DNA of 64,000 bases from Sipunculus nudus (taxonomy: Eukaryota; Annelida; Sipuncula; Golfingiida; Sipunculidae), in assembly GCA_026874595.1 (NCBI GenBank), contig CM049307.1:73260643-73324642 (forward strand). The letters run 5' to 3'. Shown here one piece after another: positions 1 through 64,000 of the stretch. The position numbers and the translations under genes were made by a program. The notes under the pieces are model-generated. The model saw only the letters and a program-made list of their open reading frames with translations, had not been told where the DNA came from and did no database searches. Position 1 is the first letter of the stretch. Every line of letters starts with the position of its first letter.

Positions 1-3000
1 TTGAGACCAGATGACATTATCAGTTTATGGAGAAGACTCAGAGGGAAAAAATAAGCTATAGTTTATGTGATTAAGGCTTTGGGTTTTAGAGATATGGCCA
101 ATGTAATGATATGTGTGTGAGGGTCGTATGCAGCGCCCCCTAGCAGTAATATTCAAAAAATGAAAAAACGATTTCGAGATACTAGTGTAGGACTTATGAT
201 ATGTTAGTTTCAAAATGATTCCTGCAATAATGTGGCCTTTGGCGCAAGATGAATGAAATCTCGAAATATCTCTATTCACGAGATATTTTACGAGATACTG
301 CAAGACTTGTAATACAATCTTGTAGTACTAGTTGAATGCTACCTGATGCAAAAAACTTGATTACTCTAGCTTTAAAACTGACAAAGTTAGGAAAATAAGA
401 CCCCTTATTTTCGAATATCATGACTTTTCCCCAAAATTTGTAACCATGGTTACGGCAAATTTGAGTCAGCTACACACCAGATGACAGGCCTTGGAATGAC
501 GATTAAAATGAGCTATTGTTGAAGTAGATATGACTATTAGTCACAAAGATATGAAGAAAAAACCGTTTTGAGAAGTTTTGATGACCTTGACCTTGACCTT
601 TGACCTATTTTGACCAAAAACAATAGGGCACCTAGAAATTTAATTCTCCATCATCTCTGAAAGTTTCAAGGTGATTGTGGCAAAATTGTGCTTGCCGGAA
701 TCAAAGATTTCCGGCAAGCAACAAACAGACAAACAGACATACGCAACTGAGCAATATGCTTGCCGAAATCGAACATTTCCGGCAAGCAATAAAGTTGTGA
801 CTGTGCCTCCAACATGTATCATAATAGACAGGGCCCGGAAAGGCCGTCACGCACCGCTGCACACGCCGGCCGCCCACCGTAGGGACCCTGCCGGCACTTG
901 CGGCGACGGCACGTGACTTCGTGGTTTGGTGAAACACGGCGCGAGATTTGACGAGACTTACAATGCGACCCCTGAATGTGACTGCGAGTGTCCGACGCTA
1001 TCCGGCGCTGCAGACCATGTGTCTGTGGCGTAAAAAATGACAGAATTATAGGCATTTCTTTGAATGGTCACGTGTTCTCGTTTCACGAGAAACGATGCAA
1101 GATATGACGAGACTTGCGATTGAATGACTAAGAACTAGACGGATGCTGTCTAACGCCGAAAACAAGACCTTTCTATGGCAAATATCTACAGAGATAGAAG
1201 CAGGTAAACTTCGTATTTTCAAGTTGTCACGTTTTACCCCAAAATTTGGTAACCATGGTAACGGCAGTACAAAGCTACATGTGCGGAGGAATAAGCCAAT
1301 GTTCCTAGTTTCAGATACCACAAAAAAATGGTGTCACGTTTAATATTTTTTGAGATATTGCAGAAAAATGATATGTTACAGTGTTTCAGGTACCACGCCC
1401 CCTGGTGGCTATTTCCAAAAAATGAAAAACTGATTTCGAGATATTTATAAAATAACACAAAATATATCAATTTCAAAGCCATTGTTAAAAAAATGCAACC
1501 TGTAGGTCATATTTAATGAAATCTCGAAGACTCTCGTTTGACGAGAAAAGGTGCGAGATTTTGCAAGATTTTTGATTGGACCACCGAGAACTCACCAAGG
1601 GCTACAAGATGCAAAAAAATGACCTCTCCAGCATAAAAACTGACAGAGTTAGAAGCTGAAAACTGCATATTTTCAAAATTCAAAAGTTTTACCCCAAAAA
1701 TAGAGAAATCTGGCAATAGCGCACTTTGGCACCTATGCGCAAAAATAAGCCCATGGTACCCAGTTGAAGGTGCTGTGATGGAAATGGCCCAATGTTTAAT
1801 AGTTCTGGAGGTATAGCACGAAAACAAATTTTCATGTTTTTTCATCTGCAACGCCCCCCGGCGGCCATTTCCAAAATCTGAAAAAACAATTTCGAGATAT
1901 TCTTGTGTTACATAAAATATCTCAGAATCAGTACGATTGCTGCAAATTTGAAAAATATCACGAAATTCCATGATTTCTCCCCAAAATTGCGTAACCATGG
2001 TAACAGCAAATTTAAGTTAGCTACATGTCAAAAGAAAGGCCAGGTGATGACGAAAAAAATGAGCTGTTGCAGAAGTGGATAAGCCTATTTATGGCGAAGT
2101 TATAGTGCAAAAACCGTTAACCATACCTGTCGTGACCTTGACCTTTGACCTTTGACCTATTTTAACCAAAAACAATAGGGCACCTAGAAATTATGTTTTT
2201 CATCATCCCTGCAAGTTTCAAGGTGATTGTGGCAAAATTGTGGCCAGGAGAGTGCAGACAAACAAACAAACTAGACGACCAGAGGTCGAACGCTTGCCGG
2301 AAGTTGAAATGACAGACAGATGGACAGACAGAACATATTGTGGGGTTTCTATTATTTGAATGACCCTCAGCGTTTGCTGAGAAGTTGTGGCCTGTAAAAT
2401 GACATATCAGACAAAACAACGAGGAAGCAGACAAAGCTGACCACAAAAGACTAACAGACAAACATACTGACACATCTGTGATAACAGATTGCCAGACAAA
2501 AGTGCCGAAGGCAAAGAAGAGCAAAATTAGCGATGGTTTATGTAGATAAGGTTTATAATTTTGGAGATATGGCCAAAACATGATATGTTGGGGAGGTGAA
2601 GGTGCAGCGCCCCCTAGTGGCTATATCCGGAAAATGAAAAATCTGTTTTGAGATATTAGTGAAACACATAAGATGTACCAGTTTTAAAAGGATTCCTGAA
2701 AAAAAACTGTGGCCTGTAGAATGCTATATATGAGACGCAAGAACCAGCAAGTAGGCGGATTTGAGGACAACTGACAAACAGACAGACACACTGACAAAGT
2801 CATACAAGAATTAGACCAGATGACATTACTAGGTCATGGAGAAGACTCAGGGAAAGAAAATAAGCCATAGTTTCTGTAATTGAGGCTTTGGGTTTTAGAG
2901 ATATGGTTAATATAATGATATGTGTGTGAGGGTCAGGTGCAGCGCCACCTAGCGGCCCTATCCGGAAAATGAAAAAAAAATTGTGAGATATTTTTGTAAA

Positions 3001-6000
3001 ATATAATATGCATCAGTTTTCAAATGCTTCTTTAAAAACTGTGGCCTGTAGAATGCTATATGCGAGACGCAAGAATCAGCATGCAGCCAAATTTGAGGAC
3101 AACTGACAAACAGACGGACACACTGACAAAGTGACACAAGATTGAGACCAGATGACATTATCAGTTTATGGAGAAGACTCAGAGGGAAAAAATAAGCTAT
3201 AGTTTATGTGATTAAGGCTTTGGGTTTTAGAGATATGGCCAATGTAATGATATGTGTGTGAGGGTCGTATGCAGCGCCCCCTAGCAGTAATATTCAAAAA
3301 ATGAAAAAACGATTTCGAGATACTAGTGTAGGACTTATGATATGTTAGTTTCAAAATGATTCCTGCAATAATGTGGCCTTTGGCGCAAGATGAATGAAAT
3401 CTCGAAATATCTCTATTCACGAGATATTTTACGAGATACTGCAAGACTTGTAATACAATCTTGTAGTACTAGTTGAATGCTACCTGATGCAAAAAACTTG
3501 ATTACTCTAGCTTTAAAACTGACAAAGTTAGGAAAATAAGACCCCTTATTTTCGAATATCATGACTTTTCCCCAAAATTTGTAACCATGGTTACGGCAAA
3601 TTTGAGTCAGCTACACACCAGATGACAGGCCTTGGAATGACGATTAAAATGAGCTATTGTTGAAGTAGATATGACTATTAGTCACAAAGATATGAAGAAA
3701 AAACCGTTTTGAGAAGTTTTGATGACCTTGACCTTGACCTTTGACCTATTTTGACCAAAAACAATAGGGCACCTAGAAATTTAATTCTCCATCATCTCTG
3801 AAAGTTTCAAGGTGATTGTGGCAAAATTGTGCTTGCCGGAATCAAAGATTTCCGGCAAGCAACAAACAGACAAACAGACATACGCAACTGAGCAATATGC
3901 TTGCCGAAATCGAACATTTCCGGCAAGCAATAAAGTTGTGACTGTGCCTCCAACATGTATCATAATAGACAGGGCCCGGAAAGGCCGTCACGCACCGCTG
4001 CACACGCCGGCCGCCCACCGTAGGGACCCTGCCGGCACTTGCGGCGACGGCACGTGACTTCGTGGTTTGGTGAAACACGGCGCGAGATTTGACGAGACTT
4101 ACAATGCGACCCCTGAATGTGACTGCGAGTGTCCGACGCTATCCGGCGCTGCAGACCATGTGTCTGTGGCGTAAAAAATGACAGAATTATAGGCATTTCT
4201 TTGAATGGTCACGTGTTCTCGTTTCACGAGAAACGATGCAAGATATGACGAGACTTGCGATTGAATGACTAAGAACTAGACGGATGCTGTCTAACGCCGA
4301 AAACCAGACCTTTCTATGGCAAATATCTACAGAGATAGAAGCAGGTAAACTTCGTATTTTCAAGTTGTCACGTTTTACCCCAAAATTTGGTAACCATGGT
4401 AACGGCAGTACAAAGCTACATGTGCGGAGGAATAAGCCAATGTTCCTAGTTTCAGATACCACAAAAAAATGGTGTCACGTTTAATATTTTTTGAGATATT
4501 GCAGAAAAATGATATGTTACAGTGTTTCAGGTACCACGCCCCCTGGTGGCTATTTCCAAAAAATGAAAAACTGATTTCGAGATATTTATAAAATAACACA
4601 AAATATATCAATTTCAAAGCCATTGTTAAAAAAATGCAACCTGTAGGTCATATTTAATGAAATCTCGAAGACTCTCGTTTGACGAGAAAAGGTGCGAGAT
4701 TTTGCAAGATTTTTGATTGGATCACCGAGAACTCACCAAGGGCTACAAGATGCAAAAAAATTGACCTCTCCAGCATAAAAACTGACAGAGTTAGAAGCTG
4801 AAAACTGCATATTTTCAAAATTCAAAAGTTTTACCCCAAAAATAGAGAAATCTGGCAATAGCGCACTTTGGCACCTATGCGCAAAAATAAGCCCATGGTA
4901 CCCAGTTGAAGGTGCTGTGATGGAAATGGCCCAATGTTTAATAGTTCTGGAGGTATAGCACGAAAACAAATTTTCATGTTTTTTCATCTGCAACGCCCCC
5001 CGGCGGCCATTTCCAAAATCTGAAAAAACAATTTCGAGATATTCTTGTGTTACATAAAATATCTCAGAATCAGTACGATTGCTGCAAATTTGAAAAATAT
5101 CACGAAATTCCATGATTTCTCCCCAAAATTGCGTAACCATGGTAACAGCAAATTTAAGTTAGCTACATGTCAAAAGAAAGGCCAGGTGATGACGAAAAAA
5201 ATGAGCTGTTGCAGAAGTGGATAAGCCTATTTATGGCGAAGTTATAGTGCAAAAACCGTTAACCATACCTGTCGTGACCTTGACCTTTGACCTTTGACCT
5301 ATTTTAACCAAAAACAATAGGGCACCTAGAAATTATGTTTTTCATCATCCCTGCAAGTTTCAAGGTGATTGTGGCAAAATTGTGGCCAGGAGAGTGCAGA
5401 CAAACAAACAAACTAGACGACCAGAGGTCGAACGCTTGCCGGAAGTTGAAATGACAGACAGATGGACAGACAGAACATATTGTGGGGTTTCTATTATTTG
5501 AATGACCCTCAGCGTTTGCTGAGAAGTTGTGGCCTGTAAAATGACATATCAGACAAAACAACGAGGAAGCAGACAAAGCTGACCACAAAAGACTAACAGA
5601 CAAACATACTGACACATCTGTGATAACAGATTGCCAGACAAAAGTGCCGAAGGCAAAGAAGAGCAAAATTAGCGATGGTTTATGTAGATAAGGTTTATAA
5701 TTTTGGAGATATGGCCAAAACATGATATGTTGGGGAGGTGAAGGTGCAGCGCCCCCTAGTGGCTATATCCGGAAAATGAAAAATCTGTTTTGAGATATTA
5801 GTGAAACCCATAAGATGTACCAGTTTTAAAAGGATTCCTGAAAAAAAACTGTGGCCTGTAGAATGCTATATTTGAGACGCAAGAACCAGCAAGTAGGCGG
5901 ATTTGAGGACAACTGACAAACAGACAGACACACTGACAAAGTCATACAAGAATTAGACCAGATGACATTACTAGGTCATGGAGAAGACTCAGGGAAAGAA

Positions 6001-8545
6001 AATAAGCCATAGTTTCTGTAATTGAGGCTTTGGGTTTTAGAGATATGGTTAATATAATGATATGTGTGTGAGGGTCAGGTGCAGCGCCACCTAGCGGCCC
6101 TATCCGGAAAATGAAAAAAAAATTGTGAGATATTTTTGTAAAATATAATATGCATCAGTTTTCAAATGCTTCTTTAAAAACTGTGGCCTGTAGAATGCTA
6201 TATGCGAGACGCAAGAATCAGCATGCAGCCAAATTTGAGGACAACTGACAAACAGACGGACACACTGACAAAGTGACACAAGATTGAGACCAGATGACAT
6301 TATCAGTTTATGGAGAAGACTCAGAGGGAAAATATAAGCTATAGTTTATGTGATTAAGGCTTTGGGTTTTAGAGATATGGCCAATGTAATGATATGTGTG
6401 TGAGGGTCGTATGCAGCGCCCCCTAGCAGTAATATTCAAAAAATGAAAAAACGATTTCGAGATACTAGTGTAGGACTTATGATATGTTAGTTTCAAAATG
6501 ATTCCTGCAATAATGTGGCCTTTGGCGCAAGATGAATGAAATCTCGAAATATCTCTATTCACGAGATATTTTACGAGATACTGCAAGACTTGTAATACAA
6601 TCTTGTAGTACTAGTTGAATGCTACCTGATGCAAAAAACTTGATTACTCTAGCTTTAAAACTGACAAAGTTAGGAAAATAAGACCCCTTATTTTCGAATA
6701 TCATGACTTTTCCCCAAAATTTGTAACCATGGTTACGGCAAATTTGAGTCAGCTACACACCAGATGACAGGCCTTGGAATGACGATTAAAATGAGCTATT
6801 GTTGAAGTAGATATGACTATTAGTCACAAAGATATGAAGAAAAAACCGTTTTGAGAAGTTTTGATGACCTTGACCTTGACCTTTGACCTATTTTGACCAA
6901 AAACAATAGGGCACCTAGAAATTTAATTCTCCATCATCTCTGAAAGTTTCAAGGTGATTGTGGCAAAATTGTGCTTGCCGGAATCAAAGATTTCCGGCAA
7001 GCAACAAACAGACAAACAGACATACGCAACTGAGCAATATGCTTGCCGAAATCGAACATTTCCGGCAAGCAATAAAGTTGTGACTGTGCCTCCAACATGT
7101 ATGATAATAGACAGGGCCCGGAAAGGCCGTCACGCACCGCTGCACACGCCGGCCGCCCACCGTAGGGACCCTGCCGGCACTTGCGGCGACGGCACGTGAC
7201 TTCGTGGTTTGGTGAAACACGGCGCGAGATTTGACGAGACTTACAATGCGACCCCTGAATGTGACTGCGAGTGTCCGACGCTATCCGGCGCTGCAGACCA
7301 TGTGTCTGTGGCGTAAAAAATGACAGAATTATAGGCATTTCTTTGAATGGTCACGTGTTCTCGTTTCACGAGAAACGATGCAAGATATGACGAGACTTGC
7401 GATTGAATGACTAAGAACTAGACGGATGCTGTCTAACGCCGAAAACCAGACCTTTCTATGGCAAATATCTACAGAGATAGAAGCAGGTAAACTTCGTATT
7501 TTCAAGTTGTCACGTTTTACCCCAAAATTTGGTAACCATGGTAACGGCAGTACAAAGCTACATGTGCGGAGGAATAAGCCAATGTTCCTAGTTTCAGATA
7601 CCACAAAAAAATGGTGTCACGTTTAATATTTTTTGAGATATTGCAGAAAAATGATATGTTACAGTGTTTCAGGTACCACGCCCCCTGGTGGCTATTTCCA
7701 AAAAATGAAAAACTGATTTCGAGATATTTATAAAATAACACAAAATATATCAATTTCAAAGCCATTGTTAAAAAAATGCAACCTGTAGGTCATATTTAAT
7801 GAAATCTCGAAGACTCTCGTTTGACGAGAAAAGGTGCGAGATTTTGCAAGATTTTTGATTGGATCACCGAGAACTCACCAAGGGCTACAAGATGCAAAAA
7901 AATTGACCTCTCCAGCATAAAAACTGACAGAGTTAGAAGCTGAAAACTGCATATTTTCAAAATTCAAAAGTTTTACCCCAAAAGTAGAGAAATCTGGCAA
8001 TAGCGCACTTTGGCACCTATGCGCAAAAATAAGCCCATGGTACCCAGTTGAAGGTGCTGTGATGGAAATGGCCCAATGTTTAATAGTTCTGGAGGTATAG
8101 CACCAAAACAAATGTTCATGTTTTTTCATCTGCAACGCCCCCTGGCGGCCATTTCCAAAATCTGAAAAAACAATTTCGAGATATTCTTGTGTTACATAAA
8201 ATATCTCAGAATCAGTACGATTGCTGCAAATTTGAAAAATATCACGAAATTCCATGATTTCTACCCAAAATTGCGTAACCATGGTAACAGCAAATTTAAG
8301 TAAGCTACATGTCAAAAGAAAGGCCAGGTGATGACGAAAAAAATGAGCTATTGCAGAAGTGGATAAGCCTATTTATGGCGAAGTTATAGTGCAAAAACCG
8401 TTAACCATACCTGTCGTGACCTTGACCTTTGACCTTCGACCTATTTTAACCAAAAACAATAGGGCACCTAGAAATTATGTTTTTCAACATCCCTGTAAGT
8501 TTCAAGGTGATTGTGGCAAAATTGTGGCCAGGAGAGTGCAGACAA
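1..8545. repeat. 3.14-kb tandem (satellite-like) array, 2.7 copies
   Basis: Copy A is 1-3141, copy B 3142-6283 and copy C 6284 to about 8545 (partial). The copies are nearly identical; a visible difference is aaaacaag at about 1160 against aaaaccag at about 4300. The array runs off the left edge. Each unit contains older, diverged sub-repeats: a CGCCCCCTAG-type block at about 130, 1392, 1850, 2612 and 2938, a GTAACCATGGTWACRGC block at about 440, 1250 and 1990, repeated cgagata motifs, and TGACCTTTGACC runs at about 580 and 2135. Small ORFs of 60-160 codons recur in every copy with no recognisable domain and are not annotated as genes. Confidence 0.95.
691..718. repeat. Hairpin inside the 3.14-kb unit
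   Basis: CTTGCCGGAA and TTCCGGCAAG form a 10-bp stem around a short loop. A second imperfect copy follows at about 760-788, and both recur in copies B and C. The same motif is the core of the 68-bp repeats at 8540-8815. Confidence 0.8.
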
Positions 8546-8815
8546 ACAAACAGACAAACAGACAAACAGACATACGCAACTGAGCAATATGCTTGCCGAA
8601 ATCGAAGATTTCCGGCAAGCAACAAACAGACAAACAGACATACGCAACTGAGCAATATGCTTGCCGAAATCGAAGATTTCCGGCAAGCAACAAACAGACA
8701 AATGGACATACGCAACTGACCAACCAACTTGCCGAAATCGAAGATTTCCGGCAAGCAACAAACAGACATACGCAACTGACCAATATGCTTGCCGAAATCT
8801 TTGATTCCGGCAAGC
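8540..8815. repeat. 68-bp tandem sub-repeats at the array edge
   Basis: The motif CTTGCCGAAATC recurs at about 8592, 8660, 8728 and 8788, giving spacings of 68, 68 and 60 bp. Each copy has the hairpin half-sites, an acaaacagacaaacagaca stretch and acgcaactga. The sequence matches the segment at 690-790 of the 3.14-kb unit, so this is a local expansion of an internal piece at the point where copy C breaks off. Confidence 0.9.
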
Positions 8816-8939
8816 AATAAAAAAAGCCAGGCCTACAGGCCTAATGCGAAACTGTGCAACGGGATATACATCATGTACAATGCTTCCATGATAACATGCT
8901 TGACTGTTAATTTTCAAGTACAATGGAAGTACTAAACAT

Positions 8940-10690
8940 TTGAAAGTTTTTATTCGTATGCCCAATTTCAGTCTGATATATGAAATCCCTACATATTTCA
9001 GAATAAGCAGGAAAATACGCTGTGCAAAAGTCACTGAAGTTGCTGACACGTCTTGTGTACGAGAATGCCATTAAACTTGATCAAAGATGCATGGAAAGGT
9101 CAAATATCAGGCCAATACATCAAACTTCTCTTGAGTCAGGTGCACTAAGCTGATCAGGCTAAGGTGAGAAAGGCAGTTGCCCCGAGTTAACCGGAACAAA
9201 TTGCTAGCTTCAGCTACTGCACTGAGTGAAGTCTTGACCTGAACGTGGCTGCACTGAGTGAAATCTTGACTTGTTGGATAATCTGATACAGTTGGCAGTC
9301 TACCAAAGCTATAAATAGATCCAGACTGACCTTTGCCTGATGGATAATGTATTTACACATAATGATTTCTTTTTTTTTTTTCAAGCTGAAATATTCAAAA
9401 GATTTTTTTTTATCAAAATGTTTAGAATAATAAAAGATGCAGTCCTCTCATTGTTAAAGCTCCAATAATTTTGCCAAAATCATTAAAGTAGACTTTAACG
9501 AATGCCCCCTAAGAATCATTTTTGTGCAATTTATTAGAAGTTGAAACAACAGTTTTGTAGAAGAAAACTATTGCAGCCCTGAGTTTGAAATAGGCTAATG
9601 GCCACAAGACTACTTCAGCTTTCTATGTCTGTACCAAAAAGCAATAAACCCAATCTATTATTTTGCGATTGAAAGAACCCTACACTAGGATGATTCCTGT
9701 GAAAAATTAAGTTATTCGATCAGCTTGAGAGTCTAATCATGGAAAAAACTTTTAAGCTGAAAGAGGCTAAAATTACAAGGTTTTTGCCCGTAAAAAATAG
9801 GTCAATTTAGGTGGCGCCACAAAAACCTCATTTTCAGATACGAGTCTTGTGACTAAAATTTGCTCAAAACTTGGTGATGCTACCTTGTTGTTTCTGAGAT
9901 TGTTAAGTTAGTATGCATACTTGGCCAAATGACTAAGCTCAAATTCCTGTAATTTGGCCAAATTCATCGATGTAAACCATTTGAACTAACATGGGAGAGC
10001 TCATCTCTGGAATGAATTCTTTGAAATATTGAATAATTTGGTTGAATGCTTTTGGACAAGAAAATTTTCAAAGTTTTTTTTTAGCTTTCCCCCGTACCTT
10101 GAAGTTGTGCAGGTGGCGCCACAAAAAGCTCAATTCCACAACATTTTACTGACTTTTGCATATAATCTGGGGATGCTAGCTTCTGCTATTCCTGAGAAAT
10201 TTTTGGTCAATATACTGATGATAGATGACGCCTGTACAAAAAAGGTCGATGCAGGTGGCGCTACCATTACCTCAATTTCAAATATAACTCGTGTGACCAA
10301 TATTTCCATAAAATTTGACGATGATAGCTCTGGCCGTTTCTGTAATTTTTGTATGCTTTTTTTTGCCAAATGACCAAGATCAGTTTCCCGAAACTCGGCC
10401 AAAAATAACCAAACTGAAACCATTGGAATAAACTTGAGAAAAATTATTTCTGGGATTATTTCTGTGAAATATTGAAAAAAATTGACCGGACGGTTTTAGA
10501 GAAGAACATCTTTAAAGTTTTTAAAGTTTTTTCCCTATAAAACCGAAGTAAATGCAGATAGCAAAAAAAAAAAAAAAAAAGCAAAATCCGATAGAGTTTT
10601 TTAGATGACCGATTTTTTACATTAAACTTGGTGATGCTTGCTCACACCCATCATCCTCAGTTGACCTCTAGATTTGTCCGACAAAATCAA
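8940..10690 (+). repeat. Left arm of a large inverted repeat
   Basis: Read forward, this arm matches the reverse complement of about 13090-15090. Clear anchors are 8950-9180 against 14870-15080 (shared AAATAAGCAGG-like, GTGCACT and AAGGCAGTTGCCCC-like words) and 10395-10620 against 13140-13400 (shared TGAAACCATT, TTTCTGTGAAATATTG and AAAATCCGATA). The arm contains GGTGGCGCCAC modules near 9810, 10111 and 10254. Divergence is substantial, so the repeat is not recent. Confidence 0.85.
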
Positions 10691-10699
10691 ATAAGCATG

Positions 10700-13080
10700 T
10701 CACAGACATGGATAAATGGGAACATCAACTATTGAGAAATGGGGTTCATTATACTGTCTTTCTTTACTATTACATTTGTAATTATTTTTAGTTTCTGATA
10801 TTACGGTTAAAAAATTTTCAAAACCTCTTCAAAGGGTATGATATGCCAATAATTGACTTTTCCTGTATGCGACCCTTTTTGAGACCGGTTTCCTTGGTAA
10901 GAAACCTCCACTGGCTTAACGTATGAATAACGTATGCTTTTTATAATAAGCCTGTAGCCGGGTATCAGTTTGCAAATCTGCTAATAAATTAGCACATGGT
11001 ACCTGATCAACTATACTTTAATCACTGACATCATCATCTTATTTCGTAAATTATCCCAGTTCTCTTTTTACAAGTATCCCATTTGAAGCTAAAATTTGCG
11101 TATGCTTGATTTAGGCACATTATGTTTCGCATCTCATAATAAAGTGTGTTTCGCATTTAAGAAACGCCTATCTGCTTCAGAACTAACGTCTTTGTCGTAA
11201 TCTGTATCAACATCTAAAAATAGACTGCCAAAATATGACATATCTCCATCAACCTGGTGAGCTCCTTCATCAACTTTAATAGCACTTTCCCCACTCTTAC
11301 TGTGATTATAATGAACATAACTCGAAATTCGTTCCGTTTATTTGTGGTAAAGGGACGATAATAATAAACAATATAATTGTCATTTTTGTGGTCTTACAAC
11401 AAATTAAAAAATATATTTGAAAAAAAAAATTATGGGCTTGAAATCATTTAAACGAATAATTCATCAAATAAAATGTTATTGACCCTATGAAAACTCGGAA
11501 AAAAAACTTGAACATCTGTAAAGGTGACGAACTCATTTATTTAAAAACCAAATTACGAAAATATTTAAGTTCCAGTGCATTTTTAATTACATACCCATAA
11601 CACATTATAACGCCATAGCGTATATTTGTTACACTTAAACATCTAAATGTATTTGTCTGACACGTTAAGTATAAAGTGTTAGAGTGTCTGTAATAATAAT
11701 GCAATAATAAAACAATAATTCTCCAACGGAACTGATAAACAACTTTCTGTAAAATTGCACTTATATTTAGACAAACAGTATCATTAAAAAATAAGCAAAC
11801 AAATCAGAATCTAGAGTACCGTCACCAGATAATCACTCACAACCACATCCATCACTCCCAATGTCGATGAGGGCCAGTTCGAAGATCAGCAGGGGAGTTC
11901 AAAGCACCAGCGTCCTTCAGCCCGGTTGAAAAAGAAATATCTCCTAGACTACTCAGACCAGATATAGAGACTAGAGGCGCCAGTCTCTGTAGAAAGATAA
12001 ACAGAAATGATAAAAATATAACGGGTAGAGGAGCAGATGATACAGTGTCCATATAAGCAACTCTAAAAGCTTTAGCTGCCCCATAGGTGGGACCGGCTGT
12101 CGACCGGGAACTACGACTAAGTAACAGTCTGTAAAGGCGCATTGATACTGCTCAAGCTCCTCTGATAACTTTGAAGTTGATAGGTGTCACTAAGTCTTTG
12201 TTCACCACCAGCGACTACAGGACTCTGGCCTGCCGCATGGGCTGATGAAGCTGCTGATACTGCCTCTGTGGAGAGTAAAATTGTTGCTGTTGCGTTGAAA
12301 GCAGATGGCACAAAAGTAGTGTAGTAAGTCTCACCCTGCAGATTAGCAGAGGCTCCAAAGCTGGATGGACCTTGCTGTGGTTTCTCCCTCTTCTGGCTGG
12401 AAACGGAAATAGTTGTAAACTCTGTCACCTTATCACAAGAGCGCCTCAAAACTCCTTCCAATGGGACTCAGGCTCGGAATGATCCAGCGGCCCAACTGAA
12501 TCCTAGGGTTTAGGGGACAGATACAATAGCCAGGTGCTCCTCGATCCTTTTTTTATTAGCTTTCTCTTGGCTGAAGGGTGGCACTGAGCTTGAAAATGAC
12601 AAGAACATAAATACTGCATTATACCACACCATTTGTAATTATTACAGTCATAGTAAAAATCTTAGAAATTATAAGTTTCCAAATTTAACTTCTATTACAA
12701 CTAGTTTCCAAACATAAACTTAGCTATTTGGTTTTAAGTACCAAATCTGAAAGGGTATATTAAATTATGCTGTGAAATATATTTAAACCTCCGGTAAGGC
12801 ATGGTCAATATATAATGAACCATCAGAAACTTTCGGGTTCACAAAGATACCCACTTTTAATTGAAAACGCATATCGCAGGTTTCCCGCTTTAAGGAATAG
12901 TCAATTTAGTCACCTTTAAGCCCCTCTAATAACTAATGATTTTCCAACCATACTTTAATCAATTTTATCCCATACAGGTACTAACTGTATTGCCAGACAA
13001 AGTTGGGATACTATGTTGCGCCAGCGCCGCCTCAGATTTTTTTTAGCGAACCTGTGAGCTTATGCGATGGTGCGGCGTCG
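10700..13080. other. Core of the inverted repeat, no recognised gene
   Basis: This AT-rich unique sequence separates the two arms. On the minus strand, 12461-11852 holds two adjoining open stretches of 114 and 96 codons with somewhat higher GC, and a pyrimidine-rich tract ending in CAG near 11995 resembles a splice acceptor. One reading frame is glutamine-rich over a few residues. I recognise no domain. It could be a captured host gene fragment or chance ORFs. Confidence 0.3.
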
Positions 13081-13089
13081 TCCGTCGTG

Positions 13090-15090
13090 TGTCGTGCGAT
13101 GTGCGTCGTCTGTACGTTAACCATATTTATCTCAAAAACGGCAGGAGCTAGCATCACCAAATTTTTTGCAAATAATCAGTCATCCAAAAAACTATATCGG
13201 ATTTTGTTTATTTTTTTTCTAACTGCATTTTCTTAGATTTTGTAGGGAAAAGCTAAAAAAGCTTTAAAAATCTTCTTCTCCGAAACTGTCCAGCCAAATT
13301 GTCCAATATTTCACAGAAATGATCCCTGGAACAATCTTTCTCAAATTTGTTCGAATGGTTTCAGTTCGGAGATTTTTGGCCGAGTAACAGGAGGTTGAAC
13401 TTTGTTAACTGTGCAAAAAAGCATATTAAAATTTAAATCTCAGAAACGGCTGGAACTATCATCCCCAAATTTTATGCCAATGTTGGTCACATAGGTCATA
13501 TCTGAAATTGAGGTATTGTTGGCGCCACCTGCATCAGCCTTTGTTGTACGGGTCATCAGTGCCTGTATCACACTGAGGGCTACAAAAAACTTCTTCTCTG
13601 AAACCATATGGCAAAAATGTTTAATATCACACAGAAATAATCCTAGGGTAGTGCTTTCTGAAATTTGTTCAAATGGTCTCTTTTCAGTGACTTTTGGCTA
13701 AGTTATTGGAAGCTGAATTTAGTCATATGCCATAACAGCCCATTTTAGCTCAGTGGCTACAAAGGTCTTCTTCTCAAAAAACACTGGGTCAAATTCTTAA
13801 ATCTCAGACATTAATTATCCTCAGATGTTGATAATTCAAGTTTGATCAAATGGTTTTGGTTCATTGCTTTTTGGCTGAGTTACGGGAAGATGAACTTAAC
13901 CAGTTTGCTGTATCTTCCTATATGAGTTATTAACCTGCGAAACATTTTCGACTGATGCCACTGAAGCCAGTTTGTTAAATATTTTACAAGAATAATCCCT
14001 CTTATAATAATTGTCATTAATGGTTCCAGATGAATGATTTTTTGGCTGAATTATGGAGATTGAATTGAGTCATTTTACCATATATGTTAGCTGTGTTATG
14101 CTGTTACATCTGGCCTGGCACCAGTTTATCAGCATCTATTTCATCATGCCACTAGACATTTAGATTTCAGGTTATCTTTGGTTAATATTGACAAGAAAGT
14201 TTTTTTAAAAGCTTTCAAAAAGTTTAGATTTATGATTTTAATTATTCATCATACCAGGAAATGTTACAATCATGAATGTTCAACTCTGTTGCTATATAAA
14301 GACAACTGTATGTGGATTATAAATTATTGGTATCCCTACTCAACTTAATTCAAGAATATGCCATCAGTGAGATATATCTGTATTTTAATTTTGCATTCAG
14401 TATGCATCCATAATAATTTTACATATATTCCTGATTTCTTTTTTTTATAAAAAGTCAGCTGAAAAGCATTTTGAATTGGGAAAATTAATTTCAAAGTTAT
14501 TTCAAGTTGGGACCACTTTTGTGTACAGATGGCAGCACTTGGTTTACCATTGGCAGATTGCCAGTGCCTTGATGATGGCCATTAGCCAAGATGATGTCAG
14601 CTCTATCAATAGTTTTGGCACAGTGCCAGGATTGGAAGAAGTGCAGCCAGGTATAGGTCAAGAATTCACTCAGTGCAGTAGCTGCATTCTATTTATAGCT
14701 TTGGCAGACTGCTCACTGCATCAAGTTCAGCCTGAATCTATTTATAGCTTTGGCAGACTGCCAACTGTGTCAGATTATGCAACAGGTAAAAAGTTCACTC
14801 AGTCTAGCCAGGTACAGGTCAAGATTACACTCAGTGCAGTAGCTTGAGGCTGCAATTTGTCACAGGTCACTCGGGGGCAACTGCCTTACTCACCTAAGCC
14901 TTGTCAGCCCAGTGCATCAAACTCAGGGGAAGATTGACCTGTCTATGCGTCTTTGATGGTATTCTCATTTACAAGACAGGTGGTGCCACCAACATTGACT
15001 TTTGCAGTGTATGCGCCTGCTTATTTCTACAGAGGAATTTGATACATCAGCCTAAAATTGGGCATGTTTATACATTTCGGGAAGCTTTAT
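13090..15090 (-). repeat. Right arm of the large inverted repeat
   Basis: This is the inverted partner of 8940-10690. It carries degenerate modules of about 290 bp that share phrases about cell-like words such as gaaacgg, ttggccga and tttcacagaaat. It runs directly into the 280-bp GGTGGCGCCACC array to its right. ORFs here (for example 14476-14847, 123 codons) follow repeat structure and show no domain. Confidence 0.85.
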
Positions 15091-15092
15091 AG

Positions 15093-17420
15093 TGTACAAG
15101 ACTGGTGGCGCCTCCTACAATAATTTTTGCACAGTGTATGTCCCTACTTATTTCACAGGAGGGGTTTGACATATCAGACCGACAATGGGCATATTTATAT
15201 ATCTCTTCGTTGTATATAAGACTGGTGGTGCCAGCTACAATCAATGATCCGCCAAAACAGAGTTTTACGGATACTATGTTTTCAGTTGGACGCCAACGCT
15301 GCAGCCATTGCCACATAGGTTTCCGGAGAACTCCTCCATAACCACTGGGCAGAGTTTTTTAAAATTCAGAATTATGATTGGTCACATGTGAACTGCTGCC
15401 CCCTCATTTTTGGTTTCCCTCTGACCTTTCCTCTCTGCCCAGCGTCCATTTGTGCGTCTGTTTCCACACATAAACCCACATATCTCTGGAACCGTTAGAC
15501 CGAACAAGCTAAAACTTTTGCACAAATGTAGCCCTTTGATAGCTTTATAACATGCACTAAAAATGGTGGCTCCACCTACAAACATTTTTACACAGCGTCC
15601 ACCTGTTCATCTGCCTTTGGATAAAATCACTCACATCTCAGCAGTTGTTTGACTTTTCCACCTGAAATTTTGCAGGTTTATGCATCCTGGACAGCTTTCT
15701 CGATTTTATGACAGGTGGCGCCACCTACATTCACGTTTACTCTGCAGACATCCAAGCTCATATCTCGGGAACCGTTTGACCGATAGGGCCAAAATTTTGC
15801 ATGTGTATTGATCTCACATAACTCTTCATCATAGGCAAAAGTGGTGGCGCCACCTGCAACCATTTATGCACAGCGTCCATTTGATCATCTGCCTATGGAT
15901 AAAATCACTCATATCTCAGCAGTGGTTTGACTTATCCACCTGAAATTTTGCAGGTTTATACATTCTGGACAGCTCTCCTGATTTTATGACAGGTGGCGCC
16001 ACCTACATTCACGTTTACTATGCAGACATCCAAGCTCTTATCTCAGGAATTGATTTACCGATTGGGCCAAAATTTTGCATGTGTATAGATCTCACATAGC
16101 TCTTCATCATAGGCAAAAGTGGTGGCGCCATCTTCAACCACTTATGCACAGCGTCCATCTGTTCATCTGCCTTGGGATAAAATCACTCATATTTCAGAAG
16201 TGGTTTGACTTATCCACCTGAAATTTTGCAGGTTTATACATCCTGGACAGCTATCTCGATTTTATGACAGTTGGCGCCACCTACATTCACGTTTACTCTG
16301 CAGACATCCAAGCTCATAGACTGGTACCCTGCTCTATTATGGCCCTCAGCCAAGCATAGAGACAGGCGTACAACGCCATCTTAAGTAGTCCCAGTTGCAA
16401 CTCCTGACTTACCTATAGACTGGTTTCTACTTCACGCTCCTACCGGTTATCATGTACGTTCACGTGATCCTGGTTGATTATCCGCGAAGATTTCTTATAA
16501 AATAACTTTCTTTTGTTATTTCTAGTTTTCAAATATTGAAAAATGAGTTATTGCAAAAAAATTGAATGATGGTTGCATAGATAATACGATATACTGAATC
16601 TTTGATTTTCCACGGTAAGTAGCAGTGATTAATTATTAATATCTATTAATCTAATCATTGATGTCACATTTAATATACAGCCAACTTTTGTAACTTCTTT
16701 GAGCAAATGAAATGCTTATTTTTATCATATATAATATATACTGGAGTTGGTACCAGTCTGCCAAGAATACAAAAGATGGCGTTGTACGCCCGTCTCTATG
16801 ATTGGCCTAGAGCAGCGGTGCCATAATAGAGCGGGGTACCAGTCTACCAAGCTCATATCTCGGGAACCTTTTGACCGATTGGGCCAAAATTTTGCATGTG
16901 TATTGATCTCACATAGCTCTTCATCATAGGCAAAAGTGGTGGCGCCACCTGCAACCACTTATGCACAGGGTCTATCTGTTCGTCTGCCTTGGGATCAAAT
17001 CACTCATATCTCAGAAGTGGTTTGACTTATCCACCTGAAATTTTGCAGGTTTATACATCCTGGACAGCTATTTCGATTTTATGACAGGTGGCGCCACCGG
17101 CATTCACGTTTACTCTGCACACATCCAAGCTCATATCTCGGGAACCGTTTGACCGATTGGGCCAAAATTTTGCATGTGTAAATTATCTCACATAGCTCGT
17201 CATCATAGGCAAAAGTGGTGGCGCCACCTGCAACCACTTATGCACAGCGTCCATCTGTTCGTCTGCCTTGAGATAAAATCACTCCTATCTCAGCAGTGGT
17301 TTGACTTATCCACCTGAAATTTTGCAGGTTTATAAATATTGGACTATTTCCTCAATTTTATGACAGTTGGCACCACCTACATTCACGTTTACACTGCAGA
17401 CATCCACGCTTATATGCAAC
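15093..17420. repeat. 280-bp tandem array centred on GGTGGCGCCACC
   Basis: The phrase 'ggtggcgccaccta cattcacgt' recurs at about 15713, 15992, 16270, 17088 and 17366. The intervals are about 279, 278, 818 and 278 bp; the long one is explained by the MITE at 16317-16846. A second half-unit (GTGGCGCCACCTGCAAC) recurs at 15843, 16122, 16939 and 17219. The 12-bp GGTGGCGCCACC is a perfect palindrome. Related but diverged modules occur at 9.8-10.3, 13.0-13.6, 23.0-24.3 and 36.1-36.6 kb. Confidence 0.9.
16317..16846. mobile_element. MULE-like MITE inserted in the 280-bp array
   Basis: The ends are inverted repeats of about 70-79 bp: TAGACTGGTACC... on the left and ...GGTACCAGTCTA on the right, with continued matching through GTACAACGCCATCTT. 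The element is flanked by a 9-bp direct repeat CCAAGCTCA (16308-16316 and 16847-16855). Neighbouring tandem units show the uninterrupted sequence (around 15750 and 17128), so they act as empty sites. Long inverted repeats and a 9-bp target duplication fit Mutator-like elements. No transposase is present; the interior is AT-rich and non-coding. Confidence 0.85.
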
Positions 17421-17764
17421 ACACCTCATTCTATTCCCCTTGCCACTTAATCCATGCCTCACTTCACCCGTCCCACTCTGATTTCTACAGATACACATAG
17501 TCGCTTGTCGACTACCCATATTCTAGTTTAAACATGTCCTAATCTGAAACTTGCAGGTCTGAAATGTCCATTTTGCTATAATAATAATGACTAAGGTAGA
17601 TATGCAGGACTTAAGAGGATCAATATTAAATTTTAAAAATAAACCTCCATTCATACTCCCAAACTTTGCACAGGTTCGCGTTAGGCCTGTAGGCCATGAT
17701 TTCTGGCGAGATAACTTGAAAAATCTGTCACGGATTTTTACCAAACTTTTAATACCCATTTCAT

Positions 17765-18063
17765 TCTACATGAAAGTACTGTGAGCATTATATGTAAAAA
17801 AATAATGGACTGAGATCTTTTATATTATATATATACATAGATATAGTTTATGGGATGAGGTATATGTAAATTGGGATCAAGACCTCTCCTATGAGAGTGG
17901 CCTTGGCCTTGAAAATTTCCATATCTGGTGAAAAAGTTTATAGATGGAACCATGGTCGAAACAAAGTGTCAGTGTATGCTGCTGAAGATGGGGGTCTCTT
18001 CTTAAGGGGGGGGGGTTAATTATCTGGGGATGTTATGGCACCTCCGGTGCCAAGAAATTCTAG
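17765..18063 (+). mobile_element. Helitron-like 3' end, copy 1
   Basis: Starting at ctgtgagcattat, this shares the order of motifs with copies 2 and 3: 'taatggac', 'gagagtggcct', a G-run (18006-18015), the hairpin GGCACC..GGTGCC (18037-18051), a short spacer and CTAG (18060-18063) followed by T. A hairpin about 10 nt before CTRR and a T-side insertion are the accepted marks of Helitron 3' ends. The 5' limit is not determined. Confidence 0.6.
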
Positions 18064-18450
18064 TTTATTTACTTATTTTATTTATATATTTTCCATCTTA
18101 AGGAGGATTTTAACCTGGATTAAGCGCTATATAAATATTTTTATACTACAAAAACAATATGGTCTCACAATTATGCCTCTTAGGAAATATAATGAAACAA
18201 GGATCTACTAATTCCGTTTAGTGACATCTGAAGGGCAGGATTGCCTGACTTGCCATCTGTCAGTTTGCCCAACCTCCTACCATGACCCAGTAAATAAGAA
18301 ACTTTTAGTTACTGACAAATAAGGAAATTAAGTTTTATAAGAAAAAGAAACAGCTACCGAAATTATAACAAGGTAAAGTGAACAGCAATGAAATATACAT
18401 TTTATTGGGTGTAAGACAATGAGTAAGGAAATTTAATTGAAAACGAGTTC
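18064..18450. other. No gene recognised
   Basis: AT-rich sequence between the Helitron-like end and the decayed transposon protein. I see no repeats or coding signal. Confidence 0.5.
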
Positions 18451-19640
18451 ACTTTTATACCTTCGCTTCCCAAAAGGGCAGACGTTCATGCCGTGTCCTT
18501 CTACATCTTCTTGCTTTTATAATAGAGGTACTTATGCTCCCTCAACCACTCTGGTCCATCTGTTCCCCTTGGGTATCAGTGAGAGGAGGTGGCAGAATAC
18601 AGTTATGATACAGCAACTTCAGTTGTAGCTGTAAGTAGGGTCAACCACTTTACAACGAAAGTTGAAGCTTTGTTTGCCACTTTCCCTTCTTCGCCCTGAT
18701 GCATCATGAAACGGAAAACCTCCTTCGAAGCAAGAGTTTAAACAGTAAACTGGTGTTGAGAGTTTTCGCAAACAATATAATTTGAACACCTTGAGAGAGA
18801 GTAAAACCAGAACCTTTTCCAAACCAATGTGGCATCTACAAATTTAAGATCCTTCTGAGATTTTCCTATATCTTGTTCCTGGTCCTTCCTACACATGTGA
18901 GCTTAACACTGCTCTTCTTTTGCTGCTTTGTCATCAATCTTTGAATTTTTATAATTTCACACTGATCTTTTCCAGGTTTGTTGAATCTATAACTTTGCCT
19001 AGCGCTAATTATTCTTCTATACAGCCTCTTCTCAGGGGTAATTCTTTTCTCTGAGGTCAAACATCTGTATTGACAGAGTAGCTTCAAGGTACTTCCCTTT
19101 GGATTGGGCTTTGCAATACTGTGAATGTAAGGTTAGAACTGGTTGATATGCTCCTTGATGAACTAAGTATGCCCTTCACGGATCTTCTTATCAGATTCAG
19201 AATTCCCTGTGACTTTTCGTGAAAATCCCTGATGGCATCTGCTTTTTATGTTTAGAACAGTGAATACTATCTTTTTTTACAAACTTCAGTTCCCTTGCTG
19301 TCAACAGTTAGATGGTAATGCATTGTGTTTTGTCTCCTATTCTTCTTGGTTTCTGTCTCTCTTCTCTGATTGTGAAACATGTTTATAGATGAGTGGATCG
19401 GTGTCTCTTGAAGCCAAGTAGGTCCTGACCTGAATATCTCTTGTATTTGCTCCTCTATGAAATGGCTCAGACAGTTGTACAAAGACAACAGTCATGTGCT
19501 CTTGTACTTATCTCCTGTCTGGCGAATTGTCCTTTAATATTTTCATCCAAGACTTGTGATCTGCCCTCTATCGACCTCTCTTTGCCTTAGCTACACTATT
19601 CAGCTCTTAACTCAGAATCTTCAGGTGGTGCTAAACATGG
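18450..19640 (-). pseudogene. Decayed transposon-type protein (DUF7869-like)
   Basis: No long ORF survives, but reading across frames on the minus strand gives an ordered set of short matches to a protein type common in invertebrate genomes. These are a basic stretch followed by an HYHLTVDSKGTEVCKK-like segment (about 19340-19265), an EHINQF segment, a YRRIISARQSYRFNKPGKDQCE segment split by few changes (about 19020-18950), and a GHGMNVCPFGK-like segment near 18500. That type usually reads '..VCK..FL..', '..F..PRKDxC..' and a late GHS..DRxFG motif and is annotated with DUF7869. Many stops and frame changes separate the blocks. The family assignment is from memory of motif order and is tentative. 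Confidence 0.35.
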
Positions 19641-19649
19641 AGGAAAAGC

Positions 19650-20765
19650 TTTTAATTTTTTTCCTTAGATATCAGATCTTTTTAACAAAAAATAAGTATA
19701 CACCAGAGAACACATTGGTCTAGTTTATTAATTTTACCATGATAACTGATATTAAGGCTTCTCAGGGGAACGAGTAACTAAACAAAATACAAGTAAGAGG
19801 TAGCTTATCAGTAATCATACGCTTGGTAAAACTGCTGTCACCCGCCGCTGACATTGGCAGCCCATCAGTGAAATATTCTAGAATATTTCTGTAGCCTCAG
19901 TTTCCCTGAGTTCTAAATTATACTGCTTACAGACATATTTTATGTATTCTTTATAGGTATTCTGCCTTTTTTGTGGTCGGATTTTTTGCCGAGCGCTACC
20001 CCGGCAACGGGTTTCACACCAGTCACTGGTCTGATCCACGTGGGGCTACCGAGCGCTTGTGACTTTTTGCCGGGCGCTACCCTTCTGTGACAACATGGAG
20101 TTCTTTGACCCACGTGGGCTACCAAGCGGTATGGCCTTTTTGCAGGATGCCATAATAATCCCCCCGGTCATGTAGAAACTGGTGCTAGGGATGTTCCAGA
20201 ACTAGGTAAAGTGAATAGTGCAAAACACTAATACAATATGCAGGTACGATACAGGCGTACAATAGCAATTAAGAAGTAAGAAGTAAAGAACCGGCCCTGG
20301 ATATTGAACCATTTGCATAAGTCATAAAATAGAGCATTATACAGTGAACATGAAACAAAATATGAAATGCATTAAGAGAAAAATGTTAGTATCCCAGTCC
20401 TCCAGCTCTGCCGTCTGGACCGAGACAAAGTATAAATGCAGATATCTTACAGTAAACTTATACTATCGAACTTTGAAAGGAACTCCAGTTATACCGACTG
20501 AGCAAGTCCCAGGCTTATGATACAAGTGCAAATGTGAAAAAGATGCAATAGTGATTAACTTATTGGAAGGCCCCGTACAATTTTATGGCATTTTGGTTTC
20601 ATTTTTACAGTCATTTGACAGATTACACGCGTTAACTCCTCCAGGGGCCGGGGGATTGACACAGGTAGGGGCAATCAGACTCTAAGAGTAGTCGGTCGAG
20701 TTGAAGGTTACTTAAAGCTTCATGGGTCGGAATTGAACTTTATAATGTCCTGGACATGCCGCACA
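19650..20765. other. Unassigned region with a local 100-bp duplication
   Basis: Around 19985-20140 the motif TTTTTGCCGRGCGCTACCC and the partner CCACGTGGGGCTACC occur twice about 90-100 bp apart. It is GC-richer than its surroundings. The rest holds no recognised gene. Confidence 0.5.
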
Positions 20766-20770
20766 TACAT

Positions 20771-21895
20771 TCAGGCAAGGATTGTGCCCATCCTTTCAGT
20801 TTTGAGTTTCCCCTGTGTAGCAGTGACGATGTATTTTTCTGTCACCAAGTTGTTGCATAGCAACGTCTCCAGCACATGCTTGGCTGCTGACCAATCACCA
20901 GATTCCCTGCAGTGAAGGATGAATACCTTTTCCGGAGGCTGTTGCAGCAGACCAAACACCTTGTCTAGGAATTCAAACTGTATTGTCTGACTGTGAACTG
21001 AGTAATCCAAACCTACTTTACCTAGTTCTACAAAGGATGGTAGACGGAGCCACTCGTCTAATTCCCAAAGTAGGCTGAAATACTGTTTTGTTAACAATTT
21101 GGGATGAATGCCGTAAGAAAATCTGACTTCTTTTGTCTTCTTGGATGGCTGTGTGGTCAGCCCAGTGCGACAGATAACACAAACTTTGCAACAAGTCCGC
21201 ATAGGGTATAACTATTGTGACACTACCTTCATACTGCATACGTGCATGAGTGTCTTGTTAAGAGCATGTCGATATGGCAATGGGAGTCAATTACTGCCAT
21301 GGTTATTGTTGGGCCATGTTGTTCGAAACTTGGCAAGCTGCTTACAAGTCTTGGAGACAGATTGGGCAAAATAATAGAAAGAGTTTCCCAGTGCAGCAAA
21401 GCTGCAATACAGTTCGAAGGATGCATAAAAATTTGATCTTCGGGAAGCTGCCAGTTATGTCAGAACGCTCTGTTCTTCATGGGAGAATTCTTTGTTTGGA
21501 TTCCATGTACGACTACATGCTGCAGACTGCCCAGACTGAGGTTGGACCGGATGAGTTCCAGAAGGGTTTTGTGGTAGTCAAGGAATGGTGCGTATTTGTT
21601 AAGACATTTGCGCATGTGCTTTTTTTTTCAAGAAGCTGGTGGGGCCTTCTTGAACGCGACAATGCCATCAAGCAGTGGAATGCTGAAACCACCAGGTCAG
21701 ATAGTGTCTCAACACATGCCTCCTCTGATGGGAATCTGTTTGCTGACAAACCAGGCATTTAAGGACCAGTTTCTTCGTTTTCTGTTTCTTACTGCCATCG
21801 GGTGCAGTAACTGGTAATGCCTCTAAGGGTACCCCTGGCTGAGGTAAATCCTCATCGTAATCAGGTATGAACTGATCTTCCCCAAACACCTCCAT
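20771..21895 (-). pseudogene. TatD-type metal-dependent hydrolase pseudogene, TATDN2-like
   Basis: Fragments in three frames follow the order of a TatD protein. 21895-21671 gives a C-x2-C, His-rich stretch (CLVCQQ...HVLRHYL) like the zinc-finger region that precedes TatD in invertebrate TATDN2-like proteins. 21426-21270 ends in the metal-binding IDSHCHIDML motif. After frame changes, 21110-20835 gives SYGIHPKLL, then ELGKVGLDY (metal-binding Glu) and ILHCRES. TatD enzymes are 3'-5' exonucleases or deoxyribonucleases of a metal-dependent TIM-barrel fold. Breaks seen: an in-frame TGA at 21668-21670, a frameshift after HSCTYA (about 21240), another between the Q-Y-E-G-S segment and KEVRFSYG, and a frameshift just before RHCYTGE (20808-20829). 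The barrel's C-terminal part is not found. Intron boundaries were looked for and do not explain the frame changes. Confidence 0.8.
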
Positions 21896-22225
21896 CTCTA
21901 CAAGTATGAAACGGTACCGAATTAAAGAGGATCCGGTTTAACGTAAACATAACTAGGTTTATGTGCACGTGCTCCTTAACAATATTAATCTGCAGAGGCA
22001 GAAAATCTTATTCTACTGGGTGTAATCTTATATGTGTCTTGGCCGTTTGATTCTGCGCCTAGTCTTGATGTGCGTCTTTTGCTCAGGGTCACTCTGTGAT
22101 GTCTGGTCAGTAGGTGTGGTAGACGGCTTTTCTGGTCCAGCTGGCCTTTTACATCTAGATTCTTAGTACTGTGAGCATTATCAGTAAAAAAACTAATGGA
22201 CAGATTTCTTTCATATTATGCATAT

Positions 22226-22356
22226 TGTAACGAAGACAAATAAATGAGGGGAAAATCCTGGGTCGATCCGGGAGTCGAACGCAGGTCGGTGGCCACAAAG
22301 AAAAGCATGCTTCACTAGCGAGACAGTTCGGTCGGTTTTTATGTCACCCCGTAACA
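22226..22356 (-). repeat. 3' LTR-like repeat, A box deleted
   Basis: It matches 22476-22632 closely except for a net 26-bp loss that removes the A-box region. Its B box has one change (CGTTCGACTCC at 22281-22271). Confidence 0.75.
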
Positions 22357-22475
22357 CAACCCCTCTTAAGAGCATTCTGCTATCAGAACAAGACTAATTA
22401 TTCCAGGAGTCACACTTTGGTGAGCTTATTCCCTTGGCCACAAAGTTAACCGTCACGTTAGACGAGCCCCCATTT

Positions 22476-22632
22476 TGTTACGAAGGCAAATTGTTGAGGG
22501 GGAAAATCCTGGGCCGATCCGGGAGTCGAACCCAGGTCGGTGGCGAACAAGTCCGGCGTCCCAACCGCTTCGCTAGAAAAGCAAGCTTCACCAGCGAGAC
22601 AGTTCGGTCCGTTTTTATGTCACCCCGTAACA
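22476..22632 (-). repeat. 5' LTR-like repeat with A and B boxes
   Basis: On the minus strand TAGCGAAGCGG (22575-22565) fits the RNA polymerase III A-box consensus and GGTTCGACTCC (22532-22522) fits the B box exactly, 43 bases apart. The B box sits in a T-arm-like stem-loop (CTGGG/CCCGG around TTCGACT). These are the internal promoter parts of a tRNA gene or tRNA-derived SINE. The rest of the cloverleaf is not convincing, so this is not called a tRNA gene. Confidence 0.7.
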
Positions 22633-24734
22633 ATATTCATAGGTATGGGTTATTGGAAGATGACTATTTAAATTAGGGTCATGCTCTTTCACATGATGGT
22701 GACCTTGACCTTGAATATTACAATATATGATGGAAATCACACAAAATCATAAATATTTCAATAAGGGATGCATGGTTTGATTCAAAAATCAAATTGACCG
22801 ATGATCTTAAATAACTTTGTCTTCTGTCGAAGACACGTGGCGCCAACTTTGTCCTTTTCTTGTTTTTGCGCCTTCTAATACCCCATCATTACCACTTGAC
22901 AGTACTGTGAACATTATAAGTCAAAAACTAATGGACAGATTGGGCATTGCCATTCTTTTTGGATACCTCCATCTTGTACTAAAATAATTTTTTTTCATTT
23001 GGCATCCACCCGTACGTTTGCTTCAGGGTAAAATTGCTAATATCTCAGGTATGGTTCAATGTATTGGTCTGAAATTTGGCATGTGCGTCCATCTTGGAGG
23101 GTTTTCTCGTAAAGCTGACAGGTGGTGTTACCTTTCTTACCGTTTTTATAGTATAAATAAATGCCCTTTTCTCAGTAACAATTTGCCGTATTGGCCTGAA
23201 ATTGTGCTTGTCTATAGATGTTAAGTACCTCCATTTCATATTCAAGACTGGTGGCGTCATCTGCAATATTTTTGTGTGGCGTCCATCAGCACATTTGCTT
23301 TAGGTGAAAATTGCTTATATCTTAGGAGTCGTTCAATGTGTTGGTCTGAAATTTGACATGTACATCAACCTTACAGTGTTTTTCTCCTAAAGCGGACAGG
23401 TGGTGTCACCTTACTTACCGTTTCAATAGTATAATTAAATGCCCTTTTCTCAGTTACAATTTGTCGTATTGGCATGAAATGGTGTTTGTCCATAGATGTT
23501 TAAGTACCTCGATCCATCTCATATACAAGACTGGTGGCGTCATCTGCAATATTTTTGTGTGGCGTCCATCAGCACATTTGCTTTAGGTGAAAATTGCTTA
23601 TATCGTAGGAGTCGTTCAATGTTTCTGTCTGAAATTCTGCATGAACATCATCCTTAGAGAGTTCTCCCGTAAAACAGAAAGGCGGCGCTACCTACCTTAC
23701 CTTTTCATAGTATAAATTAGCGCCATTTTCTCGAGGATGATTTGCCGGATTGGCCTGAAATTGTGCTTGTCTATAGATCTTGGATACCTCTATCACATAT
23801 CCAAGACTCGTGGCGCCATCTGCAATTTTTAACGTTTGATGTCCATCCGCACATTTACTTTAGGTGAAAATAGCTCTTATCTCAGGAGTGGTTGAATGTA
23901 CTGGTCTGAAATTTGGCATGTACCTCCATTTTGGAGAGTTTTCTCGTAAAGCAGAAAGGTGACCCACCTGCCTTACCGTTTTCATAATATAAATTAATGC
24001 CCTTTTTCAGGAATAATTAACCGTATTGGCCTGAAATTGTGTTTGTCAATAGATATTGGATACCTCCATCACATACTCTAGACTGGTGGCGCTATCTGCA
24101 ATCGTTCTCGTTTGGTGTCCATACGTACATCTGCTTTAGGTGAAAATAGCTCATATCTCAGGAGTCTTTCAATGTGTTGGTCTGCAATTTGGCATGTACA
24201 TCTATCTTTGAGAGTTTTCTCATCAAGCAAACCGGTGCCGCCACCTACTTTACCATTTTAATAGTATAAATTAATCCTCTTTTTTAAGATTGATTTACCA
24301 TATTGGCCCCCATATTTGGTGAAAAATATTGTTTCACAAGTTGATGGATGGAAGAAATCATGGACGCTTGCCAAGTGTCAGTATATATGCTGCTGCATAT
24401 CGGGGCCTGTTCTTAAAGGGGGTGGGGGGGGGGGCGGGTATTAATTGTCTGGTAATACTATTGCACCTGCGGTGCCAAGAAATGTCTAGTTTATGCAGAT
24501 TCAAGGTAAAAGGTGACCTTCCAGATAATTGAAAATACACTGAGCTGAACGTGACAGAGCGTCCCTCATCCCTCCACAAAACACATCAAACCATTCATCT
24601 TTTTATCTGACCATTTATGTGAACATAGACTTGCGTGTCCGTATACACTGATTTGATAGCATAATAGAGTTTACCGTCAATTTAGAACTAATTAAAGAAA
24701 TAAAAGCAAATTTTATTGAAACAGTAGAGAGTCT

Positions 24735-24835
24735 TCTCGGCTACAACCCCTCTCTTACCCACGCTAATCGAACCCCGGGTCGTCAGTGGAGGGAGCCGAG
24801 CTTGTTACTAATCGTTGCGAAATATTCATGATAAG
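24735..24835 (-). repeat. tRNA-SINE-like fragment
   Basis: On the minus strand GGGGTTCGATTAG resembles a B box with changes at its 3' end, and an A-box-like stretch (GATTAGTAACAAGCTCGG) precedes it. A GGTAAGAGAGGGGTTGTAG tail follows. This is a weak, partial copy. Confidence 0.35.
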
Positions 24836-24839
24836 GAAA

Positions 24840-25500
24840 CAGCTGAAAAAACTCCGTGATCGAATTTTACACTCTAAATTATCATTTAAATACCATTAAA
24901 TAGTTCAAGGAAATTGGCAAGGATTGTGTCTGAGCCGGACGGATATGGAGAATGAAACGTGACCTTTGAAAACGGATTCTTTCACATTTCTTTTCATATC
25001 AAATATTTTATGCACTGGTCGGGTAACGGTGTGCACACATTTCACTTTGTAATGTACCACTGCTTTACCGGAGTTGACAATACGATGAACTGATGGTTAC
25101 AGGTACCTAGTAACTGCTTTTAAGGATTTTCGGCAAGTGGTCGCATATCTACAGTCATGTACACACAAGCCCGGGGACATTTAAAAAAATCGCATTTGAC
25201 TTTCGCAAGAGATCCAAGATTACTTCTGTCGGATAATATCTCATTTTTTTGGGTAAAACAAGGAATATTTTAATCAGTTGAAGCATTAAATATACTTTCA
25301 TCAAGAAAAAACTTCATAGTGAAAGTTACATTTCAAAGTTATTCACTTTGCTACCAGAAAGTCCGGTTATATTCCAGTGCAACACTAATAAAGAAGATAC
25401 TATACTCATGCATACATGCCGTTTTACCTTTTTTAGACACAAGACAAAACTTTCGTCAATTACTGATAGGTGTCGGAGATGTCCAGAGGTTGATATAACC
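24840..25500. other. No gene recognised
   Basis: AT-rich unique-looking sequence with no clear repeat or coding signal. Confidence 0.5.
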
Positions 25501-25511
25501 TTCTCTCTCTC

Positions 25512-25567
25512 TCCCGACATTTCGATATCGGGGGGGGGGGGGGGGGGGGGGGGGCTAAATGTCGGGA
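25512..25567. repeat. Hairpin with a 25-G loop
   Basis: TCCCGACATTT (25512-25522) and AAATGTCGGGA (25557-25567) are perfect 11-bp inverted repeats. The loop contains 25 consecutive Gs (25530-25554). Confidence 0.9.
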
Positions 25568-25708
25568 TGCTGTTTCTTTACCGTCTGTAGGAGTAAAAAT
25601 GGTCGTTTTTTATCTTAGATCATCTTTTCATCAGATTTGCAAATATTCACAAAAGTTTCAAAATTTTAATGGAAGCAATCTCACTTTCTCTCTCTTTTTC
25701 TCTGCCCT

Positions 25709-25751
25709 CCCCCCCCCCCCCCCCCACTCTCTCTCTCTCTCTCTCTCTCTG
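25709..25751. repeat. C17 run followed by (TC)n
   Basis: Seventeen Cs run directly into a (TC)n microsatellite. It lies about 310 bp left of a complementary (GA)n tract at 26060. Confidence 0.95.
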
Positions 25752-26056
25752 TTCTTCTCCAAAGCCCCGCTATCTCAAAACGTAATGCTTGGATTGTCAT
25801 AAAATATTCTATGCATGTTGACCTTGGCTAGCTTTATGATTGAGAGGGAACAAGTACCGCCTCATTTTTTTTTTAAATTTTTTACACGCAATTTAATAAT
25901 ATTTTGTAGATTGGCAAACTAATGCAATCGTGTCAGTTTCTTAGTTTTGAGTCTATTTATTGTCATGGAACTGGTATTCGTATTGATCAGTGACAGTTTT
26001 ATGAGTTATCCTTATTTTGCCTAGGCTGCACAATCATCTTTTGCTTATGACAAGCG

Positions 26057-26059
<3 letters not shown>

Positions 26060-26106
<47 letters not shown>
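26060..26106. repeat. (GA)n microsatellite
   Basis: A pure 47-base GA tract. Confidence 0.98.
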
Positions 26107-26107
<1 letters not shown>

Positions 26108-26109
26108 AT

Positions 26110-27015
26110 CCTGTAATTTGAAGAAGGCACCATTGAGCAGTTTATCCAGCACTGCGACCTTTGCAAGTAATTTATCTTGTGCTAGATCTTTTTCACTCAT
26201 TGCCAGGGTCCCTTTCCTTTCCTCGCAGTGTCTTTTACCTGTTCCTTTTGATACGTTCCTTTTCTTTTACTTTGACCATTTCTTTTTCCTCTGCTCCAGT
26301 TCTACACTCGCTTCTTCTAGTTAACCTGATATTCTGCATGGGCAGATCTGACTGTTGAATTTATCTCATTTATGATTTCTCGGTTTACGGTGTAAAATCC
26401 ATTGGTTCTTAAAATCGCACTGACTGCTAAACCAATAGCATACTAACAATTGCACTTTCCCAAGATATACCCTTCCCTTAGTTTGGTTACAATACGTGCA
26501 TGGATTCAAAGACTTCAGATTCTGCACGTGTTGATGCCATGAGGAATCCTCCTTTGACAAACAGCAGAAGTGACTGATATCGACTCTTTCCCTCAGCAAC
26601 GTCATTCCAGTGTTTTTTTTTGTCTAGGCTCCCTTAAAGAGGGCTCAGTTCAGCATCTCCTTGGTACAGCCTCCACTTGTCTTGAACAAGAGATGTCTCT
26701 AAGTGAGAATGAAGTCTGTGTTATACATTCTGATTTAATGGCAGTGTTGATCGATTTTACAGGATTGAGACAACCTAAGTCTGTATTTTTATGCATGTGA
26801 GACCTTATGCATGTGATTGGCTCCATATGCATAAGGGTTCAATTTAAACGAAATCACCATTTAGTAATATTCACAGAGTATATCCCTAGCTTATATTATA
26901 TAAAGTGTTTAATATGCGCGCATTATTTTAATTACTTGGCGAGGACCTGGATGAATGAGTGGGAATTCTTGTCCATTATTGCCAATATATATAAAAGATT
27001 CCACGCATTGTAACT
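26110..27015. other. No gene recognised
   Basis: Short ORFs only, with no domain and no consistent splice signals. Confidence 0.5.
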
Positions 27016-27017
27016 TT

Positions 27018-27836
27018 AAGGAGTAAATCTGATCACATCACACCACTGCTCCATGCTCTTCATTGGCTGCCAGTGTGTCAGAGGGTACACTTTAAAGTTC
27101 TGGTGGCTCCGTACTATCTGCAGGAGTTCATTCAGCCGTATCACCAGAGTCGTGAGCTTCGCTCTTCCCGCCAGGATCTCTTAATTGTTCCATTCAAAAG
27201 GTCACCAACTATATGCATGAGAGCTTGCGGTGTAGGTGGTCCTAAAATTTGGAATGAATTACCGCAATACATGCGATCACAATCCAGTCTGTCATCTTTT
27301 AAATCTCATCTTTAAACCCATTTGTTGAAACAGTTTTACTGATATTGTAGTCAATGAAATTCTGTGAGATGAATTCTTGAAACGTTTCAATTGTTAAAAA
27401 ATTTATTTTTTTATGTGTTTGGGCAAAAAGAATAAAAGGTATGGTTCTCAGGCATCGCCCGCGTCAATTTTAACCCCCCACATCAAAAACTTTTATTTTG
27501 ATTTTTATTTTTTTTAGAAGATAAATAATACAATGTATGTAGTACTTTTACCTGTGTCGCAAAAAAATTGTTATTTTTATGCTTTTCCCTGATCATATGA
27601 CATTTTTATCGAAATATACAAAAAATAGGTAAGAAATAAAATACCGCCCGCCCGCACTGATTTCTGAAAAAAGTGCCTGAGAACCATACCTTTTTTTTGC
27701 CTTATTCATTCATTTTATTCATTGCTAATTTAACAAATATCTTTCCATTTGTCACTTTTAAGTCATGTACAGCCTGTAGGGCACAATTTCTGGTGGATTT
27801 TACGCTTTAAAAAATAAATTATTATTATTATAATTA
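27018..27836 (+). mobile_element. 5'-truncated CR1/L2-like LINE
   Basis: The plus-strand frame from about 27024 to 27315 reads SDHITPLLHALHWLPV...QRVHFKVLV...YLQEFIQPY...ELRSSRQDLLIVP...GPKIWNELP..MRSQSSLSSFKSHL. This is the characteristic C-terminus of reverse transcriptases of the CR1/L2/Jockey group. A small deletion removes the usual segment between FKVLV and YLQE. The 3' untranslated part continues past a nested MITE to an (ATT)n-like tail near 27815-27836, as in this group. Everything upstream of the RT C-terminus is missing, the common outcome of LINE 5' truncation. Confidence 0.8.
27422..27701. mobile_element. MITE nested in the LINE 3' end
   Basis: AAAGGTATGGTTCTCAGGCA at about 27435-27454 is repeated inverted at 27674-27693, and the match may extend outward to GGCAAAAA. 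GC-rich blocks (cgcccgcg / cgcccgcccgc) sit just inside each end. I see no clear target duplication, so the exact ends are uncertain. No coding. Confidence 0.7.
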
Positions 27837-27839
27837 TCA

Positions 27840-29225
27840 ATCATTGATTTACTGGTAGCAAAGAATATAAGTTAAAATCGCTATTTTGCAAGCCTTTATA
27901 AGACTTTCGATGCCACATGCATCGAAAAGGTACACGAAGTGTCAGTTAGGTTACACTTTGACTGCTCAACTTTGTAGATGGGCCCTTTATTCACGACAGG
28001 TTTATTTTCGCGATACTATCCCTTATGCGAATATCGTGAATTTGAAACCCTGGCAAACAAAACACCAGCCATAGCAAACCTATGCCAAAAAATGCTGACT
28101 TGTTTTTTTTAATTTTTTTCCCAGAGCTTTTCGAGTGGGTCGGCAACTTTGAGCTCACCATCAGAGAGTTGCACCGTGGCATCATTTATTGTTTGTAAAA
28201 TCCCGGTGCTCTGCTGCATCCAGCTTCCAACCAATCTGCTTTCCAGAACTTCCGCCTGACCTTAAGAAGGTTTTGTCATACTCAATGTGCACAGTTTGGC
28301 CATCCTATTGCAAGTATAAGACATTCTTCAAAGTTTGGGAATATATTGTTCAGACACTGTTTGGCCATTCTATCGCAAGTATATCTTATATTCTTCAAAG
28401 TTTGGATATATATTGATCCGACATTCAAAAATAACTTTTTAATTGTCTTCCTTCGTTCATTACTCACGCTTGCTCTTTTGAAGTTGATACTTTTAATCCT
28501 AATCTAGGGATGAGCGTGGTATCCCAGAGAACTTCGGTGTGCTGTCGAAATGTGCGCATATCTAATGTTAGCTGGAGTTCTGTGTAATTTTCTCTTCATG
28601 TAGAATTGTACTTAAAAAGAGAATGTTCATCCAAGCAAGACTGATCAATGTTTGGTCCAGACCTGCACCAAATATGTTCCACAAATCCACCAAACTCATA
28701 ATATTTAAGCCTTCTCATAAATGTCTTGTTGACATTTGGACCATTTCTCCCCAGTTAGATAAGCTTGTAATATTAGGCATTCATAGGAATTCATTCCGCT
28801 GCTATTTGTTCAAACATCTCTTTCAGCATGGCCACATTAGAGGGAAGTTTAGAAGATGACCTAGACTCTGTCGCGAGTTGGTGACCAATAGTGAAGAGTT
28901 AGATCCATTTGTTTCTTAACTTAAAATGAAAACCCACTGAATGACAACTGAACCTGGAAAAATATATGAAAATTAAACGTCTTTACCTTTACCTTGTTTG
29001 TTACCCATAAAACTGCAGAGGAAACTGCAACATGAATTTCTGGATAGATCAGGTCATAGGCTGTAAAATTTTGTATGTTGATAGTTTTCTTCTTGAAATT
29101 CCAACGGAATGACAGTTGATCTTGAACTAATAACACATATCATGACCACGGCCTGCGTCCAATTAGCTGTTATTTTTGTTCTACTTGACTAGAGTACATC
29201 CAGCACTGCGTGATCTGTTTCACTA
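27840..29225. other. No gene recognised; one 65-bp tandem duplication
   Basis: Around 28295-28420 the phrase TTTGGCCATYCTATYGCAAG...ATTCTTCAAAGTTTGG occurs twice in tandem. A minus-strand open stretch of about 47 codons near 28250-28110 has protein-like composition but no recognised domain. Confidence 0.4.
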
Positions 29226-29229
29226 ATTA

Positions 29230-29508
29230 GGCCCGTTTTTCATGTTCGTTTTTCTGCGCGCTTTTCACCGCACAGAAAAGTCGAGACAGTTCAAACAAGT
29301 GGTAGCATTTCCATGTACACTTTTCATCGCGCATGCATTCATCGCGATGAAAAAAAGATGATTCAATTGTTTCTCAGTACAGTAAAAACAGTAAACAATA
29401 CCCCGGATTAAGCGAGCGGAATAGTGCACATTGAAAATATATTCAGCGCGGTTTTCAGCTTGTTGATTTCAAGCGCGATGAAAATTCAGCGTACATGGAA
29501 AACCGGCC
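29230..29508. mobile_element. TIR MITE, PIF/Harbinger-like
   Basis: The left end GGCCCGTTTTTCATGTTCG is matched by the inverted right end (CGTACATGGAAAACCGGCC), with further GCGCGC-containing similarity inward. Flanks are TTA (left) and TCA (right), close to a 3-bp TTA target duplication. The interior is rich in 'ttcatcgcg' words. No transposase. Confidence 0.55.
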
Positions 29509-29906
29509 TCACGCTTATTTGCGGAATTTTCTTTCGTATTAACCGCCATTGCATTTACTGAGTATATTAAGTAAAATTATATGTGTTAATGCAGGGCCGT
29601 TCGCTACGGGGGTTATTGAAGAAGTCTGTGAAATAATGCTTTAATTTAAGCCTTTATCAATATAAAATTTTTTGTTTGTTTTTTTTTTTTGCATTTCAGT
29701 CAATTTCAGTTCAGAAGTAAAATTCTGTAAAGATCTGGTGAATGATTGCTATTATCTTTTTTTTTACAAAATGCTCATGAAATACTCTCATAAAAATATA
29801 TCCTGCGGCAGTGTAAAATCAACAGACCTAAAAGGAATTCATGCAGTACAGTACTCAAGATGTTCAGGATAGTGCAAAATTGTGTATTTTAACGTGCTAT
29901 TGTATA

Positions 29907-31112
29907 CAGTGGAACCCCGCTTTGTGACCACCCCACAATTGCGACCACTTTGTTTGGTCCCGATTTTTTTTTAGTTTATTGATGTTTATTAATGACTCAA
30001 AATTACGATCACCCCTGAATTCAGAATTATCACCAGATTTCCTGGCCCCAGCGCTAATGTGACCCCGCTAATGCGACCACCGCCGAGAAGTATACTGAAA
30101 CAACATTTGTCACGAGTCAATGGCTGCGCCGTGTTACAGGCACCTTAACGATAGATCAAAGCGTGTAACAAGGTTTCTCAACCTGGTCCAGCATATCTTT
30201 CTGACTCGGTGTCTGCGCTGAGACTCGTTTAGGCGTAAGTTATAGATCACTGAGGGTAACCATCGGCCTGATTACTTAATAAAATGGTCTGCCCTGGGGT
30301 CTTGGGCTAGCGATACTAATTGCCCCTCAGTGATAACCTCTATTACAGCTACCCTAAGTGCGGGGGTGAGAGCTGAGTATTTCAACTCATCACATATTGT
30401 TTGATCCTCATTGCTCACATTAACGACCTAGTTTATCCTAAATGTGCTCATACCTTTCTTACTCTGAGTATTGATCAGTCAGTAAAATGTATAAATAAAG
30501 CTGGCATGGGAGCTAATCCCACACATTAGCTTGCCTTATCTGATAGATCGCTATCAGTTTATTTCTCGACTGGTTTAGTTTGCATTTAAATTGTTTGCTG
30601 TTATGCGACCATGCCTCTGAAAGAGCTCTACTTGAAGGATAAAGTGGCGTTAATCAAGGCGGCAACACCAGGACCCAGTCAGCACCAACTGGCTCAGCAG
30701 TTTAGCGTCGGTAAAACTCAAGTGCACGCAATATATACTCAGGTGGAAGCTAAATATATGACAGCCACGTATTATGTTCAATATGTATTCAGCAGGTTGT
30801 CTTCGCATTGCCTCTGGTGTAATTATGTGTTAATCATCAGTGGCTACGTATGTGTATATGTGTATTAATTTTCATCATGAATAAATATATAACAGTTTAC
30901 TTTTCAGCTACGCACACAAAAAAAAAGTATTATAAGGGTCCTCCCCTAAGTAAAATATTTTGTTATAATTCACATTAACAATATGCAATAGATACACACT
31001 GATACACATTAAAAATTAGCCCGTATATGCGACCAAGGTAAGACTATACGAGCACCCCCAAATTACGACCACTTTGCTCAGTCCCCAGGGTGGTTGTAAT
31101 TGTGGGGTTCAA

Positions 31113-31115
<3 letters not shown>
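29907..31115 (+). mobile_element. Tigger/pogo-like DNA transposon, 1.2 kb
   Basis: The left end is CAGTGGAACCCC and the right end inverted is CAGTTGAACCCC, both flanked by TA. Inward, both ends contain 'CCACCC..GGG' and a TGCGACCACTTTG-type block (CGACCACTTTG near 29942 and 31066). TA target use and CAGT-starting ends fit the Tc1/mariner-pogo group. It encodes only a remnant HTH, so it is a deleted, non-autonomous copy. The right target TA has become the start of a (TA)n tract. Confidence 0.8.
30611..30868 (+). pseudogene. CENP-B-type HTH remnant of a Tigger transposase
   Basis: The start of this 85-codon ORF, LYLKDKVALIKAATPGPSQ then HQLAQQFSVGKTQVHAIY, follows the N-terminal helix-turn-helix of CENP-B/Tigger proteins (usually '..L..K..vI......Sq..lA..f.vs.stv..I'). 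That domain binds the transposon ends. After about residue 45 the sequence becomes unlike a transposase. The second DNA-binding domain and the DDE catalytic domain are absent. Confidence 0.65.

Positions 31116-31173
<58 letters not shown>
31116..31173. repeat. (TA)n microsatellite
   Basis: Starts exactly at the TA target site of the Tigger-like element. Confidence 0.98.
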
Positions 31174-31179
<6 letters not shown>

Positions 31180-31540
31180 TTCTCGCTTAGTTCGACCCTA
31201 GGAATTTGTGTCAGCGTACGCCCCTTAAATGTTGATCCCACAACATTGAAAGAGCTGATAGGTAGGCCTTAACTACAATAGCTTGCATAATGTTTACATT
31301 TCTTTTTTCATGCCGTTTGACGAGCAAACACATGCCGCCTAAGTGTCAGCCAGAACATGAATTAATATTTACTAAGAAACCCAACATGTCAGGCGAGTTG
31401 TCAGAGCTTACGTCAGACCTAACACGTGACAGGTCACAGATGTGTATATTTCCTTGGTTGGGAAACCAAAAGTGTGAACGGGTATTTGCATAGGGGTGTT
31501 TGGCCAGTCAGTCGAAGGTTTAATTGTGTAACGACGTTTT

Positions 31541-33480
31541 TAGCTCAGCTGACTGTTAGTCATCTGAGCTATAGCGATCACCCTTTGTCCGGCGTCCGTC
31601 CGTTAACAGGGCACAAATCGTAATCGTTAGACCTAGAAACTTCTAACTGTACATCCAGGGAGGTCCTGGGCAAATCTCCTTGGAAACCCGAAATTAGGTC
31701 ATGGTAACCTATATTTTGTGACCTACGGACCGAAAACATGATTTTGAGCACCCAGACAGTCAGACAGGGCACAAATTGTATCCATTAGGCCTAGAAACCT
31801 CTTACCTGACATTTTGAAAGATCCTAGGTAGATATCCTTGGAAACCTGAAACTATGTCACTGTGACCTGTATTCTGCGACCTATAGGGAACAGATGTCAT
31901 ATGGACACCCTGAATGTTAGATGGTGACAAATCGTATCTGTGCGGCCTAGAATCTTCTTACACAATTCCTAAGAGTTTCTAGGCAAATCTCCTTGGAAAC
32001 CCGAAATTAGGTCATGGTAACCTATATTTTGTGACCTACGGACCGAAAACATGATTTTGAGCACCCAGACAGTCAGACAGGGCACAAATTGTATCCATTA
32101 GGCCTAGAAACCTCTTACCTGACATTTTGAAAGATCCTAGGTAGATATCCTTGGAAACCTGAAACTATGTCACTGTGACCTGTATTCTGCGACCTATAGA
32201 GAACAGATGTCATATGGACACCCTGAATGTTAGATGGTGACAAATCGTATCTGTGAGGCCTAGAATCTTCTTACACAATTCCTAAGAGTTTCTAGGCAAA
32301 TCTCCTTGGAAACCTGAAATTAGGTCATTGTGACCTATATTTCAGGACCTACAGGCCGAAAACATAAATTTGAGCAACCAGACAGTCAGACGGGGCACAA
32401 ATTGTATATCGATAAGGCCTAGAATCCTCGAACGTGACATTAAGGGAGGTCTTAGGCAAATCTCCTTGGAAACCCGAAATTAGGTCATGAAGACCTATAT
32501 TTTGTGACCTACAGGCCGAAAAAATGATTTCAAGCACCCAGACAGTCAGATGGGGACAAATAGTATATGTTAGGCCTAGAATCCTCCAGTGTGCCATTTA
32601 GGGAAGTCCTAGGCAAATGTCCTTGGAAACATGAAATTAGGTCACTGTGACCTATATTCTGTGACCTGTAGGAAAAAGATGTCGTATGAACACCTTTGAG
32701 GTTACATGGCGACAAATCGTATCTGTTAGGCCTAGAATCTTCTTGTACAATTTCCTGGGAGGCTCTAGGCAAATCTCCAAACCTGAAATAAGGTAATGGT
32801 GACCTTTATTTTGTGACCTACGAGACAAAACCCTTATTTTGAGCACCCTGAATGTCAGATGGGCACAAATCGCATCTGTTAGGCCTAGAGTCTTCTAATG
32901 CTACATCCTGGGAGATCCTTGGCAGATCTCCTTGGAAACCTGAAAATAGGTCATGGTGACCTACATTTTGTGACTTACAGGCCGAAAACAGGATTTTGAG
33001 CACCCAGAAAGTCAGACAGGGCACACATTGTATTTTTCAGGCCAAAATTCTTCTAATGTAAAATTCTGAGACGTCCTTGGCAAATGTTTGTAGAATACTG
33101 AAATTAGGTCACCATGACATATTTTGCGACCTTTAGGAAAAGAAGTCATAAGCACCCAGACAGTCAGTCAGGGCACACATTGTATCCGTTAGGCCTAGAA
33201 TCCCCTGATGTAACATTGTGAAATGTCCTTGGCCAATGTCCTTGGAAAACTGATATAGATCACCATGACCTATATTTTGCAACCTATCAGAAAATATGTC
33301 ATATAAGCACCCAGACAGTCAGACAGGGCACAAATATTATCCATTAGGCCTAGAATCTTTTAACATAAAATTCAGGGAGGTCTTAGTTAAGTGTACTTAG
33401 AAACCTGAAATTAGGTCATGGTGACCTTTATTGTGTGACTGATGGGCTGAAAAATGGTTTTGAGCACCCAGGGCCACTTG
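31541..33480. repeat. 156-bp tandem array, about 12 units
   Basis: The GGGCACAAAT-type word recurs at about 31610, 31767, 31928, 32078, 32239, 32396, 32555, 32710, 32866, 33020, 33170 and 33328 (mean spacing about 156). The segment at 31676-31988 is repeated almost exactly at 31989-32301 (shift 313 bp), a recent two-unit duplication. The left end reads AGCTCAGCTGA..CTGAGCTATAGCGATCACCC, a common bivalve repeat start. Minus-strand ORFs here are repeat-derived. Confidence 0.9.
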
Positions 33481-33613
33481 TTTGTTCATAGTAATGCCAC
33501 AAAAAGAAAAGATCGGGATACCTACAGGCGTGTTCTGACATAAAACATTCGTTCACCGCCATTCATAGAATACCCTCCCAGGTGAACAAATCCTAATTCA
33601 AGGCCGGGGAGAT

Positions 33614-33636
33614 GGGGGGGGGGGGGGGGGGGGGGG
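33614..33636. repeat. G23 run
   Basis: Twenty-three consecutive Gs, able to form a G-quadruplex on the plus strand. Confidence 0.97.
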
Positions 33637-33639
33637 TCA

Positions 33640-35455
33640 GCCGGTACATCGTGCCGAGGCCCGAACGGCCCTAGGGGGGCTTGGACTGACCAGAAATTCT
33701 CAATATAGGGCCCTTAACCATAGATGTAGAGGTCTCATTTAGCTTTTATAAATTTGAGTCAGCATTTTTGGTGAAGGCCTTGATGGGCAAGGAGTGCCCT
33801 ATGTATAGGGCACAAGAAAATGCGAAAAAGTCATGTTTGACATGTATATGACCTATGTATGGTGTTTTATTCAGGAGTTACAAGAGGGGCCGAAATAGGG
33901 GCCCGGACCCGAAAGGAATTTCCTATATTTTAATGTGTTTATGAATAGACTTATTCAAGGGACCACATTGATTTATTGATGCACCCTGAATATAAAACGT
34001 TTTCTTAGGGAGGCTCCTTTTATCTATTTATTTTTATTAATCTGGGCCTGTATTCATTTTGTTGATAAATCTCGTGTCCCTATATACATTCTGTAGGTAA
34101 TGTCGACCACCAACTTTGCATGAACGCTATAGCTTCTTATTATTATGACAGGTATAGATGCGTTGGAGATGCCAAATGTCAAATTTTAATTTCAGACAAG
34201 CAAATATAGGCATGGCCTAATTTATCATTTACGTTTTATGCAAGCATGGTGACGTCTATGATAGATAACTTTATAAAAAGTAACGTTGGCGGTTGTTTCG
34301 ATCTGTTTGATGGAACCTGATGCGTCCAGATATATATACAGTGAAATACTGTTTATACAAAGTAAACAAATTGTTCACAGAATTACATTAGTCATCAAAT
34401 GTAGCTTCCACTGCCGATCAAACGCCTGTCATTTTATTTGGGAATATATCTATTGAATGGCAAACTGTTGCTGCATGCTTTACTGATGATATCATAATCT
34501 GACGCATCTGCACTCGCCTCGAATACATCAAAGTATTAAACTGCTAATTATGTTCATGAAAATTATTGTTTTTGTTCTTCAAAGTTTCATTTGATTTTGT
34601 TGTTATTATGAAGACAATTGTATTTGATATCACGAAAGACATAGACTGCAGTAGGGTAACTTCTTGTACGTTGCTTGCCTTTGTATCAAGGGGTGCCTTC
34701 TTAATTTGTTTTGACATAGTTTTAACTGGTTTCTTTGTTAAATGAACAAGTTAATCAGGCTTAATTTGTCATCTGAATGTGAATAATGTGACTGAAGTAT
34801 AAATTTATATCACAAGTAAAAATAACCTTTATCTCTTTCACACACGGAATGATTTTTCATAAGACCTTCATGTAACTTTTTTCAGTTTCTATGTGAAGTA
34901 TATGCATGAGGATATAAATAGCCGTAAAAGCAGAAAAAAATATAGCATTTCAGTGCATCACTCTCTGACAGCCCATTCTTTCGTACCGTTTCAGCCGAAC
35001 AGACATCTTCGGGCTTAAACCGAATACAGAGTTGATTATATATAAAGTGAATGGGTAAAAAACAAGGAAAGAAAGGGGACAAAGAAACCGCCTAAAAATC
35101 CTCTCGGAGCCCATCCAGGGTGGGTAGTATTCTCCAGGTTCTCCGGGGTACTCCATTTTTGGGATCTGTTGCGCATGCGCAAAATCCGATCACGCGGCCC
35201 TGTTATGGTAAACGGACACACATGGACTGTGTTTACTCACACTCAAAACCATAACAAGATATTAAGCAGCTGATGGGGAGTACTGAGACCGTGTGCTATG
35301 ACGGTTTTGCCGGGAAACTTTTCGTATAAGCAAAACTGAACTGAAAGTGTAAAAAAATAGGCATAATATTGCTCCTGATTATGTCCCTTTATTGTTTCCC
35401 AAGTCAAATTCAGGATACTATGGTTTAAGCACGTGCGAAAACTCAAAAAATATTT
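33640..35455. other. No gene recognised
   Basis: AT-rich, apparently unique sequence. Short minus-strand ORFs at 34.9-35.2 kb overlap in several frames and show no domain. Confidence 0.5.
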
Positions 35456-35459
35456 CACT

Positions 35460-36811
35460 GTTACCGATCTTTACAAAACTTGACATGTGCAAAGATATGG
35501 ATGAGAGGATAAAAATATTGTAAATGAGAACATAATCTGACCTTGATCTTGAATAGGGCCATTTTGGGAAAAATCACACAAATCTTTAATATCTCAAGAA
35601 ATCTTGCATGGATTGATCCTATAATCAAGATGACCAAAGATCTTGGATTGTATTGTGATGTACCGGAAACTGGTGGCGCCACTTTTTACCCTTTTCTTGT
35701 TTTCGTGCTGTTTAATACCCTCATCAATGCAACTTGACAGTAGTGTGAGCATTATTAGTCAAAAGCTAATGGACAGATTTCTTTCATATTATGAATATAC
35801 ATAGGCATGGATTTTGTGATGATGTATATTTAAACTGGGGTCATGAATTTTCCTATGAGAGTGGCCTTGACCATGAATAATACCATATATGGTGAAATCC
35901 CACAAAATTATAAATATCTCAATAGGGGATGCAGGGATTGATCCAAAAATCAAATTGACTGAAGATCTTGGATAGTTTTGACTTCTGCGGAAGACACGTG
36001 GCGCCATCTGCTGTCCTTATCTTGTTTTCGCGCCTTTTGTTACTCCATCATTGCTTCTTGACAGTACTGTGAGCATTTTAAGTCAAAACTAATGGACAGA
36101 TTGGGCTGATATTGTGCATGTGCATTGAAATTGAATACCTCCATCTTATATTCAAGACTGGTAACGCCATCTGCAATCGTTTTTGTGTGGCGTCCGTCCG
36201 TACGTTTGCTTTCAGTGAAAATTGCTCACATCTCAGGAGTGGTTCAAAGTATTTGTCTGTAATTTGGCATGTCCATCCATCTTGGAAAGTTTTCTCGTAA
36301 CCCGGACAGGTGGCGCCACCTACCTTCCATTTTTTTAGAATAAATTAATACCCTTTTCTCAGAAGTGATTTGCCCTATTGGCCTGAAATTGTACATATCC
36401 ATAGATCTTGGACTCGTCCATCTTGTACTCAAGACTGGTGGCGCCATCTGCAATGGTTTTCCCGTGGCTTCCATCTGTACATGTGCTTTGGGTGAAAATT
36501 GCTCATATCACCGGAGTGGTTAGAGGTATTGGTCTTAAATTTGGCATGTCCATACATCTTTGAATATGTTCTTTTAAACCAGACAGATGGCGCCACCTAC
36601 CTCACCATTTTTATAGTATAAATTAATCCACTTTTCTCAAGAGTGATTCACCATATTGGCCCCAATATTTGGTGAAAAATATTGTTGAAAGATGGAAGAA
36701 ACCTTGGTCACTTGCCAAGTGTCAGTATACGCTGCTGTAGATGGGGGGGGGGGGGGGGCATTAATTGTCTGGGGATACTATGGCACCTGCGAGGTGCCAA
36801 GATATGTCTAG
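35460..36811 (+). mobile_element. Helitron-like element, copy 3
   Basis: Two 'gagcatt..agtcaaaa.ctaatggacag' blocks (about 35748 and 36070) and GGTGGCGCCA modules (35671, 36308, 36436 and a GATGGCGCCACC at 36588) are followed by a G-run (36743-36758), the hairpin GGCACCTGCGAGGTGCC (36782-36798) and CTAG (36808-36811), then T. It carries the uninterrupted version of the sequence into which the LTR mini-element inserted in copy 2. The 5' limit is approximate. Confidence 0.6.
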
Positions 36812-37720
36812 TTAAAATATGGAATTTAGTCATCGGTTGTATTTGATAAGACAGTATAAAAACATCAGTGGTCCTGTTAATGTGGCCTTCATTCTGTTTT
36901 TCAACGAGTGACCCTTATGGGTTTTGGCGCTTGGATGATGATCACAACCTGTTACAAAATTAACTTACACTAAACGAGTACGTCAGCCCAGGTTAGGGGA
37001 GCAAATACGAGACCATGAATTAAGACGTTACTTGGTGACACGAATACAGGATGCATAAGACAAGTTCTCTTATATCTAACGCAGTGTAAACCACGCCAGT
37101 GAATCTGCCATGTAAAATTGTGATACTACGGCACGTGTTTTTAACATGGTTATACATTAAGGAATTGTAGGTGGCGCTACCAAACATATGCACCCGATAA
37201 AGCAATAAATGGTAAAAACTCATTGCAAATTCACCAATTATTGCGAAAATAACTTGGAAATTCAATGACCTTCAATTTTTTTCAGTTTAGTCTGAAAGAC
37301 AAATGTGTCTGCTGAAATTATACCCATTGCCACTGTATACTGATCGAAGGTCACCCGGGGCCGAGGTGTTATATGGCGGGTACAGATTCTTGATAAATAT
37401 AAAATATAATTATAATTAGATTTTTTTGGCTTCTCATTGCTCTGAGAAGGCATATCTCCAACAAAGCTGAGTACAATAATTTTTATCGGAATTCCCCGAA
37501 GAATAGTACCATAACGTTCACCAGATGTCACCATAAGTGACACTTCATACAGACGGACAAACTTGAACTAGGATAACTTGAGTTTAATGATCGGTTCCGA
37601 AAAGTTCATCATAAAACACACACGATTAAAATGTACAGCCGGTCAGAACCAGGATTGCAGACACACCGTTTATGAAGGTAACTATCTTATTTCCGCCATA
37701 ACTAGTCCATATGTTTCAGA

Positions 37721-37722
<2 letters not shown>
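36812..37722. other. No gene recognised
   Basis: Unique-looking AT-rich sequence without a supported gene. Confidence 0.5.
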
Positions 37723-37776
<54 letters not shown>

Positions 37777-37778
37777 TC
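37723..37778. repeat. (TC)n microsatellite
   Basis: A nearly pure TC tract of about 55 bases. Confidence 0.97.
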
Positions 37779-38429
37779 AGACTGTGTTTGTGCATGCGTG
37801 CCTGAGCGTAAATGCCATAAAATGACTGATTAATAAAGAAGTGATGTGTCTGATTAATTGTTCGGACTTCACAACATATATCATTCTATTATACTAAGAT
37901 ATATGTCGAATACCGCCATATACATAAAAAGTTAAATGATTAAAACAGGGATTCAATCTTCTGATCAGATTTTATATGGATTAATCAAGACAAAGTGAGC
38001 GAAAATCTGAACGACACAGGTGGTGAAATGTCGGAACCCTCCTGAACACATGGTTGCCCGGGCAACACGGGGAGCAAGGGATCGATACGCGGAGTCTGTT
38101 GTATGTACGTGAAGTAATCAAACAGGGCGGGAGGGGAGAAAACGATCGTGGCGGCGGTAGTTCTGTCTGCACCGTTCCTTGAGGACGTCTGATATATCTA
38201 AAGCGAGGCTCCATAAAAAAAAACTCCCTGCTGATGGGTTTATTGTATGTCAACTGTCTGGGACATCGTCTCGTTCATTTGAGTCCTCTTAAAATACCTC
38301 GCTGTGACCTTATGTAGACGGGTCCAGGGCTATCTGGTCATTAACTCTTGAAGCTTGGTTTTTACACCTAACGCTATATATACTACAAAAATGCGCTCCA
38401 GTGTATGTACTAACCTGGAGCTTATTTTT

Positions 38430-38432
<3 letters not shown>

Positions 38433-38468
<36 letters not shown>

Positions 38469-38490
38469 GTGTGTGTGTATGTGTGTGTAT
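38433..38490. repeat. (TA)n then (GT)n microsatellite
   Basis: A pure TA tract to 38464 runs into an imperfect GT tract. Confidence 0.95.
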
Positions 38491-38699
38491 GCATTCATGA
38501 ACACTGTGTGAAAATTTACCATTAATACCATTTTGTAGAAATATTAAAGGTAATACGTTCATAAACAATCTTTCTTTTTATTTGTTTATCAGCGCAGCAG
38601 TGTTCTATTTTCATAAGTTTTGAAGAAGAGAACGAGATTATTTTCGTATCATCATAATCCATGAATTAGGGACCCTTTAGGTCTTCTTGCCAAGGGCAG

Positions 38700-39162
38700 T
38701 ATGACATCCGTATATAAGTTTATGTAATTGTCTCCGTATATAAGTGTGCGGTATGACCTCCGTATATAAGTGTGTGGTATGGCCTCCGCATTTAAGTGTG
38801 CGATATGCCTCCGTATGTAAGTGTGCGGTATGGCCTCCGTATATAAGTGTGCGGTATGACCTCCGTATATAAGTGTGCGGTATGACCTCCGTATATAAGT
38901 GTGCAGTATGACATCCGTATATAAGTGTGCAGTATGACCTCCGTATATAAGTGTGCAGTATGACATCCGTATATAAGTGTGCGGTATGACCTCCGTATAT
39001 AAGTGTGTGGTATGGCCTCCGCATTTAAGTGTGCGATATGCCTCAGTATATAAGTGTGCGGTATGACTTCCGTATATAATTGTGTGGTATGGCTTCAGTA
39101 TATAAGTGTTCGGTATGGCCTCCGTATATAAGTGTGCGGTATGGCCTTCGTATAGCGGGCGC
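38700..39162. repeat. 26-bp minisatellite, about 17-18 copies
   Basis: The unit is TATGACCTCCGTATATAAG plus TGTGCGG. Variants include GCATTTAAG and a shorter ATGCCTC unit. As 26 is not a multiple of three, the frame rotates each unit and repeats every 78 bases. The minus strand has few stops in any frame, which yields a 180-codon repeat ORF that I do not regard as a gene. Confidence 0.95.
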
Positions 39163-39169
39163 GCTATGA

Positions 39170-39532
39170 TTGTTTTGCGCCACTGATCGCGCAAGAACCA
39201 AGTTTAATTTATAACAATTTTCCAGGTGTTATCAAATGGTTTAACCGTTTTAGAACGTAATATTTGTAGATATGATAATATTGTAAAAGAAACACATATA
39301 TCATTTTACCAAGGATCGTTAGCACAGACAAGCCACTCGTCCAACAACAAATGCATATATATATCTATATATATATATATACACACACACACAAAGCATA
39401 ATCTCGTAATCTCGTAAAGTCTCGGCTTTTCAAACCACGCCGTTAGCTTCGTTCTAACAACATTCACCTGATGATCGGATCGCATCCCGTGAAACAGACT
39501 GTAGTGAATTGACAAGTTGTTTTTCTTCGGAG

Positions 39533-39533
<1 letters not shown>
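39170..39533. other. No gene recognised
   Basis: Contains a short (TA)n/(CA)n tract at 39354-39393. Confidence 0.6.

Positions 39534-39615
<82 letters not shown>
39534..39615. repeat. (TA)n microsatellite
   Basis: A pure TA tract of about 82 bases. Confidence 0.98.
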
Positions 39616-39618
<3 letters not shown>

Positions 39619-39619
39619 G

Positions 39620-41816
39620 AGCAGATTCCATGTTTTATATGGAGCTTTGGGAAACTTTGGGAAACTTCTGACACATAAACTCGTGTAAGCGTCTACATAA
39701 CCCGGTTACTCTTGATAGGTTTTGCTGGAATACAGAAGCAAAACCTTGAACATACAGTTATCCGAAGGAAAGTTAAAACAATATACCTTTGTTCCTATTA
39801 ACTCATATACTTGACCACAGATTTTCCTGGCCTTGTTTCAAGGGGGTTCGTGACTGAAACCTTTTCAGGGGAGGAGACATGATTTTGAAACGGGCGGGGT
39901 CCAGTCCAGGAAATAAGAAATCCTTTTAAAATCCTCTGAGCGGAGAGGAAGGGGTCCAGGTTGAAAAATTGGTTTTAAACCCACTAAAAAAAAGGATGTT
40001 GCGGCTCAAATACAGGGGTTTCGGTGCTTTTGAACCCCTTATGGATTCGTCAATGTTTACAGTATTGACCGCGGTGTATAATGTACCGTCCTTCAAGGTA
40101 CTGTGTGTGGTTAATATGAATTTATAATTAATATATAATAGTTTTATCGAAATCATTCCGTCCTCATTACTTTGCAGTCTTTTGGGGAGTCAGTATAAAT
40201 TTGTTATAATTTTATTTTCCTGTACCATGACAGAGAGGGCATGTTTCATGACAAACTTGCAAAAAAAATGTCAACTATTGAAACGACAAAATTGTAAGCT
40301 GATCTTTGGTTTGTATAATGACATGATGCACTTTCTGACACCCCCCCCCCCCCCCTTCCTGAATACACGCAGCCACACGAAAACACGGAAACGAACTAAA
40401 TACTCAAAATTATTTCTTTAATTTAAATAGGCCATAGGGGAAGTTATTTTTATTACGGGAGTAGAGCCTTATGCGTTCGTCAAGTCGCTGTGAACCTGCA
40501 GAGAGAACCACGGGCCGGTCTGTCAACAAGTATAGTATGTTTTACTAGTAACAGATATTGTTTACGTGCAAGTGATAACCTTGTAATGCACGTAGAGTGC
40601 CCTACAATCGGCGTGTGTTGATCCGCCACCGTATGAACACACAGCAAATTAGGACAGGGTTTGTTGAAGCAACCCGACCTTGGAAAGAACTTTCCGGGAA
40701 AAATGATCTCATGCAAAATACCCCCAGCTTCCTGGACGGGACAAACTCCTGCAATACCAGCTCATATAAACAGACAAGTTCTAAATCCTCGAAGCCTTCA
40801 GGACTTTGTTCACTAATTATCGGTAAGATATTGATCATACCTTTATAATAATTTAACCAATGGGACGTTCGTCATTGAGGCTTATGATGTTGTATAAAGT
40901 TTATATTTGGTCAGGCTATACATTAGCCCACACAGGGCAAAGTCACGCCTAGATACGTGTATTTCAAGACAAGACTTAAGGTTTTAGCGAGTCTATTTAT
41001 GTTGTGCTATCGTTACAGCAATCTAGGGCGCGGTCTTGGTAAAGCCGCATGCAATCTATAGAAACAAATATTTAGCCATTCTTGTTTCTGCATAGCAAGT
41101 GTATGTGACCCCACCGGTTTGCTTAAAAGTGGTGTCTGGCGCAGGAAGGAAATATATTTTGCCCGCTCCCCGATTCCCGCTCTCCAAAGCATGACATACA
41201 AATGCAAATGACTGAAAATCAAGAAATGTATGGATTTAATTAGCAGCTACCACTTCATGTCACCGATTTAGGGTCACGTTTAGTGTAGATGAGTTTAACT
41301 ACAGTCGTCACCTTGTTTCTTTAACTTTACTCCAATAAATCCGACTCACAATCGCCCGTTATGAGCGTGTAGTCAGTTATATATCTGGAGTTACTTGTCA
41401 GTTCTTATTATCGATTTGCCTCCGTGTGTCAAAATAACGACTAAAGTACTGAAGTGGACCGAATTGTGTACCTAAATCAATTGTTCAGTATGCGATCAAG
41501 GCTCGTTATTGACATGATGGCTTCAACGGAAACATGCAAAATAGAAAAAAAAAAAAATCGTAAAATAACAAAATAAAAAAAAATCATAAAATAACCAATT
41601 TAACACGAATTACTTGCGAATAACTAGTTTATTTTTTCGATATCTAGCCAAATTACGGAATTCAACTTTCTCCTTTTGTTAAGCGATATTTTTAGTGCAA
41701 GACTAGTAATTTGGTCTTCTTATAAAAATTTATTGATACGTCAAAATTCATAGGTAGACACTTACTTCCAACGCAGCTTTTTATAGGCCTTTACCCTCAT
41801 AAAATAAATAAACACC

Positions 41817-41817
<1 letters not shown>
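39620..41817. other. Unassigned region; one possible 5' exon
   Basis: A C15 run lies at 40341-40355. The plus-strand open stretch 40597-40821 (Ser/Thr/Asn-rich) ends at a donor-like CG|GTAAGATA near 40822. It could be a 5' exon of a downstream plus-strand gene, but nothing links it to one. Otherwise no gene is recognised. Confidence 0.25.

Positions 41818-41818
<1 letters not shown>

Positions 41819-41889
<71 letters not shown>
41819..41889. repeat. (TA)n microsatellite
   Basis: A pure TA tract of about 71 bases. Confidence 0.98.
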
Positions 41890-41891
<2 letters not shown>

Positions 41892-42254
41892 TTACATTTG
41901 GTTCTTCCAGTTTCCTTAAATCAAATGTTCCCGACGAGAAGTTCCCCCAACCCGCACAGTGTACATATACTTTTAAACGTCTACATTAGAATCGATCTCC
42001 AGACATCGATGCCTGGATAATAACACCTATCCGATTCTCTGCAGACAGTGGCCTCATTTATATACGGAGAAACCGTGTCAATAGAATAAGGGACATCATT
42101 ACAATATTAGACGTTATATTGATAGGAGACCTTGTTTCAGTATGAGACATTAACAGTGAGGACGTTATTACAACCGGGAACATGATTTGAGATTACATTA
42201 GGAAATGTTTTCACCATATGGAACGTAATAACGATATAGGGGACGTCATCACAG

Positions 42255-42615
42255 AATGGGGCTATCACTCTTTGTCCGTCGTCTGGTCGTCCGTTAACAG
42301 GGCACAATTCGTAACCGCTGAACCTGGAATCTTCTAACTAGAAATCTCCATAAAAAATATCCCTGGACACCTGAAAGTAGGTCACTGTTATTCTCTGGGT
42401 TATGGGGATTGTTATTGCACCATAGAATAACTAAACATTTGATACAAAAGCTACAGTATCGAATAAACTAATTCACTGATTGCCATAATGCTTTCTTTAC
42501 ATACATCGTGTTTCATTAGTTACTGAAGACTGGTGGTGCCACCTTTATTTTACGCATTTATTTTCTTTCTTCTTTTTTTTTTTGGAGACCTTAAGATGAA
42601 GCAGTCTGGCCAGAG
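42255..42615. repeat. Fragment of the 156-bp repeat family
   Basis: It starts with CTATCACTCTTTGTCCGTCG and a 'gttaacagggcaca' unit. It continues into a block (GAAGACTGGTGGTGCCACC, a T-rich stretch, then GGAGACCTTAAGATGAAGCAGT) that is repeated in diverged form at about 45830-46115. Confidence 0.8.
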
Positions 42616-42619
42616 CAAA

Positions 42620-43080
42620 AACCGTAAAGCTACGTTTCCAAAAGCGCGAACGCGGGAGCGAACGCGAAGGCGAATGTGTTTCGCGACCCGTTCGCGGGCT
42701 GCACAATTACTTTGAAGATGTTGTTATAGTCATTTGTTAACAAGTTAGATGTTTACAGGAGAGTATGTATATTAACCAATAGCTACATTTTAATCCTTTT
42801 AAAATAAATATGTTCAAACCATGAAAATTTAGGTTTCATTTGGCGAATTTCGTATAACTTACAAACGTGAGTATTTTAGAATTTAAGGCATGCTCGAATC
42901 TGTATTTTTCTGAAATTAATGAAAATGTCGCTCGACGTATTTAAAGTTACTTTCCCTCTACGTCTCGCATTTCCAATGTCACACATTGCTTATAATTAAA
43001 AAGTCATTGTGATAGAGAGAGGCGGCATCGTTTACACATTTATTTATTCAATTATTAATCTACCAATCTCTCCACATCTT
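42620..43080. other. No gene recognised
   Basis: 42637-42703 is a CpG-rich patch with facing GCGAACGCG and CCGTTCGCGGGC words, probably a transposon scrap. Confidence 0.4.
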
Positions 43081-43084
43081 ATGC

Positions 43085-45155
43085 TTATGGAGACGCAGCC
43101 TAACCGTTAGACATGGAAACTTCTAACTGTACATCCAGGGAGGCATATCTGCTTGGAAAGCTTAAATAAGTTCATCCAGGGAGGTTCTGAGCATATCTAT
43201 GTAAAGGCTTTTTGTATATCTGAAATAAGGTCACTGTGATCTGTATTCTGCAAGATATGAGAAAGAACATGATTTAAGCAAACTAAAAGACAGATTTGCA
43301 TGATTGGTTACAGTGCTGTGGACCTAACCTTCTAATTTGTTAAGATGCAGGGGGTTTCCTGTAAAAATTCTCTGGAAACCTGAAATAAATGACTGTGAGT
43401 CAACTGAGCTATAGCATTCACCCTTTTTCCGTCGTCCGTCTGGCCGATTGATAGTGCACAAATAATTAGCGTAAAACTAAGAAACTTCTAACTGTACATC
43501 CAGGGAGGTCTTAGACAAATCTCCTAAGAAACCTGAGATTAGATCTTGCTGACCAATATTCTGCGACCTATGGGCACCCAGACAGTAAGACGGGGCATAA
43601 ATTATATCCATTAGGCAAATAATCTTCTCACGTAACATTCATGGAGGACCTGAGCAAATGTCCTTGAACATAAAATAAGGTCACCGTGACCCATATTCTG
43701 CGACCTGCAGAAAAGAGAACTCATATGAGCACCCAGACAGTCGATGTACAAACTTTATCTATTAGGCCAAGAATCTTCTTACGTAGTCTCCAGGGAGGTT
43801 CTAGGCAAATATCCTTTGGAACCTGAAATTAGGTCATAGTGACCTATATTTTGTAACTTCGGGGCCGAAAACATAATTTTGAGCACCCGGGGCACAAACT
43901 GTATCCATTGGGCCTAGAATCTTCTAACGTCACAATATTGGATGTCCTGGGCAAATGTCCTTGGAAGCATTAAATTTTGTCACTGTGACCTATATCCTGT
44001 GACATTTAGAAAAACGTAAAATATGAGCACCTCGAATGTCAGATGGGCACTAATCATATAAGTTAGGCCTAGAATATCCTAACGCACATCCAGGGAGCTT
44101 CTTGTCAAATCTATTTGAAAGGCTGAAAGATGTTCTGCGACCTCCGCGCTGAAAACAAGATTTTGAGCGCCCAGACAGTTAGACGGGACACAAATTATTT
44201 CAGTTAGGCTTAAAATTTCCTAATGTTATATTTAGGGAGGTCCTGAGCAAAATGAATGATGAAACATGAAATAAGGTCACTGTGAACTATTATCTGTGAG
44301 TTATAAGAAAAAAGACATCATTTAATCACCTTAAATGTCAGATGGGCACAAATTAAATCCATTAGGCCTAGAATCTTCTAACGCAACATCGAGGAAGGTT
44401 CCAGATAAATCTATTTGGAAACCTGAAATTAGGTCATGGTGACCTAATAGGCGTTATTCTGTTAGCTTAGGGTCAAAAATATGAATTTGAGCACCCAGAC
44501 AGACAGGGTACAGCTTGTATCTAGTTTCCTTTGAACATTCTATTGTAAAATCCAGGGGGGTCCTTGACAAGTCTCTTTTGAATCCTGAAATTAGGACTTA
44601 ATTCCTATAATACATGTCAAATATAGTGAGATAGGGCACACATTGTATCCTTAAGCCCTAAAATCTTCAAACACAACATCCAGGGAGATAATGGCAAATC
44701 CCATTGGAAACATACACGTTACAGGCACAAAAACCATGATTTTAGCACCCTGAACGTCAGATGAGAACATGTATGCATTAGGCCTAGGTCCCAGGCAAAT
44801 CTCCTTTGAAATTAAAAATTAGGTCATGGTAACCTATATTCTGCAAGCTTCTGGCCAGAAGCATGGTTCTGAGCAGTCAGAGAGGGTACAAATAGTATCC
44901 ATATTCCTTGGAACCTTCTGTTGTAAAATTGTAAAATCCAGGGGGGGGGGTCCTTAGGAAGTCTACTTTGAATCCTGAAATTAGGTAACTTAATACTTGT
45001 CAATATACAAAAAAAAGAAAATTTATTTTCGGTCTATTTTACAACATATGAACATTACCCATAGGCTATTTACACAGACGATATATGACATTAATAAAAG
45101 AAATGAGCACCCGGTAAAATTTAGCTGAGCGTCATGGCCCATGGCCCACTTGTTA
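43085..45155. repeat. 156-bp tandem array, second block
   Basis: Diverged units with 'cca.taggcctagaatcttcta', 'cagggaggtcc' and 'aggtca.tgacctatat.ctg.gac' follow each other at about 150-160 bp. An internal element start (CAACTGAGCTATAGCATTCACCC) lies near 43402. The block ends with GAGCGTCATGGCCC..CACTTGTT near 45128-45154. Units are more diverged than at 31.5-33.5 kb. Confidence 0.85.
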
Positions 45156-45156
45156 C

Positions 45157-45459
45157 CATAACGGCTGTAACATACGTTATCATCCTCATTTCATTCATCA
45201 TCCTGGCAGGCTGACAGGAAACATACTGGCACGTGTGGCAATGGTCAATAAAGACAACATTATAAAAACAAGCGGTGTTTTGAGTAGCCTGATCATCAGT
45301 GAGGTCTATTACATCGCTTTGAGGTTTGTTAATTACATTAATGCGACAAGAATTCTTGCGTTAGGTCTCAAGACAATCTGCATGTTCATTGATTATGCAA
45401 ACCGAATAGGACTGTGTGGCGCCACCTCAATTAGTCACATTTTTCCAGTCTCTACATAA
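45157..45459 (+). pseudogene. Rhodopsin-like GPCR fragment (TM1-TM3), frameshifted
   Basis: One frame gives a hydrophobic TM1 start (VTYVIILISFIILAG) that stops at 45208-45213. The next frame continues L-T-G-N-I-L-A-R-V-A-M-V (the TM1 GN motif), a short polar loop NKDNIIKTSG, then TM2-like LSSLIISEVYYIALRFV and TM3-like LKTICMFIDYANRI up to TSIS, where the DRY motif would follow. One missing base in GGC-TGA restores a continuous reading, so this is a damaged copy. The piece sits between two 156-bp arrays; the repeat end touches TM1. The remaining four helices are not found nearby. GPCR assignment rests on hydropathy pattern and a few family residues. Confidence 0.5.
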
Positions 45460-45479
45460 AATGTGAGATATTCAGTCCG

Positions 45480-45830
45480 GTTTACCTCTGGGGGAGCATT
45501 TTTATTATTATTATTATCATTATTATTATTATTATATTAAATATGGTTCATCATTTTGCGGTTGTAATTGTTGCAGCACACATTTTGCGCCTTCCAGGTT
45601 AACTGCAAGCCGTTGGAACGCCTTTATTCTTCCTATAAAAAAGCTCTTCTTTATTTATTAATGATAGACGTACTTAGGAACAAGTAAATCCTTATTCAAT
45701 GTACAAGAGAATTTCAGATCTAAAACAACCTTTGTCAATACTATATTTTCCCCTTCAGAATCTTTGTTCTGTCCTTGTATACATCTGCTGTACGGTGGCT
45801 CGTATAGGACACAGAAAATCATTTTTTTAT
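45480..45830. other. Unique spacer with (ATT)n tract
   Basis: A TTATTATTATT tract lies at 45502-45537. No gene recognised. Confidence 0.6.
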
Positions 45831-47400
45831 CTTGGTCCCCAGATAAAAAAAATCTCCCAGGACACCTGAAATTAGGTCACTTCGACTATATTCTCTGAGT
45901 TTTGAAGCCTGTTTGTGGACCCGAAAAATAAAAAAAAAATTGATACAAAATCTCCAGTATCTGAATTACGAATGCATCATTTGCCATGACTCATTCCATA
46001 CGTATGGATTATAGACAGTTTCAGCAGTTCCTGAAGACTGGTGGTGCCACCTTTATTTATTTTTATTTTATACTTTTTTTCTCTTTTTTTTTGAGACCTT
46101 CCAGTGAAGCAGTTTAGCCATTAACAGGGCACAAACCGTGACCTGGAAACCATCCAGGAAGGTCGTATAGCGAGCTTGGGGCCGAAAACATGACTTTTAG
46201 CGCCTGATATATAAAGGGGCCACACATTGTATCCAAATTGTACTTGGCTTTGAACCTTCTCACACAGTATCCAGGGAGGTTCTGGGCATATTTTCTTGGA
46301 AACCTTAACTAGACCATGACCTGTGAGCAACTGGCGAAAAACATGATCCCAGACAGTCAGACAGGGCAAAATAATTGTATCCGTTAGACCTAGAAACTTC
46401 TAACTATACATCCAGTGAGGTTCTAGGCAATTCTTTTCGGAAACCTGAAATTAGGTCATGGTAACATATATTCTGTAAGCTCCTGGCCGAAAACATGATT
46501 TGAGCGCCCAGAGATTCAGACGGGCCACAAATTGTATCCATTTGGCCTAGAATCGTCTAATGTGACGTTCAGGGAAGTCCTGAGTAAATGTCTTTGGTAA
46601 CATGAAATTAGGTTTCCGTGAACTATATTTTGCGAACTATAGGGATAAAACATGGTTTTGGCAACCTGAAAGTCAAATGGGCTCATATTGTATCCGTTAG
46701 GCCTAGAATCCTCTAACCCAACACCAAGGAAGGTTACAGTCATATTATCTGGGAAACCTGGAACTGGGTCATTGTGAGCTATATTCTGTGATCACCTGGC
46801 AAAATACATGATTTTGAGCACTCAGAGAGCCAGACAGGGCACAAACTGTATCCGTTTGCCCTAGAATCATCTAATGACATCTAAAGAAGGTCTTTGGCAT
46901 TTCTCTTTGAATCCTGAAACTAGACCACTGTGACCTATAATCTGTGAGCTACGAGCAGAAATCCTAATTCTAAGCATCCCGAAAATCAGACAGGGCCCGG
47001 GTCTTAACTGTTGGATCTAGAAATGTCTTTCTTAAGGTAAAGGGAGGGCAAGATTGTAATGTCTGTAAATTCATTGTGACCTATATTCTGTGAGCTATTT
47101 GAAACAACATGATTTGAATACCCTACAAGTCAGATGAACACAAATATGGCAGATAAATGTAGAAAAAATTTAACTTCGCATCTAAGGAGTTCCTGGTAAA
47201 AAAAATCTTGGAAACCTTAAACACGGTCACTGTTACCTATTTTCTGAGGACGTTTAGCAAAAACATGATTTTTAGCACTCTGGAAGTCATTCTATCCATT
47301 GTTCAAGGTTCCTTAACAAATATTTTTCACAAGATCATAATAAAAATGATTTTACAGTGTCAGAGATGAGCAGAGCGTCATGACCTCTGGGTCACTTGTT
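45830..47400. repeat. 156-bp tandem array, third block
   Basis: It begins with the paralogue of 42340-42610, then runs through diverged 156-bp units and ends at GAGCGTCATGACCTCTGGGTCACTTGTT near 47373-47400. That terminal motif is shared by five or more sites in the window. Confidence 0.85.
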
Positions 47401-48890
47401 AACATCTAATGGTCTCAGAAGTGTTAACACTGATCACAATTTACTAACCAAGCGCAGCTATATCTTATATCCCGATTGTATTTCAAGGAAATATTATTTA
47501 GGTGCGAAAACCGAAAAAGGAGTTTACAGCGCAGACACTATTATTTAGGCATACAAATTCTTTATTTATCTGTTGTGTCTGAAGTGGGTTATAATCTGTC
47601 AGTTTGTTTATTGTTTCCTCAGTTGTTTATGTAAATAAGCTTTAGTTGTAAGAAAAGGAAGGACGGCTGAGGCGAGGTACAATTCACACAGGTTGTATCA
47701 AACAAGCCATGGAAACTCGAGTAAGCGGGCTTCTGGTAATATTTGGTCCAGTTAGAGTTTGTTTTGAGCCATGAAACTAGTTATTCTAAACACTTTACCG
47801 TAATTGCTATCGATACTATATTAACGGCATCACTGAAGATAGTAATGTAAAAGGCTGAAAAGTAAGGAATTAATTAAAACAATCATGCGAGGGAACTAAC
47901 CAAAATAAATCCCATCTCCATGGCCAACGACGTTTCTTGCTAACTGCTACGACAAAGCTGTCAATCCTGCAAGGAAGTCATGTTATACATTCTTGTCGTA
48001 ATTCACTAATTTAATCAAGGAGATTCAATAGTGTTCGGAGTTAAAGTGGTATGTTTTTCAAACATGGTAGGTCTCGTGAGAAAGTAAACAAAACTGTTCC
48101 TCAAGTTCCTCAATTCGGTTTCCTCAAGGTTGAGTAAACGTCTTACTCTATAGTTGCCTGTTTCGGGCCATATAGGATCTTTCGTCTATGTATCACTAAT
48201 GAAGAAATGGCTATTTATTAGGTGAGACGATTGCAGTTTAACCAGATGCATTTTTGAAAGGTTGCATTAATAAAAACGCTAAATATCTCTAAATGCTTTG
48301 CCTGTAAATGACAAAAGATAGGACGCAAGTGTTAATCGTATGTGTGTCCACAGCACAATTCACGCAGTTCTGATCGAAATATCACAACATTTTCAGGGCC
48401 TTTTGGGAAAGGGCCAATGAAGAACCGATGAGATACACTTCTTTTAAAGAATGTGGATGCATTTTAAGCCAAACTTTTCATCCATAACCTTCCATCTTCC
48501 ACAGTTTGCTCACCTGTCAGTGGTGGAAGAAAATTATGGATTTTAGGATTAAAGGTCATGGTCACATAGGCCATCTGTCCACATATTTGTTTCCAAATGA
48601 CAGCTCAAGTTTGGAATGACAAATGGATATCAAACTTATCTGATTTACAAATTGAAAATGTTGAATATTTCTTAACGCCCTCTTATTTAAATAAACAAAA
48701 TTCAAATTTATTTGTAACTGCGTTTAGTTTTGATGATTATATCGCAGCCGCTTCATGATTTGAAGCATTTGCTTTTAAATGTCCATTTAAAACCACGCCC
48801 TGGTAAAAGGAGGCCCAAATACAGCTGGCGGCTAAATTAATATTGGTGCTCATGCGTTTTAACCAGAGGTTACTCATTATTATTTTTTCA
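47400..48890. other. Upstream or intronic DNA of the BTB gene
   Basis: No repeats of the types above and no ORF. Because the coding exon starts at a splice acceptor (48890-48891), this is probably intron, with the first exon and promoter further left and not identified. Confidence 0.5.
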
Positions 48891-48891
48891 G

Positions 48892-50450
48892 ACTTGATCC
48901 TGGTCAGTGCTTTGAATCAATCAGATGTCTTCTGGACCTGAAAGAAACCCTAATGGCAACAATAAAACTGGAGGGGGGCCAAAGCAGCACAAATCCCCGG
49001 CCCCTGGAGTATTACCGCCTGATTTTCTCGCCCCTGACCACAGCCGAGCAAAACAACCACCAACTCCAACCAAAACCAAATTTACAACTCCAGACCAAAG
49101 ACCGAGGGAACCTTCACCGACGTCAGTTAACGATATACCCTCACGGAAGTCAAGCATTTCAAGCGAACAGTCAGATTCACCAATCAGGCAAGGTCAACCT
49201 GAACTCTCCATCTTTGCTTCATCTGCGGCCGGGAGTTACAGTGACGTGGATTCTATCTCCGATGGAGCAAGTCTTGGTCCTCTGGACTTGGAAATAGATG
49301 ATGTGACAGAGGATGACAAAAGCTCCACCTATTCCTTTGACAAACGCCTACATTATGGTATTCTGATCGCAAATATGAATTTGATGTGCATGCGTCATGA
49401 GCTGGTGGACGTTCACATACACTCAAGTGATCTTAAAGTTCTGTCTGCTCACAAAGTACTGATCGCAGCACAGAGCAGTCTATTTGCTGATTTATTCCGT
49501 TCTTTTTCCAATGCTAATCTGTATCTTCAAAACACACCCCGCGTAGTTCTGGAAGCCCTCCATACGTACCTGTACAAACCTGGCAAAGCACTCAACCATA
49601 AGAACTGGGATGCCATTTTGGATTTTGCCTCTTCATTTGGGATAGGAAACATGGTGAACGGAGTTGGTGACGCTGTGGATACCATGACAATGGTGCAATC
49701 AATGTATGAGGCGTGTTCCTTGACCTTGACAGCCCTCCAGGCTCGAGCTGCAACTGGAGATATTGTTGGAATAGTCCAAGCGCACGCATGTGTGGTCGCA
49801 GCTGCGTCACCGAAGATCCTGGCGCTACTCTACGCGGGGCCGTGTGTCGTCTCGGATCACGTGGCTTTAGACATGAGCAGCCGAACCGTCCTCTGCAGCC
49901 TTGTCGATTTCATATACTCCGGAAGTCTGGTTGTGGCAGACGACACCGCCCAAGAGCTACTACAGGTGGCTTCTCGCTATGAGATACCGTCTGTCGCAAG
50001 AGCCTGCATTCATTTTATCACTCAAAAAATGAAACCAACAAATGTCGTAGGTATCATCCACCTTGCCCAACATTTGGTAGACGAATCTGAAAGCGACTGG
50101 TCGGAGCTCTATGAGAATCTCTTAGCTGAAGGGGAGGATTTTTTGGCTAGTAATCTCCAGGAAGTGCTTGAAGAAAGTGATGAATTTTTGAGTCTCTCAG
50201 AGGAGCAACTTCTCCGTTGTTTAACTTCCAGGCAGGAAGTCCCGGTTTGTTTGTTGGTTGATAAACTGATAGAGTGGCGACGTCACAGACCCGATGAACG
50301 ACTCAGTGCTGCGCAACTTGCTCACACCATTGTCACGCTCACGTGGTCCAGGAGCCGAGATCTCATGCGTGATACCTTCAACAGGTATTTTAACGATGGT
50401 CCCGCCGATTTAGTGGACGAACTGCTCGACAACATTGCAGTCTTGAGTAC
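48892..50450 (+). CDS. BTB-BTB-BACK protein, kelch-like relative (large coding exon)
   Basis: The ORF from ATG 48925 encodes 509 residues. Residues 1-140 are Pro/Ser/Lys-rich and probably disordered. A BTB-like fold spans about 145-240 (LVDVHIHSSDLKVLSAHKVL, a D-V then F/L-x-A-H-K signature). A second, more diverged BTB-like stretch spans about 260-365 and includes FIYSGSLVVADDTAQELLQVASRYEI. A BACK-like helical region follows to about 500. BTB proteins of this layout usually dimerise and serve as Cullin-3 substrate adaptors; here that is inference. An in-frame TGA at 48913-48915 fixes the ATG as the first start in the exon. A pyrimidine tract plus AG (48890-48891) precedes it, so a 5' exon exists. 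The ORF's TAA lies inside a perfect donor GTAAGT (50451), so the exon may splice onward, possibly to kelch repeats, none of which I see. An AATAAA at about 50636 would alternatively end a message that stops here. Confidence 0.85.
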
Positions 50451-50456
50451 GTAAGT
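50451..50456 (+). promoter_or_regulatory. Consensus splice donor overlapping the BTB stop codon
   Basis: GTAAGT follows AGTAC. The stop TAA (50452-50454 region) is part of the same hexamer. Use of the donor would remove the stop and extend the protein. Confidence 0.5.
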
Positions 50457-50635
50457 AGCTATGACAGCCAAAAGGACTGTTAAATGCACAATAAGAGTCC
50501 GTCCATAGATATGTTAAAATAAGATAGCTCTCACAGAGTGCATACCCTCGCCAGTGGCAAGCAGACCATGTATCTGTGTTTGAGTATATGGTGTTCAGTG
50601 GTTGATCTGGGGTGTAGGCCTTCGCGTGTTTGTAT

Positions 50636-50641
50636 AATAAA
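50636..50641 (+). terminator. Possible polyadenylation signal
   Basis: AATAAA about 185 bases past the BTB stop codon. It fits a short 3' UTR if the message is not spliced at 50451. Confidence 0.4.
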
Positions 50642-50776
50642 GTCTGGCCTTTGCATTAATTTCTCGAGAGTTCAAAGATATCATTGCTTCCATTGTTGAT
50701 ACCTATTTCAGGGATTGTTGTAGTCCTTACCACCAAAGACAATTCTACATGGCAATATGTAATTGACAATATGATT

Positions 50777-50935
50777 TCAGTCGAACCTCCCCTTACGGAT
50801 ATCTCTTACTAAGGGCGCCTATTTACGGCCACTTATGGGTAGTCCATTGAAAGTAGGTCCCGAAACTCCCTACTAAGTACCAATTCGGGCAATAAGTCCG
50901 GTCCCGCCAGTGTCCGTAATTTGGAGGTTCTACTA
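50777..50935. mobile_element. Short MITE, pogo/Tigger-like ends
   Basis: The left end CAGTCGAACCTCCCCTTACGG is mirrored by the right end (inverted TAGTAGAACCTCCAAATTACGG). It ends in a TA-rich flank. It is about 159 bp and has no coding. It shares the 'AGTnGAACC' start with the Tigger-like element at 29907. Confidence 0.7.
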
Positions 50936-50939
50936 TATA

Positions 50940-53900
50940 TCAGTGTTAAAACTCAAAATCTAGCCCGAACAGGCCGGCAAAAGATCTAGCCTGCACAGGC
51001 TACCAATGAAAGTCTATAAACGTTGATCTTATGCAAGTTAAGAATTACATAAGAGGGCAATTTTAGAATGTAAGATTTGACGTTTAAGGATATTTCTAAT
51101 GATTTGTTCACACCTATTTATTCCAGGCATGGATAACCCGTTTGGTACCACCTATGAATTCTCATACATATTACTAATGGACTGGGAACACTTGATAATA
51201 TGGTTTACTTAGCAATCCAGGTTATTAATGTTATTTGAAAGTCATGTTCATATTTGGCAGAATCAGCAATGATTTTGTTGTGTTGTTCTTCTTCGTTAAA
51301 ATTAATGTAATTTTCACCTTTAAATTTTCTCAAATTTAAACAATGAACAGAAACGATATGGGGTTGCTTTTGTCTGTTAAAAAAACTGCACGTTAACATT
51401 TGTTGTTGTGTCCCTGTTAATCACTTGCGTTTTAATGCACCAGAATAGGAAAGACCCCAGCTCAACATAAAAATGACATGTGATAGCCATCTACTGTGAG
51501 TACGACACGTGATAACTGATAATGTGGTTTCCGACATATAGGTCAAAATGACATGTGATAGCCATCCACTGTGAGTACACCACGTGATAACTGATGTGGT
51601 TTCCGACATATAGGTCAAAATGATCTTAGTCATGTGAGACAAAAACGTGTTTAACTTAAACAGGAAACAATTTCTTAGTTGAGAATTCATGACTTCATGC
51701 CCTTGTCTTGCTCACACAAATTTTAATAAGATTTTTTGTTGTTACCTTCATGCATTTTGTCACGATTGGATAGAAAATTTTAAATATGAAAGATGCCGTT
51801 AGCGGTGTACTTTTTATCTAACTGCTTTTGAAGGTCTGTATATTATTGCCAGTTGTTGTGTGAACACGTACATTTAACAAGAAAACACATTCATGTTTGT
51901 AATGCTGACAACCGTGGTAATCATGGTTTGTAAGAGCATATCTAACGAATGTGACATTCAGTCCGGTCTTCCTTGTTGTTTGATAAACAAATGAGTAAAT
52001 ATATGTGGAGTTGGTGAAATTTTCTGCTTTGATTGACATTTAATTGTTATTTATTCATCTGATTCGTTAACATGATTTACATGTAATCTGCAGGAACAGT
52101 TTCGCTATAACACACGATGGACAAATCACTGTTATATATAAAATGTTAATAAAATGCTATACCTATACTTGTCTCGTCCCAACGCTTTATTCCGATTCGC
52201 TCGGCTCCTCAGTTGTGGATTCCGTAACAGTATATCATTGTGGTGTAATACTTATTTCCTCAAACAAATATTTTCTTCAAATATTTTAAAATGTCGTTTC
52301 ACATATTGTTTCAAGCAAAATAACGGCTTAACAAAATTCTATAAATGATTCTCGTAAAAAGATCATATATTATTAAATATTTAAAAAAAAGGATGTTTCA
52401 AGGTCGCAGAACTTGAAGGCAAAATAGTGAGAAAACTAAATTTTAGACCAACTTGTAAAAAGAAATAAATGTAAAAAAAATGTATTTAAAACAATATATT
52501 CTTTTTTAAGGGGAAAAAATGAAAAGAATGCCACTTGTTGATGCTAATAAAGAAAAAAAAAACGGATAATGAAACGTGCAATATGTTTCCCGAAATCCCC
52601 CAAAACAGAAGCCTTCCCTGTGGATTACACCCACTGTAATACAAGGGTCGCCACTAGCTTGTTCTGCTTTGACGGTACATCTGAGGTGAATTTACAGCTT
52701 ACATTTAAGAACTCTATATTTTTTTGCTGAGTAATGTTAACCATAGACACAGCATAATTTAGTACACTGTAGAGAATATAGAAATTCCAGCCGTTTATGT
52801 GGACAGACCTTTTAGTAATAATATGCTATTTATACAGGACGATGAATTAATAGTATAAAACGTTAATAATACTAAAAATTCAAGTGTCAACCCCAGAAAA
52901 TTCTAAAATTTAAATGACCCCATTAATACGAGACTGTCAAAGAATTCACAAAGATACCGGGCAGCTAGAAGATGGTGACCGTGTGGGTCTTGTACTTCAT
53001 GTTTCGTAAAACTCAAAGGTATTAAAGCCAAATGTTCAGATTCATTACATTAGTATTCTCACTAAATTAAAAACAATGTTCATACCCGCTATGTAACAAA
53101 ATGATAAAATAAGATGCCCTGATGATCGGTCAAAGGTGTACTAATTCTGTCGTTAATATACTTTTCTGACGTCATTTTTGCATATTTAACTGCATGAAAC
53201 CGAAAATTTCATATATTTTTAATTGGTACATCATGATTAAAACATTCAAATCGTGTCATACTGGAGCAATATTAACCGTTTCTGGGTATACTGCTTTTTA
53301 GGCTGCAAGGGATGTAACAATACGATCCTGGAAATATCAATATACTGTGTACTGTGGCTGGCTTTATGTTCGCGAGGGTTGAAATTTCGCGATATACCAG
53401 AAAAGGATTTTTTGTTGTTGCTGCGAAATTGAAACCTTTTGAATAAGACACTCAATCTACATCTATAGATGAAATTTTATTTATATTCTATCCTAACTGG
53501 CATGTATTTTGTACGACAGGTATAAATGTCTATATATGTCAAACGTCGAAAAGTCAAAGACGGATTTCATAAATATTAAGATATGTTTTGTGTTCGTCGT
53601 AAATCGAATATATGATATTATGAAAAATATCAAAAAAGTTTTAAGTCTCTAATGATAAACAAAGATTTTCACGAGTAAGAAGTTCACTTGAGTTATTTAT
53701 TCTAAGTCAAATTGTTAAGATTTTGCGCGCAAATTAATTAATATGATAATTGATATACTCTGTGTAGGATTATTTGGCGAGATCTCGGAAATTTAACCAT
53801 CCCGAAACACTTTAAACCATTAATCGCTAAAAAGTTAAATCGCTCGAATATGCAGCCAACTACAGCAATTGGTCCTCAAGTGTAAAAGATAATGGTCATG

Positions 53901-54330
53901 GCTGTTTTAGCTATCGAGAGGTAAATACATGTCACACCTCATTTTAAAAATATGCATCTTTGTCAAGAAAAAAAACATTGAATAAAATAAGGAACAATTC
54001 CCTTTGATTTCAGAAGTTTATTTTGGCTTATTGTTATACACTCTCTGGTGCCATTTTACCAAAGATGTCTAGTTATTTAGACATCCCAGGGATTGTTTAT
54101 AAAAGGAGCTGCTAATATACTGCAACTTGTTAATTCTTCTCTCATGTACAAACTTAGAGGATTTATTATCTGCTTCTCCCAATTTTAAGAGTTTCTCTTA
54201 CATAAATGTGCTTGGCCCAATAATAGTGCAGCCTGTAATGATGCATAAGCAAGGGTATAAAATAAAGCATATATTATATTACGCTTATATTAAGCCCCAC
54301 TTACACATTTTATCTAACATTAGACAAGAC
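50940..54330. other. Intergenic or intronic DNA
   Basis: A 73-76 bp tandem duplication lies at 51469-51620 (AAAATGACATGTGATAGCC start). A possible Helitron-like CTAG end at 54069-54072 has only a weak hairpin. No kelch-type exon or other gene is recognised. Confidence 0.5.
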
Positions 54331-54371
54331 CTCTCTCTCTCTCTCTCCTTCTTTCCAAATATATATATATA

Positions 54372-54422
<51 letters not shown>

Positions 54423-54472
54423 TATATATACACACACATATATATATGTATATATATATATATATATATATC
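54331..54472. repeat. (TC)n plus long (TA)n compound microsatellite
   Basis: CT tract at 54331-54347, then interrupted TA tracts to 54472. Confidence 0.97.
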
Positions 54473-54479
54473 AGCAACG

Positions 54480-57400
54480 ACTGTAATGATAAATATACAC
54501 TGAATATAAATCGAATTATGAGACTTCTGAAAATTATAAATTTTATAAAAATAAGTAATATACTGTATCATTTTATAAATAAATAATAACACAGAACTTT
54601 CCATGATAACAAGCAAGATGAGATTAAGTTTGTGAATAATGAAAGACTTCTCACTGTACTTCAGATAGAGTATAACATCATTTATAAATTGTTAAAATCT
54701 TTTACACCCTCAGAATTTCACATATGAAGTATTACATTTCAATAATTCTATCACAGTCCAAGTGAGTACATGTGTTACTCAGTAAAAGTTTTTGTAAACA
54801 TTACATAATGTGATAATGAAAAAACACATAAATGTCCATCTAAACTGCGTAGAAAAAGCTAAAATGGACAATATTACAGGTGATGAACAGTCAACTTTGA
54901 CAAATGTCTTTAAAATATCCTATAATGTATATGTGCATATAAATGATATGCAAAAAATACATAATGCAAATACCTATTATCAAGATATAAACAACACAGT
55001 ACCCTGATAGCTGGTAGTATTTGCAAACATGGAATGACAATGAACAGATGAAGGCGAAATATGGTCACTGAATCTAAATTCAGGTCTAATTTTCTTGATT
55101 ATTGTATCTCAATCATTATTTTTTAAAGTTTCATTTGTGCAGTCTCATTTTTTAAAATGTATCATAAAAGTGCATCACAGACATGGCTACACAGTCATTG
55201 CAAAATGTAATTAATGTACATTGACATTTATTCTGAGATTTTTTGGGGGGCAATTTCTTTGTAATTTAAGATATAAGTAGAAGTGTTGTACATATTAAGA
55301 CAACTACAGCACTGGCAATGATGTAAAGTGTTATTTTTACATTAAGGACAAGACCAATAAAAAACCTATTTTAAACTTAAACATGTAAAAACTTAAAATG
55401 AATAAAACTCCTATGCAATATGCACACATCCCTTTGCATTGTATGATACATGTAAAGGATATGGACTCAATGGTACTATTGTCACGCGGGATCTTGATAG
55501 AACAATCTTGTACAGTTTCACCACCTTTATTCACAATTTACTGATTCCAGTTACAACAAATATGGCATACATCAAACATTGTAATGGCTGGCTGGCTGGT
55601 GCTGGACTCTCCGTGTCCCCTGCCTGACTGCCCATTAACAGTCCTGCTGGCCTTATGTAATAACTGCTAGCAGGGAGCTCATTGGTCAGTTTACAACTGA
55701 CCCACGCTATCTCGATAGGGCTAAATGAACTAAGATTAGGAATTCTGTGTTTTATATCATATACAAATATACTCATAATTTAAAAGTTACTGCATAGATT
55801 TCTCTGAATTTTACACTGATTAAAGATAGATGTTATTTGAATATGTGTGCTCAAAATCAGTACATAGTATTTAGTATTTATATAATAAATGGCAATGATA
55901 CTGCAATCCAAATTTATAGACATTTCTATAATTCCACTAAAATAACAATTATCTTCATAGTAACAAAAGGAATGATTTAGAAAATCTGGATTCTGTTAAA
56001 ACTAATAGCAAGGTACATATGAACTGAATATCATTATATATAAAGGCATATGTGCTGAGCTAAGAGCACATACATCAGTTTGACAAAACACAGTTGGAGA
56101 CCCTTAATCAGCCATGTGTAGATACAGGCTGGTTTGCTCACCAGCCTATATCATGCTGTGACCACATGCCTTGCATATGGCTTGAGTTCACAGCATCACT
56201 GTTAATAGTTAGAAAACTAATGAAGTATGAGAATTAGCCCTTAGTATTCACAATAAGGATCACAATTTAAAATATAAATATGTATAAACAGAAGCTCTAC
56301 CATAATACATTCTTAGCACTGGGTATATAACAACTGTCGAACAAGCAAAAACTAAAAGCATCATGTCTGGATGATGAAGACCCCTGCTTTATTGGAATGT
56401 GAAGAATGGATACATTTACTTCTGAAAGATTCTTAAGTTTGCCAAAATTAAGGGAAAGCATGAAAAATAAAAGAAATGTTTTCAAGTGAGCAGACCCATA
56501 AGGCACTCCTAACTTATAATAACTACTATACCTGGACTGAATCAACAGCTGCTTGTAATATTTGTAATATATACATATACATATACATATCCTGAGTGTG
56601 AATGAGGAAATCCATAATTATATCCACCCTGTTAATAAAAAGAGGATTTGAGGTATTTCATATTTAATGATCGGGGAATGTTTTCATAATTAGTTCAGCA
56701 CACAGATTAGAGTCACCTGTTATTTTCTGTTATTACAAATTTGTTGTGACCACAAGCCATGTGCTACATGACATATCTAAGCATTACAATAATACATATG
56801 ATACCATAATTTTATCTATGACATAAATATATAAGTAGAAACAGCACACATTTTGAAAATATTTGGTTGAAAGGTTATAAACTTGTGTACCAGGTTTTTA
56901 TCACACTTTCAAAGTTCTTACTTTCACAGTTCTGAAAACAGGATGACAAGTTTATTAAATTCCTTTGAATAGACTTTTTCCACTACACTAGTGACCTCTG
57001 TTTACAATGACTATGAGTTTAGATCCATTATGTTGACGGAAAATTGTTTATGTAATTATGGGAAAGATAAAAATAAAGTAAAAACTCTAATCCTTAAGTG
57101 TGAGACCAATGTTGCTGTCTTTGGCATGTGTCTTTGTTTTAAGAAACAAAACCCAGAATGCTGACTCACAGGACCTGAACACAACAGACAACTGCTTGTG
57201 GAAAAGGTCTCATGTAGGTGGAACCAGTATAATGACCTAGCATCTATCTAAATGGGGAAGAACATGTCCAAGATTTGGATGAAAATTCTTTCTGGAATAA
57301 GTCAGAATGCTTTTATATTCAAAATTTACCACGGTTTAGTCTATTTGGTTAACATTTCTGTGAGCGTTCTGAAAGACTGAAAAGACCATTTCTTAAAATA

Positions 57401-58060
57401 AAAATTTGCATGCTGACAGACATCTTTGTGAACATGATAAACAATGTTATTACCTCCTGATGCAAAATGCCTGTGAACATATATTTGAACACCGGAGACA
57501 GTTATAATAACAAAATAAGGTGTTTGTAAAATCTTTCAGGTTTAAAAGTGACCACCAAAAGGGCCAATACATATCTATTTTTTCCAACAAGAACAAAACT
57601 TCCTGAAATGCATACATGCAGCTAGTGGTGAGGAAGCTATATATCTATTTTTCTAAACAGTCTGCTTGATATTCTTCTCAACTTATAATGCATCAATCCC
57701 ATTCTCTTGTTTTAAATTAGACAAATTATAGCTGTGTAACTGAATTGAACATAAACAAAACTGTGTGTAGAAGACAAGCAGCTAACAGACTAACACACAG
57801 GCAGAAAATGGACGGAGTTCTATCACTGAGACAGCTCTCTGGTAAGATGAAAACCTCAAATAAACTTCACTGAGGTGATACACCCTGAAAATAAACAAAC
57901 TATAACAAAGTCTATTTTTCTGACATTTCATACAATATGAAATTCAGTGCTATCTGTTGGTTTACAATTAATATACAATCCAATGTGAATAATCAGTTAA
58001 TAAAGACCAAGTAAAAGATTCACTTTTGCGAAAACTGGAGATTTTTCTTCTGTCAGCTGA
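54480..58060. other. Unique region downstream of the helical-repeat gene
   Basis: Low in recognisable repeats compared with the rest of the window and without coding exons. The part nearest 58060 must include the 3' UTR of the minus-strand gene. A minus-strand AATAAA candidate lies near 56949 but nothing decides the true end. Confidence 0.4.
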
Positions 58061-58342
58061 TCATGACTCTTGTTCCTGAAGAGCCTTTCTCACCTCTACA
58101 CATAGTTCTCGAATGTCCTTGACCTTTTGAACGACATCTTCTTCTTGTCCCCAGCGAGCCTCTACGTCAGTGACAGTGTCCTCTGCCAGATCCACCTTAC
58201 CCTGTTTCAGCGCCATCTGGATCAAGTTCATCTTCAGCATCTTGTTGTCAGGGGCAACCTTGCATGCCCGATTCAAGTACTGAAGAGCCAAGTCCATCTC
58301 ATTGCGACTGTTATGAGCCACACACAGATTTCTTAACAATTC
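58061..58342 (-). CDS. Last coding exon of the helical-repeat gene
   Basis: 282 bp including stop. Acceptor ...GTTGCTTGCAG. Two helical repeats and a charged C-terminal tail (EEDVVQKVKDIRELCVEVRK). Confidence 0.85.
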   Translation of the reverse strand, partial: ELLRNLCVAHNSRNEMDLALQYLNRACKVAPDNKMLKMNLIQMALKQGKVDLAEDTVTDVEARWGQEEDVVQKVKDIRELCVEVRKALQEQES

Positions 58343-61300
58343 CTGCAAGCAACAGATACAATTACCAACTGGATGTACTAATGTTTTATAATAGAATGCT
58401 TCATTGCAGCTGTTATCACAGTAAATATAGTATGGTATATGCCCCAAAGCCTCCTCAAATCTATTCCTTGCTGGCCTGTTCTATGAGTGTTTCACCAAAA
58501 TTTATACATGTGTACTTGTCACTTTTTTGTTTGTTGCCGCCACCAGGAGGGTATGCGTGTGTGTTTTGTGTGTTAGTGTTTGTGTGTTTTGTGTGTTAGT
58601 GTTTGTGTGTTTTGTGTGTTAGTGTTTGTGTGTTTTGTGTGTTAGTGTTTGTTTGTTTTGTGTGTTAGTGTTTGTGTGTTTTGTGTGTTAGTGTTTGTGT
58701 GTTTTGTGTGTTAGTGTTTGTTTGTTTTGTGTGTTAGTGTTTGTGTGTTTTGTGTGTTTTGTGTGTTAGTGTTTGTGTGTTTTGTGTGTTAGTGTTTGTT
58801 TGTTTTGTGTGTTAGTGTTTGTGTGTTTTGTGTGTTAGTGTTTGTGTGTTTTGTGTGTTAGTGTTAGTGTGTTTTGTGTGTTAGTGTTTGTGCGTTTTGT
58901 GTGTTAGTGTTTGTTTGTTTTGTGTGTTAGTGTTTGTGTGTTTTGTGTGTTAGTGTTTGTGTGTTTTGTGTGTTAGTGTTTGTATGTTTTCATTCAAAAC
59001 ATAACTTGCACAATCATGAAAGGAATCTTGTGAAGTTTCAGGGCATTTTGGGTGTGGGCCAATGGAGAATCAATCAGATTTTGCTGTGGGTCTGGCTCAT
59101 GATGCGGATCTGGGAAGAACTTCCAGGAAATTCACGAATGTGCAGTCACATAATTGAACACAGGGATATGGTCCTAACAAAAAGGAATGCATTACTTGTT
59201 TTTCTTTTTACTTTTCTTGGAGGAATTTGTTTGTTTAATTTTACATAAAATTCCACATTGAAGTGAAAACCTAATATGATAACAGGTTTTACTATATAAA
59301 TCCTAAGCTTGTGTTTTATTTCTTTCATGACTCTCTTAAACAAAACATCAAGTTAAATGTCTACATGCCTGAGGGCACATCTCACTTTTGGCGGGATATG
59401 TATTTTAGGGGTTAACTTGATGTCATCTTATCAACAGGTGTCCAGCACGCTTCCTTTACACATGATAATTTGACCTGAGCAGCCAAAAGTAGGGATAAGA
59501 TGTTATATCTTCAAAAAGTCTGACAGTTTTCTTGGATAATGAATTAACTCATATTAAGTATTCTGGAAGATAAGTATTTTGTTCCTTTCTAGTAGCCATG
59601 AATACATGAATAAGTTTGCTAATATGAGAGAACACACTTTTTGCCTCAATACTGTGGAAGACAGTTGCTAATCTTAATATTAGGCTATGAGTGATGAATA
59701 ATCAAACTTGAATACATGTGAGATCACAAACCAAAGTGTAAATCCATCTCTATGGTAACTGGTGGACTGCTGTGTGGCGTAAAATTTGGCTATGGTTCAG
59801 TAAACCATGCCTAACATGCTTGTGTTCATGTTGACAGAAATTCAACAAACACGCAGGGGGAATTTTCCAATATGCAGAAGTTTAAATAGCATTTATGTCT
59901 CACATGTTAGGTGTTGTTAGAAAGTACACAGACATATCTAATGATTGGTCTGGTTTATTTTAAGTGACAGTGTACCTGAAGATTGTGAGGCATCATCAAA
60001 AATGATGAAATGTGAAAATACTTGCATCCTCATAGAGCCGTATAGTGCAGCCTTCCATACAAGATGTCGAGGCACTCTGACGCAGGTCGGAGATTCCATA
60101 TTGTCATAGCACAGAAATGGGGCTACACTTGTAGATATTTGTATCATTTCCATTGTAAGTTGATGTTTCATAATGAACTTTTTGACTGAAGAAATATTCT
60201 AAAAGAAACACTTGACAAGGAATGGTTGAACATGTACAAAACAAAGTCACTCACTTCTCTCTCTGGGAGGTACTGTAGACCTTTCTCCATGACTTTTATC
60301 GCTCCCTCTATGTACCCAGCTTTCTCCAGTGTACCAGACGTCTCAAGGAAAAGCTCGGGTTGAGGCTCCACATGCTCAAGGTGTCGAGAAATCAGGTCAA
60401 GAACACCTTCAATGTCACCCTGTGCTACCAGATCTTGCAGTTTACATGTCACTAAAGTATAACTCTGAGGAAAGCTGGAAAACAATTTATAAATGAAATA
60501 ATATGAACAGTCCAGTATGCAGAAAAGTATAATGTTTCACATATCCTAATGTCCTTGAACCTTTCATAAAACAAGTCTGAAAATGCCAATCCCACTGCAA
60601 GTCCTGTTCATTTTCACAATATTTTGTGTTAAGTTAATAATATATTGGGGGGGGGGGGGAGGGCCCTAAAACAATCCAAACACATTCAACAAGGATATCA
60701 GTTGGCAAGTCAGATGAACCAGATTTTTTTACGGACCAAGACTTTGATTCAAGTATCCTGGACTCAGACTTAATTGAGCTCAGACTCGGAAGCCAGTCCA
60801 TCTCGAGTCCAGCAAAAGGAAAGCTCTGTCGCATACAGTAAAGACATTTATATACATGTGTGAACTACTAATTTATAAGACTGTATGGACAAAAAGAAAG
60901 TATTTCCAAGCTTTAGGTCTGAATCACAAGCTAAACAGTTTTAAACCTAAAAACATGTGTAAACGAATATAAAACCCATAATAAGGATCTAAAGGTTAAC
61001 TTAAGGTATGTTTTTGTATAAAACAAGTGACCCAGGGGTCATGACGCTCAGCTGACTAGGAAGACATTCACAAAAGGAATTTAATCATCTGAATGCAAAA
61101 TTTTGTAGGTGGTATCCCCATTCAACTGAAGCATAGCTCAGAGGATACAGGTAACAGTGACCTATTTACAGATTTCCAAGGAGATTTTCCATGGACCTCC
61201 ATGTCAATTAAGAAGATTCCAGGTGCAATGGTTACAATTTTTGCCCTTTTAAGGATGATCACATCTTTGAAGGTCTCAAGACAAAAATGCGTAAAAATTA

Positions 61301-63036
61301 GAAAAAAACTCTGGTGACTTACATTCATGAAAACAAGGGACCCATGGGTTACATCGCTCAGCTGAATTTGGGAAAATATTAGTAAATGCAAAATAATTCT
61401 TTTGGTTTTTCATGTATATTATCATTTAAAAGCTATGAGAAAATGGCCCTGCTAAAATGAAACTCTGTAAATTATAGAATAATGCACATGAGCTAAACCA
61501 TTTAGTGATGCACCAAAGGAAAAAAATGGGCCTATGGTAAGTGTTATATAAAAGTAACATTTCATAAACAAATAATGTGTGAAGGTAATTAAGATTTCAA
61601 AAGTTAAATATATGGCCATATGAGTTAGAAATTAATCCCAAAAAGTTTGACCAATGTTCCTAACTTTAAGAGATATGAATGAAATGCTACAAAGTATTTA
61701 TATCTTCTTAAATCTTGTCAGTTAGCACTTACATTAGATCCTAATATTTTATCACATTTGAATATTAGGATTAAATTCCTGAACATTTTTTTCTTTAAAA
61801 ATCAAAATTGTCCAAGTCTCAACAAAAAGAATTTATTTTACATAAAAATTATAACATTCATCTTGTTTATTAGTCCTGTGTATTGAGGGGGTGAGTAGGG
61901 GGAGGGATCTTTGTTGTTACTGCTCGTTGCTTAAAAATGTTAATTATAAGATTCATCTAGTTCATAGTGCAGGTCTGTCAACTGAATGGGGTGGGGGGGG
62001 GGGGGAGACAAAAAAGGCTCCCTGTGGTCTTAACTGCAGACAGCCTGATCAAGCTCAACTCAGTGGGGAGAGGGCTTGCCCTAGTGATGGGATTACATAA
62101 CAACAGCCTGGGGAGCATAGAGAGCTGCACTGAATGACTTACAGTGAACAAAGTGGACTGCTTGACAATGTAAGGGAATACAACAATATATACACAAAAA
62201 AATATACACAATTAAATGTAATTTATTTTAATTGCCTTACATTTCAAATCCTTTGTCAATCGTCAGTTCATACGGTCGATCCACCTTTTCTTCTAGTTGT
62301 TTATCAAGGAACCAGAGCTGGGCAAAGTTCATGTCAGACTTGAGATCGGAGACCAGCAAATCTGGAAGAACTTTACGAGCTTTGTCCAGTTGTTCTGTCC
62401 GCATGAAGTGGTCCATAAATGACCGATGAACCTTACCAATCCCCATGTTCAGGGACCCCCGTTTCACCAGGCCATTAACTGGAAAATATCAGTTAAAGAG
62501 ATTTTTATAACTCAAAAATCATATGGTTTCAACTCATCCTATGGTGTGTTCTATTTATATTAAATTTTCAAATATCAATGATTAGAGAAATTGCACATAC
62601 ATTTGTAATACCAATACTTACAGTGAAAGCTGGTAATATTTCACACCTAATGTCATTATATTAAATTCAAATTTAAATAACCTTGGTTTTATAAAAAAGA
62701 TTATAAAAATCATATGTATATATATATAATGTTTGTTTCTGTTATATTATATTATATATAATGTGTATTACACAAATTTATATTTTCCTGCCTGTTAAAT
62801 GATAAGGCCTTTTTTTATAACAGAACAGATCAACTTATTTTTGGTCATGACAATGATGATCTGGTGAATTGGTTAAATATATGACCATAATGGGAAAGTA
62901 AATGATTACCAAACAAAAGAACACAAGTTAACATCTCAACACCCCTTATGATTTTTCATCTTTGGTTGACATATTCTTTTATTACATCTCACATTCGAAG
63001 CTAAAAAGAATATAATTTTGCTTTACTCACACACAC

Positions 63037-63114
<78 letters not shown>

Positions 63115-63366
63115 CGTGACTGATTAATATTTGGCAAATTCTATTAGATTAATGGTGCAAAGGAATCTTCTGATCCATAGGGCACATTTTGCAACCACAA
63201 ATGGAGCAGACCTTTTATGAATTTTCCAACTAAAAATAAAACATAGATACATACAGACTTCCCAGTACAAGGGCTCTGCCTTCTCCAGTTGCTCAACTGT
63301 AAGGTACACCCCTATTGTGTTCTCCAAACTTTGCAAATACTGCATGTCATCCTCAATGCCCCTGGT
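58061..63366 (-). CDS. Helical-repeat (PPR/TPR-like) protein, C-terminal four exons; LRPPRC-like possible
   Basis: Four exons (63366-63255, 62478-62241, 60474-60255, 58342-58061) join with matching phases (1, 2, 0) and GT/AG borders, and give about 283 residues ending in a TGA at 58061. The protein is a chain of amphipathic helices with alternating A/L/G spacing (for example 'LVAQGDIEGVLDLISRHL' and 'AGYIEGAIKVMEKGL', then 'DLALQYLNRACKVAPDN' and 'KQGKVDLAEDTV'), as in TPR or PPR arrays. The stretch GIEDDMQYLQSLENTIG resembles a segment of animal LRPPRC, the mitochondrial mRNA-stability factor. That identification is from memory and weak, and the rest is less alike. The gene's 5' part is beyond the right edge. 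Introns contain two minisatellites, a (TA)n tract and repeat fragments. Confidence 0.75.
58556..58985. repeat. 23-bp GT-rich minisatellite in the last intron
   Basis: About 18-19 copies of GTGTGTTTTGTGTGTTAGTG plus TTT, with few variants, between the last two coding exons. Confidence 0.95.
60255..60474 (-). CDS. Exon of the helical-repeat gene (third in window)
   Basis: 220 bp. Acceptor ...GTTTTCCAG and donor GTGAGT. Encodes the QGDIEGVLDLI and AGYIEGAIKVM repeats. Confidence 0.85.
60657..60669. repeat. G13 run in intron
   Basis: On the minus (coding) strand it is a C-run, on the plus strand a G-run. Confidence 0.95.
61021..61390 (-). repeat. Two partial copies of the 156-bp-family element ends
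   Basis: ACAAGTGACCCAGGGG...CATGACGCTCAGCTGA near 61024 and ACAAGGGACCCATGGG...CGCTCAGCTGA near 61334. They are inverted relative to the ends at 45.15 and 47.4 kb. They lie in an intron. Confidence 0.8.
61391..62240. other. Intron of the helical-repeat gene
   Basis: AT-rich intron sequence with a G13 run at 61993-62005. No exon recognised. Confidence 0.6.
62241..62478 (-). CDS. Exon of the helical-repeat gene (second in window)
   Basis: 238 bp. Acceptor ...TTTTCCAG and donor GTAAGG. Contains the VHRSFMDHFMRTEQLDKARKV helix pair. Confidence 0.8.
63043..63111. repeat. (TA)n microsatellite in intron
   Basis: A pure TA tract of about 69 bases, 140 bp from the next exon. Confidence 0.98.
63255..63366 (-). 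CDS. Exon of the helical-repeat gene (first in window)
   Basis: 112 bp, entered in phase 0 after acceptor ...TTTTGTGCAG and left at donor GTATGT (63254-63249). It begins exactly at the edge of the 21-bp minisatellite. Confidence 0.75.
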
Positions 63367-63625
63367 CTGCACAAAAGATATGAGGTAATGCACAATAGAT
63401 ATGAGGTTATGCACAATAGATATGATGTAATGCACAACAGATATGATGTAATGCCCAATAGATATGATGTAATGCACAATAGATATGAGGTAATGCACAA
63501 TAGATATGATGTAATGCACAATAGATATGAAGTAATGCACAATGGATATGAGGTAATGCCCCTGGTCTGCACAATAGATAGGAGGTAAAATAATAGATAT
63601 GAGGTAACAAAAGATATGAGGTAAA
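63367..63625. repeat. 21-bp minisatellite abutting an exon
   Basis: About 11-12 copies of AGATATGATGTAATGCACAAT. The unit is seven codons long, so it gives heptad ORFs in several frames. Near 63556-63574 it includes a second copy of the exon-edge sequence GCCCCTGGTCTGCACAA. Confidence 0.93.
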
Positions 63626-63879
63626 ATAATTATAAATAGTAAAGACTGATCAATGAAATAATAAATTCATTTAATATAATCTTTGCTAAAACTTGATATA
63701 ATTAAGCATGTTAATTATTTGAAAGTGATTATTTACTCAACATATATAGCATAATCATATATAGTGAGACCTCTATAATATGGGCTTCTTTTGGACTGGG
63801 CCATACTGTCCACTTTAAAGAGGTCGTGTTGCCAACTGTATCAACATCATGACTGCAATATAAATAATATGGATGAGAA

Positions 63880-64000
63880 ACAAGTGACCCATGGGTCATG
63901 ACGCTCAGCTGACTTGGAGGAGATTTGCAAAAGGAAATTTTATCATCTGAATGGTAGTATATAACCATTGAACTGAAGCATCAAACAGATTAACAGGCTG
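63880..64000 (-). repeat. 156-bp-family element end at the window edge
   Basis: ACAAGTGACCCATGGG...CATGACGCTCAGCTGACTT again, followed by sequence like 61060-61140 (CAAAAGGAA.TTTATCATCTGAATG). Confidence 0.85.

Follow-up and report, generated by a model that had tools for sequence, protein, structure and literature searches.

We identified a large family of short, gene-less LTR retrotransposons (TRIMs) of the Helenus type, together with hybrid insertions in which TRIM and Ty3/gypsy sequences are joined at the border between LTR and primer-binding site (PBS), pointing to a likely autonomous partner. This likely Gypsy partner and the mostly one-sided form of the hybrids are what is new here, the TRIM design itself being already known. 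Taken as a whole, the evidence makes it quite probable that the family is a Helenus-type gene-less TRIM that carries a tRNA-type internal Pol III promoter in its LTRs and depends on a Ty3/gypsy element for its cycle.

A complete copy of Helenus type lies at positions 22226-22632 of the window, the whole 64,000-nucleotide stretch of DNA that was analyzed, and direct reading, repeat analysis, and the copies elsewhere in the genome give it the layout LTR-interior-LTR with the minus strand as the sense strand. Its 407 bp (157+119+131) fall somewhat short of the length of a copy with two full LTRs, which is up to about 433 bp. Both LTRs begin with TG and end with CA, have the same orientation, and enclose a noncoding interior of 119 bp (22357-22475, minus strand). 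Read in the sense direction, on the minus strand throughout, the 157-bp 5' LTR (22476-22632) is followed by an AAA spacer (22473-22475) and the PBS TGGGGGCTCGTC (22461-22472), which we take to be of the tRNA-Pro type; a short polypurine tract (PPT), AAGAGGGG (22360-22367), stands directly upstream of the 131-bp 3' LTR (22226-22356). A target site duplication (TSD) of ATAT flanks the copy at 22222-22225 and 22633-22636 and, standing alone in AT-rich flanks, is weak evidence for this one copy. The initial annotation had described these same parts, as well as a distance of 43 bases from the start of the A box to the start of the B box (LTR positions 58 and 101), and direct reading bore it out on each.

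The same annotation placed both promoter boxes in both LTRs, which holds for the sense 5' LTR only. There, an A-box-like motif, TAGCGAAGCGG, occupies LTR positions 58-68 (22565-22575), and a B box, GGTTCGACTCC, positions 101-111 (22522-22532), both on the minus strand; the latter is the only match of the pattern GGTTCGANTCC in the whole window. The A box reads TAGCG, with G at the Y of the consensus TRGCY. The A-box and B-box consensus sequences applied to this LTR are those we assume to be standard, and the boxes presumably resemble the D-arm and T-arm sequence of tRNA-Leu. The 3' LTR, 26 bp shorter overall than the 157-bp LTR, has a deletion that covers the A box, and its B box (22271-22281) has C instead of G at the first base. 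Near this copy we also observe a 277-bp tandem repeat of 4.6 copies (22992-24283) that begins 360 bp from the TRIM, with a period close to that of the 276-bp LTR+interior unit and no similarity to the TRIM by BLAST, and two similar stretches of ~42 bp (22165-22206 and 22901-22941) that flank the TRIM 736 bases apart and are probably pieces of another repeat.

The family is abundant in this genome (1.43 Gb, 153 contigs). With scoring of 40 out of 2955 candidates, the 407-bp unit has at least 52 matches, an exact pattern of LTR end plus PBS has 1228 matches, which also include a Gypsy family with the spacer TAAAAT, and the TRIM-specific junction of PPT and LTR, CTCTTAAGAGGGG..TGTTACGGGG, has 734 exact matches; the reversed controls of the two patterns have 0 matches each. 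TSDs were read in a sample of 100 loci (L009-L108), which gave 97 elements, 89 after 8 without two usable LTRs were dropped, and 57 single copies once the 32 in arrays were set aside. A perfect 4-bp TSD is found in 33 of these 57 single copies, compared with 4-12% for mismatched flanks (by sample, 21/32, 9/18, and 3/7, with 3.8, 5.6, and 11.9% for mismatched flanks), and a 5-bp match in 1 of 57. Two of the 33 copies (L067 and L068) belong to one duplicated segment, 95.9% identical over 3.1 kb, and counting them once gives 32/56. The initial annotation considered so ordered a set of signals unlikely by chance; the match and pattern counts and the duplications exclude chance, and the TRIM reading, for which complete units with TSDs at many sites had been named as the check, is upheld.

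An ordinary tRNA SINE mobilized by a LINE and resembling an LTR element by chance would also be short, gene-less, and equipped with tRNA-type A and B boxes. Such an origin is extremely improbable and is ruled out by the boundary and TSD data: LTR-interior-LTR units occur in large number, they possess a PBS and form arrays of LTR-interior-LTR-interior-LTR, and 4-bp TSDs lie exactly at the TG...CA boundaries. Some insertions are in AT repeats, yet even there the TSDs adjoin CA rather than a tail (judged on 6-10 flanking bases per copy). Because 4-bp TSDs occur at so many single copies, we conclude that integration is of the LTR type.

The initial annotation regarded a tRNA-promoter TRIM in an animal as a new SINE/LTR design. 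In this it was anticipated by the description in 2024 of Helenus (TRIMp3), TRIMs with a tRNA-like sequence in the LTR, from fungi, plants, and six animal phyla (Kojima 2024, PMC10886601). The available parts of that paper describe 51 Helenus families in Pteriomorphia bivalves, elements of 311-1263 bp in total length, 4-bp TSDs in animals, bivalve PBSs for tRNA-Lys, His, Ile, Pro, Glu, or Ser, and Gypsy partners inferred for animal families from PBS similarity; Gypsy-13_CGi (tRNA-Pro) is one of the Gypsy elements it names. The window family has TRIM size, the box motifs, a PBS, a PPT, and 4-bp TSDs; like Helenus as described there, it combines A and B boxes in the LTR with these parts and no gene, and it shares a tRNA-Pro PBS with some bivalve families, tandem arrays with one family, and a proposed Gypsy partner. 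Matched by this published description, it is a further family of the known Helenus kind. The difference lies in the partner: for animals, the same parts of PMC10886601 report no hybrid insertions and no evidence for a partner beyond PBS resemblance, and the hybrids are those of the present genome.

Two other TRIMs invite comparison. Biv-TRIM (Satovic et al. 2019, PMC6934838), a bivalve TRIM with tandem arrays and solo LTRs, is, by the sizes and PPT in the text consulted, a different family: its LTRs measure 202-218 bp and its interior 77-80 bp (157 and 119 bp here), its PPT is mostly GGGGAGA (AAGAGGGG here), and that text reports no clear PBS and no partner. Cassandra, a plant TRIM, likewise has a Pol III promoter and terminator in its LTR and forms tandem arrays; according to the portion of PMC7215508 at hand its promoter is of the 5S rRNA type, and this description sets it apart from the present family, which has no 5S match: up to an E value of 1 the Rfam 5S model finds nothing in the window copy, and at gathering score nothing in any of 12 loci.

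The case for a Pol III promoter in the LTR was examined in 172 distinct LTR rows. Along the B box the most frequent base accounts for 97, 98, 96, 100, 92, 95, 98, 61, 83, 95, and 95% of rows, so that the most variable position (61%) is the N of GGTTCGANTCC, followed by a T at 83%. Conservation is 0.944 for the A box, 0.918 for the whole B box, and 0.925 for the rest of the LTR; the A box is thus slightly above the rest, which is not true of the B box. A run of four T (T4) at LTR positions 127-130 (22503-22506 in the window copy, minus strand) is 96-99% constant per position amid variable neighbors, which would be fitting for a Pol III terminator at the end of an R region. By the pattern used, both boxes are kept in 56 of 172 rows, and a full B box followed by TTTT is present in 86 of 172.

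Neither tRNA search recognized a tRNA: the Rfam model gives no hit up to an E value of 1 in the window copy, nor one at gathering score in any of 12 other loci, and ARAGORN reports 0 tRNAs in the window and 0 in 40 loci. For this reason we limit the claim to promoter boxes and do not extend it to a tRNA. The tRNA-type Pol III promoter proposed in the initial annotation remains plausible on the base pattern of the B box, which varies mainly at its degenerate position. An unlikely alternative is a TRIM with an ordinary Pol II LTR, in which the boxes are remnants, without a role, of a SINE that once landed there. One or both boxes are missing in 116 of 172 rows, a deletion hotspot covers the A box, and the whole A and B boxes are about as conserved as the remaining LTR, all of which such remnants would explain; against this, the fixed positions of the B box stand at 92-100% (one at 83%) compared with 61% at the N position, and the T4 after it is conserved at 96-99%, neither of which amounts to proof. 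A TTTT occurs in the interior of 10 of 89 copies, compared with 33% of shuffles, a depletion that is no independent evidence because the copies are homologous.

The initial annotation had also suggested looking for a longer gag-pol element with the same LTR. A longer element exists, with LTRs of its own, and the TRIM LTR is joined to it only in hybrid insertions. It is represented by five loci with the spacer TAAAAT (L079, L083, L091, L096, and L097), in none of which BLAST finds similarity to the LTR or interior of the TRIM. Where the start could be seen, its LTRs measure 800 (L091), 1095 (L096), and 801 bp (L097), and they have only the tips, TGTTAC...CGTAACA, in common with those of the TRIM. 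The PBS is shared between the two, that of the Gypsy element being a fuller tRNA-Pro PBS, and the Gypsy element also has a gag-like frame. Separate pieces match the Pfam integrase families (H2C2, rve, and p58 C-terminal), RVT_1, and RNase H; 4 of the 13 pieces scanned have no Pfam match (two of L110, one of L106, and a gag-like frame of L109). Integrase lies upstream of reverse transcriptase, an order that we take to be that of Gmr1-like Ty3/gypsy elements. This element is the likely autonomous partner of the TRIM, and because BLAST detects no similarity between their LTRs, the partnership rests on tips, PBS, and hybrids. Two Gypsy loci show features of their own: L083:1-936 holds ~81-bp tandem repeats upstream of the Gypsy PBS, and L110:351-782, in the stretch that separates the 5' part of the locus from its 3' part, resembles a piece of non-LTR reverse transcriptase (YADD).

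Hybrids occur in both directions. Locus L109 consists of a TRIM 5' LTR, a Gypsy interior, and a Gypsy 3' LTR within a perfect TSD (ATAG), and C1:27057107 likewise has a TRIM 5' LTR and a Gypsy 3' LTR within a perfect TSD (GGCT); in each of these, a deletion took the PPT together with the start of the 3' LTR, 152 bp of it in L109 and 304 bp in C1:27057107. The reverse hybrid L113 has a Gypsy 5' LTR, a TRIM interior, and a TRIM 3' LTR, with flanks ATCG/AAAG and no TSD, and in a second reverse hybrid, L114, the beginning of the Gypsy LTR is gone. At C11:29304449, a TRIM LTR leads into a truncated gag and then a piece of TRIM LTR, with flanks ATGG/ATAG and no perfect TSD. A perfect TSD is therefore present in two of the four hybrids read at both ends, exactly those with a Gypsy 3' LTR. 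The 3' LTR was also sought at a guessed distance in three hybrid loci, two of which gave none and one only inverted Gypsy-LTR pieces. Within L109 we note a 2154-bp tandem duplication (L109:1949-6256) that is 100% identical and is either very recent or an assembly artifact; at L109:4102 and L122:460-527, Gypsy coding sequence is joined to a piece of TRIM LTR starting near position 80 of the LTR, between the boxes.

A query across the L109 junction finds at least 38 further candidate places (40 of 3007 candidates scored), leaving out L109 and its internal duplicate as well as a partial match next to C13:42736054. We read 12 of these 38 junctions, and all 12 run on into Gypsy sequence. At the read junctions, a TRIM-like spacer is seen in L132 and in C7:31539182 (two A), and the Gypsy spacer or variants of it, which are commoner, in L109, L127-L131, L133, and L134. 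By length alone, 11 of the 15 exact 5' junctions described below are of 33, as expected if the Gypsy PBS extension comes after a TRIM spacer. Hybrid junctions involve the two TRIM U5 subtypes and the two Gypsy PBS subtypes alike, so several independent events are needed to explain them.

Counts of exact junctions reveal an asymmetry between the two ends. At the 3' end, the Gypsy PPT is followed by the Gypsy LTR in 419 cases and by the TRIM LTR in 2, and the TRIM PPT by the TRIM LTR in 734 cases and by the Gypsy LTR in 1, which makes hybrid 3' junctions rare (3/1156). At the 5' end, 246 junctions join Gypsy LTR and Gypsy interior, and 15 join the TRIM LTR to the Gypsy PBS region; 7 of the 15 overlap places found with the L109-junction query, and 4 of the 7 were read. 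For 15 against 246 at the 5' end compared with 2 of 421 at the 3' end, Fisher's test gives p = 2.5e-5, and p = 0.03 if only the 7 are used. All of these counts are of exact patterns, in which decayed junctions are missed at the 5' and 3' ends alike.

The asymmetry bears on what the hybrids are. They could belong to an autonomous Gypsy lineage that took over the TRIM LTR at its two ends and propagates in that form, as the TRIM LTR piece at the other end of C11:29304449 and the junction form TAATAAAATTGGG, common to four hybrids (L128-L131) and present at two further places, might suggest. We consider this quite improbable, given that a Gypsy PPT followed by a TRIM LTR occurs exactly only twice in the genome, that the Gypsy 3' LTR is present in the two other TRIM-LTR hybrids whose 3' ends are known, and that both subtypes of TRIM U5 and of Gypsy PBS appear at the junctions. 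Somewhat less improbable, though still unlikely, is that the hybrids formed once the elements had integrated, through ectopic recombination or gene conversion among resident copies, in which case they would be uninformative on mobilization. Two of the four hybrids read at both ends (L113 and C11:29304449) have no perfect TSD, and 2 of the 12 hybrids with known left flank (L119 and L128) have a TRIM interior upstream, which looks like recombination within arrays. A perfect 4-bp TSD flanks each of the two hybrids that have a Gypsy 3' LTR, which argues against such an origin. So does the PPT-U3 border, where the two elements also have a similar purine-rich stretch and exact swaps are nevertheless just 3 of 1156, compared with 15 against 246 at the 5' end.

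The cycle that we propose for the TRIM would run as follows. Pol III would start shortly before the A box of the 5' LTR, read through the weak T4 of that LTR, and stop at the T4 of the 3' LTR; with such a start and end, the stretch from A box to T4 would serve as R. The RNA would be packaged in particles of the Ty3/gypsy element of the same genome and primed by tRNA-Pro at the PBS common to both elements, and the resulting DNA would integrate with a 4-bp TSD. During reverse transcription, plus-strand strong-stop DNA, composed of the LTR and PBS, is transferred to the minus strand at its PBS end and gives rise to the 5' LTR. Should this transfer take place onto the other co-packaged molecule, the product would combine the interior and 3' LTR of one element with the 5' LTR of the other, and would integrate with a TSD; the model thus predicts TSDs and 5' swaps both ways, with 3' swaps being few.

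The hybrids fit a transfer of strands, at the PBS common to both elements, from one co-packaged molecule to another, and do not prove it. The model agrees with the junction counts and with two of the four fully read hybrids; L113 conforms to it in layout and not in its TSD, and C11:29304449 in neither. In many hybrids the Gypsy spacer places the exchange at the LTR edge and not inside the PBS, and recombination of cDNA before integration or ectopic recombination after it could therefore also have produced them. Our proposal that TRIM and Gypsy nucleic acids share a particle, and that strong-stop DNA often switches between them via the PBS, leaving one-sided 5' swaps with TSDs that identify the partner, is accordingly a tentative one, with a little less than an even chance of being right.

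Related events are known from other systems. In Triticeae, TSD-flanked hybrids have been attributed to co-packaging and template switching (Sabot and Schulman 2007, PMC1950507); in the parts of that study consulted, the complexes combine two related elements and have a third, internal LTR and similar outer LTRs, whereas here a gene-less TRIM and a dissimilar Gypsy element swap mainly the 5' LTR. Recombination of co-packaged RNAs is known for Onsen, according to the part of PMC5668417 consulted. Among the titles listed by our literature search, in which subscription papers were mostly outside the scope, none reports a one-sided swap signature for a TRIM and its partner, and by title none besides Kojima 2024 is on Helenus or TRIMp3.

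The hybrids bear on a question that PMC10886601, in the parts available, calls unknown, namely how a TRIM depends on an autonomous element with which it has no common LTR. If one-sided 5' swaps with TSDs hold in number, they would be direct evidence of co-packaging, and the signature would find the autonomous partner of a TRIM from the genome alone, even where the two have no other likeness in LTR or interior. Genomes that contain orphan TRIMs, such as Cassandra and other Helenus families, could all be screened for it. The two LTRs of one TRIM may then derive from different templates, which would call for caution in LTR-based dating.

Deletions and sequence variation within the LTRs were examined separately. 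LTR positions 30-100 are a deletion hotspot, with 57 deletions of at least 8 bp in 172 rows (50 distinct intervals), and cover a predicted hairpin that includes the A box (z of -3.0 for the RNA fold; the DNA fold, at z -0.78, is not significant). A rule by which deletions hit the 3' LTR only, suggested by set A (32 deletions of at least 8 bp, all 32 in 3' LTRs and none in 5' LTRs), was rejected: the pattern arises because the 3' LTR of the query itself carries a deletion, and in sets B and C, with copies found by interior or PBS pattern, there are 14 deletions in 37 distinct 5' rows and 11 in 44 distinct 3' rows. We also considered whether the two LTRs of a copy may come from different templates. 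Among 32 TSD-flanked single copies, LTR identity is 0.903 within pairs compared with 0.881 between copies, and most diagnostic sites agree within pairs (243 concordant, with 186 expected). Clean pairs of U5 haplotypes are discordant in 6 of 17 cases, with 8.2 expected if random, and one template should not produce differing U5 haplotypes within one copy. Six TSD-flanked single copies (L010, L012, L013, L015, L030, and L048) carry different U5 haplotypes in their two LTRs.
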